DNA of 37,383 nt from a virus. How positions within the stretch are numbered: position 1 is the first letter of the stretch; each line of letters begins with the position of its first letter. The stretch lies in IMG/VR virus record IMGVR_UViG_3300044641_003711, positions 1 to 37,383 of that record; one strand, 5' to 3'. A model generated the notes under the pieces. It was not told the DNA's origin and did no database searches. It saw nothing but the letters and a program-made list of their open reading frames with translations. Position numbers and translations under genes: made by a program. Of the stretch, positions 1 through 37,383 are shown piece by piece.

Positions 1-20
1 CTGCGGCCCACACACCTTAC

Positions 21-126
21 CGTAGCGCCACGCCACAGGCAAGGGTTGTTGCTCTCTGGGGGGTGGGTATAAGCGTAGCATCACGCCACCAAACATGGTG
101 GGTACTCTCTGGGGGGTATATATATA
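21..126. repeat. Two tandem copies of a ~53-bp element
   Basis: Copy 1 starts at 21 and copy 2 at 74. Both begin CGTAGC-NN-CACGCCAC and both carry CTCTCTGGGGGGT 31 bases later (52-64 and 105-117), so the period is 53 bp. No gene is credible in 1-411, so this is the main structure there besides the promoters. An 8-G run follows at 153-160. The function is unknown; it could be a regulatory array or a recombination scar at the edge of an accessory region. Confidence 0.6.
46..73 (+). promoter_or_regulatory. Possible promoter in repeat copy 1
   Basis: TTGTTG (46-51) and TATAAG (68-73) are separated by 16 bases, giving a reasonable -10 and a weak -35. It lies inside the first 53-bp repeat and would read rightward toward the small-gene block. 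Copy 2 keeps the TATA-like part (around 117) but no clear -35. This is inference from consensus only. Confidence 0.3.
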
Positions 127-343
127 TTGAAGTAATCCCGCGCGCGCATGGTGGGGGGGGTGGGGGTAGGGCTCGAGGGCCGGCCTGACGCGCTGCGGCA
201 TGACGACCTGGTCTTCGCCGGACGTGTCGCGGACGGCGCACCTATCGTGCGTCACCGGAGCCGTTCGAGGACCGCGCGCCCTAGTTTCGTCGCGCACGAT
301 CCGCTGCAAATAAAGGCAGAAACAGAAAATCGACAACGTGCGC

Positions 344-372
344 TTGACAGGTGTGGCATCACGGTGTACCTT
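344..372 (+). promoter_or_regulatory. Sigma70-like promoter of the left rightward block
   Basis: A perfect -35 TTGACA (344-349) is followed after 17 bases by TACCTT (367-372), a partial -10. Transcription would start near 379, about 33 bases before the first well-supported gene start at 412. This is the best promoter match in 1-411 and fits the start of the rightward gene chain. Confidence 0.5.
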
Positions 373-411
373 CTCACCATCGCAGCACTGACGCTGCGGC
401 GGAGTGACCAG

Positions 412-642
412 ATGATGATCTGCCGGGAAGAGACGCTGCGCGGGAAGACTGAGACGACGTGTTTCGACGCCTTCCGCAAGTGCGGGTCCACGGACACGGA
501 TACGGTCATGCGCGTGCTGGAAGACGACGTGCGGGAGGCATGGAGCGACGTGGACGACGTGTACCAGCACGGTGGCACGCTGGAAATCGCGCTGAGCGAG
601 GGACACTTCCTGAAGTTTACTGTCATCCCGGAAGAAGGCTAA
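412..642 (+). CDS. Small hypothetical phage protein (76 aa)
   Basis: I do not recognise this protein. It begins M-M-I-C-R-E-E-T and has an acidic middle with several Asp pairs (residues about 35-50). GGAG at 401-404 lies 7 bases before the ATG, and the promoter at 344-372 lies just upstream. A longer reading from 148 would add an Arg-rich segment spanning the promoter and a poly-G run, so I reject it. The stop is one base before the ATG of the next gene, which suggests co-translation. Confidence 0.6.
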   Translation: MMICREETLRGKTETTCFDAFRKCGSTDTDTVMRVLEDDVREAWSDVDDVYQHGGTLEIALSEGHFLKFTVIPEEG

Positions 643-643
643 C

Positions 644-910
644 ATGACGAACCTTGAATCGCTTTACTACACCACCGGCTGCCAAGACTGTTGCAACGTG
701 TTCGACGGCGACGACGTGCCCAGCGCCGACGACTTGCGGGAGGGGTGGCAGCACGGACACGCGGACACGCTGACGCCGGAGGACGCGCCGCACGCGGAGG
801 CGTTGCGGGAGGCGTGGATTCGCGGGTGGTTGGAGTGTGCGACGGCGCAAGTCAAGCGGGAGCGGGAGCGGGACGCTCAGCGTCGCGCAGAAGAGGCGGA
901 ATATGACTAG
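644..910 (+). CDS. Small acidic phage protein (88 aa)
   Basis: This is an unrecognised soluble protein. The N-terminal third has a Cys cluster (C-Q-D-C-C, about residues 14-18). Next come two similar stretches, D-x-L-R-E-G-W and E-A-L-R-E-A-W-I-R-G-W, which look like a duplicated helical motif. The C-terminal tail is charged (Lys/Arg/Glu). Repeated L-R-E-x-W units are seen in small phage proteins of unknown role. An AAGG ribosome site lies just upstream. The 3' end overlaps the next gene by 8 bases. Confidence 0.65.
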   Translation: MTNLESLYYTTGCQDCCNVFDGDDVPSADDLREGWQHGHADTLTPEDAPHAEALREAWIRGWLECATAQVKRERERDAQRRAEEAEYD

Positions 911-1025
911 GGGAATGGCGCTGGCGCTGCTTATGCTCGCGGCGGAGTTTGCCGCCGGTATCGGATACGTGTGGACGGCGCAGGATCGGTCGATTGATGC
1001 GGCGTATGCCGCGCGGAGGCGGTAG
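903..1025 (+). CDS. Tiny single-pass membrane protein (40 aa)
   Basis: The ATG at 903 overlaps the end of the upstream gene, and the stop at 1023-1025 overlaps the GTG of the next gene, so it sits in a coupled chain. It has a basic N-terminus, one hydrophobic helix at about residues 5-24, then a short polar tail ending A-A-R-R-R. The topology suggests a single membrane anchor. It is too short to assign to a family and could be a cryptic early membrane peptide. Confidence 0.45.
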   Translation: MTRGMALALLMLAAEFAAGIGYVWTAQDRSIDAAYAARRR

Positions 1026-1219
1026 TGGTCTACTATATCAAGCGGGACACGCTCGGGAACGTGACGGACGCGCAGGCGCAACGGTTCGCGCGGGAATTGG
1101 CGAACGCGATCAACCACACGGTAGCGTGGGGCGATCATACGGGCTGCGACTGCGCGGATCGCGAGGATCACCGCTACGAAGCGCGGCGCGTGTTCGACGA
1201 CGGGGGGTGGCACGGCTAG
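1025..1219 (+). CDS. Small hypothetical protein (64 aa)
   Basis: The GTG start overlaps the upstream TAG by one base. The sequence opens V-Y-Y-I-K-R-D, has a helical middle rich in Ala/Arg, then C-D-C-A-D-R-E-D-H and a Gly-rich end. The Cys-x-Cys plus His residues could bind metal, but that is only a guess. I do not recognise the family. It is the last gene before a ~105-base gap that holds a GC-rich hairpin. Confidence 0.5.
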   Translation: MVYYIKRDTLGNVTDAQAQRFARELANAINHTVAWGDHTGCDCADREDHRYEARRVFDDGGWHG

Positions 1220-1229
1220 CACGTCCGGG

Positions 1230-1245
1230 CGCGGCCCTTGCCGCG
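1230..1245 (+). other. GC hairpin between gene chains
   Basis: CGCGGC (1230-1235) and GCCGCG (1240-1245) form a perfect 6-bp stem with a 4-base CCTT loop. No T-run follows, so it is not a standard intrinsic terminator. It lies in the gap 1220-1324 and may pause transcription or stabilise mRNA ends. Confidence 0.35.
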
Positions 1246-1324
1246 TCTCGGAGTGAGCGCCTCGCGAGGGGCGTTGACTCCGGGACTCCCCCCGGATGGC
1301 GCGCGTGACGCGCATGGTGAAACC

Positions 1325-2011
1325 ATGAAACTAGCAATTGTGGTGCAGAAATCGCACAACGAAAAAATCGGCCCCGTTTCGACAACCTATGCGCCGACAA
1401 CGCATTGCGTTGACTGCGAGTTTAAGGGCGCGGGCTGCTACGCAGAGACTGGCATGGTCGGAATGCACGTCCGCAAGTTGAACGCGGCCGCGCGAGACTC
1501 GCACGCAAGCCCCGTGCGCACGGCGAAACAGGAAGCGCGCGGGATCGACGCGCTCCGCGCGAACGGCCAACCCCTCCGGATCCACACGTCCGGTGATTGC
1601 CCGACGCGTGAGGCGGCTGAGATCGTCGCCGACGCGGCTGAGCGTTTTGTGGCGCGCGGGGGCGGGACGCCCTGGAGTTACACGCACGCGTGGCGGCGCG
1701 TGCCCCGCAAGGCGTGGGGCTCGGTGTCGGTACTCGCGAGCGTCGAGACTCTCGCCGACGCCGCCCGTGCGAGCAAGCGCGGGTGGGCTGTCGCGCGCGT
1801 GGTGCCGCAGTTTTCCGGCGACAAGGCGTGGCTCGAGGGCGGCATCCGGTGGATCCCGTGCCCCGCGCAAACGCGGGACAACGTGACGTGCTCGACGTGC
1901 CGCTTGTGCATGAGCGACGATAAGCTCCGCGCAATCGGGGCCGGCGTGGCTTTCGAGGCACACGGTAGCGGCAAGCGCAAGGCCGCAGAAAAGGTTGTGT
2001 GCGCCAAGTAG
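1325..2011 (+). CDS. DUF7227/gp88-like cysteine-rich phage protein (228 aa)
   Basis: The N-terminus has K-x-x-x-K-I-G-P-V-S-T-T-Y, then C-V-D-C-E-F-K-G-A-G-C-Y-A-E (about residues 25-38). The C-terminal part has I-P-C-P-A-Q-T-R and C-S-T-C-R-L-C (about 180-200). From memory this arrangement resembles the DUF7227 / gene-product-88 family found in phages and mobile elements, whose biochemical role is unknown; the Cys clusters suggest metal or Fe-S binding. I chose ATG 1325 because GGTGA lies just upstream and an earlier start at 1238 would run through the hairpin gap. It is the largest gene of the left block. Confidence 0.75.
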   Translation: MKLAIVVQKSHNEKIGPVSTTYAPTTHCVDCEFKGAGCYAETGMVGMHVRKLNAAARDSHASPVRTAKQEARGIDALRANGQPLRIHTSGDCPTREAAEIVADAAERFVARGGGTPWSYTHAWRRVPRKAWGSVSVLASVETLADAARASKRGWAVARVVPQFSGDKAWLEGGIRWIPCPAQTRDNVTCSTCRLCMSDDKLRAIGAGVAFEAHGSGKRKAAEKVVCAK

Positions 2012-2075
2012 ACGCGCCTAGGAGCGCCGGGGCCTTTTGTGTCCGGCGTTCCAGGGTGCGCCTATGTCAGGCGCC
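2011..2075 (+). repeat. Intergenic repeat, copy 1
   Basis: This element begins GACGCG right at the end of the upstream gene, contains CGCCGG (2025-2030) paired with CCGGCG (2043-2048), then TTCCAG and TGCGCCTAT, and ends just before the next ribosome site. Copy 2 at 2284-2346 has the same order of parts with substitutions. Both fold into GC-rich hairpins between consecutive rightward genes. Confidence 0.5.
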
Positions 2076-2087
2076 CGGAGGCACTGC

Positions 2088-2279
2088 ATGGAATACTTTT
2101 CGGTCAGCGATGCAGATTTTCCGCTCGTTTCCCTGTCTTGCGGGATCGCGGTCTACCGCGCCCCTCCGGGGCTGCATCCGCGCGCGTGCATGATGTGGGC
2201 GTGCGGCAAGGTGCGTAACGGCGTGCGGGTGGTAGAGATACGGGATGCCGACGGGGCCCTGGTAGCGTCCGCACGCTAG
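2088..2279 (+). CDS. Small hypothetical protein (63 aa)
   Basis: GGAGG at 2077-2081 lies six bases before ATG 2088, which decides the start over an in-frame ATG at 2064. The protein begins M-E-Y-F-S-V-S-D and has a hydrophobic, Cys-containing centre (C-G-I-A-V-Y-R-A). It ends with a β-rich segment V-V-E-I-R-D-A-D-G-A. It could be a small β-fold protein. No family is recognised. It is flanked on both sides by related intergenic repeats, so it may be a cassette-like insertion. Confidence 0.55.
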   Translation: MEYFSVSDADFPLVSLSCGIAVYRAPPGLHPRACMMWACGKVRNGVRVVEIRDADGALVASAR

Positions 2280-2283
2280 GCTA

Positions 2284-2346
2284 GACGCGGATAGGAGGGG
2301 CGCGCTTATTCGGGCGCCCTTCCAGTGCGCGCCTATTCCGGCCGCA
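2284..2346 (+). repeat. Intergenic repeat, copy 2
   Basis: Like copy 1 at 2011-2075 it starts GACGCG, follows with TAGGAG, a GC hairpin (GGGCGCG around GGGCGCCC), then TTCCAG and GCGCGCCTAT. The matching blocks are in the same order and at nearly the same spacing, so the two elements are diverged copies rather than chance GC-rich sequence. Confidence 0.5.
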
Positions 2347-2377
2347 GTGCGCCCGCGTGACGGGCGAGGGGTATGCC

Positions 2378-2467
2378 ATGCTTTTTGTTGAGTGTTGCTT
2401 GCTTGCGCTGACCGCAATTATCGCCGGCCGGATTGTCGCAGAGGCTATCGACGCGGTGCGCCGATGA
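2378..2467 (+). CDS. Tiny membrane peptide (29 aa)
   Basis: The ATG follows GAGGGG (2365-2370) at normal spacing, and the stop overlaps the next ATG (ATGA at 2464-2467). The peptide is almost entirely one hydrophobic helix, beginning M-L-F-V-E-C-C-L-L-A and ending in a polar A-V-R-R. It is probably a small inner-membrane peptide. Strong coupling to the next gene supports it despite its size. Confidence 0.45.
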   Translation: MLFVECCLLALTAIIAGRIVAEAIDAVRR

Positions 2468-2652
2468 CGTGCGACCAATGCGGGCACGAGCATGATGATG
2501 AGTGCACAAATTGCGAGGGCATGATCGGCGCCTTTTGTTCATGGTGCATTCAAATCAGAGCCCGCGCCCTGATTCAGGCTACTTGGCAAGCGACAACGCG
2601 CCGAGAGAGGCGCACATATGCAGACCTGGTCCGCGACTGGGAGGCACGATGA
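2464..2652 (+). CDS. Small zinc-ribbon-like protein (62 aa)
   Basis: The N-terminal half has C-D-Q-C-G-H-E-H, then C-T-N-C-E-G and C-S-W-C, that is several Cys pairs and His residues in about 30 residues, consistent with one or two zinc knuckles. The C-terminal half is a basic, Trp-containing helix (W-Q-A-T-T-R-R-E-R-R). Both ends use ATGA overlaps, so it is translated with its neighbours. The role is unknown; nucleic-acid or protein binding is plausible. Confidence 0.6.
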   Translation: MTCDQCGHEHDDECTNCEGMIGAFCSWCIQIRARALIQATWQATTRRERRTYADLVRDWEAR

Positions 2653-2870
2653 CAAAAACGGACGCGCAAGACATTATGGAGACACTAGGCGAGACGCTCG
2701 CCGCGCGCCGGCATGAGCTAACAGCCGCCATCGTCGCCGCGCAGGCCCGGCTCGAGGAATTTGACGGCGCCTGGTCCCGACACGACATGGCTTGGCTCAC
2801 CGAGGAGCGATTCATCGCGGCGCGTCTCGCGCAGGAAGTGGAACAGGCACGAGCCGTCATCGAAGGGTAG
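2649..2870 (+). CDS. Small helical (coiled-coil) protein (73 aa)
   Basis: The start overlaps the preceding stop (ATGA). The whole protein is predicted helical, with Ala/Glu/Leu heptad-like spacing from about residue 14 to the end (L-G-E-T-L-A-A-R-R-H-E-L). It resembles the generic phage helical-bundle proteins of unknown role. It is the last gene before the terminator at 2893-2922. Confidence 0.6.
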   Translation: MTKTDAQDIMETLGETLAARRHELTAAIVAAQARLEEFDGAWSRHDMAWLTEERFIAARLAQEVEQARAVIEG

Positions 2871-2892
2871 CCTACCCCGCACGCACCTTACG

Positions 2893-2922
2893 GGCTCCGG
2901 TCTCACGGGCCGGGGCCTTTTT
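2893..2922 (+). terminator. Intrinsic terminator ending the left rightward block
   Basis: GGCTCCGG (2893-2900) pairs with CCGGGGCC (2910-2917) with one G-U pair and a 9-base loop. TTTTT (2918-2922) follows directly. It lies 22 bases after the last rightward stop and abuts the end of a leftward gene, so it separates two converging transcription units. No good T-run is present in the leftward direction. Confidence 0.8.
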
Positions 2923-3161
2923 CATGCCTTGCGTAAGAGCTCCCGCGCGCGGCGCCACGCGGCAGGCACCGGCCCGCCCTGGTCATCCTCGAAATAGACA
3001 TCGTCCAGGGCGAGCAGGGCCGACATCGCGGCATCCAGGGCGCGGCGGGTCTGCCAGCGTGCGGCTCGCGAGCGGGCGTCTGCCTCGAGCAGCTCGGCCA
3101 CTTCGCGGCACTTCTTGGCCGCGTTTTTCTGGTCTTCGCCGTCCTCTTTTGTCCAGATCAT
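2922..3161 (-). CDS. Small helical hypothetical protein (79 aa)
   Basis: This is the last gene of the leftward arm. It begins M-I-W-T-K-E-D-G-E-D and is mostly helical, rich in Ala, Arg and Glu, with a central A-R-S-R-A-A-R-W and a near-C-terminal acidic patch (D-V-Y-F-E-D-D). An upstream start at 3236 is possible, but the ATG at 3161 has AGGG nearby and excludes a low-quality extension. The gene is separated from terS by ~320 bases of repeat-containing DNA, so it may have its own promoter. No family is recognised. Confidence 0.55.
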   Translation of the reverse strand: MIWTKEDGEDQKNAAKKCREVAELLEADARSRAARWQTRRALDAAMSALLALDDVYFEDDQGGPVPAAWRRARELLRKA

Positions 3162-3279
3162 GCCGCCCTGACAACGCCTTTCTGGCAACACTCCGCGATG
3201 CCCTTGTTTTACAGCGTTTCCGCGCGCAGAATTCATCCGGGCCGCACCAGGCTTGGCGCAGATTTGCTACCACAAGAGG

Positions 3280-3486
3280 CGCACTTTTTGCTCTAAGCAC
3301 AGATCAAGCGCACTTTTTTGTGCCCTGTTTTCGCAGATTTACGCCACCGCACTTTTCGTGCTTGACTGTGTCCACGCACTACTGCTAATTCTGGGGTCGC
3401 GCGCGTGCCCGATCTATGGATCTCTTGATATTCCTGCCTCGCGCTGCGAACCTCGCCGCACTTTTTGATCCCGCGTCGCACTTATT
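3280..3486. repeat. Cluster of CGCACTTTT repeats in the gap after terS
   Basis: CGCACTTTT(T) or a one-base variant starts at 3280, 3309, 3348, 3457 and 3477 within a 320-bp gene-free stretch (3162-3481). Two copies continue into short palindromes: GCAC-T6-GTGC (3310-3323) and GCAC-TTTTC-GTGC (3349-3361). Two more copies occur inside nearby genes (about 3615 and 4372). The cluster may be a protein-binding array, for example terminase recognition, an operator or an origin. I see no other gene in this stretch. Confidence 0.55.
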
Positions 3487-3895
3487 CACGTTGCTTGACG
3501 CGCTCGAGGAGTATCGCAACCCGCTCCGCGCGTTGCTCTGACGTGAGGCCGTCAACTTTCAGCGAAACGCGGTCTTCCAGCATCCCGAGATGCTTGGCGA
3601 TGAGTTCCAGGGCGCGCACTTTTGTCGATTGCGCGACATCTTCCTGCTCCGCGACGCGCTTTAGTTCCCTAATCACAAAGCTTGCATCGACCTCGCTCCG
3701 TTGGATTGCGCGGGTTGAAATTTCTTTCAACTTAGAGGCGATGACGGGGAGTTGCAGATTTTTTACAGCCATGCTTCCGGCGGTTTTCGGGGAGTAACCA
3801 GCACGGAGAGCGGCTTGTTTGCCGTTACGGTCCTTGAGATATTCCTCTAGGAATCTTTCCTGAAGATTAGTGAGTGCGTCCGTGGCTCGCTTCAT
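3482..3895 (-). CDS. terS: Terminase small subunit (TerS)
   Basis: TerS binds phage DNA at the packaging start and regulates the large terminase at the procapsid portal. The N-terminus has the typical Terminase_2 signature: L-T-x-x-Q-E-R-F-L-E-E-Y, then K-Q-A-A-L-R-A-G-Y-S-P-K-T-A (about residues 10-40), a helix-turn-helix. A long helical oligomerisation part with a Glu/Lys-rich tail follows. The 137-aa length fits the family. AAGGTG precedes the ATG. No large terminase is adjacent, which is unusual: the upstream genes are small unknowns and the downstream DNA is a repeat cluster that could contain the site TerS binds. Confidence 0.85.
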   Translation of the reverse strand: MKRATDALTNLQERFLEEYLKDRNGKQAALRAGYSPKTAGSMAVKNLQLPVIASKLKEISTRAIQRSEVDASFVIRELKRVAEQEDVAQSTKVRALELIAKHLGMLEDRVSLKVDGLTSEQRAERVAILLERVKQRE

Positions 3896-3925
3896 GGCGC
3901 ACCTTGGGAGCCGTAACGCAGTGCG

Positions 3926-4198
3926 TTAGGCGAGGTTGACGACCTCGATGTTGGCGTAGGGGATGACGTGGGAGCCGGCACCCTCGCTCGGCACGGACTC
4001 GAAAAAGATCCCGGCAGGGTGGAAGCGGATGTCCTTGCAGACGACAACGTTGCTTCCCGTAAGATTCTGAGCGGCCTGATCGGTGGTGAGCGTGGTGACG
4101 ATGCGAGCGCCCGTGAAGTGGACGCCGCCGGTCCTGACGCGGACGGAGTGGATGGGTTCCTTGCCGGGGGTAACGTCAGACTTGGTATCCTTGGACAT
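3926..4198 (-). CDS. Hypothetical phage protein next to terS (90 aa)
   Basis: This is a soluble β-rich protein. It begins M-S-K-D-T-K-S-D-V and has alternating hydrophobic strands such as V-V-V-C-K-D-I-R-F-H-P-A-G-I-F. It ends I-P-Y-A-N-I-E-V-V-N-L-A. AGGAG lies 8 bases before the ATG, partly within the upstream stop. The strand pattern looks like a small β-barrel. It has no recognised family. Its position between a helical protein and TerS suggests a packaging-linked or virion-accessory role, but that is inference. Confidence 0.65.
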   Translation of the reverse strand: MSKDTKSDVTPGKEPIHSVRVRTGGVHFTGARIVTTLTTDQAAQNLTGSNVVVCKDIRFHPAGIFFESVPSEGAGSHVIPYANIEVVNLA

Positions 4199-4417
4199 TT
4201 AGGGCTCCTGGGTACCAGCAACGGGAGTGTTGTTGGTAGGTTCGGTGGTGTTGGTGGGTTGTTCCTGGGTGAGAGCGCGAGCATCCTGTTCAAGCTGTTC
4301 GATCTCGCGGATGACGTGCTCGGCGGCGGTGTGGAGACGGCGCTGCTGGACGACCAGGTCGCCAAGTTGGGCGCACTTTTGGGCATACTTCTGCTTGATG
4401 TCTTCGATATCACTCAT
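4199..4417 (-). CDS. Small coiled-coil protein (72 aa)
   Basis: Residues 1-50 form a helix with regular Leu/Ile spacing (I-E-D-I-K-Q-K-Y, L-G-D-L-V-V-Q-Q-R-R, I-E-Q-L-E-Q-D). The last 20 residues are a Thr/Pro/Asn-rich flexible tail. The ATG overlaps the stop of the GNAT gene (ATGA). It is unrecognised and could be an oligomerising scaffold or a partner of TerS. Confidence 0.65.
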   Translation of the reverse strand: MSDIEDIKQKYAQKCAQLGDLVVQQRRLHTAAEHVIREIEQLEQDARALTQEQPTNTTEPTNNTPVAGTQEP

Positions 4418-4836
4418 CGGAAGGCCTCGTAAGGGTTGTAAATGACAGACTCAGGGATGACGCGATTTTCGCGCAGTTCCCGAAGGAGATAGGTGGAGTG
4501 CGAGTAAGACCAGGGCTCGCCGGCAACGTGCGCGAGGAGGGCCTTGGCAATGCCGTACTTGCGAAAATCAGGCTTCACGTAGACGTAGTGAACGAGCCCC
4601 GGCTCGGTGACCGACCAACCGAAAACGACGCTGGGGTCATCCGGCAGCACGGCGAGGCGAACCTCGGCACGCTCGAGGATGCGCTCAATCACCTTGTGAT
4701 GGGCCGCGAAAAAGGTTTCCCGAGGGATGCCTTTCGCGAAGAGCGAGGAGTTCTGGTAGGACTTCAACCAGGTCGCGAAGATGAGGGATCTTGCGTCCCC
4801 CAGGCCTTTCGCGATGATGTAGTTCTGCTCACTCAT
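4414..4836 (-). CDS. GNAT-family N-acetyltransferase (140 aa)
   Basis: The family transfers acetyl groups from acetyl-CoA to amines. The core motif is V-H-Y-V-Y-V-K-P-D-F-R-K-Y-G-I-A-K-A-L-L (about residues 83-102), a β-strand followed by an R-x-x-G-[IV]-[AG]-type acetyl-CoA pyrophosphate loop and helix. The upstream part has the expected β-strands (V-R-L-A-V-L, V-V-F-G-W-S-V). The length is typical for one GNAT domain. The loop is K-Y-G-I-A rather than the classical Q/R-x-x-G-x-G/A, but still recognisable. The substrate is unknown; phage GNATs may modify host or phage proteins. Start and stop use ATGA overlaps. Confidence 0.75.
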   Translation of the reverse strand: MSEQNYIIAKGLGDARSLIFATWLKSYQNSSLFAKGIPRETFFAAHHKVIERILERAEVRLAVLPDDPSVVFGWSVTEPGLVHYVYVKPDFRKYGIAKALLAHVAGEPWSYSHSTYLLRELRENRVIPESVIYNPYEAFR

Positions 4837-5375
4837 CCGAAAAAATCCATCCCGTCGTCACTCGTCGGGGCTTTTGGCGGTTCAATCGCCGGCTTGGAAA
4901 CTGTCACAACCTCGACAAGCGTGTCAAGGAAGCTTGGCTCAACGTCCTCAACCTCGACAGGCTTAGGGGCGAGCGGAATGTGCTTAGGGACGGGTACTTT
5001 GACCTCGAAGTCCTTCCCCAGCCGGTCTTTTTTCTTGTATTCGTGGCCGCGCCAGACTTCCTTTACCTTTTGGCGGTGGCCGATAGGCTTTCCGGCACGG
5101 CAGTCCTTGCAAATAAACCCATAGCAGCGCCCGGAGTTGGGGTTGCCCTTGCAGATGGGGCAGGGGCTCTTGGGCATCGGCGTGCCCTTGGCAGGGCCGC
5201 GCTTCTTCTTGATCTTAACGGCTCGGGCGCCGATCTCCTGCGAGACAAGCTCCGCAAGCTCACGACTGAAGCGCCGGACGAGCCGGTGGATCTTGTCAGT
5301 CAACTCCAAGGACTCCTTGGTGTCGATGACCTTGGCGCCCTTGGGGATGACCGGATGTTCCTGCTCGTCGCTCAC
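4833..5375 (-). CDS. Zinc-finger protein with basic RGPxKGT segment (180 aa)
   Basis: The start is GTG 5375, overlapping the previous stop (GTGA). An N-terminal helical region (about residues 20-50) is followed by a basic stretch K-I-K-K-K-R-G-P-A-K-G-T. Then comes C-P-I-C-K-G-N-P and C-Y-G-F-I-C-K-D-C (about 70-92), a likely zinc site. After a Lys-rich segment and a Pro/Val-rich linker it ends D-D-G-M-D-F-F-G, like the acidic tips by which proteins contact SSB or replication partners. The basic hook plus zinc ribbon suggests DNA binding. A related helix-RGPxKGT-PCP layout recurs in the protein at 14507-14791. Confidence 0.65.
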   Translation of the reverse strand: MSDEQEHPVIPKGAKVIDTKESLELTDKIHRLVRRFSRELAELVSQEIGARAVKIKKKRGPAKGTPMPKSPCPICKGNPNSGRCYGFICKDCRAGKPIGHRQKVKEVWRGHEYKKKDRLGKDFEVKVPVPKHIPLAPKPVEVEDVEPSFLDTLVEVVTVSKPAIEPPKAPTSDDGMDFFG

Positions 5376-5632
5376 GGCTCGCTCCGACAGAGGGCTTTGA
5401 CAATCTTGATGAAGCTCTCTTCGCATCGCTGCATGGCTTCGTCGGACGACATGGCGTAACCCTCGTCACCGTAACCGATTCCAACGTGCCAACGCCAAGG
5501 TTGGTGAATGTTATTTTGGCTCCAGACCTCTAGCTTTCCAGCGATCCGTTCACACTCAAAGTAGCGATTATCCTTGAATGGCGGCTTTTCGACCCACTTC
5601 ACGGGCTCAATGACAACCGTTTCCTCGCTCAT
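5372..5632 (-). CDS. Hypothetical protein (86 aa)
   Basis: The ATG at 5632 overlaps the upstream stop (ATGA) and has AAGAGG five bases before it, so I reject the longer reading from 5677. The sequence starts M-S-E-E-T-V-V-I-E-P and has aromatic-rich strands (W-R-W-H-V-G-I-G-Y-G). It then has a helix with Cys-Glu-Glu, ending K-A-L-C-R-S-E-P. The aromatic β-part followed by a helix looks like a small α/β fold. It is not recognised. Confidence 0.6.
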   Translation of the reverse strand: MSEETVVIEPVKWVEKPPFKDNRYFECERIAGKLEVWSQNNIHQPWRWHVGIGYGDEGYAMSSDEAMQRCEESFIKIVKALCRSEP

Positions 5633-5814
5633 GCGGGCCTCTTGGGCAGAGGCAGATCGCGGATAGACGAAAGGCACGACAGATGCTGATCGACCGCTAA
5701 GAATGCGGCCTCTTGCATCGCCTCCGCGCCCTTGGCGAACGCATCATCCAGCATTTGCTCAAGTTCCGCTTGCGTGATCCAGCGGTGGATGCGCTCCTTG
5801 TCGTGACTAGTCAT
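5629..5814 (-). CDS. Small protein with GAEAMxEAA module (61 aa)
   Basis: After a helix (W-I-T-Q-A-E-L-E-Q-M-L-D-D-A-F) it contains K-G-A-E-A-M-Q-E-A-A and ends with S-I-R-D-L-P-L-P-K-R. The same two-part signature occurs in two rightward genes at 15120-15728 and 15729-15995. The pattern is widespread in small phage proteins and has no known function that I can cite. The 3' end is coupled to the next gene by ATGA. Confidence 0.6.
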   Translation of the reverse strand: MTSHDKERIHRWITQAELEQMLDDAFAKGAEAMQEAAFLAVDQHLSCLSSIRDLPLPKRPA

Positions 5815-6019
5815 CGAAACCCCCTTGACGTTGCACGGTGCGGTAATGGTTGGTCAGTTCCCGGTGCTCGGCAGGCGTCAGGTCAAAGTCTTTGCCGTCC
5901 ACGGTGGACTCTTCGATCACCACCATGCCGTAGGTGTCCATGCCGAGGCCGATACGGACCCGGAAAAGCTGCTCAGCCCCGTCAACGTCTCGCGCGATGG
6001 TCGTCGTCTCAAAAATCAT
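5807..6019 (-). CDS. Hypothetical β-rich protein (70 aa)
   Basis: I chose ATG 6019 because GGAGG lies about nine bases upstream. The protein begins M-I-F-E-T-T-T-I-A-R-D and has alternating strands (F-R-V-R-I-G-L-G, Y-G-M-V-V-I-E-E-S). It ends in a helix H-R-E-L-T-N-H-Y-R-T-V. It is probably a compact α+β protein. No family is recognised. A perfect inverted repeat (6074-6098) lies 55 bases before the start and may control it. Confidence 0.55.
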   Translation of the reverse strand: MIFETTTIARDVDGAEQLFRVRIGLGMDTYGMVVIEESTVDGKDFDLTPAEHRELTNHYRTVQRQGGFDD

Positions 6020-6073
6020 GGCTCGCTGCCTCCATCCGGCCTCATCGGCACGGTCCAGGCAGACTGCCACGGT

Positions 6074-6098
6074 CTAGGATGCGGTGTCAACATCCTAG
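6074..6098 (-). promoter_or_regulatory. Perfect inverted repeat enclosing TTGACA
   Basis: CTAGGATG (6074-6081) and CATCCTAG (6091-6098) are exact inverses separated by nine bases, and the leftward strand of the spacer contains TTGACA. I find no good -10 at 16-18 bases, so this is an operator-like site or weak promoter rather than a proven one. It is in the 105-base gap between two leftward genes. Confidence 0.45.
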
Positions 6099-6124
6099 AG
6101 ACATCTTTCCGTATGCGCCTGACA

Positions 6125-6328
6125 TCACTCAGCTTTCCACTTCTCCATCACCGCCCACTCCTTGTCGATGCGGAGCCAGAGTTGCCAGTGACTGTCCATC
6201 GGGGCGCGGATGAGCCAACCGCCGTCCACCTCGCGCACGCCCCATGCCTCGCGGAGCAGGGCATCAATCCGCTTTCGCGCACGCCCTGGGGAGCCGTGCC
6301 CTGGGTCATCGGTCGCTGGCCTGGTCAC
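6125..6328 (-). CDS. Hypothetical protein, GTG start (67 aa)
   Basis: The likely start is GTG 6328, preceded by GGGGGA at good spacing and overlapping the upstream gene by about 22 bases. A reading from 6403 would add low-complexity sequence. The product is V-T-R-P-A-T-D-D-P then a basic helix (R-A-R-K-R-I-D-A-L-L-R-E-A-W). A β-hairpin with many Trp residues follows (W-L-I-R-A-P, W-Q-L-W-L-R-I-D). Function unknown. Confidence 0.55.
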   Translation of the reverse strand: MTRPATDDPGHGSPGRARKRIDALLREAWGVREVDGGWLIRAPMDSHWQLWLRIDKEWAVMEKWKAE

Positions 6329-6542
6329 GCTGTGTCCCCCGCATACCGTTTTTGAGGCCGCTAGCGTGCCTGCGGCACACGCCGGACCTTGACCACGACG
6401 CAACCCTACCCCGGCATCCCTCGCTCGCCATAACGCACGGGCGGGCCGCTCCTGCGTGTTTGCGGCAGTAGCCGCTCAGACTGTAGCTGGTCAGCGGTGC
6501 CTTGCAGGCCAGGCATTGTCCGTTGGCCGACACTACTCGCAT
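6306..6542 (-). CDS. Double zinc-finger-like protein (78 aa)
   Basis: Two similar Cys/His modules are visible: C-L-A-C followed 13 residues later by S-G-Y-C-R-K-H-A, and C-V-M-A-S-E-G-C followed by S-G-V-C-R-R-H-A. The repeat of S-G-x-C-R-[KR]-H-A argues for internal duplication of a C2-CH zinc finger. The basic residues suggest nucleic-acid binding. The ATG at 6542 overlaps the stop of the HTH gene; a longer frame to 6743 is mostly the shadow of that HTH gene. Confidence 0.55.
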   Translation of the reverse strand: MRVVSANGQCLACKAPLTSYSLSGYCRKHAGAARPCVMASEGCRGRVASWSRSGVCRRHASGLKNGMRGTQRDQASDR

Positions 6543-6715
6543 GGTGCGTACCATCCCTGCGTGATCACCTTGATTTGTCCGCTTTTGATCAGTCGCGGCA
6601 TGATCCGCTTGATGGTCCCGGCGGGGATGTTGAGTTCTCGACGGATCGCAGCGATGGTCCCTACGCCTGAGCGGATCAGGGCGACAACGCGGTCGTCGTA
6701 CACGTAGCCCGTCAT
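6533..6715 (-). CDS. Winged-helix/HTH DNA-binding protein (60 aa)
   Basis: The protein is a single HTH: D-D-R-V-V-A-L-I-R-S-G-V-G-T-I-A-A-I-R, then L-N-I-P-A-G-T-I-K-R-I-M (recognition helix) and a wing-like L-I-K-S-G-Q-I-K-V-I. It is likely a small transcription regulator or a replication accessory protein. Its start overlaps the RusA-like gene's stop (ATGA), and it lies in the centre of the leftward replication arm. The exact family is not certain. Confidence 0.65.
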   Translation of the reverse strand: MTGYVYDDRVVALIRSGVGTIAAIRRELNIPAGTIKRIMPRLIKSGQIKVITQGWYAPCE

Positions 6716-7119
6716 CGGTCCACCTCCACGATGCGGACCTCAAGCCCGTACTCTTTCGGGAGCCCCTTGCGCTGTGAGTACTCCCATCGGACCTTGCGCT
6801 CGTCGCCGTCGTCCACGCCGATCATCTTGGCGACCTGGTCGCGGACGCCCTTGCAGGAGCCGGCGAGGTTGTCCGAGTCGAGCTTGCGGACGCCGACGCG
6901 GGTCAGGTGGACGACGACGGGCGGCGCAACGCGGATACGCTGGGCGAGCCAGACCAGCTCGACGGCCCGCTGCTGCGCCTTCTTGCGCTTGTTCTTGATC
7001 GCCCAGTGCTCTCGCATATTGGCCTCGCTGACCAACTTGGTGGGCACATAGAAGGAGATCTGGCGGCAGTCGCAAGGGTTGTAGCCCCATGAAGCGCAGG
7101 TCGGCTTGTGGCTACTCAT
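6712..7119 (-). CDS. rusA: RusA-like Holliday-junction resolvase (135 aa)
   Basis: RusA-type enzymes are dimeric, Mg2+-dependent nucleases that cut Holliday junctions and other branched DNA made during replication, recombination and packaging. The active-site pattern is L-D-S-D-N-L-A (D81, D83, N84), K90, and R-D (D94), followed by a conserved I-G-V-D-D-G-D segment (about 100-106). These match the catalytic Asp/Lys residues of the family. The length (about 120-140 aa) is normal. An N-terminal Cys-rich start (C-A-S-W, C-D-C) is extra. It overlaps the PAPS-reductase-like gene by 8 bases. Confidence 0.8.
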   Translation of the reverse strand: MSSHKPTCASWGYNPCDCRQISFYVPTKLVSEANMREHWAIKNKRKKAQQRAVELVWLAQRIRVAPPVVVHLTRVGVRKLDSDNLAGSCKGVRDQVAKMIGVDDGDERKVRWEYSQRKGLPKEYGLEVRIVEVDR

Positions 7120-8008
7120 CCTTCTTCTCCACGTTGGTTTCGCACAGGCCCCACCTCATGCACCCAGCATCACGCTCGCCAGCGGCGAACAGTTCAAACT
7201 GCTTGCCGCCGCGCGAGGTCTTGCTCCACTGCACCACGGTGTCGATGGGCCAGCACTCGCCCGTCCCGCCGTTTCGGGCTTGAAACCATGAGGGATTGTT
7301 CTTCAGTGTGTCGCCGCGAGCCTCATTGCGCTCCTTGGCCTTGAGCGTCACCAGTCCCTCCAGTTCACGGATGCGGTCAATGCGCTCGGGATCGGCGTCC
7401 GCAATAAAGCGGATCTCCTCCTTGCGAGCGAACACGCACGGCCAGCATCCAACGCGCTCGGCACCCTTGAGATACAGCGGATTAGGCGCAAGACCGTGTC
7501 GCTTGTGGATGTCGATCACATCCTGCTCGCTCCACCGGATCAGCGGGCGCCACACCTCGCAGTCCATGATGTTTTGCCACTCCCACTCAGCCATCTTGGA
7601 TCGCGCCTCAGACTCGGCGGCTCGCACGCCCACGGCGTTGACCACATCACCGTCCGTATCTTGGATTGACCGGATGTGGCGCTTCATCGGATCGACCTTG
7701 AGCAACTGAGTGCAGAATCGCTGCATCCGCGAGGGGAACATCCCCTTGTGCAGTACCAGTTCCTCCATCTTGCGCTTGGGCTCCAACCAAGTGATCGGCC
7801 CCAGTTTCTCAGTCAGCGGCCCGCGCAGGTAGGCGTAGGTCAGGTCATGTTCCCATCCGGTGTCCATGAACACGCGGTCGTGCTCGATCCCCAACTCGGT
7901 CAGGTACAAACTCATGGCAGCGGAGTCTTTGCCGCCGCTGATGCTTGCCACGACCCGACGCCCGTTGATCTTCACCTTCAACTCCGCAATCTGATCACTA
8001 GTCAGCAT
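7112..8008 (-). CDS. PAPS-reductase-like PP-loop protein (298 aa)
   Basis: The PP-loop S-G-G-K-D-S is at residues 24-29, with a later G-V-R-A-A-E-S-E-A-R (about 127-136) and M-Q-R-F-C-T-Q-L-L-K (about 95-104). These are the hallmarks of the phosphoadenylylsulfate reductase / DndC-like ATP-pyrophosphatase superfamily. G-C-W-P-C (187-191) plus C99 may hold an Fe-S or metal site. Members reduce PAPS, or in DndC incorporate sulfur into DNA; other phage homologues have no known substrate. ATG 8008 has GAGAGG seven bases upstream. No dndD/E or sulfur partners are seen, so DNA phosphorothioation is not supported. It sits between RusA and small genes. Confidence 0.85.
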   Translation of the reverse strand: MLTSDQIAELKVKINGRRVVASISGGKDSAAMSLYLTELGIEHDRVFMDTGWEHDLTYAYLRGPLTEKLGPITWLEPKRKMEELVLHKGMFPSRMQRFCTQLLKVDPMKRHIRSIQDTDGDVVNAVGVRAAESEARSKMAEWEWQNIMDCEVWRPLIRWSEQDVIDIHKRHGLAPNPLYLKGAERVGCWPCVFARKEEIRFIADADPERIDRIRELEGLVTLKAKERNEARGDTLKNNPSWFQARNGGTGECWPIDTVVQWSKTSRGGKQFELFAAGERDAGCMRWGLCETNVEKKDE

Positions 8009-8225
8009 AAACAAGCCTCTCTGCTCGGATGTCGGTCTGCCACGCCCAGATCGTGCCGTCGTCGCCGCGCACGGCGAGGAACAGCTTGCCGCCGTAGGTT
8101 CTCAACTTGAAGTTCACCGCCGGCTTGCGCTTGAGGTGCTCGATGCAAGCATCTGCCATCTCCGACTGCTCGGCGGGCGGCATCTCGCGCACGTCGTTCC
8201 ATCGCTCCCATCCCGTGTCGGTCAT
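7998..8225 (-). CDS. Hypothetical protein (75 aa)
   Basis: The ATG at 8225 overlaps the previous stop (ATGA), so I reject the longer upstream reading. It begins M-T-D-T-G-W-E-R-W and has a helix with E-Q-S-E-M-A-D-A-C-I-E-H-L. A β-part with aromatic residues follows (L-F-L-A-V-R-G-D-D-G-T-I-W-A-W). It resembles a small α/β protein and is unrecognised. Its 3' end overlaps the PP-loop gene by 11 bases, so the two are probably co-translated. Confidence 0.6.
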   Translation of the reverse strand: MTDTGWERWNDVREMPPAEQSEMADACIEHLKRKPAVNFKLRTYGGKLFLAVRGDDGTIWAWQTDIRAERLVYAD

Positions 8226-8452
8226 CGCTGCCCTCGCAAGGCGGCAAGTCGCCCCGCGTAATCCCACTTGGCCCTGTAATACTTATCGACGTACGCCCAG
8301 CCCTCTTCCGCGAAGTCCAGCGCCTCAGACAACTTGGCCTTGGTCGTTTCCAACTCCCGCGATAAACGCATCTCCAGCGCTCGGAGGCGCAACCGCTCCT
8401 CCTTGTGCAGGCGCAACTCAGCCTCCAACTCCGCGATCTCAGCGTCGGTCAT
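8222..8452 (-). CDS. Helical coiled-coil protein (76 aa)
   Basis: Almost the whole protein is a charged helix with heptads (I-A-E-L-E-A-E-L-R-L, E-M-R-L-S-R-E-L-E-T-T). A Trp/Tyr-rich segment near the C-terminus (W-A-Y-V-D-K-Y-Y-R-A-K-W) breaks it. It is likely oligomeric. ATGA overlaps are present at both ends of the chain. The function is unknown. Confidence 0.6.
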   Translation of the reverse strand: MTDAEIAELEAELRLHKEERLRLRALEMRLSRELETTKAKLSEALDFAEEGWAYVDKYYRAKWDYAGRLAALRGQR

Positions 8453-8688
8453 CGCGGCACCTTCTTCGTCGTCACCTTGACCGGCCTGCCGGCGACCGCC
8501 GACAACAGCGCCTCGCACAGCGGGCGAACGTCGGCATACGGTAGACGCATCTCACCGTGCGTCCCCTTGACCTCGACCATGAAGCGCAGCGCGTCACGGT
8601 CCCGGTCGTCCATGTACCCAGGCTCGACGGTGATGCGGACCTCGCGCTCATGGTCCGCGATGATCGTGGCGTTCTCAACGTATGCCAT
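8449..8688 (-). CDS. Small conserved-looking phage protein (79 aa)
   Basis: The start is ATG 8688, overlapping the stop of the preceding gene (TGATG). It begins M-A-Y-V-E-N-A-T-I-I and has alternating strands. An acidic R-D-R-D-A segment is followed by P-Y-A-D-V-R-P-L-C-E-A-L-L. The C-terminus is basic (V-K-V-T-T-K-K-V-P-R). Probably an α+β fold. No family is recognised. Confidence 0.6.
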   Translation of the reverse strand: MAYVENATIIADHEREVRITVEPGYMDDRDRDALRFMVEVKGTHGEMRLPYADVRPLCEALLSAVAGRPVKVTTKKVPR

Positions 8689-8972
8689 CACTCAATCCCT
8701 GCCTTCGTCATCAGTTGCTTCACCCATGCGAACTTCGACGTGAGTTCCATGTGCCTCTTGAGCCGCTCAACGTAGATGTGCTGGCCCTTCTCAGCGAGGT
8801 CAGCGTCGGTGGGCCTCGGCGGCACGGTGTCAGAGCCGGGGTTCAGGCGATGCGCCACGCAAGGCTCCATGTCCCGGCACGCGCAGTCGCCCCAAGGCAC
8901 CTCATGGATGCTTGGCGGCTTGGGCTTTAGCCGGCGGACGCCGCAGCACGGGCACTCAATAGAGGTGGTCAC
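8688..8972 (-). CDS. Small Cys-rich protein (94 aa)
   Basis: The start is GTG 8972, coupled to the helicase-loader gene by a GTGA overlap. The N-terminal third holds C-P-C-C-G and C-A-C-R (about residues 7-33), a likely zinc site. The C-terminal half is helical and basic (V-E-R-L-K-R-H-M-E-L, W-V-K-Q-L-M-T-K). It lies directly downstream of the DnaC-like gene, which suggests a replication-accessory role, but this is inference. Confidence 0.6.
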   Translation of the reverse strand: MTTSIECPCCGVRRLKPKPPSIHEVPWGDCACRDMEPCVAHRLNPGSDTVPPRPTDADLAEKGQHIYVERLKRHMELTSKFAWVKQLMTKAGIE

Positions 8973-9832
8973 TTCACTTCTCCCATGCGCTGCTGGTACT
9001 CGCGCTTCATGCGCCTCAAGTCGGTGGTGCCCGCCTCAATCAAGCCAACCTGCGGGCGGCGTGACAAGCGCGAGCGCAGCCGGTCGCCGTAACGCTTCAC
9101 GATGCCGACGCCGTTGAGGTTGGTCGTGACGACCGTCCGCTTGCCGCTATCGAGGCGGTCCACAAGAAGCCCGCCCAGGGTGTCGGTGCTCCAGCCGCTC
9201 TCGCTCTCGCGCTCGGTGCCCAAGTCGTCAATCACAAGCAGGCCCACGCGGTAGGCAAGCTCGCTGACAGGCTTCCAGCGCTCCAGGTCGTCCACCATGC
9301 GGGCGCTAAGCCACAGCGCATTGTCCTGCGTGCCGGCGACGATCCAAGCGGCAGCGGTGCTCTTGCCGGTGCCAACGTCCCCGGTGATGACCAGGCAGCG
9401 GCAATCGGGGTACGACAGCCACGACTCAGCGCCCTCAACCACCATCATCGCGGCTTCACGCTTGCCCTGATCGGGACCGTACCAAGCGCGAGGCGGCTGC
9501 GGCATAACGCGGATCGGGGCGAGAGCCTTGATCACGTCGGGATCGGGCACGCCAGCGTGCTTCATGCGCTCAGCACGGCGCTTGGTCAACTCCTCCTCGG
9601 CGGCGCGGTGCGCCTCGGCCTCGACGTGTCGGCACATGGGGCCGTCAAGGAAGCCATGCGTTTCGGTATCCGGGTCCAGCCTTGAGGAGCACTTGAGCGC
9701 CACCTCGCTGTGGGCGTTGGGGCAGCGCGGGCAGTCCTCGCGCCGCGTGCGCTTGATGTTCTCCATTGCCACCAGGGCGCGGTCCTGAAAGTGCTTGAGG
9801 CTCATCTCATCGAACGTCGAAAGCTTCTTCAT
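8969..9832 (-). CDS. DnaC/IstB-like AAA+ helicase loader (287 aa)
   Basis: This ATPase class loads the replicative helicase at the phage origin. Walker A is G-D-V-G-T-G-K-S-T (151-159), Walker B L-L-V-I-D-D-L-G (198-205), sensor T-T-N (236-238), and an Arg-rich box follows near 250-258. The N-terminus has C-P-R-C (34-37), C48 and C67, a possible zinc site, before the ATPase domain. The start at 9832 overlaps the initiator stop (TGATG). Pairing with the initiator directly upstream fits the initiator-loader arrangement of phage lambda O-P or DnaA-DnaC-type systems. Confidence 0.85.
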   Translation of the reverse strand: MKKLSTFDEMSLKHFQDRALVAMENIKRTRREDCPRCPNAHSEVALKCSSRLDPDTETHGFLDGPMCRHVEAEAHRAAEEELTKRRAERMKHAGVPDPDVIKALAPIRVMPQPPRAWYGPDQGKREAAMMVVEGAESWLSYPDCRCLVITGDVGTGKSTAAAWIVAGTQDNALWLSARMVDDLERWKPVSELAYRVGLLVIDDLGTERESESGWSTDTLGGLLVDRLDSGKRTVVTTNLNGVGIVKRYGDRLRSRLSRRPQVGLIEAGTTDLRRMKREYQQRMGEVK

Positions 9833-10743
9833 CACTCTTCTCCCCACATGGAGCGCATGAAAGCGTCCCCGGTACCGACTGCGTGAACCGTGCGGCTAAC
9901 GTGAGCGCCCGTCGCGCCCTTGTTCCACTTGGCGAGCCCCTTGGTGATCCCGTTGTCGCTCACAAGCCACCCAAGGCCGGCGGTCTTGCTAAACGCATCC
10001 GACTCCAAGCCCTCAAGCGCCCGCATCAACTGATCCATGCCTCGCGCCTTGCGCTGCCTCCGGAAGCCCATCCATGCCCCGGTGTTCCAGCGAAGCTCGT
10101 CGGCGGTCAGGCCGGTGAGTTTGCGAGCGGCGTCCATCCAGCGGTCGCCGTCTGCCTTCTCAACCACGCGCTCGGCCTCGGCCTCCGGGGACTTGTCCTT
10201 CGGCGGGCGTCCTCGACGGGGCTTGACCTCCTCAACCGGCGCCGCGTCTTTTCGATTTTCGAAAAGCGCAAGGTTGTTGTTCTTTATCTTCTCTTCTCCT
10301 CTCATCTCCTCTAACGGGGGGACGCTCCCCGCGACGCTCGCAGGGAGTGTCGCTACGACTGTCGCGGAGGGTGTCGCAGGGAGTGTCGCGGCGACATTTT
10401 TATTTGTGTCGCGTAGTTGACGGATGCGGGTGCGATCTTTTTCCAGCTTTTTCGCGTGAGCGCCCTGATATTCCACCCACGCATGGATCTGATCGCCGTC
10501 GATAAATCCTGCCTGACGCATGGCGTCAACAAACATGATCGGATCGCCGGCCCATCCGGCTCGACGGGCGATGACGACGGGATGGAGTCCGGTCAGGCTG
10601 CCGTCAGGCCGCACGCGAGACACCCAGAGCCACAACTCAACAACGTGCGTCCAAGCGCGAGGCTCCTCAAGGATCGCCGCCAAGTGATCGCTCTTGGGAT
10701 GATCCGGCAGGTCGTTGTAGATCCTGATCCAAGGGAGACTCAT
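9832..10743 (-). CDS. Replication initiator-like protein (303 aa)
   Basis: The N-terminus (M-S-L-P-W-I-R-I-Y-N-D-L-P-D-H-P-K-S) through residue ~100 looks like the winged-helix DNA-binding part of phage replisome organisers (DnaD/O-like). Residues 117-141 are four-residue repeats (V-A-A-T, L-P-A-T, P-S-A-T, V-V-A-T) encoded by 12-bp DNA repeats that may be the origin. An AT-hook-like P-R-R-G-R-P-P-K lies at 175-182. The C-terminal part is helical and may bind the loader. ATG 10743 has GGAGG five bases upstream. The leader has strong palindromes. It lies immediately upstream of the DnaC-like gene. Confidence 0.7.
   Translation of the reverse strand: MSLPWIRIYNDLPDHPKSDHLAAILEEPRAWTHVVELWLWVSRVRPDGSLTGLHPVVIARRAGWAGDPIMFVDAMRQAGFIDGDQIHAWVEYQGAHAKKLEKDRTRIRQLRDTNKNVAATLPATPSATVVATLPASVAGSVPPLEEMRGEEKIKNNNLALFENRKDAAPVEEVKPRRGRPPKDKSPEAEAERVVEKADGDRWMDAARKLTGLTADELRWNTGAWMGFRRQRKARGMDQLMRALEGLESDAFSKTAGLGWLVSDNGITKGLAKWNKGATGAHVSRTVHAVGTGDAFMRSMWGEE
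10324..10412. repeat. 12-bp iteron-like array inside the initiator gene
   Basis: TGTCGC occurs at 10348, 10360, 10372 and 10384, exactly every 12 bp. A degenerate copy (GCTCGC) lies at 10336, and another TGTCGC at 10407 follows an AT-rich stretch. The AT-rich segment 10395-10406 is bracketed by GCGACA and TGTCGC in inverted orientation. A further palindrome, CTTTTCGA-TTT-TCGAAAAG, lies at 10248-10266 with pyrimidine-rich AT-rich DNA following. Iterons within an initiator gene recall oriλ in gene O, so this is a candidate replication origin. Confidence 0.65.
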
Positions 10744-10787
10744 AAGAGCCTCCAGCGTTGAACGTGATGCATGGGTCACCAAAGACA

Positions 10788-10827
10788 GAGAGCGCATCCG
10801 GTTGTGTCAGCAACCGAACACGCTCTC
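10788..10827 (-). promoter_or_regulatory. Nested hairpin in the leader of the initiator gene
   Basis: GAGAGCG (10788-10794) pairs with CGCTCTC (10821-10827). Inside it CGGTTG (10799-10804) pairs exactly with CAACCG (10811-10816) around TGTCAG. On the leftward strand this sits 45 bases before the initiator start. It could be an RNA structure, a repressor site or a replication element. It is not followed by a T-run. Confidence 0.55.
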
Positions 10828-10864
10828 CGGGGCGTGGGGGGATCGCCCTAAAGGCTCTGTGAGT

Positions 10865-10882
10865 CCGCTGCTGACACAGCGG
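10865..10882 (-). promoter_or_regulatory. Second palindrome, operator-like, next to a -35
   Basis: CCGCTG (10865-10870) and CAGCGG (10877-10882) are perfect inverses around CTGACA, the complement of the core of the first palindrome at 10799-10816. The ten bases TGTGTCAGCA (10803-10812) recur inverted at 10869-10878. On the leftward strand TTGACC overlaps the site, but I see no good -10. Two matching 18-bp palindromes 66 bp apart suggest dimeric-repressor operators. Confidence 0.5.
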
Positions 10883-10899
10883 GTCAAGCGAGGGGGACG

Positions 10900-11073
10900 T
10901 TACCGACGTTCCGGTCGCTTGTCAACTCCTCTGCGGTACCAGATCGCCAGCGCCTTGATCTTCGCTAGTTCATCACACTCGCGACGCAGCACCACGACCT
11001 CAGCGTGCAGCCGGATCAGCGCGAGCCACAGCACCACGACGACCAGGCCCAGCACGACCTCGAGGACCGTCAC
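10900..11073 (-). CDS. Small membrane-anchored protein (57 aa)
   Basis: The GTG at 11073 overlaps the Cro-like stop (GTGA). The protein has a single strongly hydrophobic helix (L-E-V-V-L-G-L-V-V-V-V-L-W-L-A-L, about residues 4-19). A charged tail with L-R-R-E-C-D-E-L-A-K-I-K and R-R-G-V-D-K-R-P-E-R-R follows. It is probably N-out/C-in, with the tail in the cytoplasm. The role is unknown; an early membrane protein that affects the host or tethers replication is possible. Confidence 0.6.
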   Translation of the reverse strand: MTVLEVVLGLVVVVLWLALIRLHAEVVVLRRECDELAKIKALAIWYRRGVDKRPERR

Positions 11074-11291
11074 GCTGTCAGACCCCTGAGCGCCGCGCGC
11101 TCCTTGACATCCAGCCACGAGTCGGGCGGCACCTCGCCGTGCGTCAGCGCGCACACAGCCAGCGCGTAGTACAGCGTCGGCAGCGTCGTCCCCGAGCACC
11201 ACTGCTGCACCGCTTGCCGCTGCACGCCCAAGCGTCGCCCCAACTCTGCCTGGCTCATGCGCTCCCGTGACAACCACTCTCGCAACGTCAT
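11070..11291 (-). CDS. Cro/XRE-like HTH regulator (73 aa)
   Basis: This is a λ-repressor-fold HTH: R-E-W-L-S-R-E-R-M-S-Q-A-E-L-G-R-R-L, then V-Q-R-Q-A-V-Q-Q-W as recognition helix and C-S-G-T-T-L-P-T. These positions (about 4-45) fit Cro-type repressors that bind DNA as dimers. AGGAGG is five bases before the ATG. It is transcribed leftward away from the divergent region 11292-11485, where its operators probably lie. It may repress the rightward promoter and its own gene. Another name would be XRE family regulator. Confidence 0.75.
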   Translation of the reverse strand: MTLREWLSRERMSQAELGRRLGVQRQAVQQWCSGTTLPTLYYALAVCALTHGEVPPDSWLDVKERAALRGLTA

Positions 11292-11390
11292 GCGTACCTC
11301 CTGCCGGCGAGGTACACCAGGGCGACCGGCAGCGTCAAGGGCGGCGTGTCTGGCTTTAGTTCCTGCTCACCGGATGCCCGCAAAATCAGG

Positions 11391-11463
11391 CACTTGCGTC
11401 ATCCGTGTCGATTTATTTTGACTCGACAAGCGGACATGGCTAGAGTGCCCAACGTCGCAAGTG
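11391..11463. promoter_or_regulatory. Symmetric operators around the divergent promoter
   Basis: CACTTGCG (11391-11398) recurs inverted as CGCAAGTG (11456-11463). Inside these lie TGTCGA (11406-11411) and its inverse TCGACA (11423-11428), which overlaps the -35. These nested inverted repeats in the 194-bp gap between the Cro-like gene and the recombination operon are good candidates for the binding sites of that regulator. I see no gene in this gap. Confidence 0.5.
11418..11446 (+). promoter_or_regulatory. Sigma70-like promoter for the recombination operon
   Basis: TTGACT (11418-11423) and TAGAGT (11441-11446) are spaced by exactly 17 bases. Transcription would start near 11453 and read into the gene at 11486. 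The nested inverted repeats around it suggest control by the Cro-like protein. No equally good leftward promoter was found in this gap. Confidence 0.6.
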
Positions 11464-11485
11464 AGCGACCAACACGGAGGACGCA

Positions 11486-11683
11486 GTGACGAACGACAAG
11501 ACCACCTTCCGCAGGCATGAAGAGGCAGCGATGGCTCTCGCGTACCACGTCAATCACGACGTGCAGTTTGCCGGCAAGCTGACGCAGCTCTCGCTCGACG
11601 CCCTCGAGATCTACCGCGCCACTCAGGCCGAGTGGTACGCCGAGATCGACGCGCGCATCGCCGCCAGCAAGGAGGCCGCGTAA
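11486..11683 (+). CDS. First gene of recombination operon, unknown (65 aa)
   Basis: The GTG start follows CGGAGG (11475-11480) at good spacing. The product is helical and charged (K-T-T-F-R-R-H-E-E-A-A-M-A-L, L-T-Q-L-S-L-D-A-L-E-I-Y). It ends I-A-A-S-K-E-A-A. Its position as the first gene after the promoter suggests an early role, possibly partner of the annealing protein. It is not recognised. The stop overlaps the next ATG (TAATG). Confidence 0.65.
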   Translation: MTNDKTTFRRHEEAAMALAYHVNHDVQFAGKLTQLSLDALEIYRATQAEWYAEIDARIAASKEAA

Positions 11684-11901
11684 TGACCGCCGAGCAGCAG
11701 AAGATCCTGGCAGACGCCAAGCGCGAGGAGCAGTTGCGGGGCATCCAACTGCTTCAGGCCGCGCAGGCCCGCTACGACGGGGACATGGATGAGGAGGAGT
11801 TTAACGGCTTCCTCTGCCGCTACGGGCACGCCTGCCTCTCCCGCCGCGTCCTGATGCACGACATCAACCTTGAGAACGCCAACCGCTTCAACCTGAACTG
11901 A
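11683..11901 (+). CDS. Small helical protein (72 aa)
   Basis: The protein starts M-T-A-E-Q-Q-K-I-L-A and is mainly a charged helix with an acidic middle (D-G-D-M-D-E-E-E-F-N-G-F). It then has C-R-Y-G-H-A-C, which could be a partial metal site. It is unrecognised. It is immediately upstream of the Bet/RecT gene, so a recombination-linked role is possible. Confidence 0.6.
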   Translation: MTAEQQKILADAKREEQLRGIQLLQAAQARYDGDMDEEEFNGFLCRYGHACLSRRVLMHDINLENANRFNLN

Positions 11902-11908
11902 GGACACG

Positions 11909-12637
11909 ATGACCGCCATCACCAAGACCGACTGGACCCGCGAGCAGATCGACACCATCAAGCAGACCGTCGCCAAGGGCGCCAACGACGCGCAGCTCGC
12001 TCTGTTCCTTCAGGTCTGCAAGTCGCGCGGGCTGGACCCGTTCGTCAAGCAGGTCTACTTCACGCCGCAGGGCATCATCGTCAGCATCGACGGCCTCCGC
12101 GCCATCGCGGAGCGCACCAACTGCTACGCTCCCGGCGCCACCCGCTACGAGTACGACGACAGCAAGAACCTTGTCGCCGCGTTCGTCAGCGTCAAAAAGT
12201 TCGTCAACGGCACTTGGTTCGACGTTGAGGAGTCGGCGTTCTACGAGGAGTACCGTGGCTCGTCGCCCATCTGGAAGAAGATGCCCCGCGTGATGCTCGC
12301 CAAGTGCGCCGAGGCTCGAGCCCTGCGCCGCGCGTTCAGCAGCGACCTGTCCGGCCTGTACGCCGCCGAGGAGATGGATCAGGCGCAGCGCGAGGAGCGC
12401 CCCGTCGAGCGCCCTGTCGTCGTCGTGCAGCCCCAGGATGACGGCATTGAGTTCCCCGCCGCGCCGTCGATGAGCGCCGCGTACACCGCCGCCGTCAACG
12501 CCATCGCAGACGCCAGCACCTTGGACGCCCTCAAGATCGTGGCCGGTCGCATCAGCGCCGCCAAGGGTGACATGACCGCGCAGGAGCAGTCGGACCTCCG
12601 CGCCCGCTACAACGCTCGCCGTCAGGAGGTCGCGTGA
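11909..12637 (+). CDS. bet: RecT/Redβ (Bet) single-strand annealing protein (242 aa)
   Basis: This recombinase anneals complementary single strands during phage recombination and replication. The N-terminal core has I-D-T-I-K-Q-T-V-A-K-G-A-N-D-A-Q-L-A-L-F-L-Q-V-C and R-G-L-D-P-F-V-K-Q-V-Y-F. Then S-I-D-G-L-R-A-I-A-E-R-T, M-L-A-K-C-A-E-A-R-A-L-R-R-A-F and L-S-G-L-Y-A-A-E-E-M follow, all typical of the Bet family. A Val/Pro-rich linker follows near residue 170 and a helical tail completes it. The length fits the family. The next larger gene encodes a RecB-like exonuclease. Confidence 0.9.
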   Translation: MTAITKTDWTREQIDTIKQTVAKGANDAQLALFLQVCKSRGLDPFVKQVYFTPQGIIVSIDGLRAIAERTNCYAPGATRYEYDDSKNLVAAFVSVKKFVNGTWFDVEESAFYEEYRGSSPIWKKMPRVMLAKCAEARALRRAFSSDLSGLYAAEEMDQAQREERPVERPVVVVQPQDDGIEFPAAPSMSAAYTAAVNAIADASTLDALKIVAGRISAAKGDMTAQEQSDLRARYNARRQEVA

Positions 12638-12825
12638 AGACCCGCGAAGAAATGATCATCTACTGGCGCGAGGCCGCAGAAGCCGCTGAAGCCAGAATCA
12701 TTGAGCAGCGGCAAGACTTATCCAACCTTCGGATGGCGCTGGATTCTGTCAACGAACGACTGCACGAACGCACTCTGGAACTTGACCAGTTGAAGGCAAA
12801 AGTGACAAAGGGGTTTTTCAAATGA
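12634..12825 (+). CDS. Small coiled-coil protein (63 aa)
   Basis: The GTG start overlaps the Bet stop (GTGA). The protein is one long helix with Leu/Ile spacing (Q-D-L-S-N-L-R-M-A-L-D-S-V-N-E-R-L, T-L-E-L-D-Q-L-K-A-K-V), ending K-G-F-F-K. It may dimerise. It lies between the annealing protein and the exonuclease and may bridge them, which is inference. The stop overlaps the exonuclease ATG (ATGA). Confidence 0.6.
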   Translation: MKTREEMIIYWREAAEAAEARIIEQRQDLSNLRMALDSVNERLHERTLELDQLKAKVTKGFFK

Positions 12826-13961
12826 AGATCACCGGCTCCACGCTCCCGGTCCTCCGCAAGTGCCAGTGGTGGGCTCGCGAGGATGTCGTCGCGCCGCCCG
12901 CCCTGCCGCCCTCGGACGCCATGCTGATCGGCACCGAGGTTCACGCGGCCATTGAGGGCGTGCTCACCAAGCGCGACGTGAAGTTGTCCACCGACGACGG
13001 CATGGATCTCTTCCGCGAGTGGATGCAGTGGTGGAGCACCTCGCCGCTCGCCGCCAACCAGTGGAAGGCCGAGGTCGCCTACGCCTACGACGTGCAGCGT
13101 GACGCCGCGCGTCTGATCGGTGAGAACGTCGGGCGAGGCTACGAGGTCAGCGCGTCCGAGATCCCTGGCACGATTGACGCCCTCGCGCTAGACGATGAGC
13201 ACGCGCACGTCGTGGACTGGAAGACGACCAGCGGCTTTGGCCCCGGTCCCGCCGATGCCGAGGACAACTGGCAGTTGCGCCTGTACGCCTTGATGGTCGC
13301 TCGCGCGCACCGCGTGGACAGCGTTACGATCCACGTCGTCCGCATCACCACCAACGGCGTCACCAGCACCTCGCACACCCTTGACTCGCTTGAGCTCGAC
13401 GCGGTCGCCCATGAGGTTCAGCGCCTGGTGCAGTCGGTGCCCACCGCTCTGCCTCAGTCCGGCTCGCACTGCCACCGCTGCCGCGCTGTCGCCGTCTGCC
13501 CGACGACCAACGCTGCGACGACCGCCATCGCACCGCCGGCTCCGATCAAGTTGGAGATCAACGACGACAACGCCGGCAACCTGCTGATGAAACTGCGCCA
13601 GGTGCAGGCTGCGTGCGAGCAGCTTGAGGGCGCGCTCAAGTTGTACGCCGCGAACAAGAACGAGGAGGGCATCCGGCTCCCCACTGGCAAGCGTTGGGTG
13701 CGGACCAGCGTGGACCGCGAGTCGATCAACCTCAACGGTGACGCCAACGCGATGGGGATCGCGATCATCAGCATGGCCGGCGCCGAGAAGGCTCTCGAGC
13801 CCAAGATCAGCGTTTCCAAGGCCGGCATCGAACGAGAACTCAAGGCCGCTGGCCTCAAGGGCAAGGAACTCAGGGAGAAGCTCGACAACGTGATGAGCGA
13901 GCTGCGCGCGGCGGGCGCTACCCGCACGACAACGGTGGACAGTTACCGGGAGGTGGAGTGA
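12822..13961 (+). CDS. Cas4/RecB-like PD-(D/E)XK exonuclease with Cys cluster (379 aa)
   Basis: This nuclease probably resects DNA ends to make substrate for Bet. G-T-E-V-H-A-A-I-E-G includes H41, E84 is a candidate acidic site, D119 lies in G-T-I-D-A-L, and D132-W-K134 is the PD-(D/E)XK core. Q151 and Y155 follow (N-W-Q-L-R-L-Y-A-L). C14, C217, C220 and C226 match the four-Cys [4Fe-4S] layout of Cas4/AddB nucleases. The C-terminal third is helical. The domain order and the Bet neighbour fit a phage exonuclease-SSAP pair. ATGA overlap at the start. Confidence 0.8.
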   Translation: MKITGSTLPVLRKCQWWAREDVVAPPALPPSDAMLIGTEVHAAIEGVLTKRDVKLSTDDGMDLFREWMQWWSTSPLAANQWKAEVAYAYDVQRDAARLIGENVGRGYEVSASEIPGTIDALALDDEHAHVVDWKTTSGFGPGPADAEDNWQLRLYALMVARAHRVDSVTIHVVRITTNGVTSTSHTLDSLELDAVAHEVQRLVQSVPTALPQSGSHCHRCRAVAVCPTTNAATTAIAPPAPIKLEINDDNAGNLLMKLRQVQAACEQLEGALKLYAANKNEEGIRLPTGKRWVRTSVDRESINLNGDANAMGIAIISMAGAEKALEPKISVSKAGIERELKAAGLKGKELREKLDNVMSELRAAGATRTTTVDSYREVE

Positions 13962-14305
13962 TGGACAGGATGATCGACCGTGTTCGCAGGATTATGCTCG
14001 ACAACCAGTGGCGCTCGTTGGACTACATCGCCAGCACGACCGGCGGCAAGCGCGACAGCGTGTCGTCGCTCATGCGCCAACTGCGGAACCCCAAGCACGG
14101 CGGCTTCAACGTCGAGAAGCGTTACGATGACATCGGTGTCTGGGTGTACCGCATCGCGCCCGCGTTAGAGATCAAGGCCAAGCCCACGCCTCCGGTCAAG
14201 AGGAAGCCTGCGACCGACAAGGACAAGAAGCCGCCTCTGACCGACGCCGAGAAGATCGCTCGCGCCATCATGGTTGGCGTCTTCTCTCGCCTTGTGAGCA
14301 AATGA
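13961..14305 (+). CDS. Winged-helix DNA-binding protein (114 aa)
   Basis: The start is ATG 13961, overlapping the exonuclease stop (TGATG). The N-terminal half is a winged helix: R-R-I-M-L-D-N-Q-W-R-S-L-D-Y-I-A, then G-G-K-R-D-S-V-S-S-L-M-R-Q-L-R as recognition helix, and V-E-K-R-Y as wing. A long Lys/Pro-rich linker (K-P-T-P-P-V-K-R-K-P-A-T) leads to a basic helix. It may be a transcription regulator or a replication factor. A GGAGG site lies upstream. Confidence 0.7.
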   Translation: MDRMIDRVRRIMLDNQWRSLDYIASTTGGKRDSVSSLMRQLRNPKHGGFNVEKRYDDIGVWVYRIAPALEIKAKPTPPVKRKPATDKDKKPPLTDAEKIARAIMVGVFSRLVSK

Positions 14306-14514
14306 GCCGGTACAAGACCATCTGGGATATGTGCCCCGCACAAGTGGCGTGCGACGGCCAGTGGATCGCTCCCGAGCGATCAATGTGTGGATTCTGTGAG
14401 CGTGCCATCGCAAAGCGCGAGGCGCTCAAGAACAAGCCGCTCAAGGGTGAGCGGCACCTAGCAACGGAGGCCGCGAAGAGCCTCCGAAAGAAAGAGAAGC
14501 GACGACATGGATGA
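14302..14514 (+). CDS. Small Cys-containing basic protein (70 aa)
   Basis: The start overlaps the preceding stop (ATGA). The N-terminus has C-P-A-Q-V-A-C and M-C-G-F-C (about residues 11-32), a likely zinc site. The remainder is Lys/Arg-rich helical (A-T-E-A-A-K-S-L-R-K-K-E-K-R-R). It probably binds nucleic acid. No family is recognised. Confidence 0.6.
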   Translation: MSRYKTIWDMCPAQVACDGQWIAPERSMCGFCERAIAKREALKNKPLKGERHLATEAAKSLRKKEKRRHG

Positions 14515-14791
14515 GCTCAACATCGTTCTGCACCAGTTCCAGATCGACCTCCGCAACTTCATCAACGACGAGGTGCGCCGCCAGGTCAGCGCCATCGTGC
14601 GCGACACGCCCGCTACGCCGACTCCGGTGGTGGAGCCCAAGCAGCGCGGCCCCGAGAAGGGCACCAAGGCCCAGGCAAAGCCCTGCCCCGTGACCGGCGT
14701 GCTCAACACCCACCGCCGCTTCAGCTACCTCATGCCCGAGGCTCGCACGCCTGAGAACCTCAAGAAGTTCAAGAAGGGCGGCAGCAAGTGA
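14507..14791 (+). CDS. Helix-RGPxKGT-PCP protein (94 aa)
   Basis: A helical N-terminus (Q-F-Q-I-D-L-R-N-F-I-N-D-E-V) precedes a basic K-Q-R-G-P-E-K-G-T and P-C-P-V-T-G, then R-R-F-S-Y-L-M-P-E and a Lys/Gly tail. The order helix, R-G-P-x-K-G-T, P-C-P resembles the leftward protein at 4833-5375, which continues into a full zinc ribbon; here the second Cys pair is missing. It is probably a DNA- or RNA-binding accessory protein. It overlaps its neighbours by 4-8 bases. Confidence 0.6.
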   Translation: MDELNIVLHQFQIDLRNFINDEVRRQVSAIVRDTPATPTPVVEPKQRGPEKGTKAQAKPCPVTGVLNTHRRFSYLMPEARTPENLKKFKKGGSK

Positions 14792-15123
14792 ACCGCGCGC
14801 GCACCGACGCGGAACTCCACTTCGACGGGCTCATCGCGCAGCGTCGTCGCAAGGGACGCGAGACCTATGGGCGTGGCTTGGAGCACACCGACGCCTACGA
14901 TTGGAACCAGATGGCGCTCGAGGAGGCGCTCGACCTCGCGCAGTACCTCGCCGCCGAGAATCTGCGCTTGCGTCAGCGTGCAACCCAAGTGCGCGACATG
15001 ATCGCCCGCGTGATCCGTTGGCCCGACGATGTGATGCCGCAGGGCGTGATCGAAGAGGAAACGCGGCGTCAGCGCAACGCGATGGCTGATCGGGTCATGC
15101 GGATGCAGGTGGGCGAGCCATGA
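14788..15123 (+). CDS. Helical protein of RRKGxETYGR type (111 aa)
   Basis: The GTG start overlaps the previous stop (GTGA). The N-terminal half has R-R-R-K-G-R-E-T-Y-G-R-G-L and D-W-N-Q-M-A-L-E-E-A-L-D-L-A-Q-Y-L, a pattern common in small phage proteins and reminiscent of MazG-like helical pyrophosphatase folds. The metal-binding E-x-x-E-x-x-x-D is only partly visible (A-L-E-E-A-L-D-L). The rest is a charged helix. I call it a possible MazG-like protein only. Confidence 0.6.
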   Translation: MNRARTDAELHFDGLIAQRRRKGRETYGRGLEHTDAYDWNQMALEEALDLAQYLAAENLRLRQRATQVRDMIARVIRWPDDVMPQGVIEEETRRQRNAMADRVMRMQVGEP

Positions 15124-15728
15124 GCGAGGTTGAGAAACTGCGGGCGCTGCTCGCGGAGGCGCGAGCCGCTATTCACTTGGTGTTGGATATTGACGCCCTG
15201 CAAGGATGGGCGTGTGAGGCTGTAGATGATGCGCCGCCCGTAGATGACTTGCTGCGCGACATACGCCAGCGCATCGACGCCGCGCTCGCGGAGCCGGTGA
15301 AGGGATACAGCGAGGGCCTGCCTACGGACGAACCCGCCGACGCCTATGTGAACGGGCTGTGGGAAGGGATGCTTACAGCGCAGCGCGAACGCGACGAAGC
15401 GCGGGCCGAGGTCGAGCGGCTGCGTGGAGCCAAGCCAGAACTTCCGCCGCGCCCACCTGATGGAGATGGCCTCCCGCGCTACGGCATCCGATGGAACGGG
15501 CCGACCGCGCCGATTGCCGTTCCGATGGCTGACGGCTACTGGACACCGTGGCACCTCGCAGATGCGGCCTACCGTCGCGGAGCCGAGGCGATGCGCGAGG
15601 CGGCGGCGCGTGAGTGCTGGGCGCTCTCCGACGAAATGGCGAACGTGCGCGGGATGCTGACCGAACAGGGAACGGCGCAGAACGCTGCCACCAGAATCCG
15701 CGCCCTGCCGATACCGGAGGACAAGTAG
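15120..15728 (+). CDS. Hypothetical protein with GAEAMREAA module (202 aa)
   Basis: The start uses an ATGA overlap. The N-terminal part is helical (V-E-K-L-R-A-L-L-A-E-A-R). The middle has acidic D-E-P-A-D-A-Y-V-N-G-L-W and a second helix (R-E-R-D-E-A-R-A-E-V-E-R-L), then a Pro-rich linker. The C-terminal third has Y-R-R-G-A-E-A-M-R-E-A-A and ends R-I-R-A-L-P-I-P-E-D. The final module is shared with the next gene and with 5629-5814. Its function is unknown; a flexible, multi-domain adaptor is one guess. Confidence 0.6.
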   Translation: MSEVEKLRALLAEARAAIHLVLDIDALQGWACEAVDDAPPVDDLLRDIRQRIDAALAEPVKGYSEGLPTDEPADAYVNGLWEGMLTAQRERDEARAEVERLRGAKPELPPRPPDGDGLPRYGIRWNGPTAPIAVPMADGYWTPWHLADAAYRRGAEAMREAAARECWALSDEMANVRGMLTEQGTAQNAATRIRALPIPEDK

Positions 15729-15995
15729 ATGCCAAGCTGGAGCGACGACGAAGGGCGCTGCTGGTTTGAGACTGACGGTGTGCCCTGCTGCCAAGGCGGG
15801 ACTACCTGCCCCATGCACCGACGACGAAAGCCCCGTAAGAGCAAGGCGGTCGAGGAGGCGTTTAAGCGAGGCGCGGAAGCGATGCGCGAGGCGGCAGCGT
15901 CCTGCGTGGGCAGCGATACCATGCTGCTCCAGACCTACCGCAGCGTACTGGAGGGGCGTATCCGCGCCCTGCCGGTGCCCGAGGACAAGCCGTGA
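15729..15995 (+). CDS. Small Cys-rich protein with the same module (88 aa)
   Basis: The start follows the preceding stop by zero bases. An N-terminal stretch with C-W-F, P-C-C and T-C-P-M-H looks like a metal site. A basic linker (R-R-R-K-P-R-K-S-K) leads to F-K-R-G-A-E-A-M-R-E-A-A and an end R-I-R-A-L-P-V-P-E-D, like the upstream gene. The shared ending points to recent duplication of this module in the operon. Confidence 0.6.
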   Translation: MPSWSDDEGRCWFETDGVPCCQGGTTCPMHRRRKPRKSKAVEEAFKRGAEAMREAAASCVGSDTMLLQTYRSVLEGRIRALPVPEDKP

Positions 15996-16129
15996 CCGAG
16001 GAAGAACTGGAGCGTATTGAGGAAGCATACGAAACCCGGATCGGCCCGGACGCAACCACCGTGCGGGCGCTCGTGCAGGAGATCCGGCGGCTACTGGAGG
16101 AGTTGGTGCGATGCTCCGAGCAATCCTGA
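15992..16129 (+). CDS. Tiny helical protein (45 aa)
   Basis: The GTG at 15992 overlaps the previous stop (GTGA). The frame runs to TGA at 16127-16129. The protein starts M-T-E-E-E-L-E-R-I-E-E and has a regular amphipathic helix ending R-R-L-L-E-E-L-V-R. Its 3' end overlaps the next start by 19 bases. It is well placed in a coupled chain, but has no recognised family. Confidence 0.5.
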   Translation: MTEEELERIEEAYETRIGPDATTVRALVQEIRRLLEELVRCSEQS

Positions 16130-16407
16130 CCGCAGTCGTGCTGGGCGTCATCGTTGGCGAGGCCACGCTCGACTATGTGTTCCCTGAGCAGGCAGTGACC
16201 GAGGGATACGATCCCAGCACTTGGAAGCCATGCCCCGGACGCAAACCCGAAAAGTGGCACAAGCGAAAGGCGGTGTGGTACTGTGGTCCCTCCGATGCAC
16301 AGCCAACTCTGGATAGCGGCCCTTCAGTGGGTACGAGCGCAACGACGCGGGGCTCCTCGACGGGAACTGCTCGAGGCCGAGGCCAAGCTGCGCGAGGTGG
16401 TCGCTGA
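16111..16407 (+). CDS. Small membrane-anchored protein, C-terminus doubtful (98 aa)
   Basis: Residues 2-18 are a hydrophobic helix or signal anchor (L-R-A-I-L-T-A-V-V-L-G-V-I-V-G). A soluble part with C-P-G-R-K-P-E-K-W-H-K-R-K-A-V-W-Y-C-G (about 42-60) follows. After about residue 60 the frame becomes low-complexity Gly/Ser/Thr/Arg, while another frame of the same DNA looks more gene-like, so the C-terminus may be a shadow. The stop overlaps the next ATG (TGATG), which supports this frame. Function unknown. Confidence 0.5.
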   Translation: MLRAILTAVVLGVIVGEATLDYVFPEQAVTEGYDPSTWKPCPGRKPEKWHKRKAVWYCGPSDAQPTLDSGPSVGTSATTRGSSTGTARGRGQAARGGR

Positions 16408-16483
16408 TGGACGAGAGCAAGCTTGTGTATGCGAGGCTGTGCGAACTGGCGAGCCAACTCCACAAGCCGGAAGCGATGGCTGA
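16295..16483 (+). CDS. Possible overlapping gene or frame fragment
   Basis: In the second frame from ATG 16295 the product reads M-H-S-Q-L-W-I-A-A-L-Q-W-V-R-A-Q-R-R and then E-L-L-E-A-E-A-K-L-R-E-V-V, a convincing amphipathic helix with better GC third positions than the competing frame. After about 16400 it becomes shadow sequence. No ribosome site is visible. It is either a nested gene, the relic of a frameshift, or chance. Confidence 0.3.
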   Translation: MHSQLWIAALQWVRAQRRGAPRRELLEAEAKLREVVADGREQACVCEAVRTGEPTPQAGSDG

Positions 16484-16598
16484 ACTGCGCCGACTTGGCG
16501 CCCTGCACAGATGGGAATATGAGCACCTACCGCTCTGGATCAAGGAAGCGGCGGGTCTTACGGATGCCGGCATGACGCCGGATAAGAGCGGCCAATAG
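16407..16598 (+). CDS. Small helical protein (63 aa)
   Basis: The start overlaps the preceding stop (TGATG). The protein has two helices (S-K-L-V-Y-A-R-L-C-E-L-A-S-Q-L, E-A-M-A-E-L-R-R-L-G-A-L-H-R-W-E-Y). A short acidic tail ends S-G-Q. It is unrecognised; it is the last gene before SSB and may be an accessory recombination factor. Confidence 0.6.
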   Translation: MDESKLVYARLCELASQLHKPEAMAELRRLGALHRWEYEHLPLWIKEAAGLTDAGMTPDKSGQ

Positions 16599-16617
16599 AG
16601 GCTGCGTGGAGTGAGAG

Positions 16618-16968
16618 ATGGCTGGATCGTTCAACGGTACGGTGACCGGGTACGTGGCAAAAGACCCCGAGAGCAAGGCCAACGGCAAGGCGATGGGGTT
16701 CAGCATCCCCGTGTCGCAGGGCAAGGACAAGCCGACGACCTGGGTGCGCGTCACCGCCTGGGGCAAGACCGCCGAGTTCGTCAGCAACTATGTCAAGAAG
16801 GGCTCGCTTGTGACGTGCAGCGGCAGCATCGAACTGCGCGAGTACGAGAGCGCCAAGGGTAAGGGCACCTCGCTGGAGCTCAACGCGCAGTCGGTGAACG
16901 CCTTCCGCACGGAGCCCGCGCCGGCCTCGCGCCCCGCGCCCGTGTCTGACGACATCGACCCGTTCTAG
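16618..16968 (+). CDS. ssb: Single-stranded DNA-binding protein (116 aa)
   Basis: The OB-fold protein coats ssDNA in replication and recombination. Features are the N-terminal strand F-N-G-T-V-T-G-Y-V, a W-V-R-V-T-A-W-G-K strand pair (about residues 42-50) and G-S-L-V-T-C-S-G-S-I-E (about 63-73). The C-terminal tail is Pro/Ala-rich, ending D-D-I-D-P-F, the acidic tip by which SSBs recruit partners. The length is short for a bacterial SSB but normal for phage SSBs. GGAG lies seven bases before the ATG. It closes the recombination operon before a terminator. Confidence 0.9.
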   Translation: MAGSFNGTVTGYVAKDPESKANGKAMGFSIPVSQGKDKPTTWVRVTAWGKTAEFVSNYVKKGSLVTCSGSIELREYESAKGKGTSLELNAQSVNAFRTEPAPASRPAPVSDDIDPF

Positions 16969-16986
16969 AGTAACCACCGCACGACC

Positions 16987-17023
16987 AAGGGCGTCTCGGG
17001 CAACCGGGGCGCCCTTCTCTTTT
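16987..17023 (+). terminator. Intrinsic terminator after ssb
   Basis: AAGGGCG (16987-16993) pairs with CGCCCTT (17010-17016), with a GC-rich inner part. CTCTTTT follows (17017-17023). It lies 18 bases after the SSB stop, ending the recombination operon. Confidence 0.7.
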
Positions 17024-17027
17024 GCCG

Positions 17028-17098
17028 TTGACGTGATGCCGCGCGTGATGCTACATGATGCGAGTGTCACGTCGGGCATGGGGCTCAACTGGCATCAC
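17028..17098 (+). promoter_or_regulatory. Putative promoter with TGATGC operator array
   Basis: TTGACG (17028-17033) and TACATG (17052-17057) are 18 bases apart. Three direct copies of (G/A)TGATGC lie at 17033, 17045 and 17055, with an inverted GCATCAC at 17092. These overlap the promoter and precede the ribbon-helix-helix gene at 17180, a common arrangement for autoregulation. The 211-base gap 16969-17179 holds only this and the terminator. Confidence 0.5.
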
Positions 17099-17179
17099 GC
17101 ATCGGACGGGTCGCGGCTTGCGAGAGCCTTGGCATGAAGCCAAGTAGGCCCGCTCCGGTGCGTGCATCTTGAGGTGCAT

Positions 17180-17353
17180 ATGGGTGGCAAGCAGAAGACC
17201 GGATCGCGGCCCGCATACAAGCGGCGCATCGTGCTGTACGACCTCAACGACATGGAGCGCGAGGCGCTGAAGCAGGCGGCAGACAAGGACGCCAAGACGA
17301 TCTCCCGCTGGGTGGCAGACGCCGTGCGCGAGCGGTTGCGGACGCGCAAGTAA
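17180..17353 (+). CDS. Ribbon-helix-helix (CopG/Arc-like) regulator (57 aa)
   Basis: After a basic N-terminal arm (K-Q-K-T-G-S-R-P-A-Y-K), R-R-I-V-L-Y-D-L could form the DNA-contacting β-strand. It is followed by E-R-E-A-L-K-Q-A-A and the helix turn I-S-R-W-V-A-D-A-V-R-E-R-L, the typical RHH layout. Such dimers bind short repeated DNA sites, and an array of TGATGC lies just upstream. The ATG at 17180 follows GAGGTG. A GTG at 17162 is an alternative. It is directly upstream of the methyltransferase, which it may control. Confidence 0.65.
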   Translation: MGGKQKTGSRPAYKRRIVLYDLNDMEREALKQAADKDAKTISRWVADAVRERLRTRK

Positions 17354-17354
17354 C

Positions 17355-17987
17355 ATGGCGCGACGAGTGCTGGTCGGATGCGAGTTCTCAGGCACTGTCC
17401 GTGATGCTTTTGCCCGAAAAGGATGGGACGCGTGGTCATGCGATCTGCTCCCCACCGAGTCGCCAGGGAATCACTTTCAGTGCGACGTTCTCGACGTGCT
17501 TGGCATGGGATGGGACTTGGCAATCTTTCATCCACCATGCACGTACCTGACGAGCAGTGGACTGCACTGGAACAAGCGTGTTCCGGGGCGAGAACAGAAA
17601 ACTCAAGAGTCCTTGGATTTTGTTAAGGCTCTTCTTGCCGCACCGATTCCGATGATCGCCTTGGAAAATCCCATTGGACGTATTGGCACCGCCATCCGGC
17701 CAGCGGATCAGGTAATCCAGCCATATGAGTACGGTCACGACGCATCAAAGGCTACCTGCCTCTGGCTCAAGGGACTTCCGCCACTACGGCCTACGCAGTG
17801 GGTATCGCCCAGGATCGTCAATGGCAAGAAACGATGGGGAAACCAAACCGATACGGGACAAAACAAGTTGGGGCCATCGGAGGACAGGTGGAAGATCAGA
17901 AGTTACACCTATCCAGGCATTGCGACAGCCATGGCCGAGCAGTGGTCACGGGTCATTGAGAGCCCATCGCAACTGGTGTTAGTGTGA
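17355..17987 (+). CDS. C5-type DNA methyltransferase-like protein (210 aa)
   Basis: The N-terminus R-V-L-V-G-C-E-F-S-G-T-V-R-D-A-F resembles the SAM-binding motif I. D-A-W-S-C-D-L-L-P follows, then H-P-P-C-T-Y-L (59-65), the Pro-Cys motif with a candidate catalytic Cys. L-E-N-P (103-106) corresponds to the ENV-type motif of cytosine-C5 methyltransferases. It is short and lacks an obvious target-recognition domain, like small phage relatives of this fold. It may protect phage DNA from restriction. A few bases separate it from the RHH gene; the next small gene starts four bases after its stop. Confidence 0.75.
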   Translation: MARRVLVGCEFSGTVRDAFARKGWDAWSCDLLPTESPGNHFQCDVLDVLGMGWDLAIFHPPCTYLTSSGLHWNKRVPGREQKTQESLDFVKALLAAPIPMIALENPIGRIGTAIRPADQVIQPYEYGHDASKATCLWLKGLPPLRPTQWVSPRIVNGKKRWGNQTDTGQNKLGPSEDRWKIRSYTYPGIATAMAEQWSRVIESPSQLVLV

Positions 17988-17991
17988 CGGC

Positions 17992-18177
17992 ATGAACTCA
18001 TGGATCAAGGTTGTCTTCTCGGCAGACTGTAACGAGGACGGGTGCTGTCCAGAGTGTGAGATAGACTACGCTGAGTGTGAGTGCCCAGGCCCAACGCAAG
18101 ATGACTTATACGAGTACAAAGAAGAACACGGTATCTTGTACGCAAGACGATTGGAGCCCGCCGATGGAGAACCCTAA
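17992..18177 (+). CDS. Small Cys-rich phage protein with CPGPTQDD motif (61 aa)
   Basis: The protein contains C-C-P-E-C-E-I-D-Y-A-E-C-E-C-P-G-P-T-Q-D-D (about residues 18-38), then L-Y-E-Y and I-L-Y-A-R-R-L. From memory this motif is common to a small phage family of unknown role; the Cys spacing suggests a zinc ribbon. It is four bases after the methyltransferase stop, so probably the same operon. The 3' end overlaps the next gene by 14 bases. Confidence 0.65.
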   Translation: MNSWIKVVFSADCNEDGCCPECEIDYAECECPGPTQDDLYEYKEEHGILYARRLEPADGEP

Positions 18178-18469
18178 GCCGCCGTCAGTTGTTCAGCAGA
18201 TCGCTCGCAAGGCGCTCGAGGACCGCAAGAAGCATGGTCGCGGCGGTACCGAGATCGGGGTTGCACGCGCACGCGACCTCGCCAACGGCAAGGGCATGAG
18301 CGAGTCTACGCTGAAGCGCATGAAGTCGTTCTTTGCCCGTCACAGCGTCGATCCCAAGGACGACAAGTCCAGCGCGGCCAGCATCGCTTGGCGCCTCTGG
18401 GGCGGGACCGCCGGTCGTCGGTGGGCCATCTCGCAGCTCAACAAGATTGAACGCAAGCGCAACAAGTAG
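18164..18469 (+). CDS. DUF6321-like phage protein (101 aa)
   Basis: Features are R-K-K-H-G-R-G-G-T-E-I-G-V-A-R-A-R-D-L-A, then L-K-R-M-K-S-F-F-A-R-H-S-V-D, and a final A-W-R-L-W-G-G-T-A-G-R-R-W-A. This order matches my recollection of DUF6321 (also found within larger phage and nucleotidyltransferase-like proteins); its activity is unknown. GGAG lies eight bases before ATG 18164, which decides this start over a longer one at 18077. tRNA genes follow within six bases. Confidence 0.7.
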   Translation: MENPKPPSVVQQIARKALEDRKKHGRGGTEIGVARARDLANGKGMSESTLKRMKSFFARHSVDPKDDKSSAASIAWRLWGGTAGRRWAISQLNKIERKRNK

Positions 18470-18474
18470 ATCAT

Positions 18475-18562
18475 GGGCGCGTGGTGGAACTGGAATACAC
18501 GGCAGACTCAAAACCTGCTTCCTCCTGAGGAATTGTCGGTTCGACTCCGACCGCGCCTACCA
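18475..18562 (+). tRNA. tRNA-Leu (anticodon CAA)
   Basis: Acceptor arm GGGCGCG (18475-18481) pairs with CGCGCCT near the 3' end (one G-U pair). The anticodon loop is CTCAAAA with anticodon CAA, and one anticodon-stem pair (A-C) is mismatched. A long variable arm (TTCCTC/GAGGAA) fits a class II tRNA. The T arm is GTCGG-TTCGACT-CCGAC. CCA (18560-18562) is encoded. It reads UUG codons. It is part of the same rightward transcript as the DUF6321-like gene. Confidence 0.9.
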
Positions 18563-18568
18563 AATTAC

Positions 18569-18643
18569 TGGCGAGTAGCACAGCGGCAGTGCGGGTGGCT
18601 GTTAACCACCATGTCGTAGGTTCGATCCCTACCTCGCCAGCCA
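18569..18643 (+). tRNA. tRNA-Asn (anticodon GTT)
   Basis: Acceptor TGGCGAG (18569-18575) pairs with CTCGCCA (18633-18639). The D-stem is GCAC/GTGC. The anticodon arm is GGTGG-CTGTTAA-CCACC with anticodon GTT. The T arm is GTAGG-TTCGATC-CCTAC. The discriminator is G and CCA is encoded (18641-18643). It lies six bases after tRNA-Leu. Confidence 0.9.
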
Positions 18644-18644
18644 T

Positions 18645-18715
18645 AGCCCGCATCGTGAGTGCCGGGGAGACAGTCGCAATCAAGCGACTGCGGTTTACGG
18701 TGCGGGCTTCTTTCT
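18645..18715. terminator. Putative terminator after the tRNAs
   Basis: AGCCCGCA (18645-18652) pairs with TGCGGGCT (18701-18708), followed by TCTTTCT. An inner perfect hairpin CAGTCGC-AATCAA-GCGACTG occupies 18671-18690. The outer arm overlaps the end of the leftward gene at 18695. The location, between converging units, suggests a bidirectional stop, but the T-run is weak. Confidence 0.45.
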
Positions 18716-19117
18716 ACGCTTCAGCGCATCCGCAAACGTCTTCACAAACTCAGGCGACTTCTTCAGCCGCCCACCCTGCGCCTCGCGCTTTCGCTTGATC
18801 GCGCTCTGACGCTCGCTCGCCGTCATTGACGCAGCCTTCGCCGCCGGCACGCACTTGGGATAGTCCTCGCCCTTGGCCTCGCCGCGACCGCAGTCCTCGT
18901 AGCCGCCACCAGGCTTAGGGCGTGACAAGTCCACCCACTTTTCCTCAAACCACTTGGTAAGACCGCCTCGAGCCATCGTGCGGTACTTGCCGCCAGCGGC
19001 CTTGTACTCCTTGACCAGCGCCGCGCTCGCGTAAGCCGAGGGCCACGTCGAGTACCGATCCTTGATCTTGCTCTTGATCTGCTCGTACAGCCGCTTGTTG
19101 GTCGGGACGTTCGCCAT
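18695..19117 (-). CDS. DUF5872-like phage protein (140 aa)
   Basis: The protein has L-Y-E-Q-I-K-S-K-I-K-D-R-Y, then S-A-Y-A-S-A-A-L-V-K-E-Y-K-A-A-G and K-W-F-E-E-K-W-V-D-L (about residues 55-64). It continues G-G-G-Y-E-D-C-G-R and Y-P-K-C-V-P-A-A-K-A. From memory this matches DUF5872, which occurs with or near DUF6321-type proteins in phages and giant viruses; a function is not established. AGGAGG lies five bases before the ATG. It is the last leftward late gene, facing the tRNAs, and is very basic at the C-terminus. Confidence 0.75.
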   Translation of the reverse strand: MANVPTNKRLYEQIKSKIKDRYSTWPSAYASAALVKEYKAAGGKYRTMARGGLTKWFEEKWVDLSRPKPGGGYEDCGRGEAKGEDYPKCVPAAKAASMTASERQSAIKRKREAQGGRLKKSPEFVKTFADALKRRKKPAP

Positions 19118-19126
19118 CGCTTCCTC

Positions 19127-19618
19127 CTACGGCCACACCAGCACGACGCCGCCACCGATCAGGCCCATGCCGATCAGAGCCACCGGGAAACGGGCGGTAT
19201 CAGGCACAGGAGCAACGAACGCACCCGAGATGAGGAAAGACCCCAGCACGCCCGCTCCGAGGCCCAGCAAAGGCAGCAGCGGCGACTTGGGCGGCGGGCA
19301 CGGCGGGATCGTCGTCAGCGAGGTCTGACACTGCGACAACAGCGCATCCGTTTCCTGCTGCGTCTTCACCGTGTCCCCCATCTTGATCTCACACTTGTCG
19401 GCCCGCGCTCGGTGCTGGATCACCAAGTCGGTGAGCACCTTGAACCCAGGTCCGCTGCACGACACGCGCCCGTCCGCCTCGTTGCGGCACGGCGCCTCAT
19501 CCCTTGGAGTCTGGGCCGATCCCGCCCTGGGCGTCAGCGATAAGAGTATTAGCGAGATCCACAGGGTCTTTCGCGGCGTCCACCGCCACGGAAGCATCCA
19601 CCTTTGCCACGGCAGCAT
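19127..19618 (-). CDS. Possible outer-spanin-like or membrane lysis protein (163 aa)
   Basis: AAGGAGG lies six bases before ATG 19618, inside the preceding gene, so the start is well supported. A signal-peptide-like hydrophobic stretch (L-W-I-S-L-I-L-L-S-L) ends with A-G-S-A, without a lipobox. The mid-part has several Cys and K-V-L-T-D-L-V-I-Q-H. The C-terminus holds two hydrophobic helices (L-L-P-L-L-G-L-G-A-G-V, V-A-L-I-G-M-G-L-I-G-G-G-V). The Rz/Rz1-like out-of-frame overlap (122 bases) with the upstream gene suggests a spanin system, but the Cys-lipoprotein feature is missing. Confidence 0.5.
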   Translation of the reverse strand: MLPWQRWMLPWRWTPRKTLWISLILLSLTPRAGSAQTPRDEAPCRNEADGRVSCSGPGFKVLTDLVIQHRARADKCEIKMGDTVKTQQETDALLSQCQTSLTTIPPCPPPKSPLLPLLGLGAGVLGSFLISGAFVAPVPDTARFPVALIGMGLIGGGVVLVWP

Positions 19619-19793
19619 CAGTCGCCTCCTTGCGCGCGTCCCGCTCGGCCTTGACCTCGGCCACCTTCGCCTTCAGCGCCTCTGCCTTTTTTTCGACTTC
19701 CACGTCCCGGTGGCTTTTACCCTGAAAAAACTTGAGCACCGTCGCGAAGAGTCCACCAACAAACATCAGTAGCCATACAAGCTTACTTCGCAC
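19497..19793 (-). CDS. Inner-spanin-like membrane/coiled-coil protein (98 aa)
   Basis: An AAGGAG site is seven bases before GTG 19793. Residues 3-18 form an N-terminal membrane helix (S-K-L-V-W-L-L-M-F-V-G-G-L-F). A Lys/Glu/Ala-rich coiled coil to about residue 60 follows (V-E-K-K-A-E-A-L-K-A-K-V). This is the topology of Rz-type i-spanins. The next gene begins in another frame within this one, as Rz1 does in Rz. It lies near the endolysin and other membrane proteins, so a lysis role is reasonable. Confidence 0.55.
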   Translation of the reverse strand: MRSKLVWLLMFVGGLFATVLKFFQGKSHRDVEVEKKAEALKAKVAEVKAERDARKEATDAAVAKVDASVAVDAAKDPVDLANTLIADAQGGIGPDSKG

Positions 19794-20016
19794 GGCGCTT
19801 CTCCTTGGCGAGGTTGGCGAGCTGCACCGCCTTGTCGAGGTTGATCGCGCCCACGTTCAGCAGCGCGCCGCCCTGGAGCAGCACCGGAGACACCGCCTCG
19901 CCCTTCGCTTGCTTCTCACGAACGACATGGTTGATCAGCGACGCCAGCGCCGACATCAACGGCACCAGCGCGCCAACGAAAGCCAGCGCGTGCTCAAGCT
20001 TCTGCTCGGGAGTCAT
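19783..20016 (-). CDS. Small membrane-associated protein, holin candidate (77 aa)
   Basis: The ATG overlaps the preceding stop (ATGA). A hydrophobic region (A-L-A-F-V-G-A-L-V-P-L-M-S-A-L-A-S-L-I, about residues 10-28) is followed by a basic section and a second mildly hydrophobic part (G-A-L-L-N-V-G-A-I-N). The C-terminus is basic (K-E-K-R-R-A-K). One or two membrane segments and a basic tail are compatible with a small holin, but another structural role is possible. It is grouped with the endolysin and the spanin-like genes. Confidence 0.5.
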   Translation of the reverse strand: MTPEQKLEHALAFVGALVPLMSALASLINHVVREKQAKGEAVSPVLLQGGALLNVGAINLDKAVQLANLAKEKRRAK

Positions 20017-20696
20017 CGCTTTTTCCCCTTCGCCGGCTTCAGCGCAGCCTCAATCTTGGCAAGCCGCTCCTCAAGTTCCTCCGGGTCAAAGTCGCCCAGG
20101 TCGAACGACGACCCCGTCGAGGGCTGCTTGGCAGCAAGCTCATCCACTTTCGCCGTCAGCGCCGCCACCTTGGCCTCGAGCGCCACCCGCTCCGCAGCGC
20201 ACGACTGATGCTTGTCGTCCTGCTTGTCGGCGCGCTTCTCTTCGATCTCCAGTTCCTTCATCTTCTGGTCGTGCTTGCTCTTCACCATGTTCTGGTAAAG
20301 CTTGATCGCAGCGCCGCCACCAGCGACGCCCACTACCGCCAGTGCCACCGTGATGATGTTGGCGTTCCCGTCTGCCGGCACCAGACTCTTTACCTCGGCA
20401 ATCGCGTTCTCGGGCACGCCCACGCTTGCGGTCATCTGGCCCACAATCGGCGGCATCGTGACGGTCGTCGCGGGCGCCTGCGGCTCAGGCTCAGGCTTGT
20501 GCTCAGGCTCGGGCGGCGGCGCCTTCTTGGAGTGTCCCATCTTCTTCTCCACAACATCGTCATCCATCGACACGTTGAAAGTGCGCGATCCCGCGTCGCC
20601 AAAGTCGTAAACGCAGTCATCTCGGCCAGCCGCTAAGAACTCCGTAAAGGACATCCCCTCGCGCAAGTTGCACGCTGGACGCCCCGCGTCACTCAC
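20013..20696 (-). CDS. Membrane-spanning coiled-coil protein (227 aa)
   Basis: The start GTG overlaps the previous stop (GTGA). The N-terminal part (about 1-50) contains Cys and acidic motifs (F-N-V-S-M-D-D-D-V-V). A Pro/Glu-rich linker (P-P-P-E-P-E-H-K-P-E-P-E-P) comes next. A hydrophobic helix I-I-T-V-A-L-A-V-V-G-V-A-G-G (about 114-127) and a long coiled coil (V-A-L-E-A-K-V-A-A-L-T-A-K-V-D-E-L-A) follow. It ends in a basic K-G-K-K-R. Its order in the lysis region suggests a membrane or tail-associated role. The family is not recognised. Confidence 0.55.
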   Translation of the reverse strand: MSDAGRPACNLREGMSFTEFLAAGRDDCVYDFGDAGSRTFNVSMDDDVVEKKMGHSKKAPPPEPEHKPEPEPQAPATTVTMPPIVGQMTASVGVPENAIAEVKSLVPADGNANIITVALAVVGVAGGGAAIKLYQNMVKSKHDQKMKELEIEEKRADKQDDKHQSCAAERVALEAKVAALTAKVDELAAKQPSTGSSFDLGDFDPEELEERLAKIEAALKPAKGKKR

Positions 20697-21028
20697 TTGG
20701 CGCTCTCAATCACGCTCAGTCGAACGTCAATCGCGTGCGTGTCCTTGTCGAGTCGATCAAGGCGCGCCTCCATGCGAGTCGCCAGCGCCTCAATCCGTGT
20801 CTCAAGCCTGTCGGCCACGCTCTCAAGCGACTTCGCCAAGGCATCCATCTTGTCCTCAGCGCGCGACTGACGCTCCTGCACGACCTCAGAAATAGCCGCT
20901 CGCCCAGCGCCCGACTTCAGCGCCGCCAAGGCCACGCCCTCCACCCAATCACGCGCCTTCAGCACTGCGACGATCACGGAGCCAGCCGACGTGACAAGCC
21001 CTGCCCACGCAACGATCTCGCTGTCCAT
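20693..21028 (-). CDS. Small membrane and coiled-coil protein (111 aa)
   Basis: The start is ATG 21028, overlapping the endolysin stop (TGATG). A hydrophobic segment near the N-terminus (I-V-A-W-A-G-L-V-T-S-A-G-S-V-I-V-A-V-L) precedes a long heptad-rich helix (M-D-A-L-A-K-S-L-E-S-V-A-D-R-L, R-I-E-A-L-A-T-R-M-E-A-R-L-D-R). The layout resembles XhlA-like or spanin-accessory proteins. It follows the endolysin, so a role in lysis is plausible. Confidence 0.55.
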   Translation of the reverse strand: MDSEIVAWAGLVTSAGSVIVAVLKARDWVEGVALAALKSGAGRAAISEVVQERQSRAEDKMDALAKSLESVADRLETRIEALATRMEARLDRLDKDTHAIDVRLSVIESAK

Positions 21029-21570
21029 CACGCGATCCTTTCGTCGTCAGGGTCATATTCCTCGTACGTCGCCTTGCCGCCCTTCTTGAACATCGCCAGC
21101 ACGTCGCCGCGCTTGTCGCCCGTCTTCGGATGCACATGGCCAACGTGCAGCCAGGTGTGCTCGTAGATGAGTTGGTCGAGCTCAATGTCAGAGGCGACCA
21201 CCTTGTCCATCGCCTCCTTCCAGGTGCACTTGAGCGGGACGACATCTGCCGCGTGGCCGTGGCAGTGCGCGCTGTTCTTGCTGCCGCCGACAGACTTATT
21301 CACGGTTTCGCTGCGATAACCGCTGTTCACCTTGAGCGGGCCGACGAGGGCGCGGATCGGCTCGAGGGCGTCCTTGCACAGATCCTCAAGCGCCTCTTCG
21401 ATCTCAGGCGTCGGATCGTTCGCAAGCCCCTTGGCCTTGGCGGTATTGCTGCCCACAAGTTCAGACAACTTGAAGTTGGGTGACAACTGACGATCAGGCA
21501 CCTTGCCGGTACCCTTGCACTTGGGGCAGGTCTTCTTCTTGCCCCAGCACGCAGGACAATCCATCGTCAT
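21028..21570 (-). CDS. M15-family endolysin with N-terminal zinc motif (180 aa)
   Basis: The enzyme likely cuts peptidoglycan peptide bridges (D-Ala-D-Ala carboxypeptidase or L-Ala-D-Glu endopeptidase). The core S-A-H-C-H-G-H-A-A-D (100-109) supplies H102 and D109, and W-L-H-V-G (140-144) supplies H142, the Zn2+ ligands of the M15_3 fold. S-G-Y-R-S-E (83-88) is also typical. Residues 5-22 form C-P-A-C-W-G then C-P-K-C-K-G-T-G, a DnaJ-like zinc knuckle that most M15 endolysins lack. GGGGGAG precedes ATG 21570. ATGA overlap with the preceding gene. Confidence 0.85.
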   Translation of the reverse strand: MTMDCPACWGKKKTCPKCKGTGKVPDRQLSPNFKLSELVGSNTAKAKGLANDPTPEIEEALEDLCKDALEPIRALVGPLKVNSGYRSETVNKSVGGSKNSAHCHGHAADVVPLKCTWKEAMDKVVASDIELDQLIYEHTWLHVGHVHPKTGDKRGDVLAMFKKGGKATYEEYDPDDERIA

Positions 21571-21800
21571 CGCGCGCTCCCCCACCAGCTTTCCGGCAAC
21601 AAGCCCAAGATGTCCACGGCGGAGTCTGGGATAGGCACGGGATATCCGTTGGACTCAACGACAGCCCACAGGTTCTGCTGCGCCGACTTCATCGGGTCGC
21701 CCCAAGTGTCGGTGCCAGGACGAGGAATACCCTGGATCTGCTCAATTTCCTCGGTGTACGCCTCAGCATCGGCAAGCGTTTCAAAGATGACATACGGCAT
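21567..21800 (-). CDS. Small tail-fibre-adjacent protein (77 aa)
   Basis: The start M-P-Y-V-I-F-E-T overlaps the preceding stop (TGATG). Features are L-A-D-A-E-A-Y-T-E-E-I (helix), G-T-D-T-W-G-D, L-W-A-V-V-E-S-N-G-Y-P-V-P-I-P and a C-terminal aromatic end. It resembles small phage proteins located after tail-fibre genes. The role is unknown: a fibre chaperone or minor virion component is possible. Confidence 0.6.
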   Translation of the reverse strand: MPYVIFETLADAEAYTEEIEQIQGIPRPGTDTWGDPMKSAQQNLWAVVESNGYPVPIPDSAVDILGLLPESWWGSAR

Positions 21801-22540
21801 CAGATCGCCCACCTTCCCTTGGCCCAGAGATACATCTGGGTCAACTCCGCGTCAGTCAACGCGCGATTGAACACCAGCACATCACCCACGCGGCCCAAGA
21901 AAGCGTCGCCACTGCCAGACCCGCGCCATCCAACACTAAACACAACAGTAGGCGTCGTGGGCGTGCCGATAGCCACGCCGGTATTGTCCTTGGTGCCGTT
22001 CAAGATGGGATACACCTTGGTCGCGTCAGTCATCTGACCAATCATGGCGCGAGTGGTGTTGGTGACCGTGCTCAGGCCGTCTTGCGTGCTGAGCGAGCTA
22101 GCAAACCAGACATGAGCCCGGACCTTATTGTTGAACAGCATGAGCAGCATATTGCCGGTGACGATGCCGCCAGTAGACAGCACGTCCTTCTCACCTCGCA
22201 CCACGGCGAGGTAAGTGTTCTGCTGCTGCTGAACACGCAGGGCCGCTGGAGATGGGTTTACAAACAAGAACGACGGCTGCACGTCATAACGCAGAGACGG
22301 CCTACTGTTCATCTCCACGGCATCGGCCACCCATAGCGGCTGTCGTGCGCCCGTGTTCTGGATCAGCGTCGTATTGGTAACCCTGTCCTGCCAAGCGGAA
22401 ACGCGGTTGGACACGCTGTTCTTGGTGATCCCGTAGTCAGGGTCCCACCAAGCAACAAGCGCCGAGCCCAGCGACTGCGGCTGGAACGGGATCTTGTCGT
22501 ACCCGCCAATCGCAAGGCTGGCACCCAATCGCATCGGCAT
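21800..22540 (-). CDS. LamG/ConA-like virion protein (246 aa)
   Basis: The C-terminal F-L-G-R-V-G-D-V-L-V-F-N-R-A-L-T-D-A-E-L (about residues 215-234) is the recurring ending of LamG/concanavalin-like jelly-roll domains. The N-terminal S-A-L-V-A-W-W-D-P-D-Y-G-I-T starts the β-sandwich. Such domains in phages bind carbohydrates on the host surface or mature virions. GGAG lies six bases before ATG 22540. The genes right of it encode virion proteins; the genes left of it are lytic. Confidence 0.7.
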   Translation of the reverse strand: MPMRLGASLAIGGYDKIPFQPQSLGSALVAWWDPDYGITKNSVSNRVSAWQDRVTNTTLIQNTGARQPLWVADAVEMNSRPSLRYDVQPSFLFVNPSPAALRVQQQQNTYLAVVRGEKDVLSTGGIVTGNMLLMLFNNKVRAHVWFASSLSTQDGLSTVTNTTRAMIGQMTDATKVYPILNGTKDNTGVAIGTPTTPTVVFSVGWRGSGSGDAFLGRVGDVLVFNRALTDAELTQMYLWAKGRWAI

Positions 22541-22550
22541 GGCCGACTCC

Positions 22551-22802
22551 TTAGAGCAGCGCGACGAGGTTGGTCGCCGTCGTGCCCGTCGAGTACACGC
22601 GCTTGACCTGGATCGGCAGGATCGTCCCCTGCGGCACCGCGAGGAACGTGATGTTGGTGCCCGAGTCGGTCATGTCCACCGTGATGTTGCCGCCAACGCC
22701 CACGTAGATGCCGCGCGCGTACACGGTGAGATCGGTGGTGTTGCTCGGCGTGATGACCGCTGCGCCGTTGGCAGGATCAGAAGCGTTCTTGTACCAAGCC
22801 AT
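22551..22802 (-). CDS. Small conserved virion-type protein (83 aa)
   Basis: The pattern P-S-N-T-T-D-L-T-V-Y-A-R-G-I-Y-V-G-V-G-G, followed by V-P-Q-G-T-I-L-P-I-Q-V-K-R-V-Y and T-G-T-T-A-T-N-L, recurs in small phage proteins located among virion genes. I recognise the pattern but not an official name. The fold is β-rich; it may be a head- or tail-decoration protein. GGAGG precedes the ATG. Confidence 0.7.
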   Translation of the reverse strand: MAWYKNASDPANGAAVITPSNTTDLTVYARGIYVGVGGNITVDMTDSGTNITFLAVPQGTILPIQVKRVYSTGTTATNLVALL

Positions 22803-22804
22803 GA

Positions 22805-23350
22805 CTACCTCCGACCCATCTTGAGGGCGCGAGCGAACATCTGACCAAACGGACGGATCTTGCCGTCATCAAGAGTCGCACCGCCCGACTTGCGCGACGG
22901 GTACAGTTCCTTCATGTCGCCATAAAGCGACGCGATGTCGGTGACCTCGCCACCCATCGCCTTGAGCGGAACGTAGCCGCCCATCGCCATCTTGGAGCCG
23001 CAACGGGCGCAGTGCATCTCGCCGCCTCGAGCGCGGTACGAAGTCTCGTCCATGATCTCGCCGCCGTGCGCCTTCTGCGGCACGTCCTTGGCGTCACCGT
23101 AGCCACAGCGCGGGCAACCCTCGCCAGCGTCCATCGCCACCGGAGCCGAGTCCAGCGGGTAATCGCACGCAGGGCAGCGCGTGCCGGCCTTGGCCTCAAT
23201 CTGACCGCCAAACGCCTTCTTCTTGGCGTACTCGGGCAGATCCTTGCCCTTGGACTCACGGTCGTACTCCTTGACAGTTTCCGGGGCGAGCTTCCCCTGC
23301 TTGGCAAGGAAGTGGAACAGACGACGCTGCGCTTGCGACTTGTAGGGCAT
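22805..23350 (-). CDS. Zinc-motif virion-region protein (181 aa)
   Basis: The ATG at 23350 has GGAGAGG upstream. It begins M-P-Y-K-S-Q-A-Q-R-R-L-F-H-F-L, a pattern common at the start of small phage proteins. Two zinc-like sites follow: C-P-A-C-D with C-P-R-C-G (about 58-83) and C-A-R-C-G (about 110-114). Between and after them are Gly/Gly-rich repeats (K-A-F-G-G, A-H-G-G-E, A-R-G-G-E, A-M-G-G). The A-x-G-G-x segments suggest a flexible linker. The basic tail ends M-G-R-R. Its role is unknown; a virion-associated zinc protein is likely. A ~93-base gap to the next gene holds a small hairpin only. Confidence 0.6.
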   Translation of the reverse strand: MPYKSQAQRRLFHFLAKQGKLAPETVKEYDRESKGKDLPEYAKKKAFGGQIEAKAGTRCPACDYPLDSAPVAMDAGEGCPRCGYGDAKDVPQKAHGGEIMDETSYRARGGEMHCARCGSKMAMGGYVPLKAMGGEVTDIASLYGDMKELYPSRKSGGATLDDGKIRPFGQMFARALKMGRR

Positions 23351-23443
23351 GAGCCTCTCCGTAACGGCCACTCGGGCCTAGTTGATGACCACCTGTTGGT
23401 GTGCCGTCACTGAGGGCGAGCACACGTTATCCGACTCCGTTTA

Positions 23444-26400
23444 CTACTTCAACTGTGCATTCCGGCGAGCAGATCCTTCGTAATCCGCACGCTCAGGAAG
23501 CCTCAACGCCTTGGCGCGACTCAGCGGCATTTGCGCCTGCTCGCGCTTCTGCGCGTCCACTTGGCGCTGCTGGCCGTAAACCGATTGAGCCGGGACAATC
23601 TTTGCCGCCTGCATCCGTCCGTCGATGTCTTTGCCCAGAATCATGGACACCATCATCCGATGCTTCTCAGGCACCTTCCCGGTCTGCTCAATACGCTCAA
23701 GCAACTTGGATCGCACGTCTGCCATAAGCGACGGATACACGGTGTTCAGAGCGTCAATCTGCTCAGGCAGAAGCGCACCCTTTCCTGCCAACTCCAGCGT
23801 TTCAACCGGGTTCATCACGGCGTCTGTGATCCGCAAAAACTTGCGCTTGTCGGCATCTACCGGTTCCCAGGTAAGCAACTGCATGGGAGGCATATTAGCC
23901 GGCGGCTTAGGCTTCACGTTGGCAAGATACTGAAGCGCCGTGGCGTTCACGGTCTTGGTCGCATCCGCAATCGTCGGCGCGTCATCAACCATGTCGGCCA
24001 GCATCGCATCCTGCTGATCCATCAGTGCGTCCGCATCAACCGCAAGCTCACGCACGCGGCGCTCAACCTTTTTGTATTCCTCATCCAACTTCTTGCGCGT
24101 GGCAAAGCTTCCAAGCGCCTCGCCCGTCTTTACGGCAACCGCACCAGTTCCGGTCAGCACGTTGGCAACGCCGCCAACCTTGTCGCTGACCGTGATCATC
24201 GCCTTGTTTAACTTGGCAAGCGTCTTGGCGGTCGTAACAGGAGATGATGCAGCCGTCAGAGCCGCACCACCAATAGCACCCAAGGGACCAAGAGTTGCGC
24301 CGCCCAGGACCGGAGCGCCGGCCTTAACCGCAAACTTGATCACGGACGCCAAAGATCCCGCTGAAGAAGCAGAACGCAACAGATTGATTTGCTCTGTGAT
24401 CTGCTGCTGTCGTGCCGCTGTGGCCTTGGAAAACTCTTCGTTCAAAGACCTAACGACCTCATCACGGATAGCAACTTGTCGCTGGTACTCTAGGCTCGCC
24501 GCGTTGATGCCTTCGGTTCTCGCCTCTTTGGCGGCTTGAAACTCCAAGTCCCGCGCTTCTTTGGCGCGTTCAAACCGGAACTTGATCTCATCTACATCGG
24601 CGCTGCGAGCCTGCTTGGCCTCTTCGTACGCATGCTTGAGGTCATCAACCTCCATCTGGCGCGTTGCTTTTTGCTGTGCGTACGTCGCTTTAATCTCTTC
24701 AATCTTGGCCTTGCGTGCAGCCTTAATCTGATCCTTGGTCATGCCAGTGGCGAGCGCGTTGGACTCTTCAATTGCGGCATTAGACGCATCGTTAACCGCA
24801 TTCTGGATGGCGCGATCATACGCACGCTCAGTCGCGGCCATGCGGTCTACAACTGCGCCCTTGTCAACATTGGCCTTTACATAGTCAGAGACAGATACGA
24901 TGCGATCAACAAGTGCGCGACGCCCCTCAAAATACTGCCCGAGCGCATCCCTAAACCGAGCCGACTCATCAGCGTTAATGTTCTTGACAATAGACTTAAG
25001 TTTTTTGGCGTCTACAATCAACTCGGTCGGCAGGCCGGTTACAGGATCGTCAATAATGTCAACCAACTTGGGTGCGGCCTTCTTAAGGTTTTTAAGCCCT
25101 GCGTAATACCGGCGGGCATCTGCCTTCCACTCGCTCTCAAGAACGGCTGCATCTCCCCAGAGGTCTTTGTTCAGCACCATGTTCTTAAAGTCTTGCTTCA
25201 AGGAACCGTACGCCGCGTTGACCTGGCGCGGCAACAACGCCAGTTCTTTCGCAAAAACCGCTCCCTCCTTGCGCTTGTAAAACAGCTCTTGGTCAACCCA
25301 CTTCATCTCTTGGAAGATTTGCTCTGGCGTTGGGTTGGCGGCTTCAAACGCCGTCAGACGATCCTCAAGCCCCTCCAAGGTTCGATTAACCTTGTACGCA
25401 GCCTCTTGAGCGGATGGAACCATCTCTCCCGTCATGCCGTAAGTCTTGGCAACCTGCCTTGCCGACTTGACGCGACCGATCAAATCCTTGAGCGCGTTTC
25501 TGTATGGAGTATTAATGAACTCCCCAGATTCAATTTGTGCGAGAAACGCCTCGTCAGCAAACGTCAACGGCTCTCCCATCTTGCTTTCGTATAGAGCGTT
25601 GACCATCTCATCCGTCTGCTTCTGAAGCCGATTGCGAATGGTCTGATTGATCTGCACCTTGCGCCACTCAGTATTGGCGTCGTAAAGCAGCCCGCCTTTT
25701 TTAGGAGCAGCAATCTGCCGAATATCCTGCTCAAGAGCGCCGCGAAGTTCACGCGCAACGGCGTCGTAATCAACAGGCTTCAACGGAGTACCAGCAACAG
25801 CAACCGGCTCAAGCGACGTGGGAATGTACGGACGAGGAACCGGAGGCGGCATCTCAGGCTTCGGCACGGGAGGCGGCATCACCGGCTTGCCCATCGGCGG
25901 CGGTTTGGGGATCGGAGGAGGAACGACAGGAGGTGTGATTTCTGGGGGCAGCGGCGCCCTGGCTGGCATCGGCGTAGCCTCTTCAATCACACGGCGCAAA
26001 CCCTTCTTGGCTAGATCCTCCTTAGCATCCATGACCGCGCGGATCGTTTCGGGTTCCGCGCCCGTGATGAACGACGCGATCTCTGGGTACACCTTGCCAA
26101 TCGCGTCCTTGATCTTGTTGCCGGTGGCTCTTGCGGCACGCAGGCCAGCACGCAGGGTCGGCGGCACCAGCGCCTCGGCTACGCCAAATCCAGCGCCCAA
26201 ACCAGCGTCGAAGCCAAGCGTTGCGTACGCGCTCTCAGCCACCAACGCAGGATCGCCCAACGCCATCTCGTTGGCGACACCCTGCAACCCAAACATCATC
26301 ATCTCAGCAGAGCGACCCAGGCCAAGACCGATGGCCTTAGCGGTCAACTCCTGCCGGACCTTGAGCGTTGCGAGGCTTTCCTCAGCCTTGGCAAGACGAG

Positions 26401-27559
26401 CAGCGGTAACAGCCTTGTCCGCGCCAACAGCAAGATCATCAGCCACTCGAGCCGCTGCAACATCAGCCTCAGCCAACGCGGTGCTGAAGCCAGGAGCACG
26501 CTGCAAGCGAGTCAGCGCAGACTGCTCAATCGCCTTGGCGGCGTCAGTCCCGATCTTGGACGTGATCGCGGGGCTGCTGATCGTTACTTCCTGCAACAAC
26601 TTAATGCGATCAGCAACGGCTCGCTGCGACTTAGGCACACTAGCCAACAATCGCCGCGATTCTCCCAACGACATTCGTTCAGCAGACTTGATTGCCGCCC
26701 TGCTGGCCGCTTGGACTTCCTTGGTAACCAGCGGAGCCAACTCCGCGGGTACCGTGTCGGCCTCGGCCAGCAATGCCGTGCGAAGTTTAAACCCGTCATC
26801 AACAGCCGCCTGAGCCGCCGCTGCCGCCTCGTTTACCGACGCTCGCTTGGCAGCAATCTCAACCGCATCGCCCGCTGCGGTAGCCGCCGCCAACTCAGCC
26901 TGCGCGGCTTGGTACGCAGCGTTCTTAGCCTCAAGACCAACAGCCTTGGTCACCGCGTCAGACAACGCACCCGTGGCCCTAAGAGTTTCCTCAGCCGCTA
27001 GAACGGGAACAGCCTTAGTCGCTGCGGTCTTGACCAACTTGCTTACGGCGGGACCAACAAAGAAACTGGCAACGGTTCCAACGCCGCGGGCAACAGGGAA
27101 CGCCTCGGCCTCAGCTTTGATCTCCTCGGCGGTGCGCAGTCCAAGTTCCTGCTGGATGCGCGGCAGCGTGGGCGATACGCTCTCCACCGCACGGAGCATC
27201 TCCATGCGCTTCTGCTTGGCGATAGCCGCTTCCTGCTGAACCTCTTCCTCAGAAACACCGCGAATAGACTCGGGGATGTACGAAAAAGCTTTTTCCCTGA
27301 GTTCAGGGATGCTTGGCGTAACACCAATCAACGCCGCAGGCAGGCCGGCCAGGCCAACAACGCCTTCGCCTAGCGCCTGGACTCCCGCCTTGACCGCGCC
27401 CAGCGGGTCTTTCTTAGCCTCTTGCACCAAGTCGTACTGACGCCGCTGCTCCTCGGTAGCCGGCACCAGGCCACGACGCTTGGCCTCTTCAATGTTCTCA
27501 GGCTTGACGACGTGAACGTCGCCCGAGTTAAGCACAAAATACTGACTCGGATCAGCCAT
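23444..27559 (-). CDS. Giant ejection-type (internal virion) protein (1371 aa)
   Basis: By size and context this is an internal virion protein released with DNA. Hydrophobic segments occur near residues 60-82 and 160-190, then Ala-rich helices. A Pro-rich linker of P-P-P-V-P-K-type repeats spans about 533-580. A long charged coiled coil lies at about 930-1060 (E-A-K-Q-A-R, E-R-A-K-E-A-R repeats), followed by a Gly/Ala hydrophobic patch near 1070-1105. No lytic transglycosylase motif is visible. I chose ATG 27559 because AAGGAG is nine bases upstream; ATG 27565 is too close to it. It is the largest protein in the window. Confidence 0.7.
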   Translation of the reverse strand: MADPSQYFVLNSGDVHVVKPENIEEAKRRGLVPATEEQRRQYDLVQEAKKDPLGAVKAGVQALGEGVVGLAGLPAALIGVTPSIPELREKAFSYIPESIRGVSEEEVQQEAAIAKQKRMEMLRAVESVSPTLPRIQQELGLRTAEEIKAEAEAFPVARGVGTVASFFVGPAVSKLVKTAATKAVPVLAAEETLRATGALSDAVTKAVGLEAKNAAYQAAQAELAAATAAGDAVEIAAKRASVNEAAAAAQAAVDDGFKLRTALLAEADTVPAELAPLVTKEVQAASRAAIKSAERMSLGESRRLLASVPKSQRAVADRIKLLQEVTISSPAITSKIGTDAAKAIEQSALTRLQRAPGFSTALAEADVAAARVADDLAVGADKAVTAARLAKAEESLATLKVRQELTAKAIGLGLGRSAEMMMFGLQGVANEMALGDPALVAESAYATLGFDAGLGAGFGVAEALVPPTLRAGLRAARATGNKIKDAIGKVYPEIASFITGAEPETIRAVMDAKEDLAKKGLRRVIEEATPMPARAPLPPEITPPVVPPPIPKPPPMGKPVMPPPVPKPEMPPPVPRPYIPTSLEPVAVAGTPLKPVDYDAVARELRGALEQDIRQIAAPKKGGLLYDANTEWRKVQINQTIRNRLQKQTDEMVNALYESKMGEPLTFADEAFLAQIESGEFINTPYRNALKDLIGRVKSARQVAKTYGMTGEMVPSAQEAAYKVNRTLEGLEDRLTAFEAANPTPEQIFQEMKWVDQELFYKRKEGAVFAKELALLPRQVNAAYGSLKQDFKNMVLNKDLWGDAAVLESEWKADARRYYAGLKNLKKAAPKLVDIIDDPVTGLPTELIVDAKKLKSIVKNINADESARFRDALGQYFEGRRALVDRIVSVSDYVKANVDKGAVVDRMAATERAYDRAIQNAVNDASNAAIEESNALATGMTKDQIKAARKAKIEEIKATYAQQKATRQMEVDDLKHAYEEAKQARSADVDEIKFRFERAKEARDLEFQAAKEARTEGINAASLEYQRQVAIRDEVVRSLNEEFSKATAARQQQITEQINLLRSASSAGSLASVIKFAVKAGAPVLGGATLGPLGAIGGAALTAASSPVTTAKTLAKLNKAMITVSDKVGGVANVLTGTGAVAVKTGEALGSFATRKKLDEEYKKVERRVRELAVDADALMDQQDAMLADMVDDAPTIADATKTVNATALQYLANVKPKPPANMPPMQLLTWEPVDADKRKFLRITDAVMNPVETLELAGKGALLPEQIDALNTVYPSLMADVRSKLLERIEQTGKVPEKHRMMVSMILGKDIDGRMQAAKIVPAQSVYGQQRQVDAQKREQAQMPLSRAKALRLPERADYEGSARRNAQLK

Positions 27560-27577
27560 TCCCATGCGCTCCTTGGC

Positions 27578-29593
27578 CTAGAGTTCCTCGTCAGCGGTCA
27601 TTTCGGTTTCGTAACGTTTAATTTTGTCTTCGGCGCTCTTATACCATGAGTCAAGCGCGGACTTGATCTCTGGGCGAGTGTTCCTTGATTGAGCAGCAAT
27701 TTCTTCTTCAAAGTTGCGAGCAACTTCTTGGCGCAGAACCTTGATGCCCATAGCAGGATCTTTATCAAGGAATACTTGCTTGAACAAAGACTTATAGGAA
27801 GTCGGCTCTTGAATTGCCTTGGCGATCAGTTCCTTGGCAGCAACGGAAATTGCTCGACCAAAACCTGCACCCTTGGGGAAGTTCTCAATTGCAAAGTTCA
27901 ACTCTGCAATTGCTGCGTTTCTTGTGTTGGAACCAGGTTTCCAAAGCTCATAGCCATCCTTGGCCTTATTTAACAGCGCCTCAAGCTTCAACAGCGACTC
28001 AAGAGCTTGTGCGCGCTGCGAGATGCCTTCGCGAATAAGAGGAGCCCGTTGATCGGTCTTCAGTTCAAGATTGACATCGCCAAGCGTCAACTCGCGAGCA
28101 ATGCGTTTCTGATCGGCCTTGTCTTGAGCTGCGTCTTTGCGATCCTGCCGGTCTTGCTCGGCCTTTTCACGTTTGAATGCAGCATCCTCGCGGCGCTGAT
28201 TCATTTCTTCCTTCAACTTCTTGGGAGTCAGTTCCGCAATCGCAACCTCAGCCTCAAGCCGTCGCTTCTTGAGCGGACGCAACCCAGCCTCAGCCTCCGC
28301 TTCACCAACGCGAGTTTTTAGTTCACGCTCACGCAGCGGCGCAAGAGAGGCTTCACGCGCTTCATCGGCCTGATCCTTGGCGATGCGAGCCATCGTCTGC
28401 GTTGCATCCAACGCGGACTTGGCAGCCTCAGCTTGGATCTTGGCCTTGACCTGAGGCAGTTTAATCTCGGCGGCACGTCGAGTCTGCTCAGCGGCGCCCA
28501 CCAACTTCAACTGTGCCCGCACCATGTTCTCGGCGTTCTCAACAGAGTTGCCAGCATTCACGAGCCGCTGATAGAGCGAGTCCGCACGACGCTTCTGTGC
28601 TTGCAAGTCCTGCTCAATCGCGTTGTCGTAGATCTTCTGGGCAAAGTTGGGCATCCCGGTCATGCCGGAAGCAAACGCTCCAGCCGCAAGCGAGATGGCG
28701 GTGCCGATCTGCCCAAGCGTGCTCATGCTGCCAAGATAGGTCGTCGGGTTCTTAAGGTAGTCAAAATCCGTCAAAATGTTTTTTTGAATGATTCGCGCCT
28801 CATCGGCGCTTTTCTGAAGGCGCTGTAGTTCTTCCTTTTGTGCGGTTTGCTCAGCAGCAAGCGCAGAAGTCTCTGCCTCGGCAGCGGCGACATCTGCATC
28901 CGCAGCGGCTTTGGCAGTAAACGCAGCCTGAGCGGCCTGCCGGATGATGGGCTTCATCTCGGGAGATGCAGCCTCGTACTTGGCAAGGTCAAAGTTGACC
29001 AAGCTAAGCGCCTGCTCAAACGGACTTGGCTCCGCAGGCGCAGGTTCCTTTGCCACGGGAACAGCAGGTTTAGCCTCGACTGCAACAGACTCTGCCGGCG
29101 CGACCTCTTCAGCAGAAACAGCAGGCTCAACAGCATCAGGTCGTCGCGGCCGAGGACGGGGCTTGGCAATGATTGGCTCACCCGTACCGGCAGCAGAAGC
29201 AGCAGCCCCCGAGGTCGTAACCGGCGCAACAACTACAGGCTGAACAATAGGTGCGACGGGCGCAGCAATAGGCTCAGGAACCGGCAAAACATTAGCATCC
29301 GGCTCTGCGGGGAGCGGCGGCACGCCAAACGATCCTTCACCAGCCATCGGCGGAAACTCAGTGCCAGCAGGCAAACGTGCTTGCTGCATCTGCTCCGCAA
29401 TCGAAATCTCTTCATCGGTTGGCGGCTGAACAGGCTCGTCAGGCGTGCCATCTGCGTATTTCCGCAAACGGCTCATCAGGTTGGGCGACAACCCCTTCTT
29501 GGCGATCTTGATCGGGTTCCCCAGCGGCTTCACCACCTTGAAGTGCGTCGGACCCTCAAACACCTGGCGCAAGCGGAGCGTCGGCTTCTTCAT
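27578..29593 (-). CDS. Ejection-type coiled-coil virion protein (671 aa)
   Basis: Residues 1-60 are basic (L-R-L-R-Q-V-F-E-G-P-T-H-F). A Pro/Ala/Val-rich disordered region lies at about 70-190, followed by a long Ala/Gln/Glu helical region (A-A-D-A-D-V-A-A-A-E-A-E) with many heptads. A central hydrophobic part (A-I-S-L-A-A-G-A-F-A-S-G-M) might insert in membranes. It lies between two other Ala-rich proteins, so a complex of DNA-ejection proteins is likely. GAGGG lies seven bases before the ATG. Confidence 0.65.
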   Translation of the reverse strand: MKKPTLRLRQVFEGPTHFKVVKPLGNPIKIAKKGLSPNLMSRLRKYADGTPDEPVQPPTDEEISIAEQMQQARLPAGTEFPPMAGEGSFGVPPLPAEPDANVLPVPEPIAAPVAPIVQPVVVAPVTTSGAAASAAGTGEPIIAKPRPRPRRPDAVEPAVSAEEVAPAESVAVEAKPAVPVAKEPAPAEPSPFEQALSLVNFDLAKYEAASPEMKPIIRQAAQAAFTAKAAADADVAAAEAETSALAAEQTAQKEELQRLQKSADEARIIQKNILTDFDYLKNPTTYLGSMSTLGQIGTAISLAAGAFASGMTGMPNFAQKIYDNAIEQDLQAQKRRADSLYQRLVNAGNSVENAENMVRAQLKLVGAAEQTRRAAEIKLPQVKAKIQAEAAKSALDATQTMARIAKDQADEAREASLAPLRERELKTRVGEAEAEAGLRPLKKRRLEAEVAIAELTPKKLKEEMNQRREDAAFKREKAEQDRQDRKDAAQDKADQKRIARELTLGDVNLELKTDQRAPLIREGISQRAQALESLLKLEALLNKAKDGYELWKPGSNTRNAAIAELNFAIENFPKGAGFGRAISVAAKELIAKAIQEPTSYKSLFKQVFLDKDPAMGIKVLRQEVARNFEEEIAAQSRNTRPEIKSALDSWYKSAEDKIKRYETEMTADEEL

Positions 29594-29596
29594 CGG

Positions 29597-30673
29597 TTAG
29601 CCCTCTTCCTCGGCCTCAAGGTCGGCCAGCGCCTCCATAGCATCCATGCGCGACTCAAGCTCTGCCAATCGTGCAAGAGCCTGAGCATACGCCCTAGGCG
29701 ACGGGCGCTTCTGCTTCTTGATCGCCTCAACAAACTTCTTGGCCTTCTCAGGCGCGTCTTCCGACTGCGCGACAGTGCGTGGCAGCACGATCTCGCCAGG
29801 GCTCAGCAGCGCCGGCACCGTGTCGTTGGACCGCGTGTCGCCCTTGAACTTGGCCTTGCCGGGGACCTCGCGAGCGGTAATCTGTCGGCCACGCGCATCT
29901 TTAGATGGACCCATGCCAGCCGAATACTTGGCTGCTTGCGCTTGGGCCTGAGCCGCCTGCGCTCTGTATTTCTCAGCCTCAAGCCCCATTCTAGCGACAT
30001 CGGTCTTGGTTCCAGCCTCAACACCAACACCAAGGGCGGCGCCACCAGCACCAATTAACGATGAGATGAACTGCTGATTGGCTTGACGCTCCGCCGCAGC
30101 CTGCTGCTGAACTGCTTGGGCCGCTGCCTGCTCAAACCCAGCTTGTGCAATTGCCTGCTGCATCCCGAGGCCACCGGCTGTGCCGTACAAACCAGCCGCA
30201 AGTTGCCCGCCGAGAAGCTCCTGCTGACGACGCTGACCAAGCAAGTTGCCAAGCGCCGCCTGCGCCGCTTGCTGCTCCTGCAACCGCAACTGCGCCGACT
30301 GCGAGGCAGCCGCTGCCTGTGCTCCAGCTTGGCGAGTCAACAAAAGCCGTTGGGCCTGAGCCGGCGACAAGCCCCGAGCGGACGCAAGTTGCGACTGTGC
30401 AGCCGCCTGTGCGCCTTGAAGCGCACGCTCATACTGCATCTGAGCAAGACTTGGCCCGCGTCCCTCTGCCTGTGCCCTAAGCGCCTCGGCCAACGACGCC
30501 TGTTCCGCGCCAACCCCACGCGATCCAGCAAGTGCACCAAAAGTCTCTTGCTCAGCGCCAGCAAACGCAGTTCCTGTCTGCGGAGCACCCGTGATCGTGG
30601 TTGTCAATGCAGCCTTGCGCTTTTTGTATTCCGGGCTACCAGGGTCAGCGTACTCAGGTCCGAAAATGTCCAT
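29597..30673 (-). CDS. Ala/Gln-rich virion protein with DTVPALLSPGE motif (358 aa)
   Basis: The N-terminal half is dominated by Ala/Gln helices (Q-A-Q-L-A-S-A-R-G, Q-Q-A-A-A-E-R-Q-A-N). A short hydrophobic patch S-L-I-G-A-G-G-A-A-L-G-V-G-V (about residues 208-221) follows. Near 280-300 the motif N-D-T-V-P-A-L-L-S-P-G-E-I-V-L-P-R occurs; it is a recurring feature of phage virion proteins that carry a conserved D-x-V-P-A-x-L-x-P-G-E. The acidic tail ends E-E-E-G. AGGAG is six bases before the ATG. It is probably an ejection or tail-core protein. Confidence 0.65.
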   Translation of the reverse strand: MDIFGPEYADPGSPEYKKRKAALTTTITGAPQTGTAFAGAEQETFGALAGSRGVGAEQASLAEALRAQAEGRGPSLAQMQYERALQGAQAAAQSQLASARGLSPAQAQRLLLTRQAGAQAAAASQSAQLRLQEQQAAQAALGNLLGQRRQQELLGGQLAAGLYGTAGGLGMQQAIAQAGFEQAAAQAVQQQAAAERQANQQFISSLIGAGGAALGVGVEAGTKTDVARMGLEAEKYRAQAAQAQAQAAKYSAGMGPSKDARGRQITAREVPGKAKFKGDTRSNDTVPALLSPGEIVLPRTVAQSEDAPEKAKKFVEAIKKQKRPSPRAYAQALARLAELESRMDAMEALADLEAEEEG

Positions 30674-30682
30674 ATAAGGCTC

Positions 30683-33600
30683 CTAACTGACAATCTGGGA
30701 CGCAGGAACCTTGTTCAGCCCCTGCTTGGCTCCAACCTCAAACGCGAGCGACGACAAGCTCACACCTTCACCGCTGCCCGTCACTGAGGGGACATCTTCA
30801 ATGATGAACTTTACCGCTTGGCACTTCTGCCGCGCAAGGTCTACGCGCCACTGGTAAAGTTGGAACGTCCCGCCATACGAGCCCGCGCCGTAGGGTGAGC
30901 CTCCACCGTAGAAAGTTGGCGGCGTAGGAGACACCGTCATCTGCTGGATCACCGTGTCGTCAAAGTCTACACAAACGCTGATGCTTAAGTCATGCGCGCT
31001 CTTCCATGCGCCCAGCAACTGCGCTCGACGCACGCGCTGAAACCCCTGCACGTTCGCAAACGAGAACCACGAGGTCGCAAGCTTCAACCGGATCGGCTGG
31101 CCGTCGTCGGTGTACACGCCCTCAGTCTCTTGCAGCACCTTGCCGTTGGCGCGCAAGAGCATCGTTGAACTCTGCCACACCAACGAGTCCACAGCGTTCT
31201 GGTTGGTGAAGATGCCCCACTGCTGCACAAAGTAGTCGTACACCAGCGTGATGCCCGACCCGAGCGTGAAACGGACCTGGTTGGTGTTTGCGACCAAGGT
31301 TGCCGACGTGATTGTCTCGTCGTTGTACGCCTCAACCGCAGCGCCGATGTACTGCACCGCCAACGAGCGGTCGATCAAGTAGATGCCCTTGCGGCTCTTG
31401 AACAAGATGCCAAACGGCGAGCCCACAATCGACCTGGGATCAATGCAGCCCACGTCAGTCGTGATCAGGATGGCATCCGAGAGGTCGTTGTTGACGCCCG
31501 TGTTCTCCGGCCCTTGACCGACGATGAAGAACATCTGGTCGTACTTAAACACCAGCAACTTGTCATCAATCGTCGCGAGCGCGGTGATCGGCCCACCTCG
31601 AGGGTCTACCGTTTTCACAAACTCGTCGCTGAAGGCCACAGGAGTCGCCGGCCCGATGAACTTGGAGTACCAGACGTTGAGCGGGTTTGTGCTATCCACC
31701 ACCCACAGTCGGTTGCGATGCAACTGAATCAAGCCGGTCGGCGGCGCGGGATCGTTTGCTACAACCGCATCTACACCAGGCTCAAGGGGCTGCGTGTACA
31801 ACTGCGGCCTGCGGCTGATGTCTGAGTCAGACAAGTTGTCAGCAAACGACTCTCCAGCACTGGTTGGATCATTGTAGATAATCTGGTTGTCGGTGCCGGT
31901 ATTGGGCGTCAGATCGCTGCACCGGTAAAAAATGGTTCCATCAGAGGTCGTTCGATACACGATAATCTGAACGCCCTGCTTCTGCGTCAGGTTAAGCGGT
32001 CGCAGGGAAATCACCGTCTGAAAACTTCCGAGCGAGTACACAATCTTCTTGGGGTCCGCAAAACGACTCTGGTGGATGTTCCCTTGGTTGTCTGTCCACT
32101 CGTAGCAAGCGGTGTAGTAGTACGTTCCAGCCGTCAGGTTTCCACCGCTGGCAGAGTTGATGGTCGTGATGATGGGGTACTGAAAAAACCCGTGCTCAAC
32201 AACGCTCTGGCCGTCGTACATCTCAAGGGCGCCACCAGACAGATGAAGGTTCTGGGCCAACTCTTCATGGTTGACCGAGTACTGCTCAGCGTCCATGTCG
32301 ATGGTGACCGACGACACGTTCACCTGTGTTTCAAAAATAGATCCCTGCACTAGCACCTGATCCATGAACGCAAACCGGAATTCTGATCCGTTCACAGACA
32401 CGGTATTGGCAAGCATGGGAGACGAGAGCGTACCCGGATACGAGGCAATTGCGGCTTGTGCGTTGGCCGTCAAGTTGGCAAACGCCTTGGCAACGATGTT
32501 GCCATCACCGTCAACCACGTACAGGCCGGACTGAAGCGAAGTGTCACCAAGAACGTTGTCTTGCTGTCCGTTGCGGAACTGAACAACCGGCACATACGCG
32601 CGCTCGTTGTAACTAAACGCTCTTGCTACCGGAGCGATGCCAACTCGCACCAAAGCCACGCTTCCGGGCGCATAGGTGCCATCAACGTCAACCTTTCTAG
32701 TCTCTTCTGGCAACGTCAAGCAGTTGCCATATAAAACAGTAAACGATCCATCAGAGTTTGATGTTGAGCATCCCGTGATGGCCCGAGCCGCAAAGTAAGC
32801 TAGGCCGCTATCAAGAACACCAGATCCAAGAGAGGCAAAAGACGAGTCAACAACGTCAAACCGGATGGATGCCGTGTACGGCGAAGAATCGTTGTCCGTA
32901 GCAAACGCGATGTTGAGCGTCTGTTGTCCAAGAGTTGTGGTGTTGCCGGGGAACAAACCAATCGACCTGGAGCGATAACCAACCAAGTACGCATCAAACC
33001 CACCAGATGAGTACTGCGTCGTGGGCGACGAATAGTTGTACATCCTGATGGTTGTATTGTTGTTGTCGGTATTGAAAGCCACGCCAATCAAATACGAGCC
33101 AGCAGACGGACTAAAGATGCAAGCATCGTAGTTGGGACTGCTTAAACTTATCGTATCGTTGGTGCCAGGAAGAGGAGAGGTCAGATACGAGATTGTCGGC
33201 GTTACAAGTGGATTAGCAAGCGGGACAGTAGCAACGCAGAGCCGATTACTGCTGGCCTCAACAAAGTACACTGCAAACACATTCTCACAGACCAGCACTC
33301 GAGGCTTGATGCCATCAGCGGTCAACGTCGTACTGACCAAAAGGGTTTGCTTGGTCTGTCCATCAATAACGCAGTACTTGATCAGATTCGACGCAGACGA
33401 GTCCTCGTAAGCGTACAACTGAGTCCCGTTGGCAGCGGTAGCGCCATCCGGCATGGTCTGCTCGTAACTATCCTTTACAACCGGGAACTGCGTTATGAAC
33501 GTATGGATGTACGGACCTTTGTCAGCCCAGTTGCCTGATCCTTGATCATAGCTGTACAAGCGCTCGCCATCAGCAAGCAGTAATTCATCACCAAACTCTG

Positions 33601-33811
33601 CTAGTCCGATCCCGGCTTCAACTTGAGATCCTGGCGTATTAGCAATCGACTGCGAGAGCGCAACGTTGCCATGCCGCTTCTGAATAGAGCGGAGGCGAGT
33701 AAAGATGCCGTTCTCCAGTTCAAGGAGTTTGCCGGCCTCAACCTGCTTCTCGTCAGTCTTGGTGTCTACGCCCTGCGCGAGCGGGACGACGATGTTCTGC
33801 CTCTGAAGCAT
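30683..33811 (-). CDS. Large tail-nozzle/TTPB-like protein (1042 aa)
   Basis: The N-terminal G-V-D-T-K-T-D-E-K-Q-V-E-A-G-K-L-L-E-L-E-N-type segment and repeated β-strands fit the long tail-tube/nozzle proteins of short-tailed phages. About residues 575-640 resemble a Fn3-like strand set (A-G-T-Y-Y-Y-T-A-C-Y-E-W-T-D). The later part has repeated N-R-L-W-V-V-D, L-L-V-F-K-Y-D-Q and G-I-Y-L-I-D-R-S strands, as in β-propellers. It likely builds the tail tube tip after the adaptor. The AGGAG start is clear. An exact name depends on a structure search. Confidence 0.6.
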   Translation of the reverse strand: MLQRQNIVVPLAQGVDTKTDEKQVEAGKLLELENGIFTRLRSIQKRHGNVALSQSIANTPGSQVEAGIGLAEFGDELLLADGERLYSYDQGSGNWADKGPYIHTFITQFPVVKDSYEQTMPDGATAANGTQLYAYEDSSASNLIKYCVIDGQTKQTLLVSTTLTADGIKPRVLVCENVFAVYFVEASSNRLCVATVPLANPLVTPTISYLTSPLPGTNDTISLSSPNYDACIFSPSAGSYLIGVAFNTDNNNTTIRMYNYSSPTTQYSSGGFDAYLVGYRSRSIGLFPGNTTTLGQQTLNIAFATDNDSSPYTASIRFDVVDSSFASLGSGVLDSGLAYFAARAITGCSTSNSDGSFTVLYGNCLTLPEETRKVDVDGTYAPGSVALVRVGIAPVARAFSYNERAYVPVVQFRNGQQDNVLGDTSLQSGLYVVDGDGNIVAKAFANLTANAQAAIASYPGTLSSPMLANTVSVNGSEFRFAFMDQVLVQGSIFETQVNVSSVTIDMDAEQYSVNHEELAQNLHLSGGALEMYDGQSVVEHGFFQYPIITTINSASGGNLTAGTYYYTACYEWTDNQGNIHQSRFADPKKIVYSLGSFQTVISLRPLNLTQKQGVQIIVYRTTSDGTIFYRCSDLTPNTGTDNQIIYNDPTSAGESFADNLSDSDISRRPQLYTQPLEPGVDAVVANDPAPPTGLIQLHRNRLWVVDSTNPLNVWYSKFIGPATPVAFSDEFVKTVDPRGGPITALATIDDKLLVFKYDQMFFIVGQGPENTGVNNDLSDAILITTDVGCIDPRSIVGSPFGILFKSRKGIYLIDRSLAVQYIGAAVEAYNDETITSATLVANTNQVRFTLGSGITLVYDYFVQQWGIFTNQNAVDSLVWQSSTMLLRANGKVLQETEGVYTDDGQPIRLKLATSWFSFANVQGFQRVRRAQLLGAWKSAHDLSISVCVDFDDTVIQQMTVSPTPPTFYGGGSPYGAGSYGGTFQLYQWRVDLARQKCQAVKFIIEDVPSVTGSGEGVSLSSLAFEVGAKQGLNKVPASQIVS

Positions 33812-33820
33812 CGCTGTCTC

Positions 33821-34885
33821 CTAAAGTTCGTACGCATAGATCTGAATCAGATTGGCCGTAAACGTTGTGCTGACATACGAGCCGCCGGTTAACACTCGGC
33901 CCTTAAGTTGAATGGTGTACGTTCCGGCCGCAGGGGTCCAAAGGTAAGACACGGAACTAACTGGAATACGAAAATCCTCTCCAGTATGGCCGCGAACATC
34001 AAAAGTTGACCATCCAACGGTTGCGGAGGACGTTCCGGTAATATTGAAATACATTTCAGCGCCACACGGACCATTACCTGCCGCTGTCAGTTTCAAACAG
34101 GCTCCGGTTCCGGTTGCACGAATTCCAAGAAAAACAGGCCGTCCGGTGGTGGTGATGGAAATCTGATCGCTAAGGTTGGTCAGCGCGCCAGTATTAGGTG
34201 CCGTGTATGACGTTGAACCAGCTTGGATCTGCTCGCCAACAGCCGCTTGCATGGGGCGAGTAATGCCACCAGCAGCGTTTACATACGAAAGCGCTGAAGA
34301 CCCGCTTGAAAGAGTGCCGACAACAAACGACCCAAACGTGATTGGAGACGATGCCGCAACAGGCAGCGCAGACGGGAACTGAGTGGCAAAATTGCCGCCA
34401 CCAAGCAACGTTGAACCCACCGAGCCAAACTTGATTGCCGCAGAAACGAGAGTTGCAAAGTTGGCTGAGTCGTCACGAAACGTATAGGTGTTTGCGCTGG
34501 GATCGTAAACAACCGAACAGTTTGGGATCATCCCGGTGATGCCGCCAACGGAGCTAACATCAATAGCGCCACCAACAGTCAGTCGGACCTCGGATCCACC
34601 GCCACTGCGCCAGTAAAGGTCGCCGCTCTTGGCATAGATCGACCTAAGCGAAGCAACCGACGCCTGGTCAAGCAAAGCAACCTTGGCAACATTGGTCAGC
34701 GCGTGCGTCGCGAGCGACAGGTCTGAGTCAATATTCAAACCAGCAACTGGAACAAGCTCGCCCTTGCCGCTGGTATGATCGTGCGAGTCTACCGTCGTCA
34801 ACGCAGCGTTGATCTCGCTCGCCCACGTTGGCCCGGGCGTCTGCGACACCACCGGCAAGGTCAAGTTCATGTTGGGCGTCGCCAT
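33821..34885 (-). CDS. Tail-fibre-like virion protein (354 aa)
   Basis: The N-terminus (L-T-L-P-V-V-S-Q-T-P-G-P-T-W-A-S-E-I-N) and D-S-H-D-H-T-S-G-K-G at about residues 33-42 form a recurring start of phage tail-fibre or fibre-associated proteins. The middle is β-rich with many Ser/Thr/Gly residues. The C-terminal part (G-T-Y-T-I-Q-L-K-G-R-V-L) ends in a β-barrel-like pattern. ATG 34885 has AGGAG six bases upstream. It probably contributes to host recognition. The exact partner is unknown. Confidence 0.65.
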   Translation of the reverse strand: MATPNMNLTLPVVSQTPGPTWASEINAALTTVDSHDHTSGKGELVPVAGLNIDSDLSLATHALTNVAKVALLDQASVASLRSIYAKSGDLYWRSGGGSEVRLTVGGAIDVSSVGGITGMIPNCSVVYDPSANTYTFRDDSANFATLVSAAIKFGSVGSTLLGGGNFATQFPSALPVAASSPITFGSFVVGTLSSGSSALSYVNAAGGITRPMQAAVGEQIQAGSTSYTAPNTGALTNLSDQISITTTGRPVFLGIRATGTGACLKLTAAGNGPCGAEMYFNITGTSSATVGWSTFDVRGHTGEDFRIPVSSVSYLWTPAAGTYTIQLKGRVLTGGSYVSTTFTANLIQIYAYEL

Positions 34886-34894
34886 CATCTACTC

Positions 34895-36493
34895 CTAGAT
34901 CGTGGTCGTCTGCGTGTACGCAACTTCGCACCAATAAGTGCCGTCGAACACTAGCAGCATGGCGCCGCCAATGTCGATCTTGACGGTAACCGCGCTCAAC
35001 GAAAGCGCATACGTGGCTCCGCGCTGTAACTCAATGTAGTTTGCTGCACTGATGTTACGCAGAAGCACGGTCTGACCAGCTACCGCTCCAGCCGTCAAAA
35101 TGGTGGGCGTCGAGGTCAGCGTGTAATTGCCGCCGGTCACGTCAAACGGCAAATAAGTAGTGGTCGGATCAAAGTCTGCCGTAGCTGCCGTGATTGTCTG
35201 CGTAGCCTTGGGCGTGAGAACCGTGGGACCGTTGACGTGCGTCTTAATGTTGGTCGTCGCAAGCCTGACCGATGCCGTGACACTGTCTCCAACGTAAACG
35301 GTGCCGTCAGTTGTTCCATCGCCACCACGGATTGTGACATCTCCACCGGTAGCATTCGTCAGTTGGTTGGTGCCGCCAAGGATGTAGACATCACCGCCAT
35401 TGCGGCCACCGCCGCCGCTGCCGCCCTCAACGTAAGCGTCGCCACCTGCGGTCGCGCTAGGCCCAGCAAAGCCTCCCTTGAGCCTTACAAGGCCACCGTT
35501 GCCCGTGCCGAGCCCCGTGCCGCCCGTGACCTCTGCGGTGCCGCCAGGCCCATTACTGGACGATCCTTGACCGCCCTGCACGTAGGCGCTGCCGCCAGAC
35601 CAGTTGCCGGTTCCACCGTCGCCGCCGAGCAGGTAGACAGAACCACCACCACCGCCAGACACCGCGCTAGATCCGGTGCCGCCTCGCACCCGGATGTCTC
35701 CACCGCGAATGTCCACGCCAAAAAAGCCGCCGGTTGCCGTGCCCGCAAGGATGCCGATGCTGCGGTCCACGTTGGTGACGGTGTTTGTATTGTCATCCAT
35801 GCGGAAGTACGTCATGCCTGAGCCGTTCAAGACCCGGATGTACGTTTCGCCTGGGGGATCAAACAAGCTGAAAATCGCCGCCAATCCGTTGGGGTTGGGA
35901 TAGGTACTGCCGGTGTAGCCGAGGACGCCGCCAGCGGGGCCGCTAGGCGTTGCCGTAGGCGCGGAACTTGTCCAACCCGTTCCTGTGCTAGTCAGCACGT
36001 TGCCAATCGTGCCGGGGCTCGAGAGTCCCGTGCCGCCGTTAGCCGCCGCCACCACGCCCGTTAGAGCAATGTTGCGAGTCGTAGTGCCCGTAGCGGACAG
36101 AGGCGAGGTCGCCGTAACGCCACTGATTTTGTTGTTGAATGTGACCCAGTCAGCCGCCGACAGGTAGCCATCAGCCGTCGAGGTGGCTTGCGGGATTGAC
36201 AGCACGCCAGACACAACCGTCAACGGCGGCAGCACACTAGTGATGAACCCGCCACCACCAGACCCAGGCGCCCACTCGCTACCGCTCCACACAAGCGACT
36301 GACCGCTCGTAGGCGCAACCGCAGACACGTTGCGACCTTGCAAACCCTTGACTGTTGGACTCTCAAGTGGCCCCGTCAGGTCGCCCTGCACGTTGCGGAG
36401 GATCGGATTGAACGCCGCAGCGAGCTGATCCTGCAAACGGTTCAGCGAGTCGTCGCTGCTGAAGATGCGGGACAGTCGCTTGATCGTCGGCAT
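34895..36493 (-). CDS. Gly-repeat tail fibre/spike (532 aa)
   Basis: Residues 1-80 link to the virion (S-R-I-F-S-S-D-D-S-L-N-R-L-Q-D). Fibre-type A-A-N-G-G-T-G-L-S-S motifs lie near 150, a segment common in phage fibres. Residues 264-391 contain eight GG-x5-GG units (for example G-G-D-I-R-V-R-G-G, G-G-S-A-Y-V-Q-G-G) about every 16-19 residues, a probable β-roll or polyglycine-II-like adhesin core. The last 110 residues are a β-sandwich-like C-terminus (L-L-V-F-D-G-T-Y-W-C-E-V-A). It starts at TAATG, just at the upstream stop. Confidence 0.7.
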   Translation of the reverse strand: MPTIKRLSRIFSSDDSLNRLQDQLAAAFNPILRNVQGDLTGPLESPTVKGLQGRNVSAVAPTSGQSLVWSGSEWAPGSGGGGFITSVLPPLTVVSGVLSIPQATSTADGYLSAADWVTFNNKISGVTATSPLSATGTTTRNIALTGVVAAANGGTGLSSPGTIGNVLTSTGTGWTSSAPTATPSGPAGGVLGYTGSTYPNPNGLAAIFSLFDPPGETYIRVLNGSGMTYFRMDDNTNTVTNVDRSIGILAGTATGGFFGVDIRGGDIRVRGGTGSSAVSGGGGGSVYLLGGDGGTGNWSGGSAYVQGGQGSSSNGPGGTAEVTGGTGLGTGNGGLVRLKGGFAGPSATAGGDAYVEGGSGGGGRNGGDVYILGGTNQLTNATGGDVTIRGGDGTTDGTVYVGDSVTASVRLATTNIKTHVNGPTVLTPKATQTITAATADFDPTTTYLPFDVTGGNYTLTSTPTILTAGAVAGQTVLLRNISAANYIELQRGATYALSLSAVTVKIDIGGAMLLVFDGTYWCEVAYTQTTTI

Positions 36494-37383
36494 TACGGGA
36501 TACCACCGCCGCCGCCAAAGCCGTTACCAAACGGCCAAGTGCCGTTGGTCCACTGCACGTCAGCAATCGTAGCCGGCGAGCCAGCGTCGCGGTTCTCAGC
36601 AGCGGCCTCAATGCGACGGATCAGCGCCTGCTTCTGCAACTGGAGAACCGACGTGTCGGACTCCTCCTTCTGAAGCATCTTGATGCCGACATCGGTCACA
36701 ACGTACTCGAGCCAGCCGCTGATGCCGTCAGCGACCTGGGAGCCGTTGCTCAACGTGCTGGACGAGAACTGGAGCCGCGTTGAGGCGCCGAGCGGAGTCG
36801 AGCCGCCCACAGCAAGCGCGAGGTCAACCGCATCATCCTGCACCAGCGTTACAACCGCGCCGTTGCTGGTAGCCGACACGTCCACAATGCTAGCAGCGTT
36901 GATCGCAGCAGCGATGCTTGCAGCGGTTGCAATGTTGTTGCCCGCCGCAATCGTCCACTGCGCGCCAGCGGTCAGAGTCGTCGCGCCAATCGTGATGAAG
37001 TCACCCGCAATCGGGTCGGCCACCGTCAGCGTGGTCTGATCCACCAACTGCGACAGGCGCGGCACGTACCAGATGCGGATCGTCTGACCCGTCTGCGGCG
37101 AGGGCGTGAACCACAGCTTGTTGCCGCTGATCCGGTAGCGCAGGTTCGTCACACCGATCCACGTCTGCACGTTGGCGGTGGAGTACCGATTGCGCTCAGC
37201 CAGCGTAAACGGGCGCAGCGACACGTAGCCGTCAGGGCCGCTGCTGATCTCCAGGTCCACGCCGAGAAGCTTGAAAAAGTCGTCAGGGAGGTCGTATCTC
37301 GACACGTTCCCCTGGAGTTGGAACGAATACTCCTTCATGTAGTAGTCGTTGCCGTACTTCTGCACCAACAGGTCGTACAACTC
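36493..37383 (-). CDS. Adaptor/tail-tube-A-like protein, 5' end cut by window
   Basis: The frame continues past the right edge, so the N-terminus is missing. It contains Y-G-N-D-Y-Y-M-K-E-Y-S-F-Q-L, then R-Y-D-L-P-D-D-F-F-K-L-L-G-V-D and S-L-R-P-F-T-L-A-E-R-N-R-Y. These match my memory of phage adaptor/tail-tubular-A proteins joining portal and nozzle. Residues ~110-175 form an inserted β-region with G-D-F-I-T-I-G-A-T-T-L and A-A-S-I-A-A-A-I-N-A-A. The C-terminal K-M-L-Q-K-E-E-S-D-T-S-V-L-Q-L is a helical end. A Gly-rich tail closes it. Confidence 0.75.
   Translation of the reverse strand, partial: ELYDLLVQKYGNDYYMKEYSFQLQGNVSRYDLPDDFFKLLGVDLEISSGPDGYVSLRPFTLAERNRYSTANVQTWIGVTNLRYRISGNKLWFTPSPQTGQTIRIWYVPRLSQLVDQTTLTVADPIAGDFITIGATTLTAGAQWTIAAGNNIATAASIAAAINAASIVDVSATSNGAVVTLVQDDAVDLALAVGGSTPLGASTRLQFSSSTLSNGSQVADGISGWLEYVVTDVGIKMLQKEESDTSVLQLQKQALIRRIEAAAENRDAGSPATIADVQWTNGTWPFGNGFGGGGGIP

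Follow-up and report, generated by a model that had tools for sequence, protein, structure and literature searches.

A probable replication origin inside the initiator gene of an uncultured phage, with a five-base purine tract that recurs beside the iterons of other phages

The origin of phage lambda lies inside gene O, at positions 39034–39160 (PMC3349717). Lambda has 4 iterons and Stx phages have 6, the change in number adding residues to the O protein, and O proteins also bind the AT-rich region as single strands (PMC7466680). In SPP1, oriL is located inside initiator gene 38 and the loader is encoded separately (PMC6316719). DnaA-trios are short TAG-type repeats which adjoin the DnaA boxes (PMC10316083, PMC10201434), and plasmid Rep proteins bind one strand of the repeats in the unwinding element at the same time as the iterons (PMC4081077).

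Here we examined a 37,383-nucleotide stretch of viral DNA (IMG/VR record IMGVR_UViG_3300044641_003711, referred to here as the window), which is a fragment of a genome of roughly 45 kb. From its sequence and that of its relatives, we consider it highly probable that the segment 10248–10412 is a theta-type replication origin inside the initiator gene, at which the initiator would bind the iterons and open an adjacent tract, and a loader would place the helicase. The initiator gene (9832–10743, minus strand) encodes 303 aa from an ATG at 10743 with GGAG upstream; starting from an alternative ATG further upstream (10797), it would encode 321 aa. Its product matched the PHROG 9474 profile, "replication initiation protein", over residues 23–192 (E 3.1e-24) and, more weakly, phrog_3926 and phrog_2509, which are also initiator families, and its distant relatives carry the same annotation. 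The lambda O family, phrog_345, was absent from its profile matches at E<=1. The gene of a DnaC-like AAA+ helicase loader (8969–9847, minus strand; phrog_50, E 3.7e-22) overlaps the end of the initiator gene. The PHROG 9474 match and this neighbour both support an earlier note on this DNA, which had proposed an origin inside an initiator gene beside a helicase loader. To our knowledge, no member of this initiator family has a characterised origin. In the predicted structure of the initiator, residues 11–90 of the N-domain had a pLDDT of 71–90 per 10-residue block, and a fold search of the AlphaFold model, at which the N-domain was confident only in part, detected nothing significant in the PDB.

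Directly upstream of the initiator gene, the leader has strong hairpins at 10786–10829 and 10798–10883, with a 19-pair stem and TGCTGACACA in inverted copies, and is possibly regulatory. The divergent intergenic region at 11395–11485 carries a promoter-like site (11418–11446) and the dyad GTCGA..TCGAC, likely the operator of a small repressor-like gene at 11070–11291. Other genes of the window encode a phosphoadenosine phosphosulfate reductase-like protein (7112–8014), a RecT/Bet-like annealase and an exonuclease (11909–13961), and a DNA methyltransferase (17355–17987).

Four 12-bp iterons, GCGACA-N6, lie end to end on the minus strand at 10342–10389 (10389–10378, 10377–10366, 10365–10354 and 10353–10342). 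Read on the plus strand, they are the TGTCGC copies reported earlier at an exact 12-bp period (10348, 10360, 10372 and 10384), all of which were confirmed. The degenerate copy noted at 10336 was also found and reads GCTCGC, within the minus-strand unit GCGAGCGTCGCG (10330–10341), as was the outlying GCGACA at 10407–10412 (minus strand), which lies past an AT-rich patch (10397–10406) and in another reading frame. We identified one further copy, missing from the earlier list, which is inverted (10391–10396, plus strand), makes TGTCGC-G-GCGACA with the copy at 10384 and is kept in both close relatives, L133 and L003. Between the iterons and the purine tract there is a GC-rich spacer with a hairpin (10314–10341, minus strand), as seen in the DNA fold of 10315–10396. 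Counted over the entire window, the word TGTCGC shows no excess (40 found vs 38 expected); however, the densest hexamer cluster of the window is formed by its six copies, or those of its complement GCGACA, within 75 bp, a cluster that was reached in 0 of 1000 synonymous shuffles of the initiator gene. Rfam gave no match. On the strand opposite the initiator gene, TGTCGC-G-GCGACA and TTTTTATTT form a terminator-like hairpin with a T-run (10379–10401), which could alternatively be a dyad initiator site.

On the far side of the repeats, the perfect palindrome that the earlier note had described is present at 10248–10266 as CTTTTCGA-TTT-TCGAAAAG, belonging to neither strand in particular, with a hairpin z of -3.0. 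The AT-rich, pyrimidine-biased DNA claimed for about 10248–10310 was likewise recovered, as no 70-bp stretch between 6 and 16 kb is less stable than 10245–10314, and no 30-mer anywhere in the window has a stronger pyrimidine bias than 10282–10311. This bias reflects a repeat with a unit of five bases (KAGAN on the gene strand): the tract at 10279–10313 (minus strand) reads TAGAG GAGAT GAGAG GAGAA GAGAA GATAA AGAAC, and we propose that it may serve as an unwinding or strand-loading element. In the orientation of the gene, the order is thus an outlying GCGACA, the AT-rich patch, inverted and direct iterons, the GC-rich hairpin spacer, the purine tract and the palindrome.

Only two independent close relatives were available in the collections, namely L003 (IMG/VR) and L133 (a contig of an Actinomycetales MAG); L002 is a near-identical copy. 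The L133 contig (G003:C37, 45569 bp) has ends which are contiguous in the window, and therefore probably represents an entire phage genome, circularly permuted, that was binned with a bacterium. The initiator protein of the window is 95% identical to that of L133 and 83% identical to that of L003. At the DNA level, the segment 10248–10412 shows 99.4% identity to L133 and 97.0% to L003, vs 79% and 83% overall, and ranks in the top 1.8% and 0.9%, respectively, of 165-bp windows for identity. The synonymous test was run with slightly wider bounds (10235–10440). Between the window and L133, 2 of 68 codons differed synonymously inside these bounds vs 25 of 143 in the rest of the gene (OR 0.14, p=0.0015), and the comparison of L133 with L003 also showed fewer differences inside (OR 0.32, p=0.015); for the window and L003, synonymous codons alone gave no significant difference between inside and outside (OR 0.56, p=0.14). 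The check suggested earlier, that iteron DNA be conserved beyond the protein, thus came out favourably in segment identity and at synonymous sites, more weakly for the window and L003 alone. Apart from the origin segment, a tape-measure tract (24868–25850) is 98.8–100% identical to L133 over about 980 bp in genomes that are some 20% apart, which we read as a recent exchange.

L003 has one additional 12-bp unit, GCGACACTCCCT, identical to units of the array. Its palindrome reads CTTTTTGA-AAA-TCAAAAAG on the gene strand, with both arms altered at paired positions from C-G to T-A (one change is synonymous and the other replaces Arg with Gln), so that the inverted repeat survives through compensatory changes. 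From about position 1060, the C-terminal part of the L003 initiator and the loader are swapped for a diverged pair, at which the loader shows 41% identity, while the N-domain and the repeats are retained. Such modularity would be expected of an initiator whose N-domain reads the DNA and whose C-domain contacts the loader.

The alternative that survives best, although we consider it improbable, is that the segment is a secondary or lytic-only origin and that the main origin lies elsewhere. SPP1 has two origins, oriL and oriR (PMC6316719), and since the window is a fragment, another array may sit in the missing part. However, no second motif cluster was detected in the window, and the densest 100 bp of the 45.6-kb relative is the same site. 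The skew check proposed in the earlier note did not help, as GC skew was uninformative, with no extremum at 10248–10412; a minimum of detrended purine skew in the L133 contig lies 126 bp away and is confounded by gene orientation.

Distant initiators share 26–38% identity in the N-domain, and their iteron sequences are lineage-specific. The alignment of nine N-domains was too divergent for a scan of the collection, and because simple counts of hexamer clusters were underpowered in these homologues, lag tests were used. Repeats of 11 bp were found at the matching gene position in L149 and L150 (GTCACGCG, with copies also in Harrison) and in a Microcystis phage (ACCGTTCA); G445, with a different initiator type, has GTGCAG/CTGCAC at 17 bp. 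In Mx9, G323 and G177, the lag test gave no significant array at 10–13 bp. The repeats thus often keep their position, although their sequence is replaced. No close relative keeps the protein and loses the repeats, a pattern which the earlier note had named as evidence against an origin, whereas some distant homologues gave no significant array. A scan of viral contigs for GCGACA every 12 bp gave many matches, but besides L072, a relative of the window, just one contig weakly matched the initiator and another the loader; thus, the iteron word itself is no general marker.

The purine tract is more widely distributed. It is identical in the window, L133 and L003, and self-match at 5 bp exceeded that of synonymous shuffles in the window (p=0.002), L003, Harrison, L149, L150, Lagaffe, Shimadzu and nd4 (p 0.002–0.03); two cyanophages have a 6-bp version. 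The period of five bases is not derivable from an amino-acid repeat. In the window, the tract is a T-to-G variant of the TAGAG form and is read in another frame (LEEMRGEEK). When AGAGTAGA-NN-AGAGTAGA was searched for, at least 120 stretches were returned; among the matches listed, 47 loci fall in ORFs of 200–420 aa, in phages whose GC content spans 32–68%, the tract being placed at codon 162 (SD 22). Forty-six tract-bearing proteins gave matches to many PHROG families, of which about 20 carry an initiator, primosomal, helicase-loader or O-like annotation, weak matches possibly being aided by a common linker. About half of the listed matches lie outside such ORFs, several of them behind an iteron array, e.g. 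TGTCACATGTGACATTTGTGACTGTCACG followed by TAGAG. When the peptide RV[DE]xSR was searched with codons left free, 11 matches were found, and all initiator-type ORFs among them use AGA and GTA for Arg-Val and then AG-type codons, even at 60–63% GC, which argues that the DNA is conserved and not the peptide.

At least four copies of one hexamer occur within 100 bp 5′ of the tract in 26 of 95 non-redundant loci among the matches listed (a few of these arrays being extensions of the tract itself). The same is true of the 3′ side in 2 of 95 loci, and of 7 among 475 random stretches (Mann-Whitney p=4e-25). A reversed control pattern gave 37 matches in the entire collection, two of which lie in ORFs of 150–420 aa. 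This control is not perfectly neutral, since two of its other matches, L309 and L320 (GC 71%), have GAACGAAC repeats followed by a GAGAN tract; their ORFs have no PHROG match, and we take them as a GC-rich form of the same iteron-then-tract layout. A 296-genome sample of the phylum of the MAG of L133 contained two AGAGTAGA-type matches only, neither in an initiator. Long intergenic pentamer tracts of TAGAG/AAGAG were also seen in L171, L182, L195 and L165, some running into TATATA-type DNA and, in the first three, directly after palindromic iteron-like repeats; all four are candidate intergenic phage origins.

We read the tract as a strand-opening or helicase-loading element, which would be comparable to the DnaA-trios yet distinct from them. 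A broader proposal, to which we give about even weight, is that the KAGAN tract (TAGAG in AT-rich phages and GAGAN in GC-rich ones) is a widespread, unnamed origin element, found on the 3′ side of the iterons as the purine strand is read, either in initiator genes or between genes. It would be read as single-stranded DNA, which we infer, by a factor common to unrelated initiators. As a five-base analogue of the DnaA-trio, it would determine the place and strand of helicase loading. No prior description of a pentamer tract was found in the literature searched, whose coverage excluded most subscription journals.

It is very unlikely that the repeats are instead a feature of the protein, with an Ala-Thr-rich flexible linker expanding by slippage and the DNA having no role. 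The array is in frame and, as stated earlier, encodes four-residue repeats (ATLP ATPS ATVV ATLP), residues 121–180 are predicted to be disordered (pLDDT about 30), and the segment is conserved in the protein as well. However, the copy at 10407 falls in a different reading frame (R-D-T) and that at 10391 has the inverted orientation; thus, the protein cannot explain all copies. The threonine codon ACA, used in 9.4% of cases in the genes of the window, is fixed at 5 of 5 sites in the array region. Constraint at synonymous sites and the paired palindrome changes of L003 also speak against this explanation, as do the linker proteins of distant homologues, which are unrelated while several genes still have DNA repeats there. 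Similarly slight is the chance that the segment is a control site, either an antisense terminator (10379–10401) or an operator bound by the initiator, or by some other phage protein, to shut down its own gene or to stop transcription, since, despite the hairpin and T-run on the plus strand and the fact that many initiators autoregulate, the segment lies mid-gene and not at a promoter, terminator-like matches are at chance level (4 found vs 2.1 expected), and neither the adjacent low-stability tract nor its recurrence with iterons in other phages is predicted.

If the segment is an origin, the N-terminal domain of the initiator, perhaps a winged helix by analogy, would bind the GCGACA iterons as duplex DNA. 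The complex would then open the pentamer tract, probably aided by negative supercoiling and by keeping hold of one of its strands, and the DnaC-like loader would place the host helicase on the exposed strand via the C-terminal domain of the initiator. The palindrome would bound the element at its other end, as it does in lambda. Such an origin, with defined though predicted parts, would belong to a group of uncultured phages of which no member has been studied, and the scans suggest a single strand-opening motif common to phages whose initiators and iterons are unrelated. If true, origins of metagenomic phages could be located by sequence pattern alone, with the tract as a usable marker, and the long-standing question of which phage-origin signal directs strand-specific helicase loading would become testable with short oligonucleotides.

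Among described systems, lambda is one of the closest in layout. Both have mid-gene iterons in the initiator, an AT-rich, purine-biased tract and a palindrome in the same 5′–3′ order (iterons 1–4 in lambda), with the loader gene directly after the initiator gene; thus, the lambda-type reading, which the earlier note had offered by analogy, is well supported by this order. Iteron number differs between Stx phages and lambda as it does between L003 and the window. However, lambda iterons are 18-bp inverted repeats with spacers, whereas GCGACA recurs directly every 12 bp in the array of the window, the initiator and lambda O fall into different PHROG families, the loader is a DnaC-like AAA+ protein and not lambda P, and the tract is GC-richer than that of lambda and built of pentamers. 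The PHROG 9474-type initiators of Harrison, FP_Lagaffe, Shimadzu, nd4 and Microcystis phages share a homologous N-domain and have iteron-like repeats and/or a short-period tract at the matching gene place, but with their own lineage-specific iterons. SPP1 oriL also lies within an initiator gene, with its parts in the same order, and SPP1 differs in having a second origin. RK2-type iteron plasmids, whose winged-helix initiator binds one strand of the unwinding element, resemble the proposed origin in having iterons together with repeats in a putative unwinding element, and perhaps in the fold of the initiator, whereas their repeats are AT-rich 13-mers and not purine pentamers, and their origin lies outside the initiator gene. 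Like the tract of the window, a DnaA-trio is a short repeated purine tract containing TAG, next to initiator boxes and a GC-rich spacer. Its unit is three bases (TAG/TAA/AAG) and not five, its initiator is DnaA, which that of the window is not, and in B. subtilis the TAG strand runs towards the binding sites, whereas the purine strand here runs 5′–3′ away from them; by its period of five and its opposite polarity, the phage tract is not a DnaA-trio.
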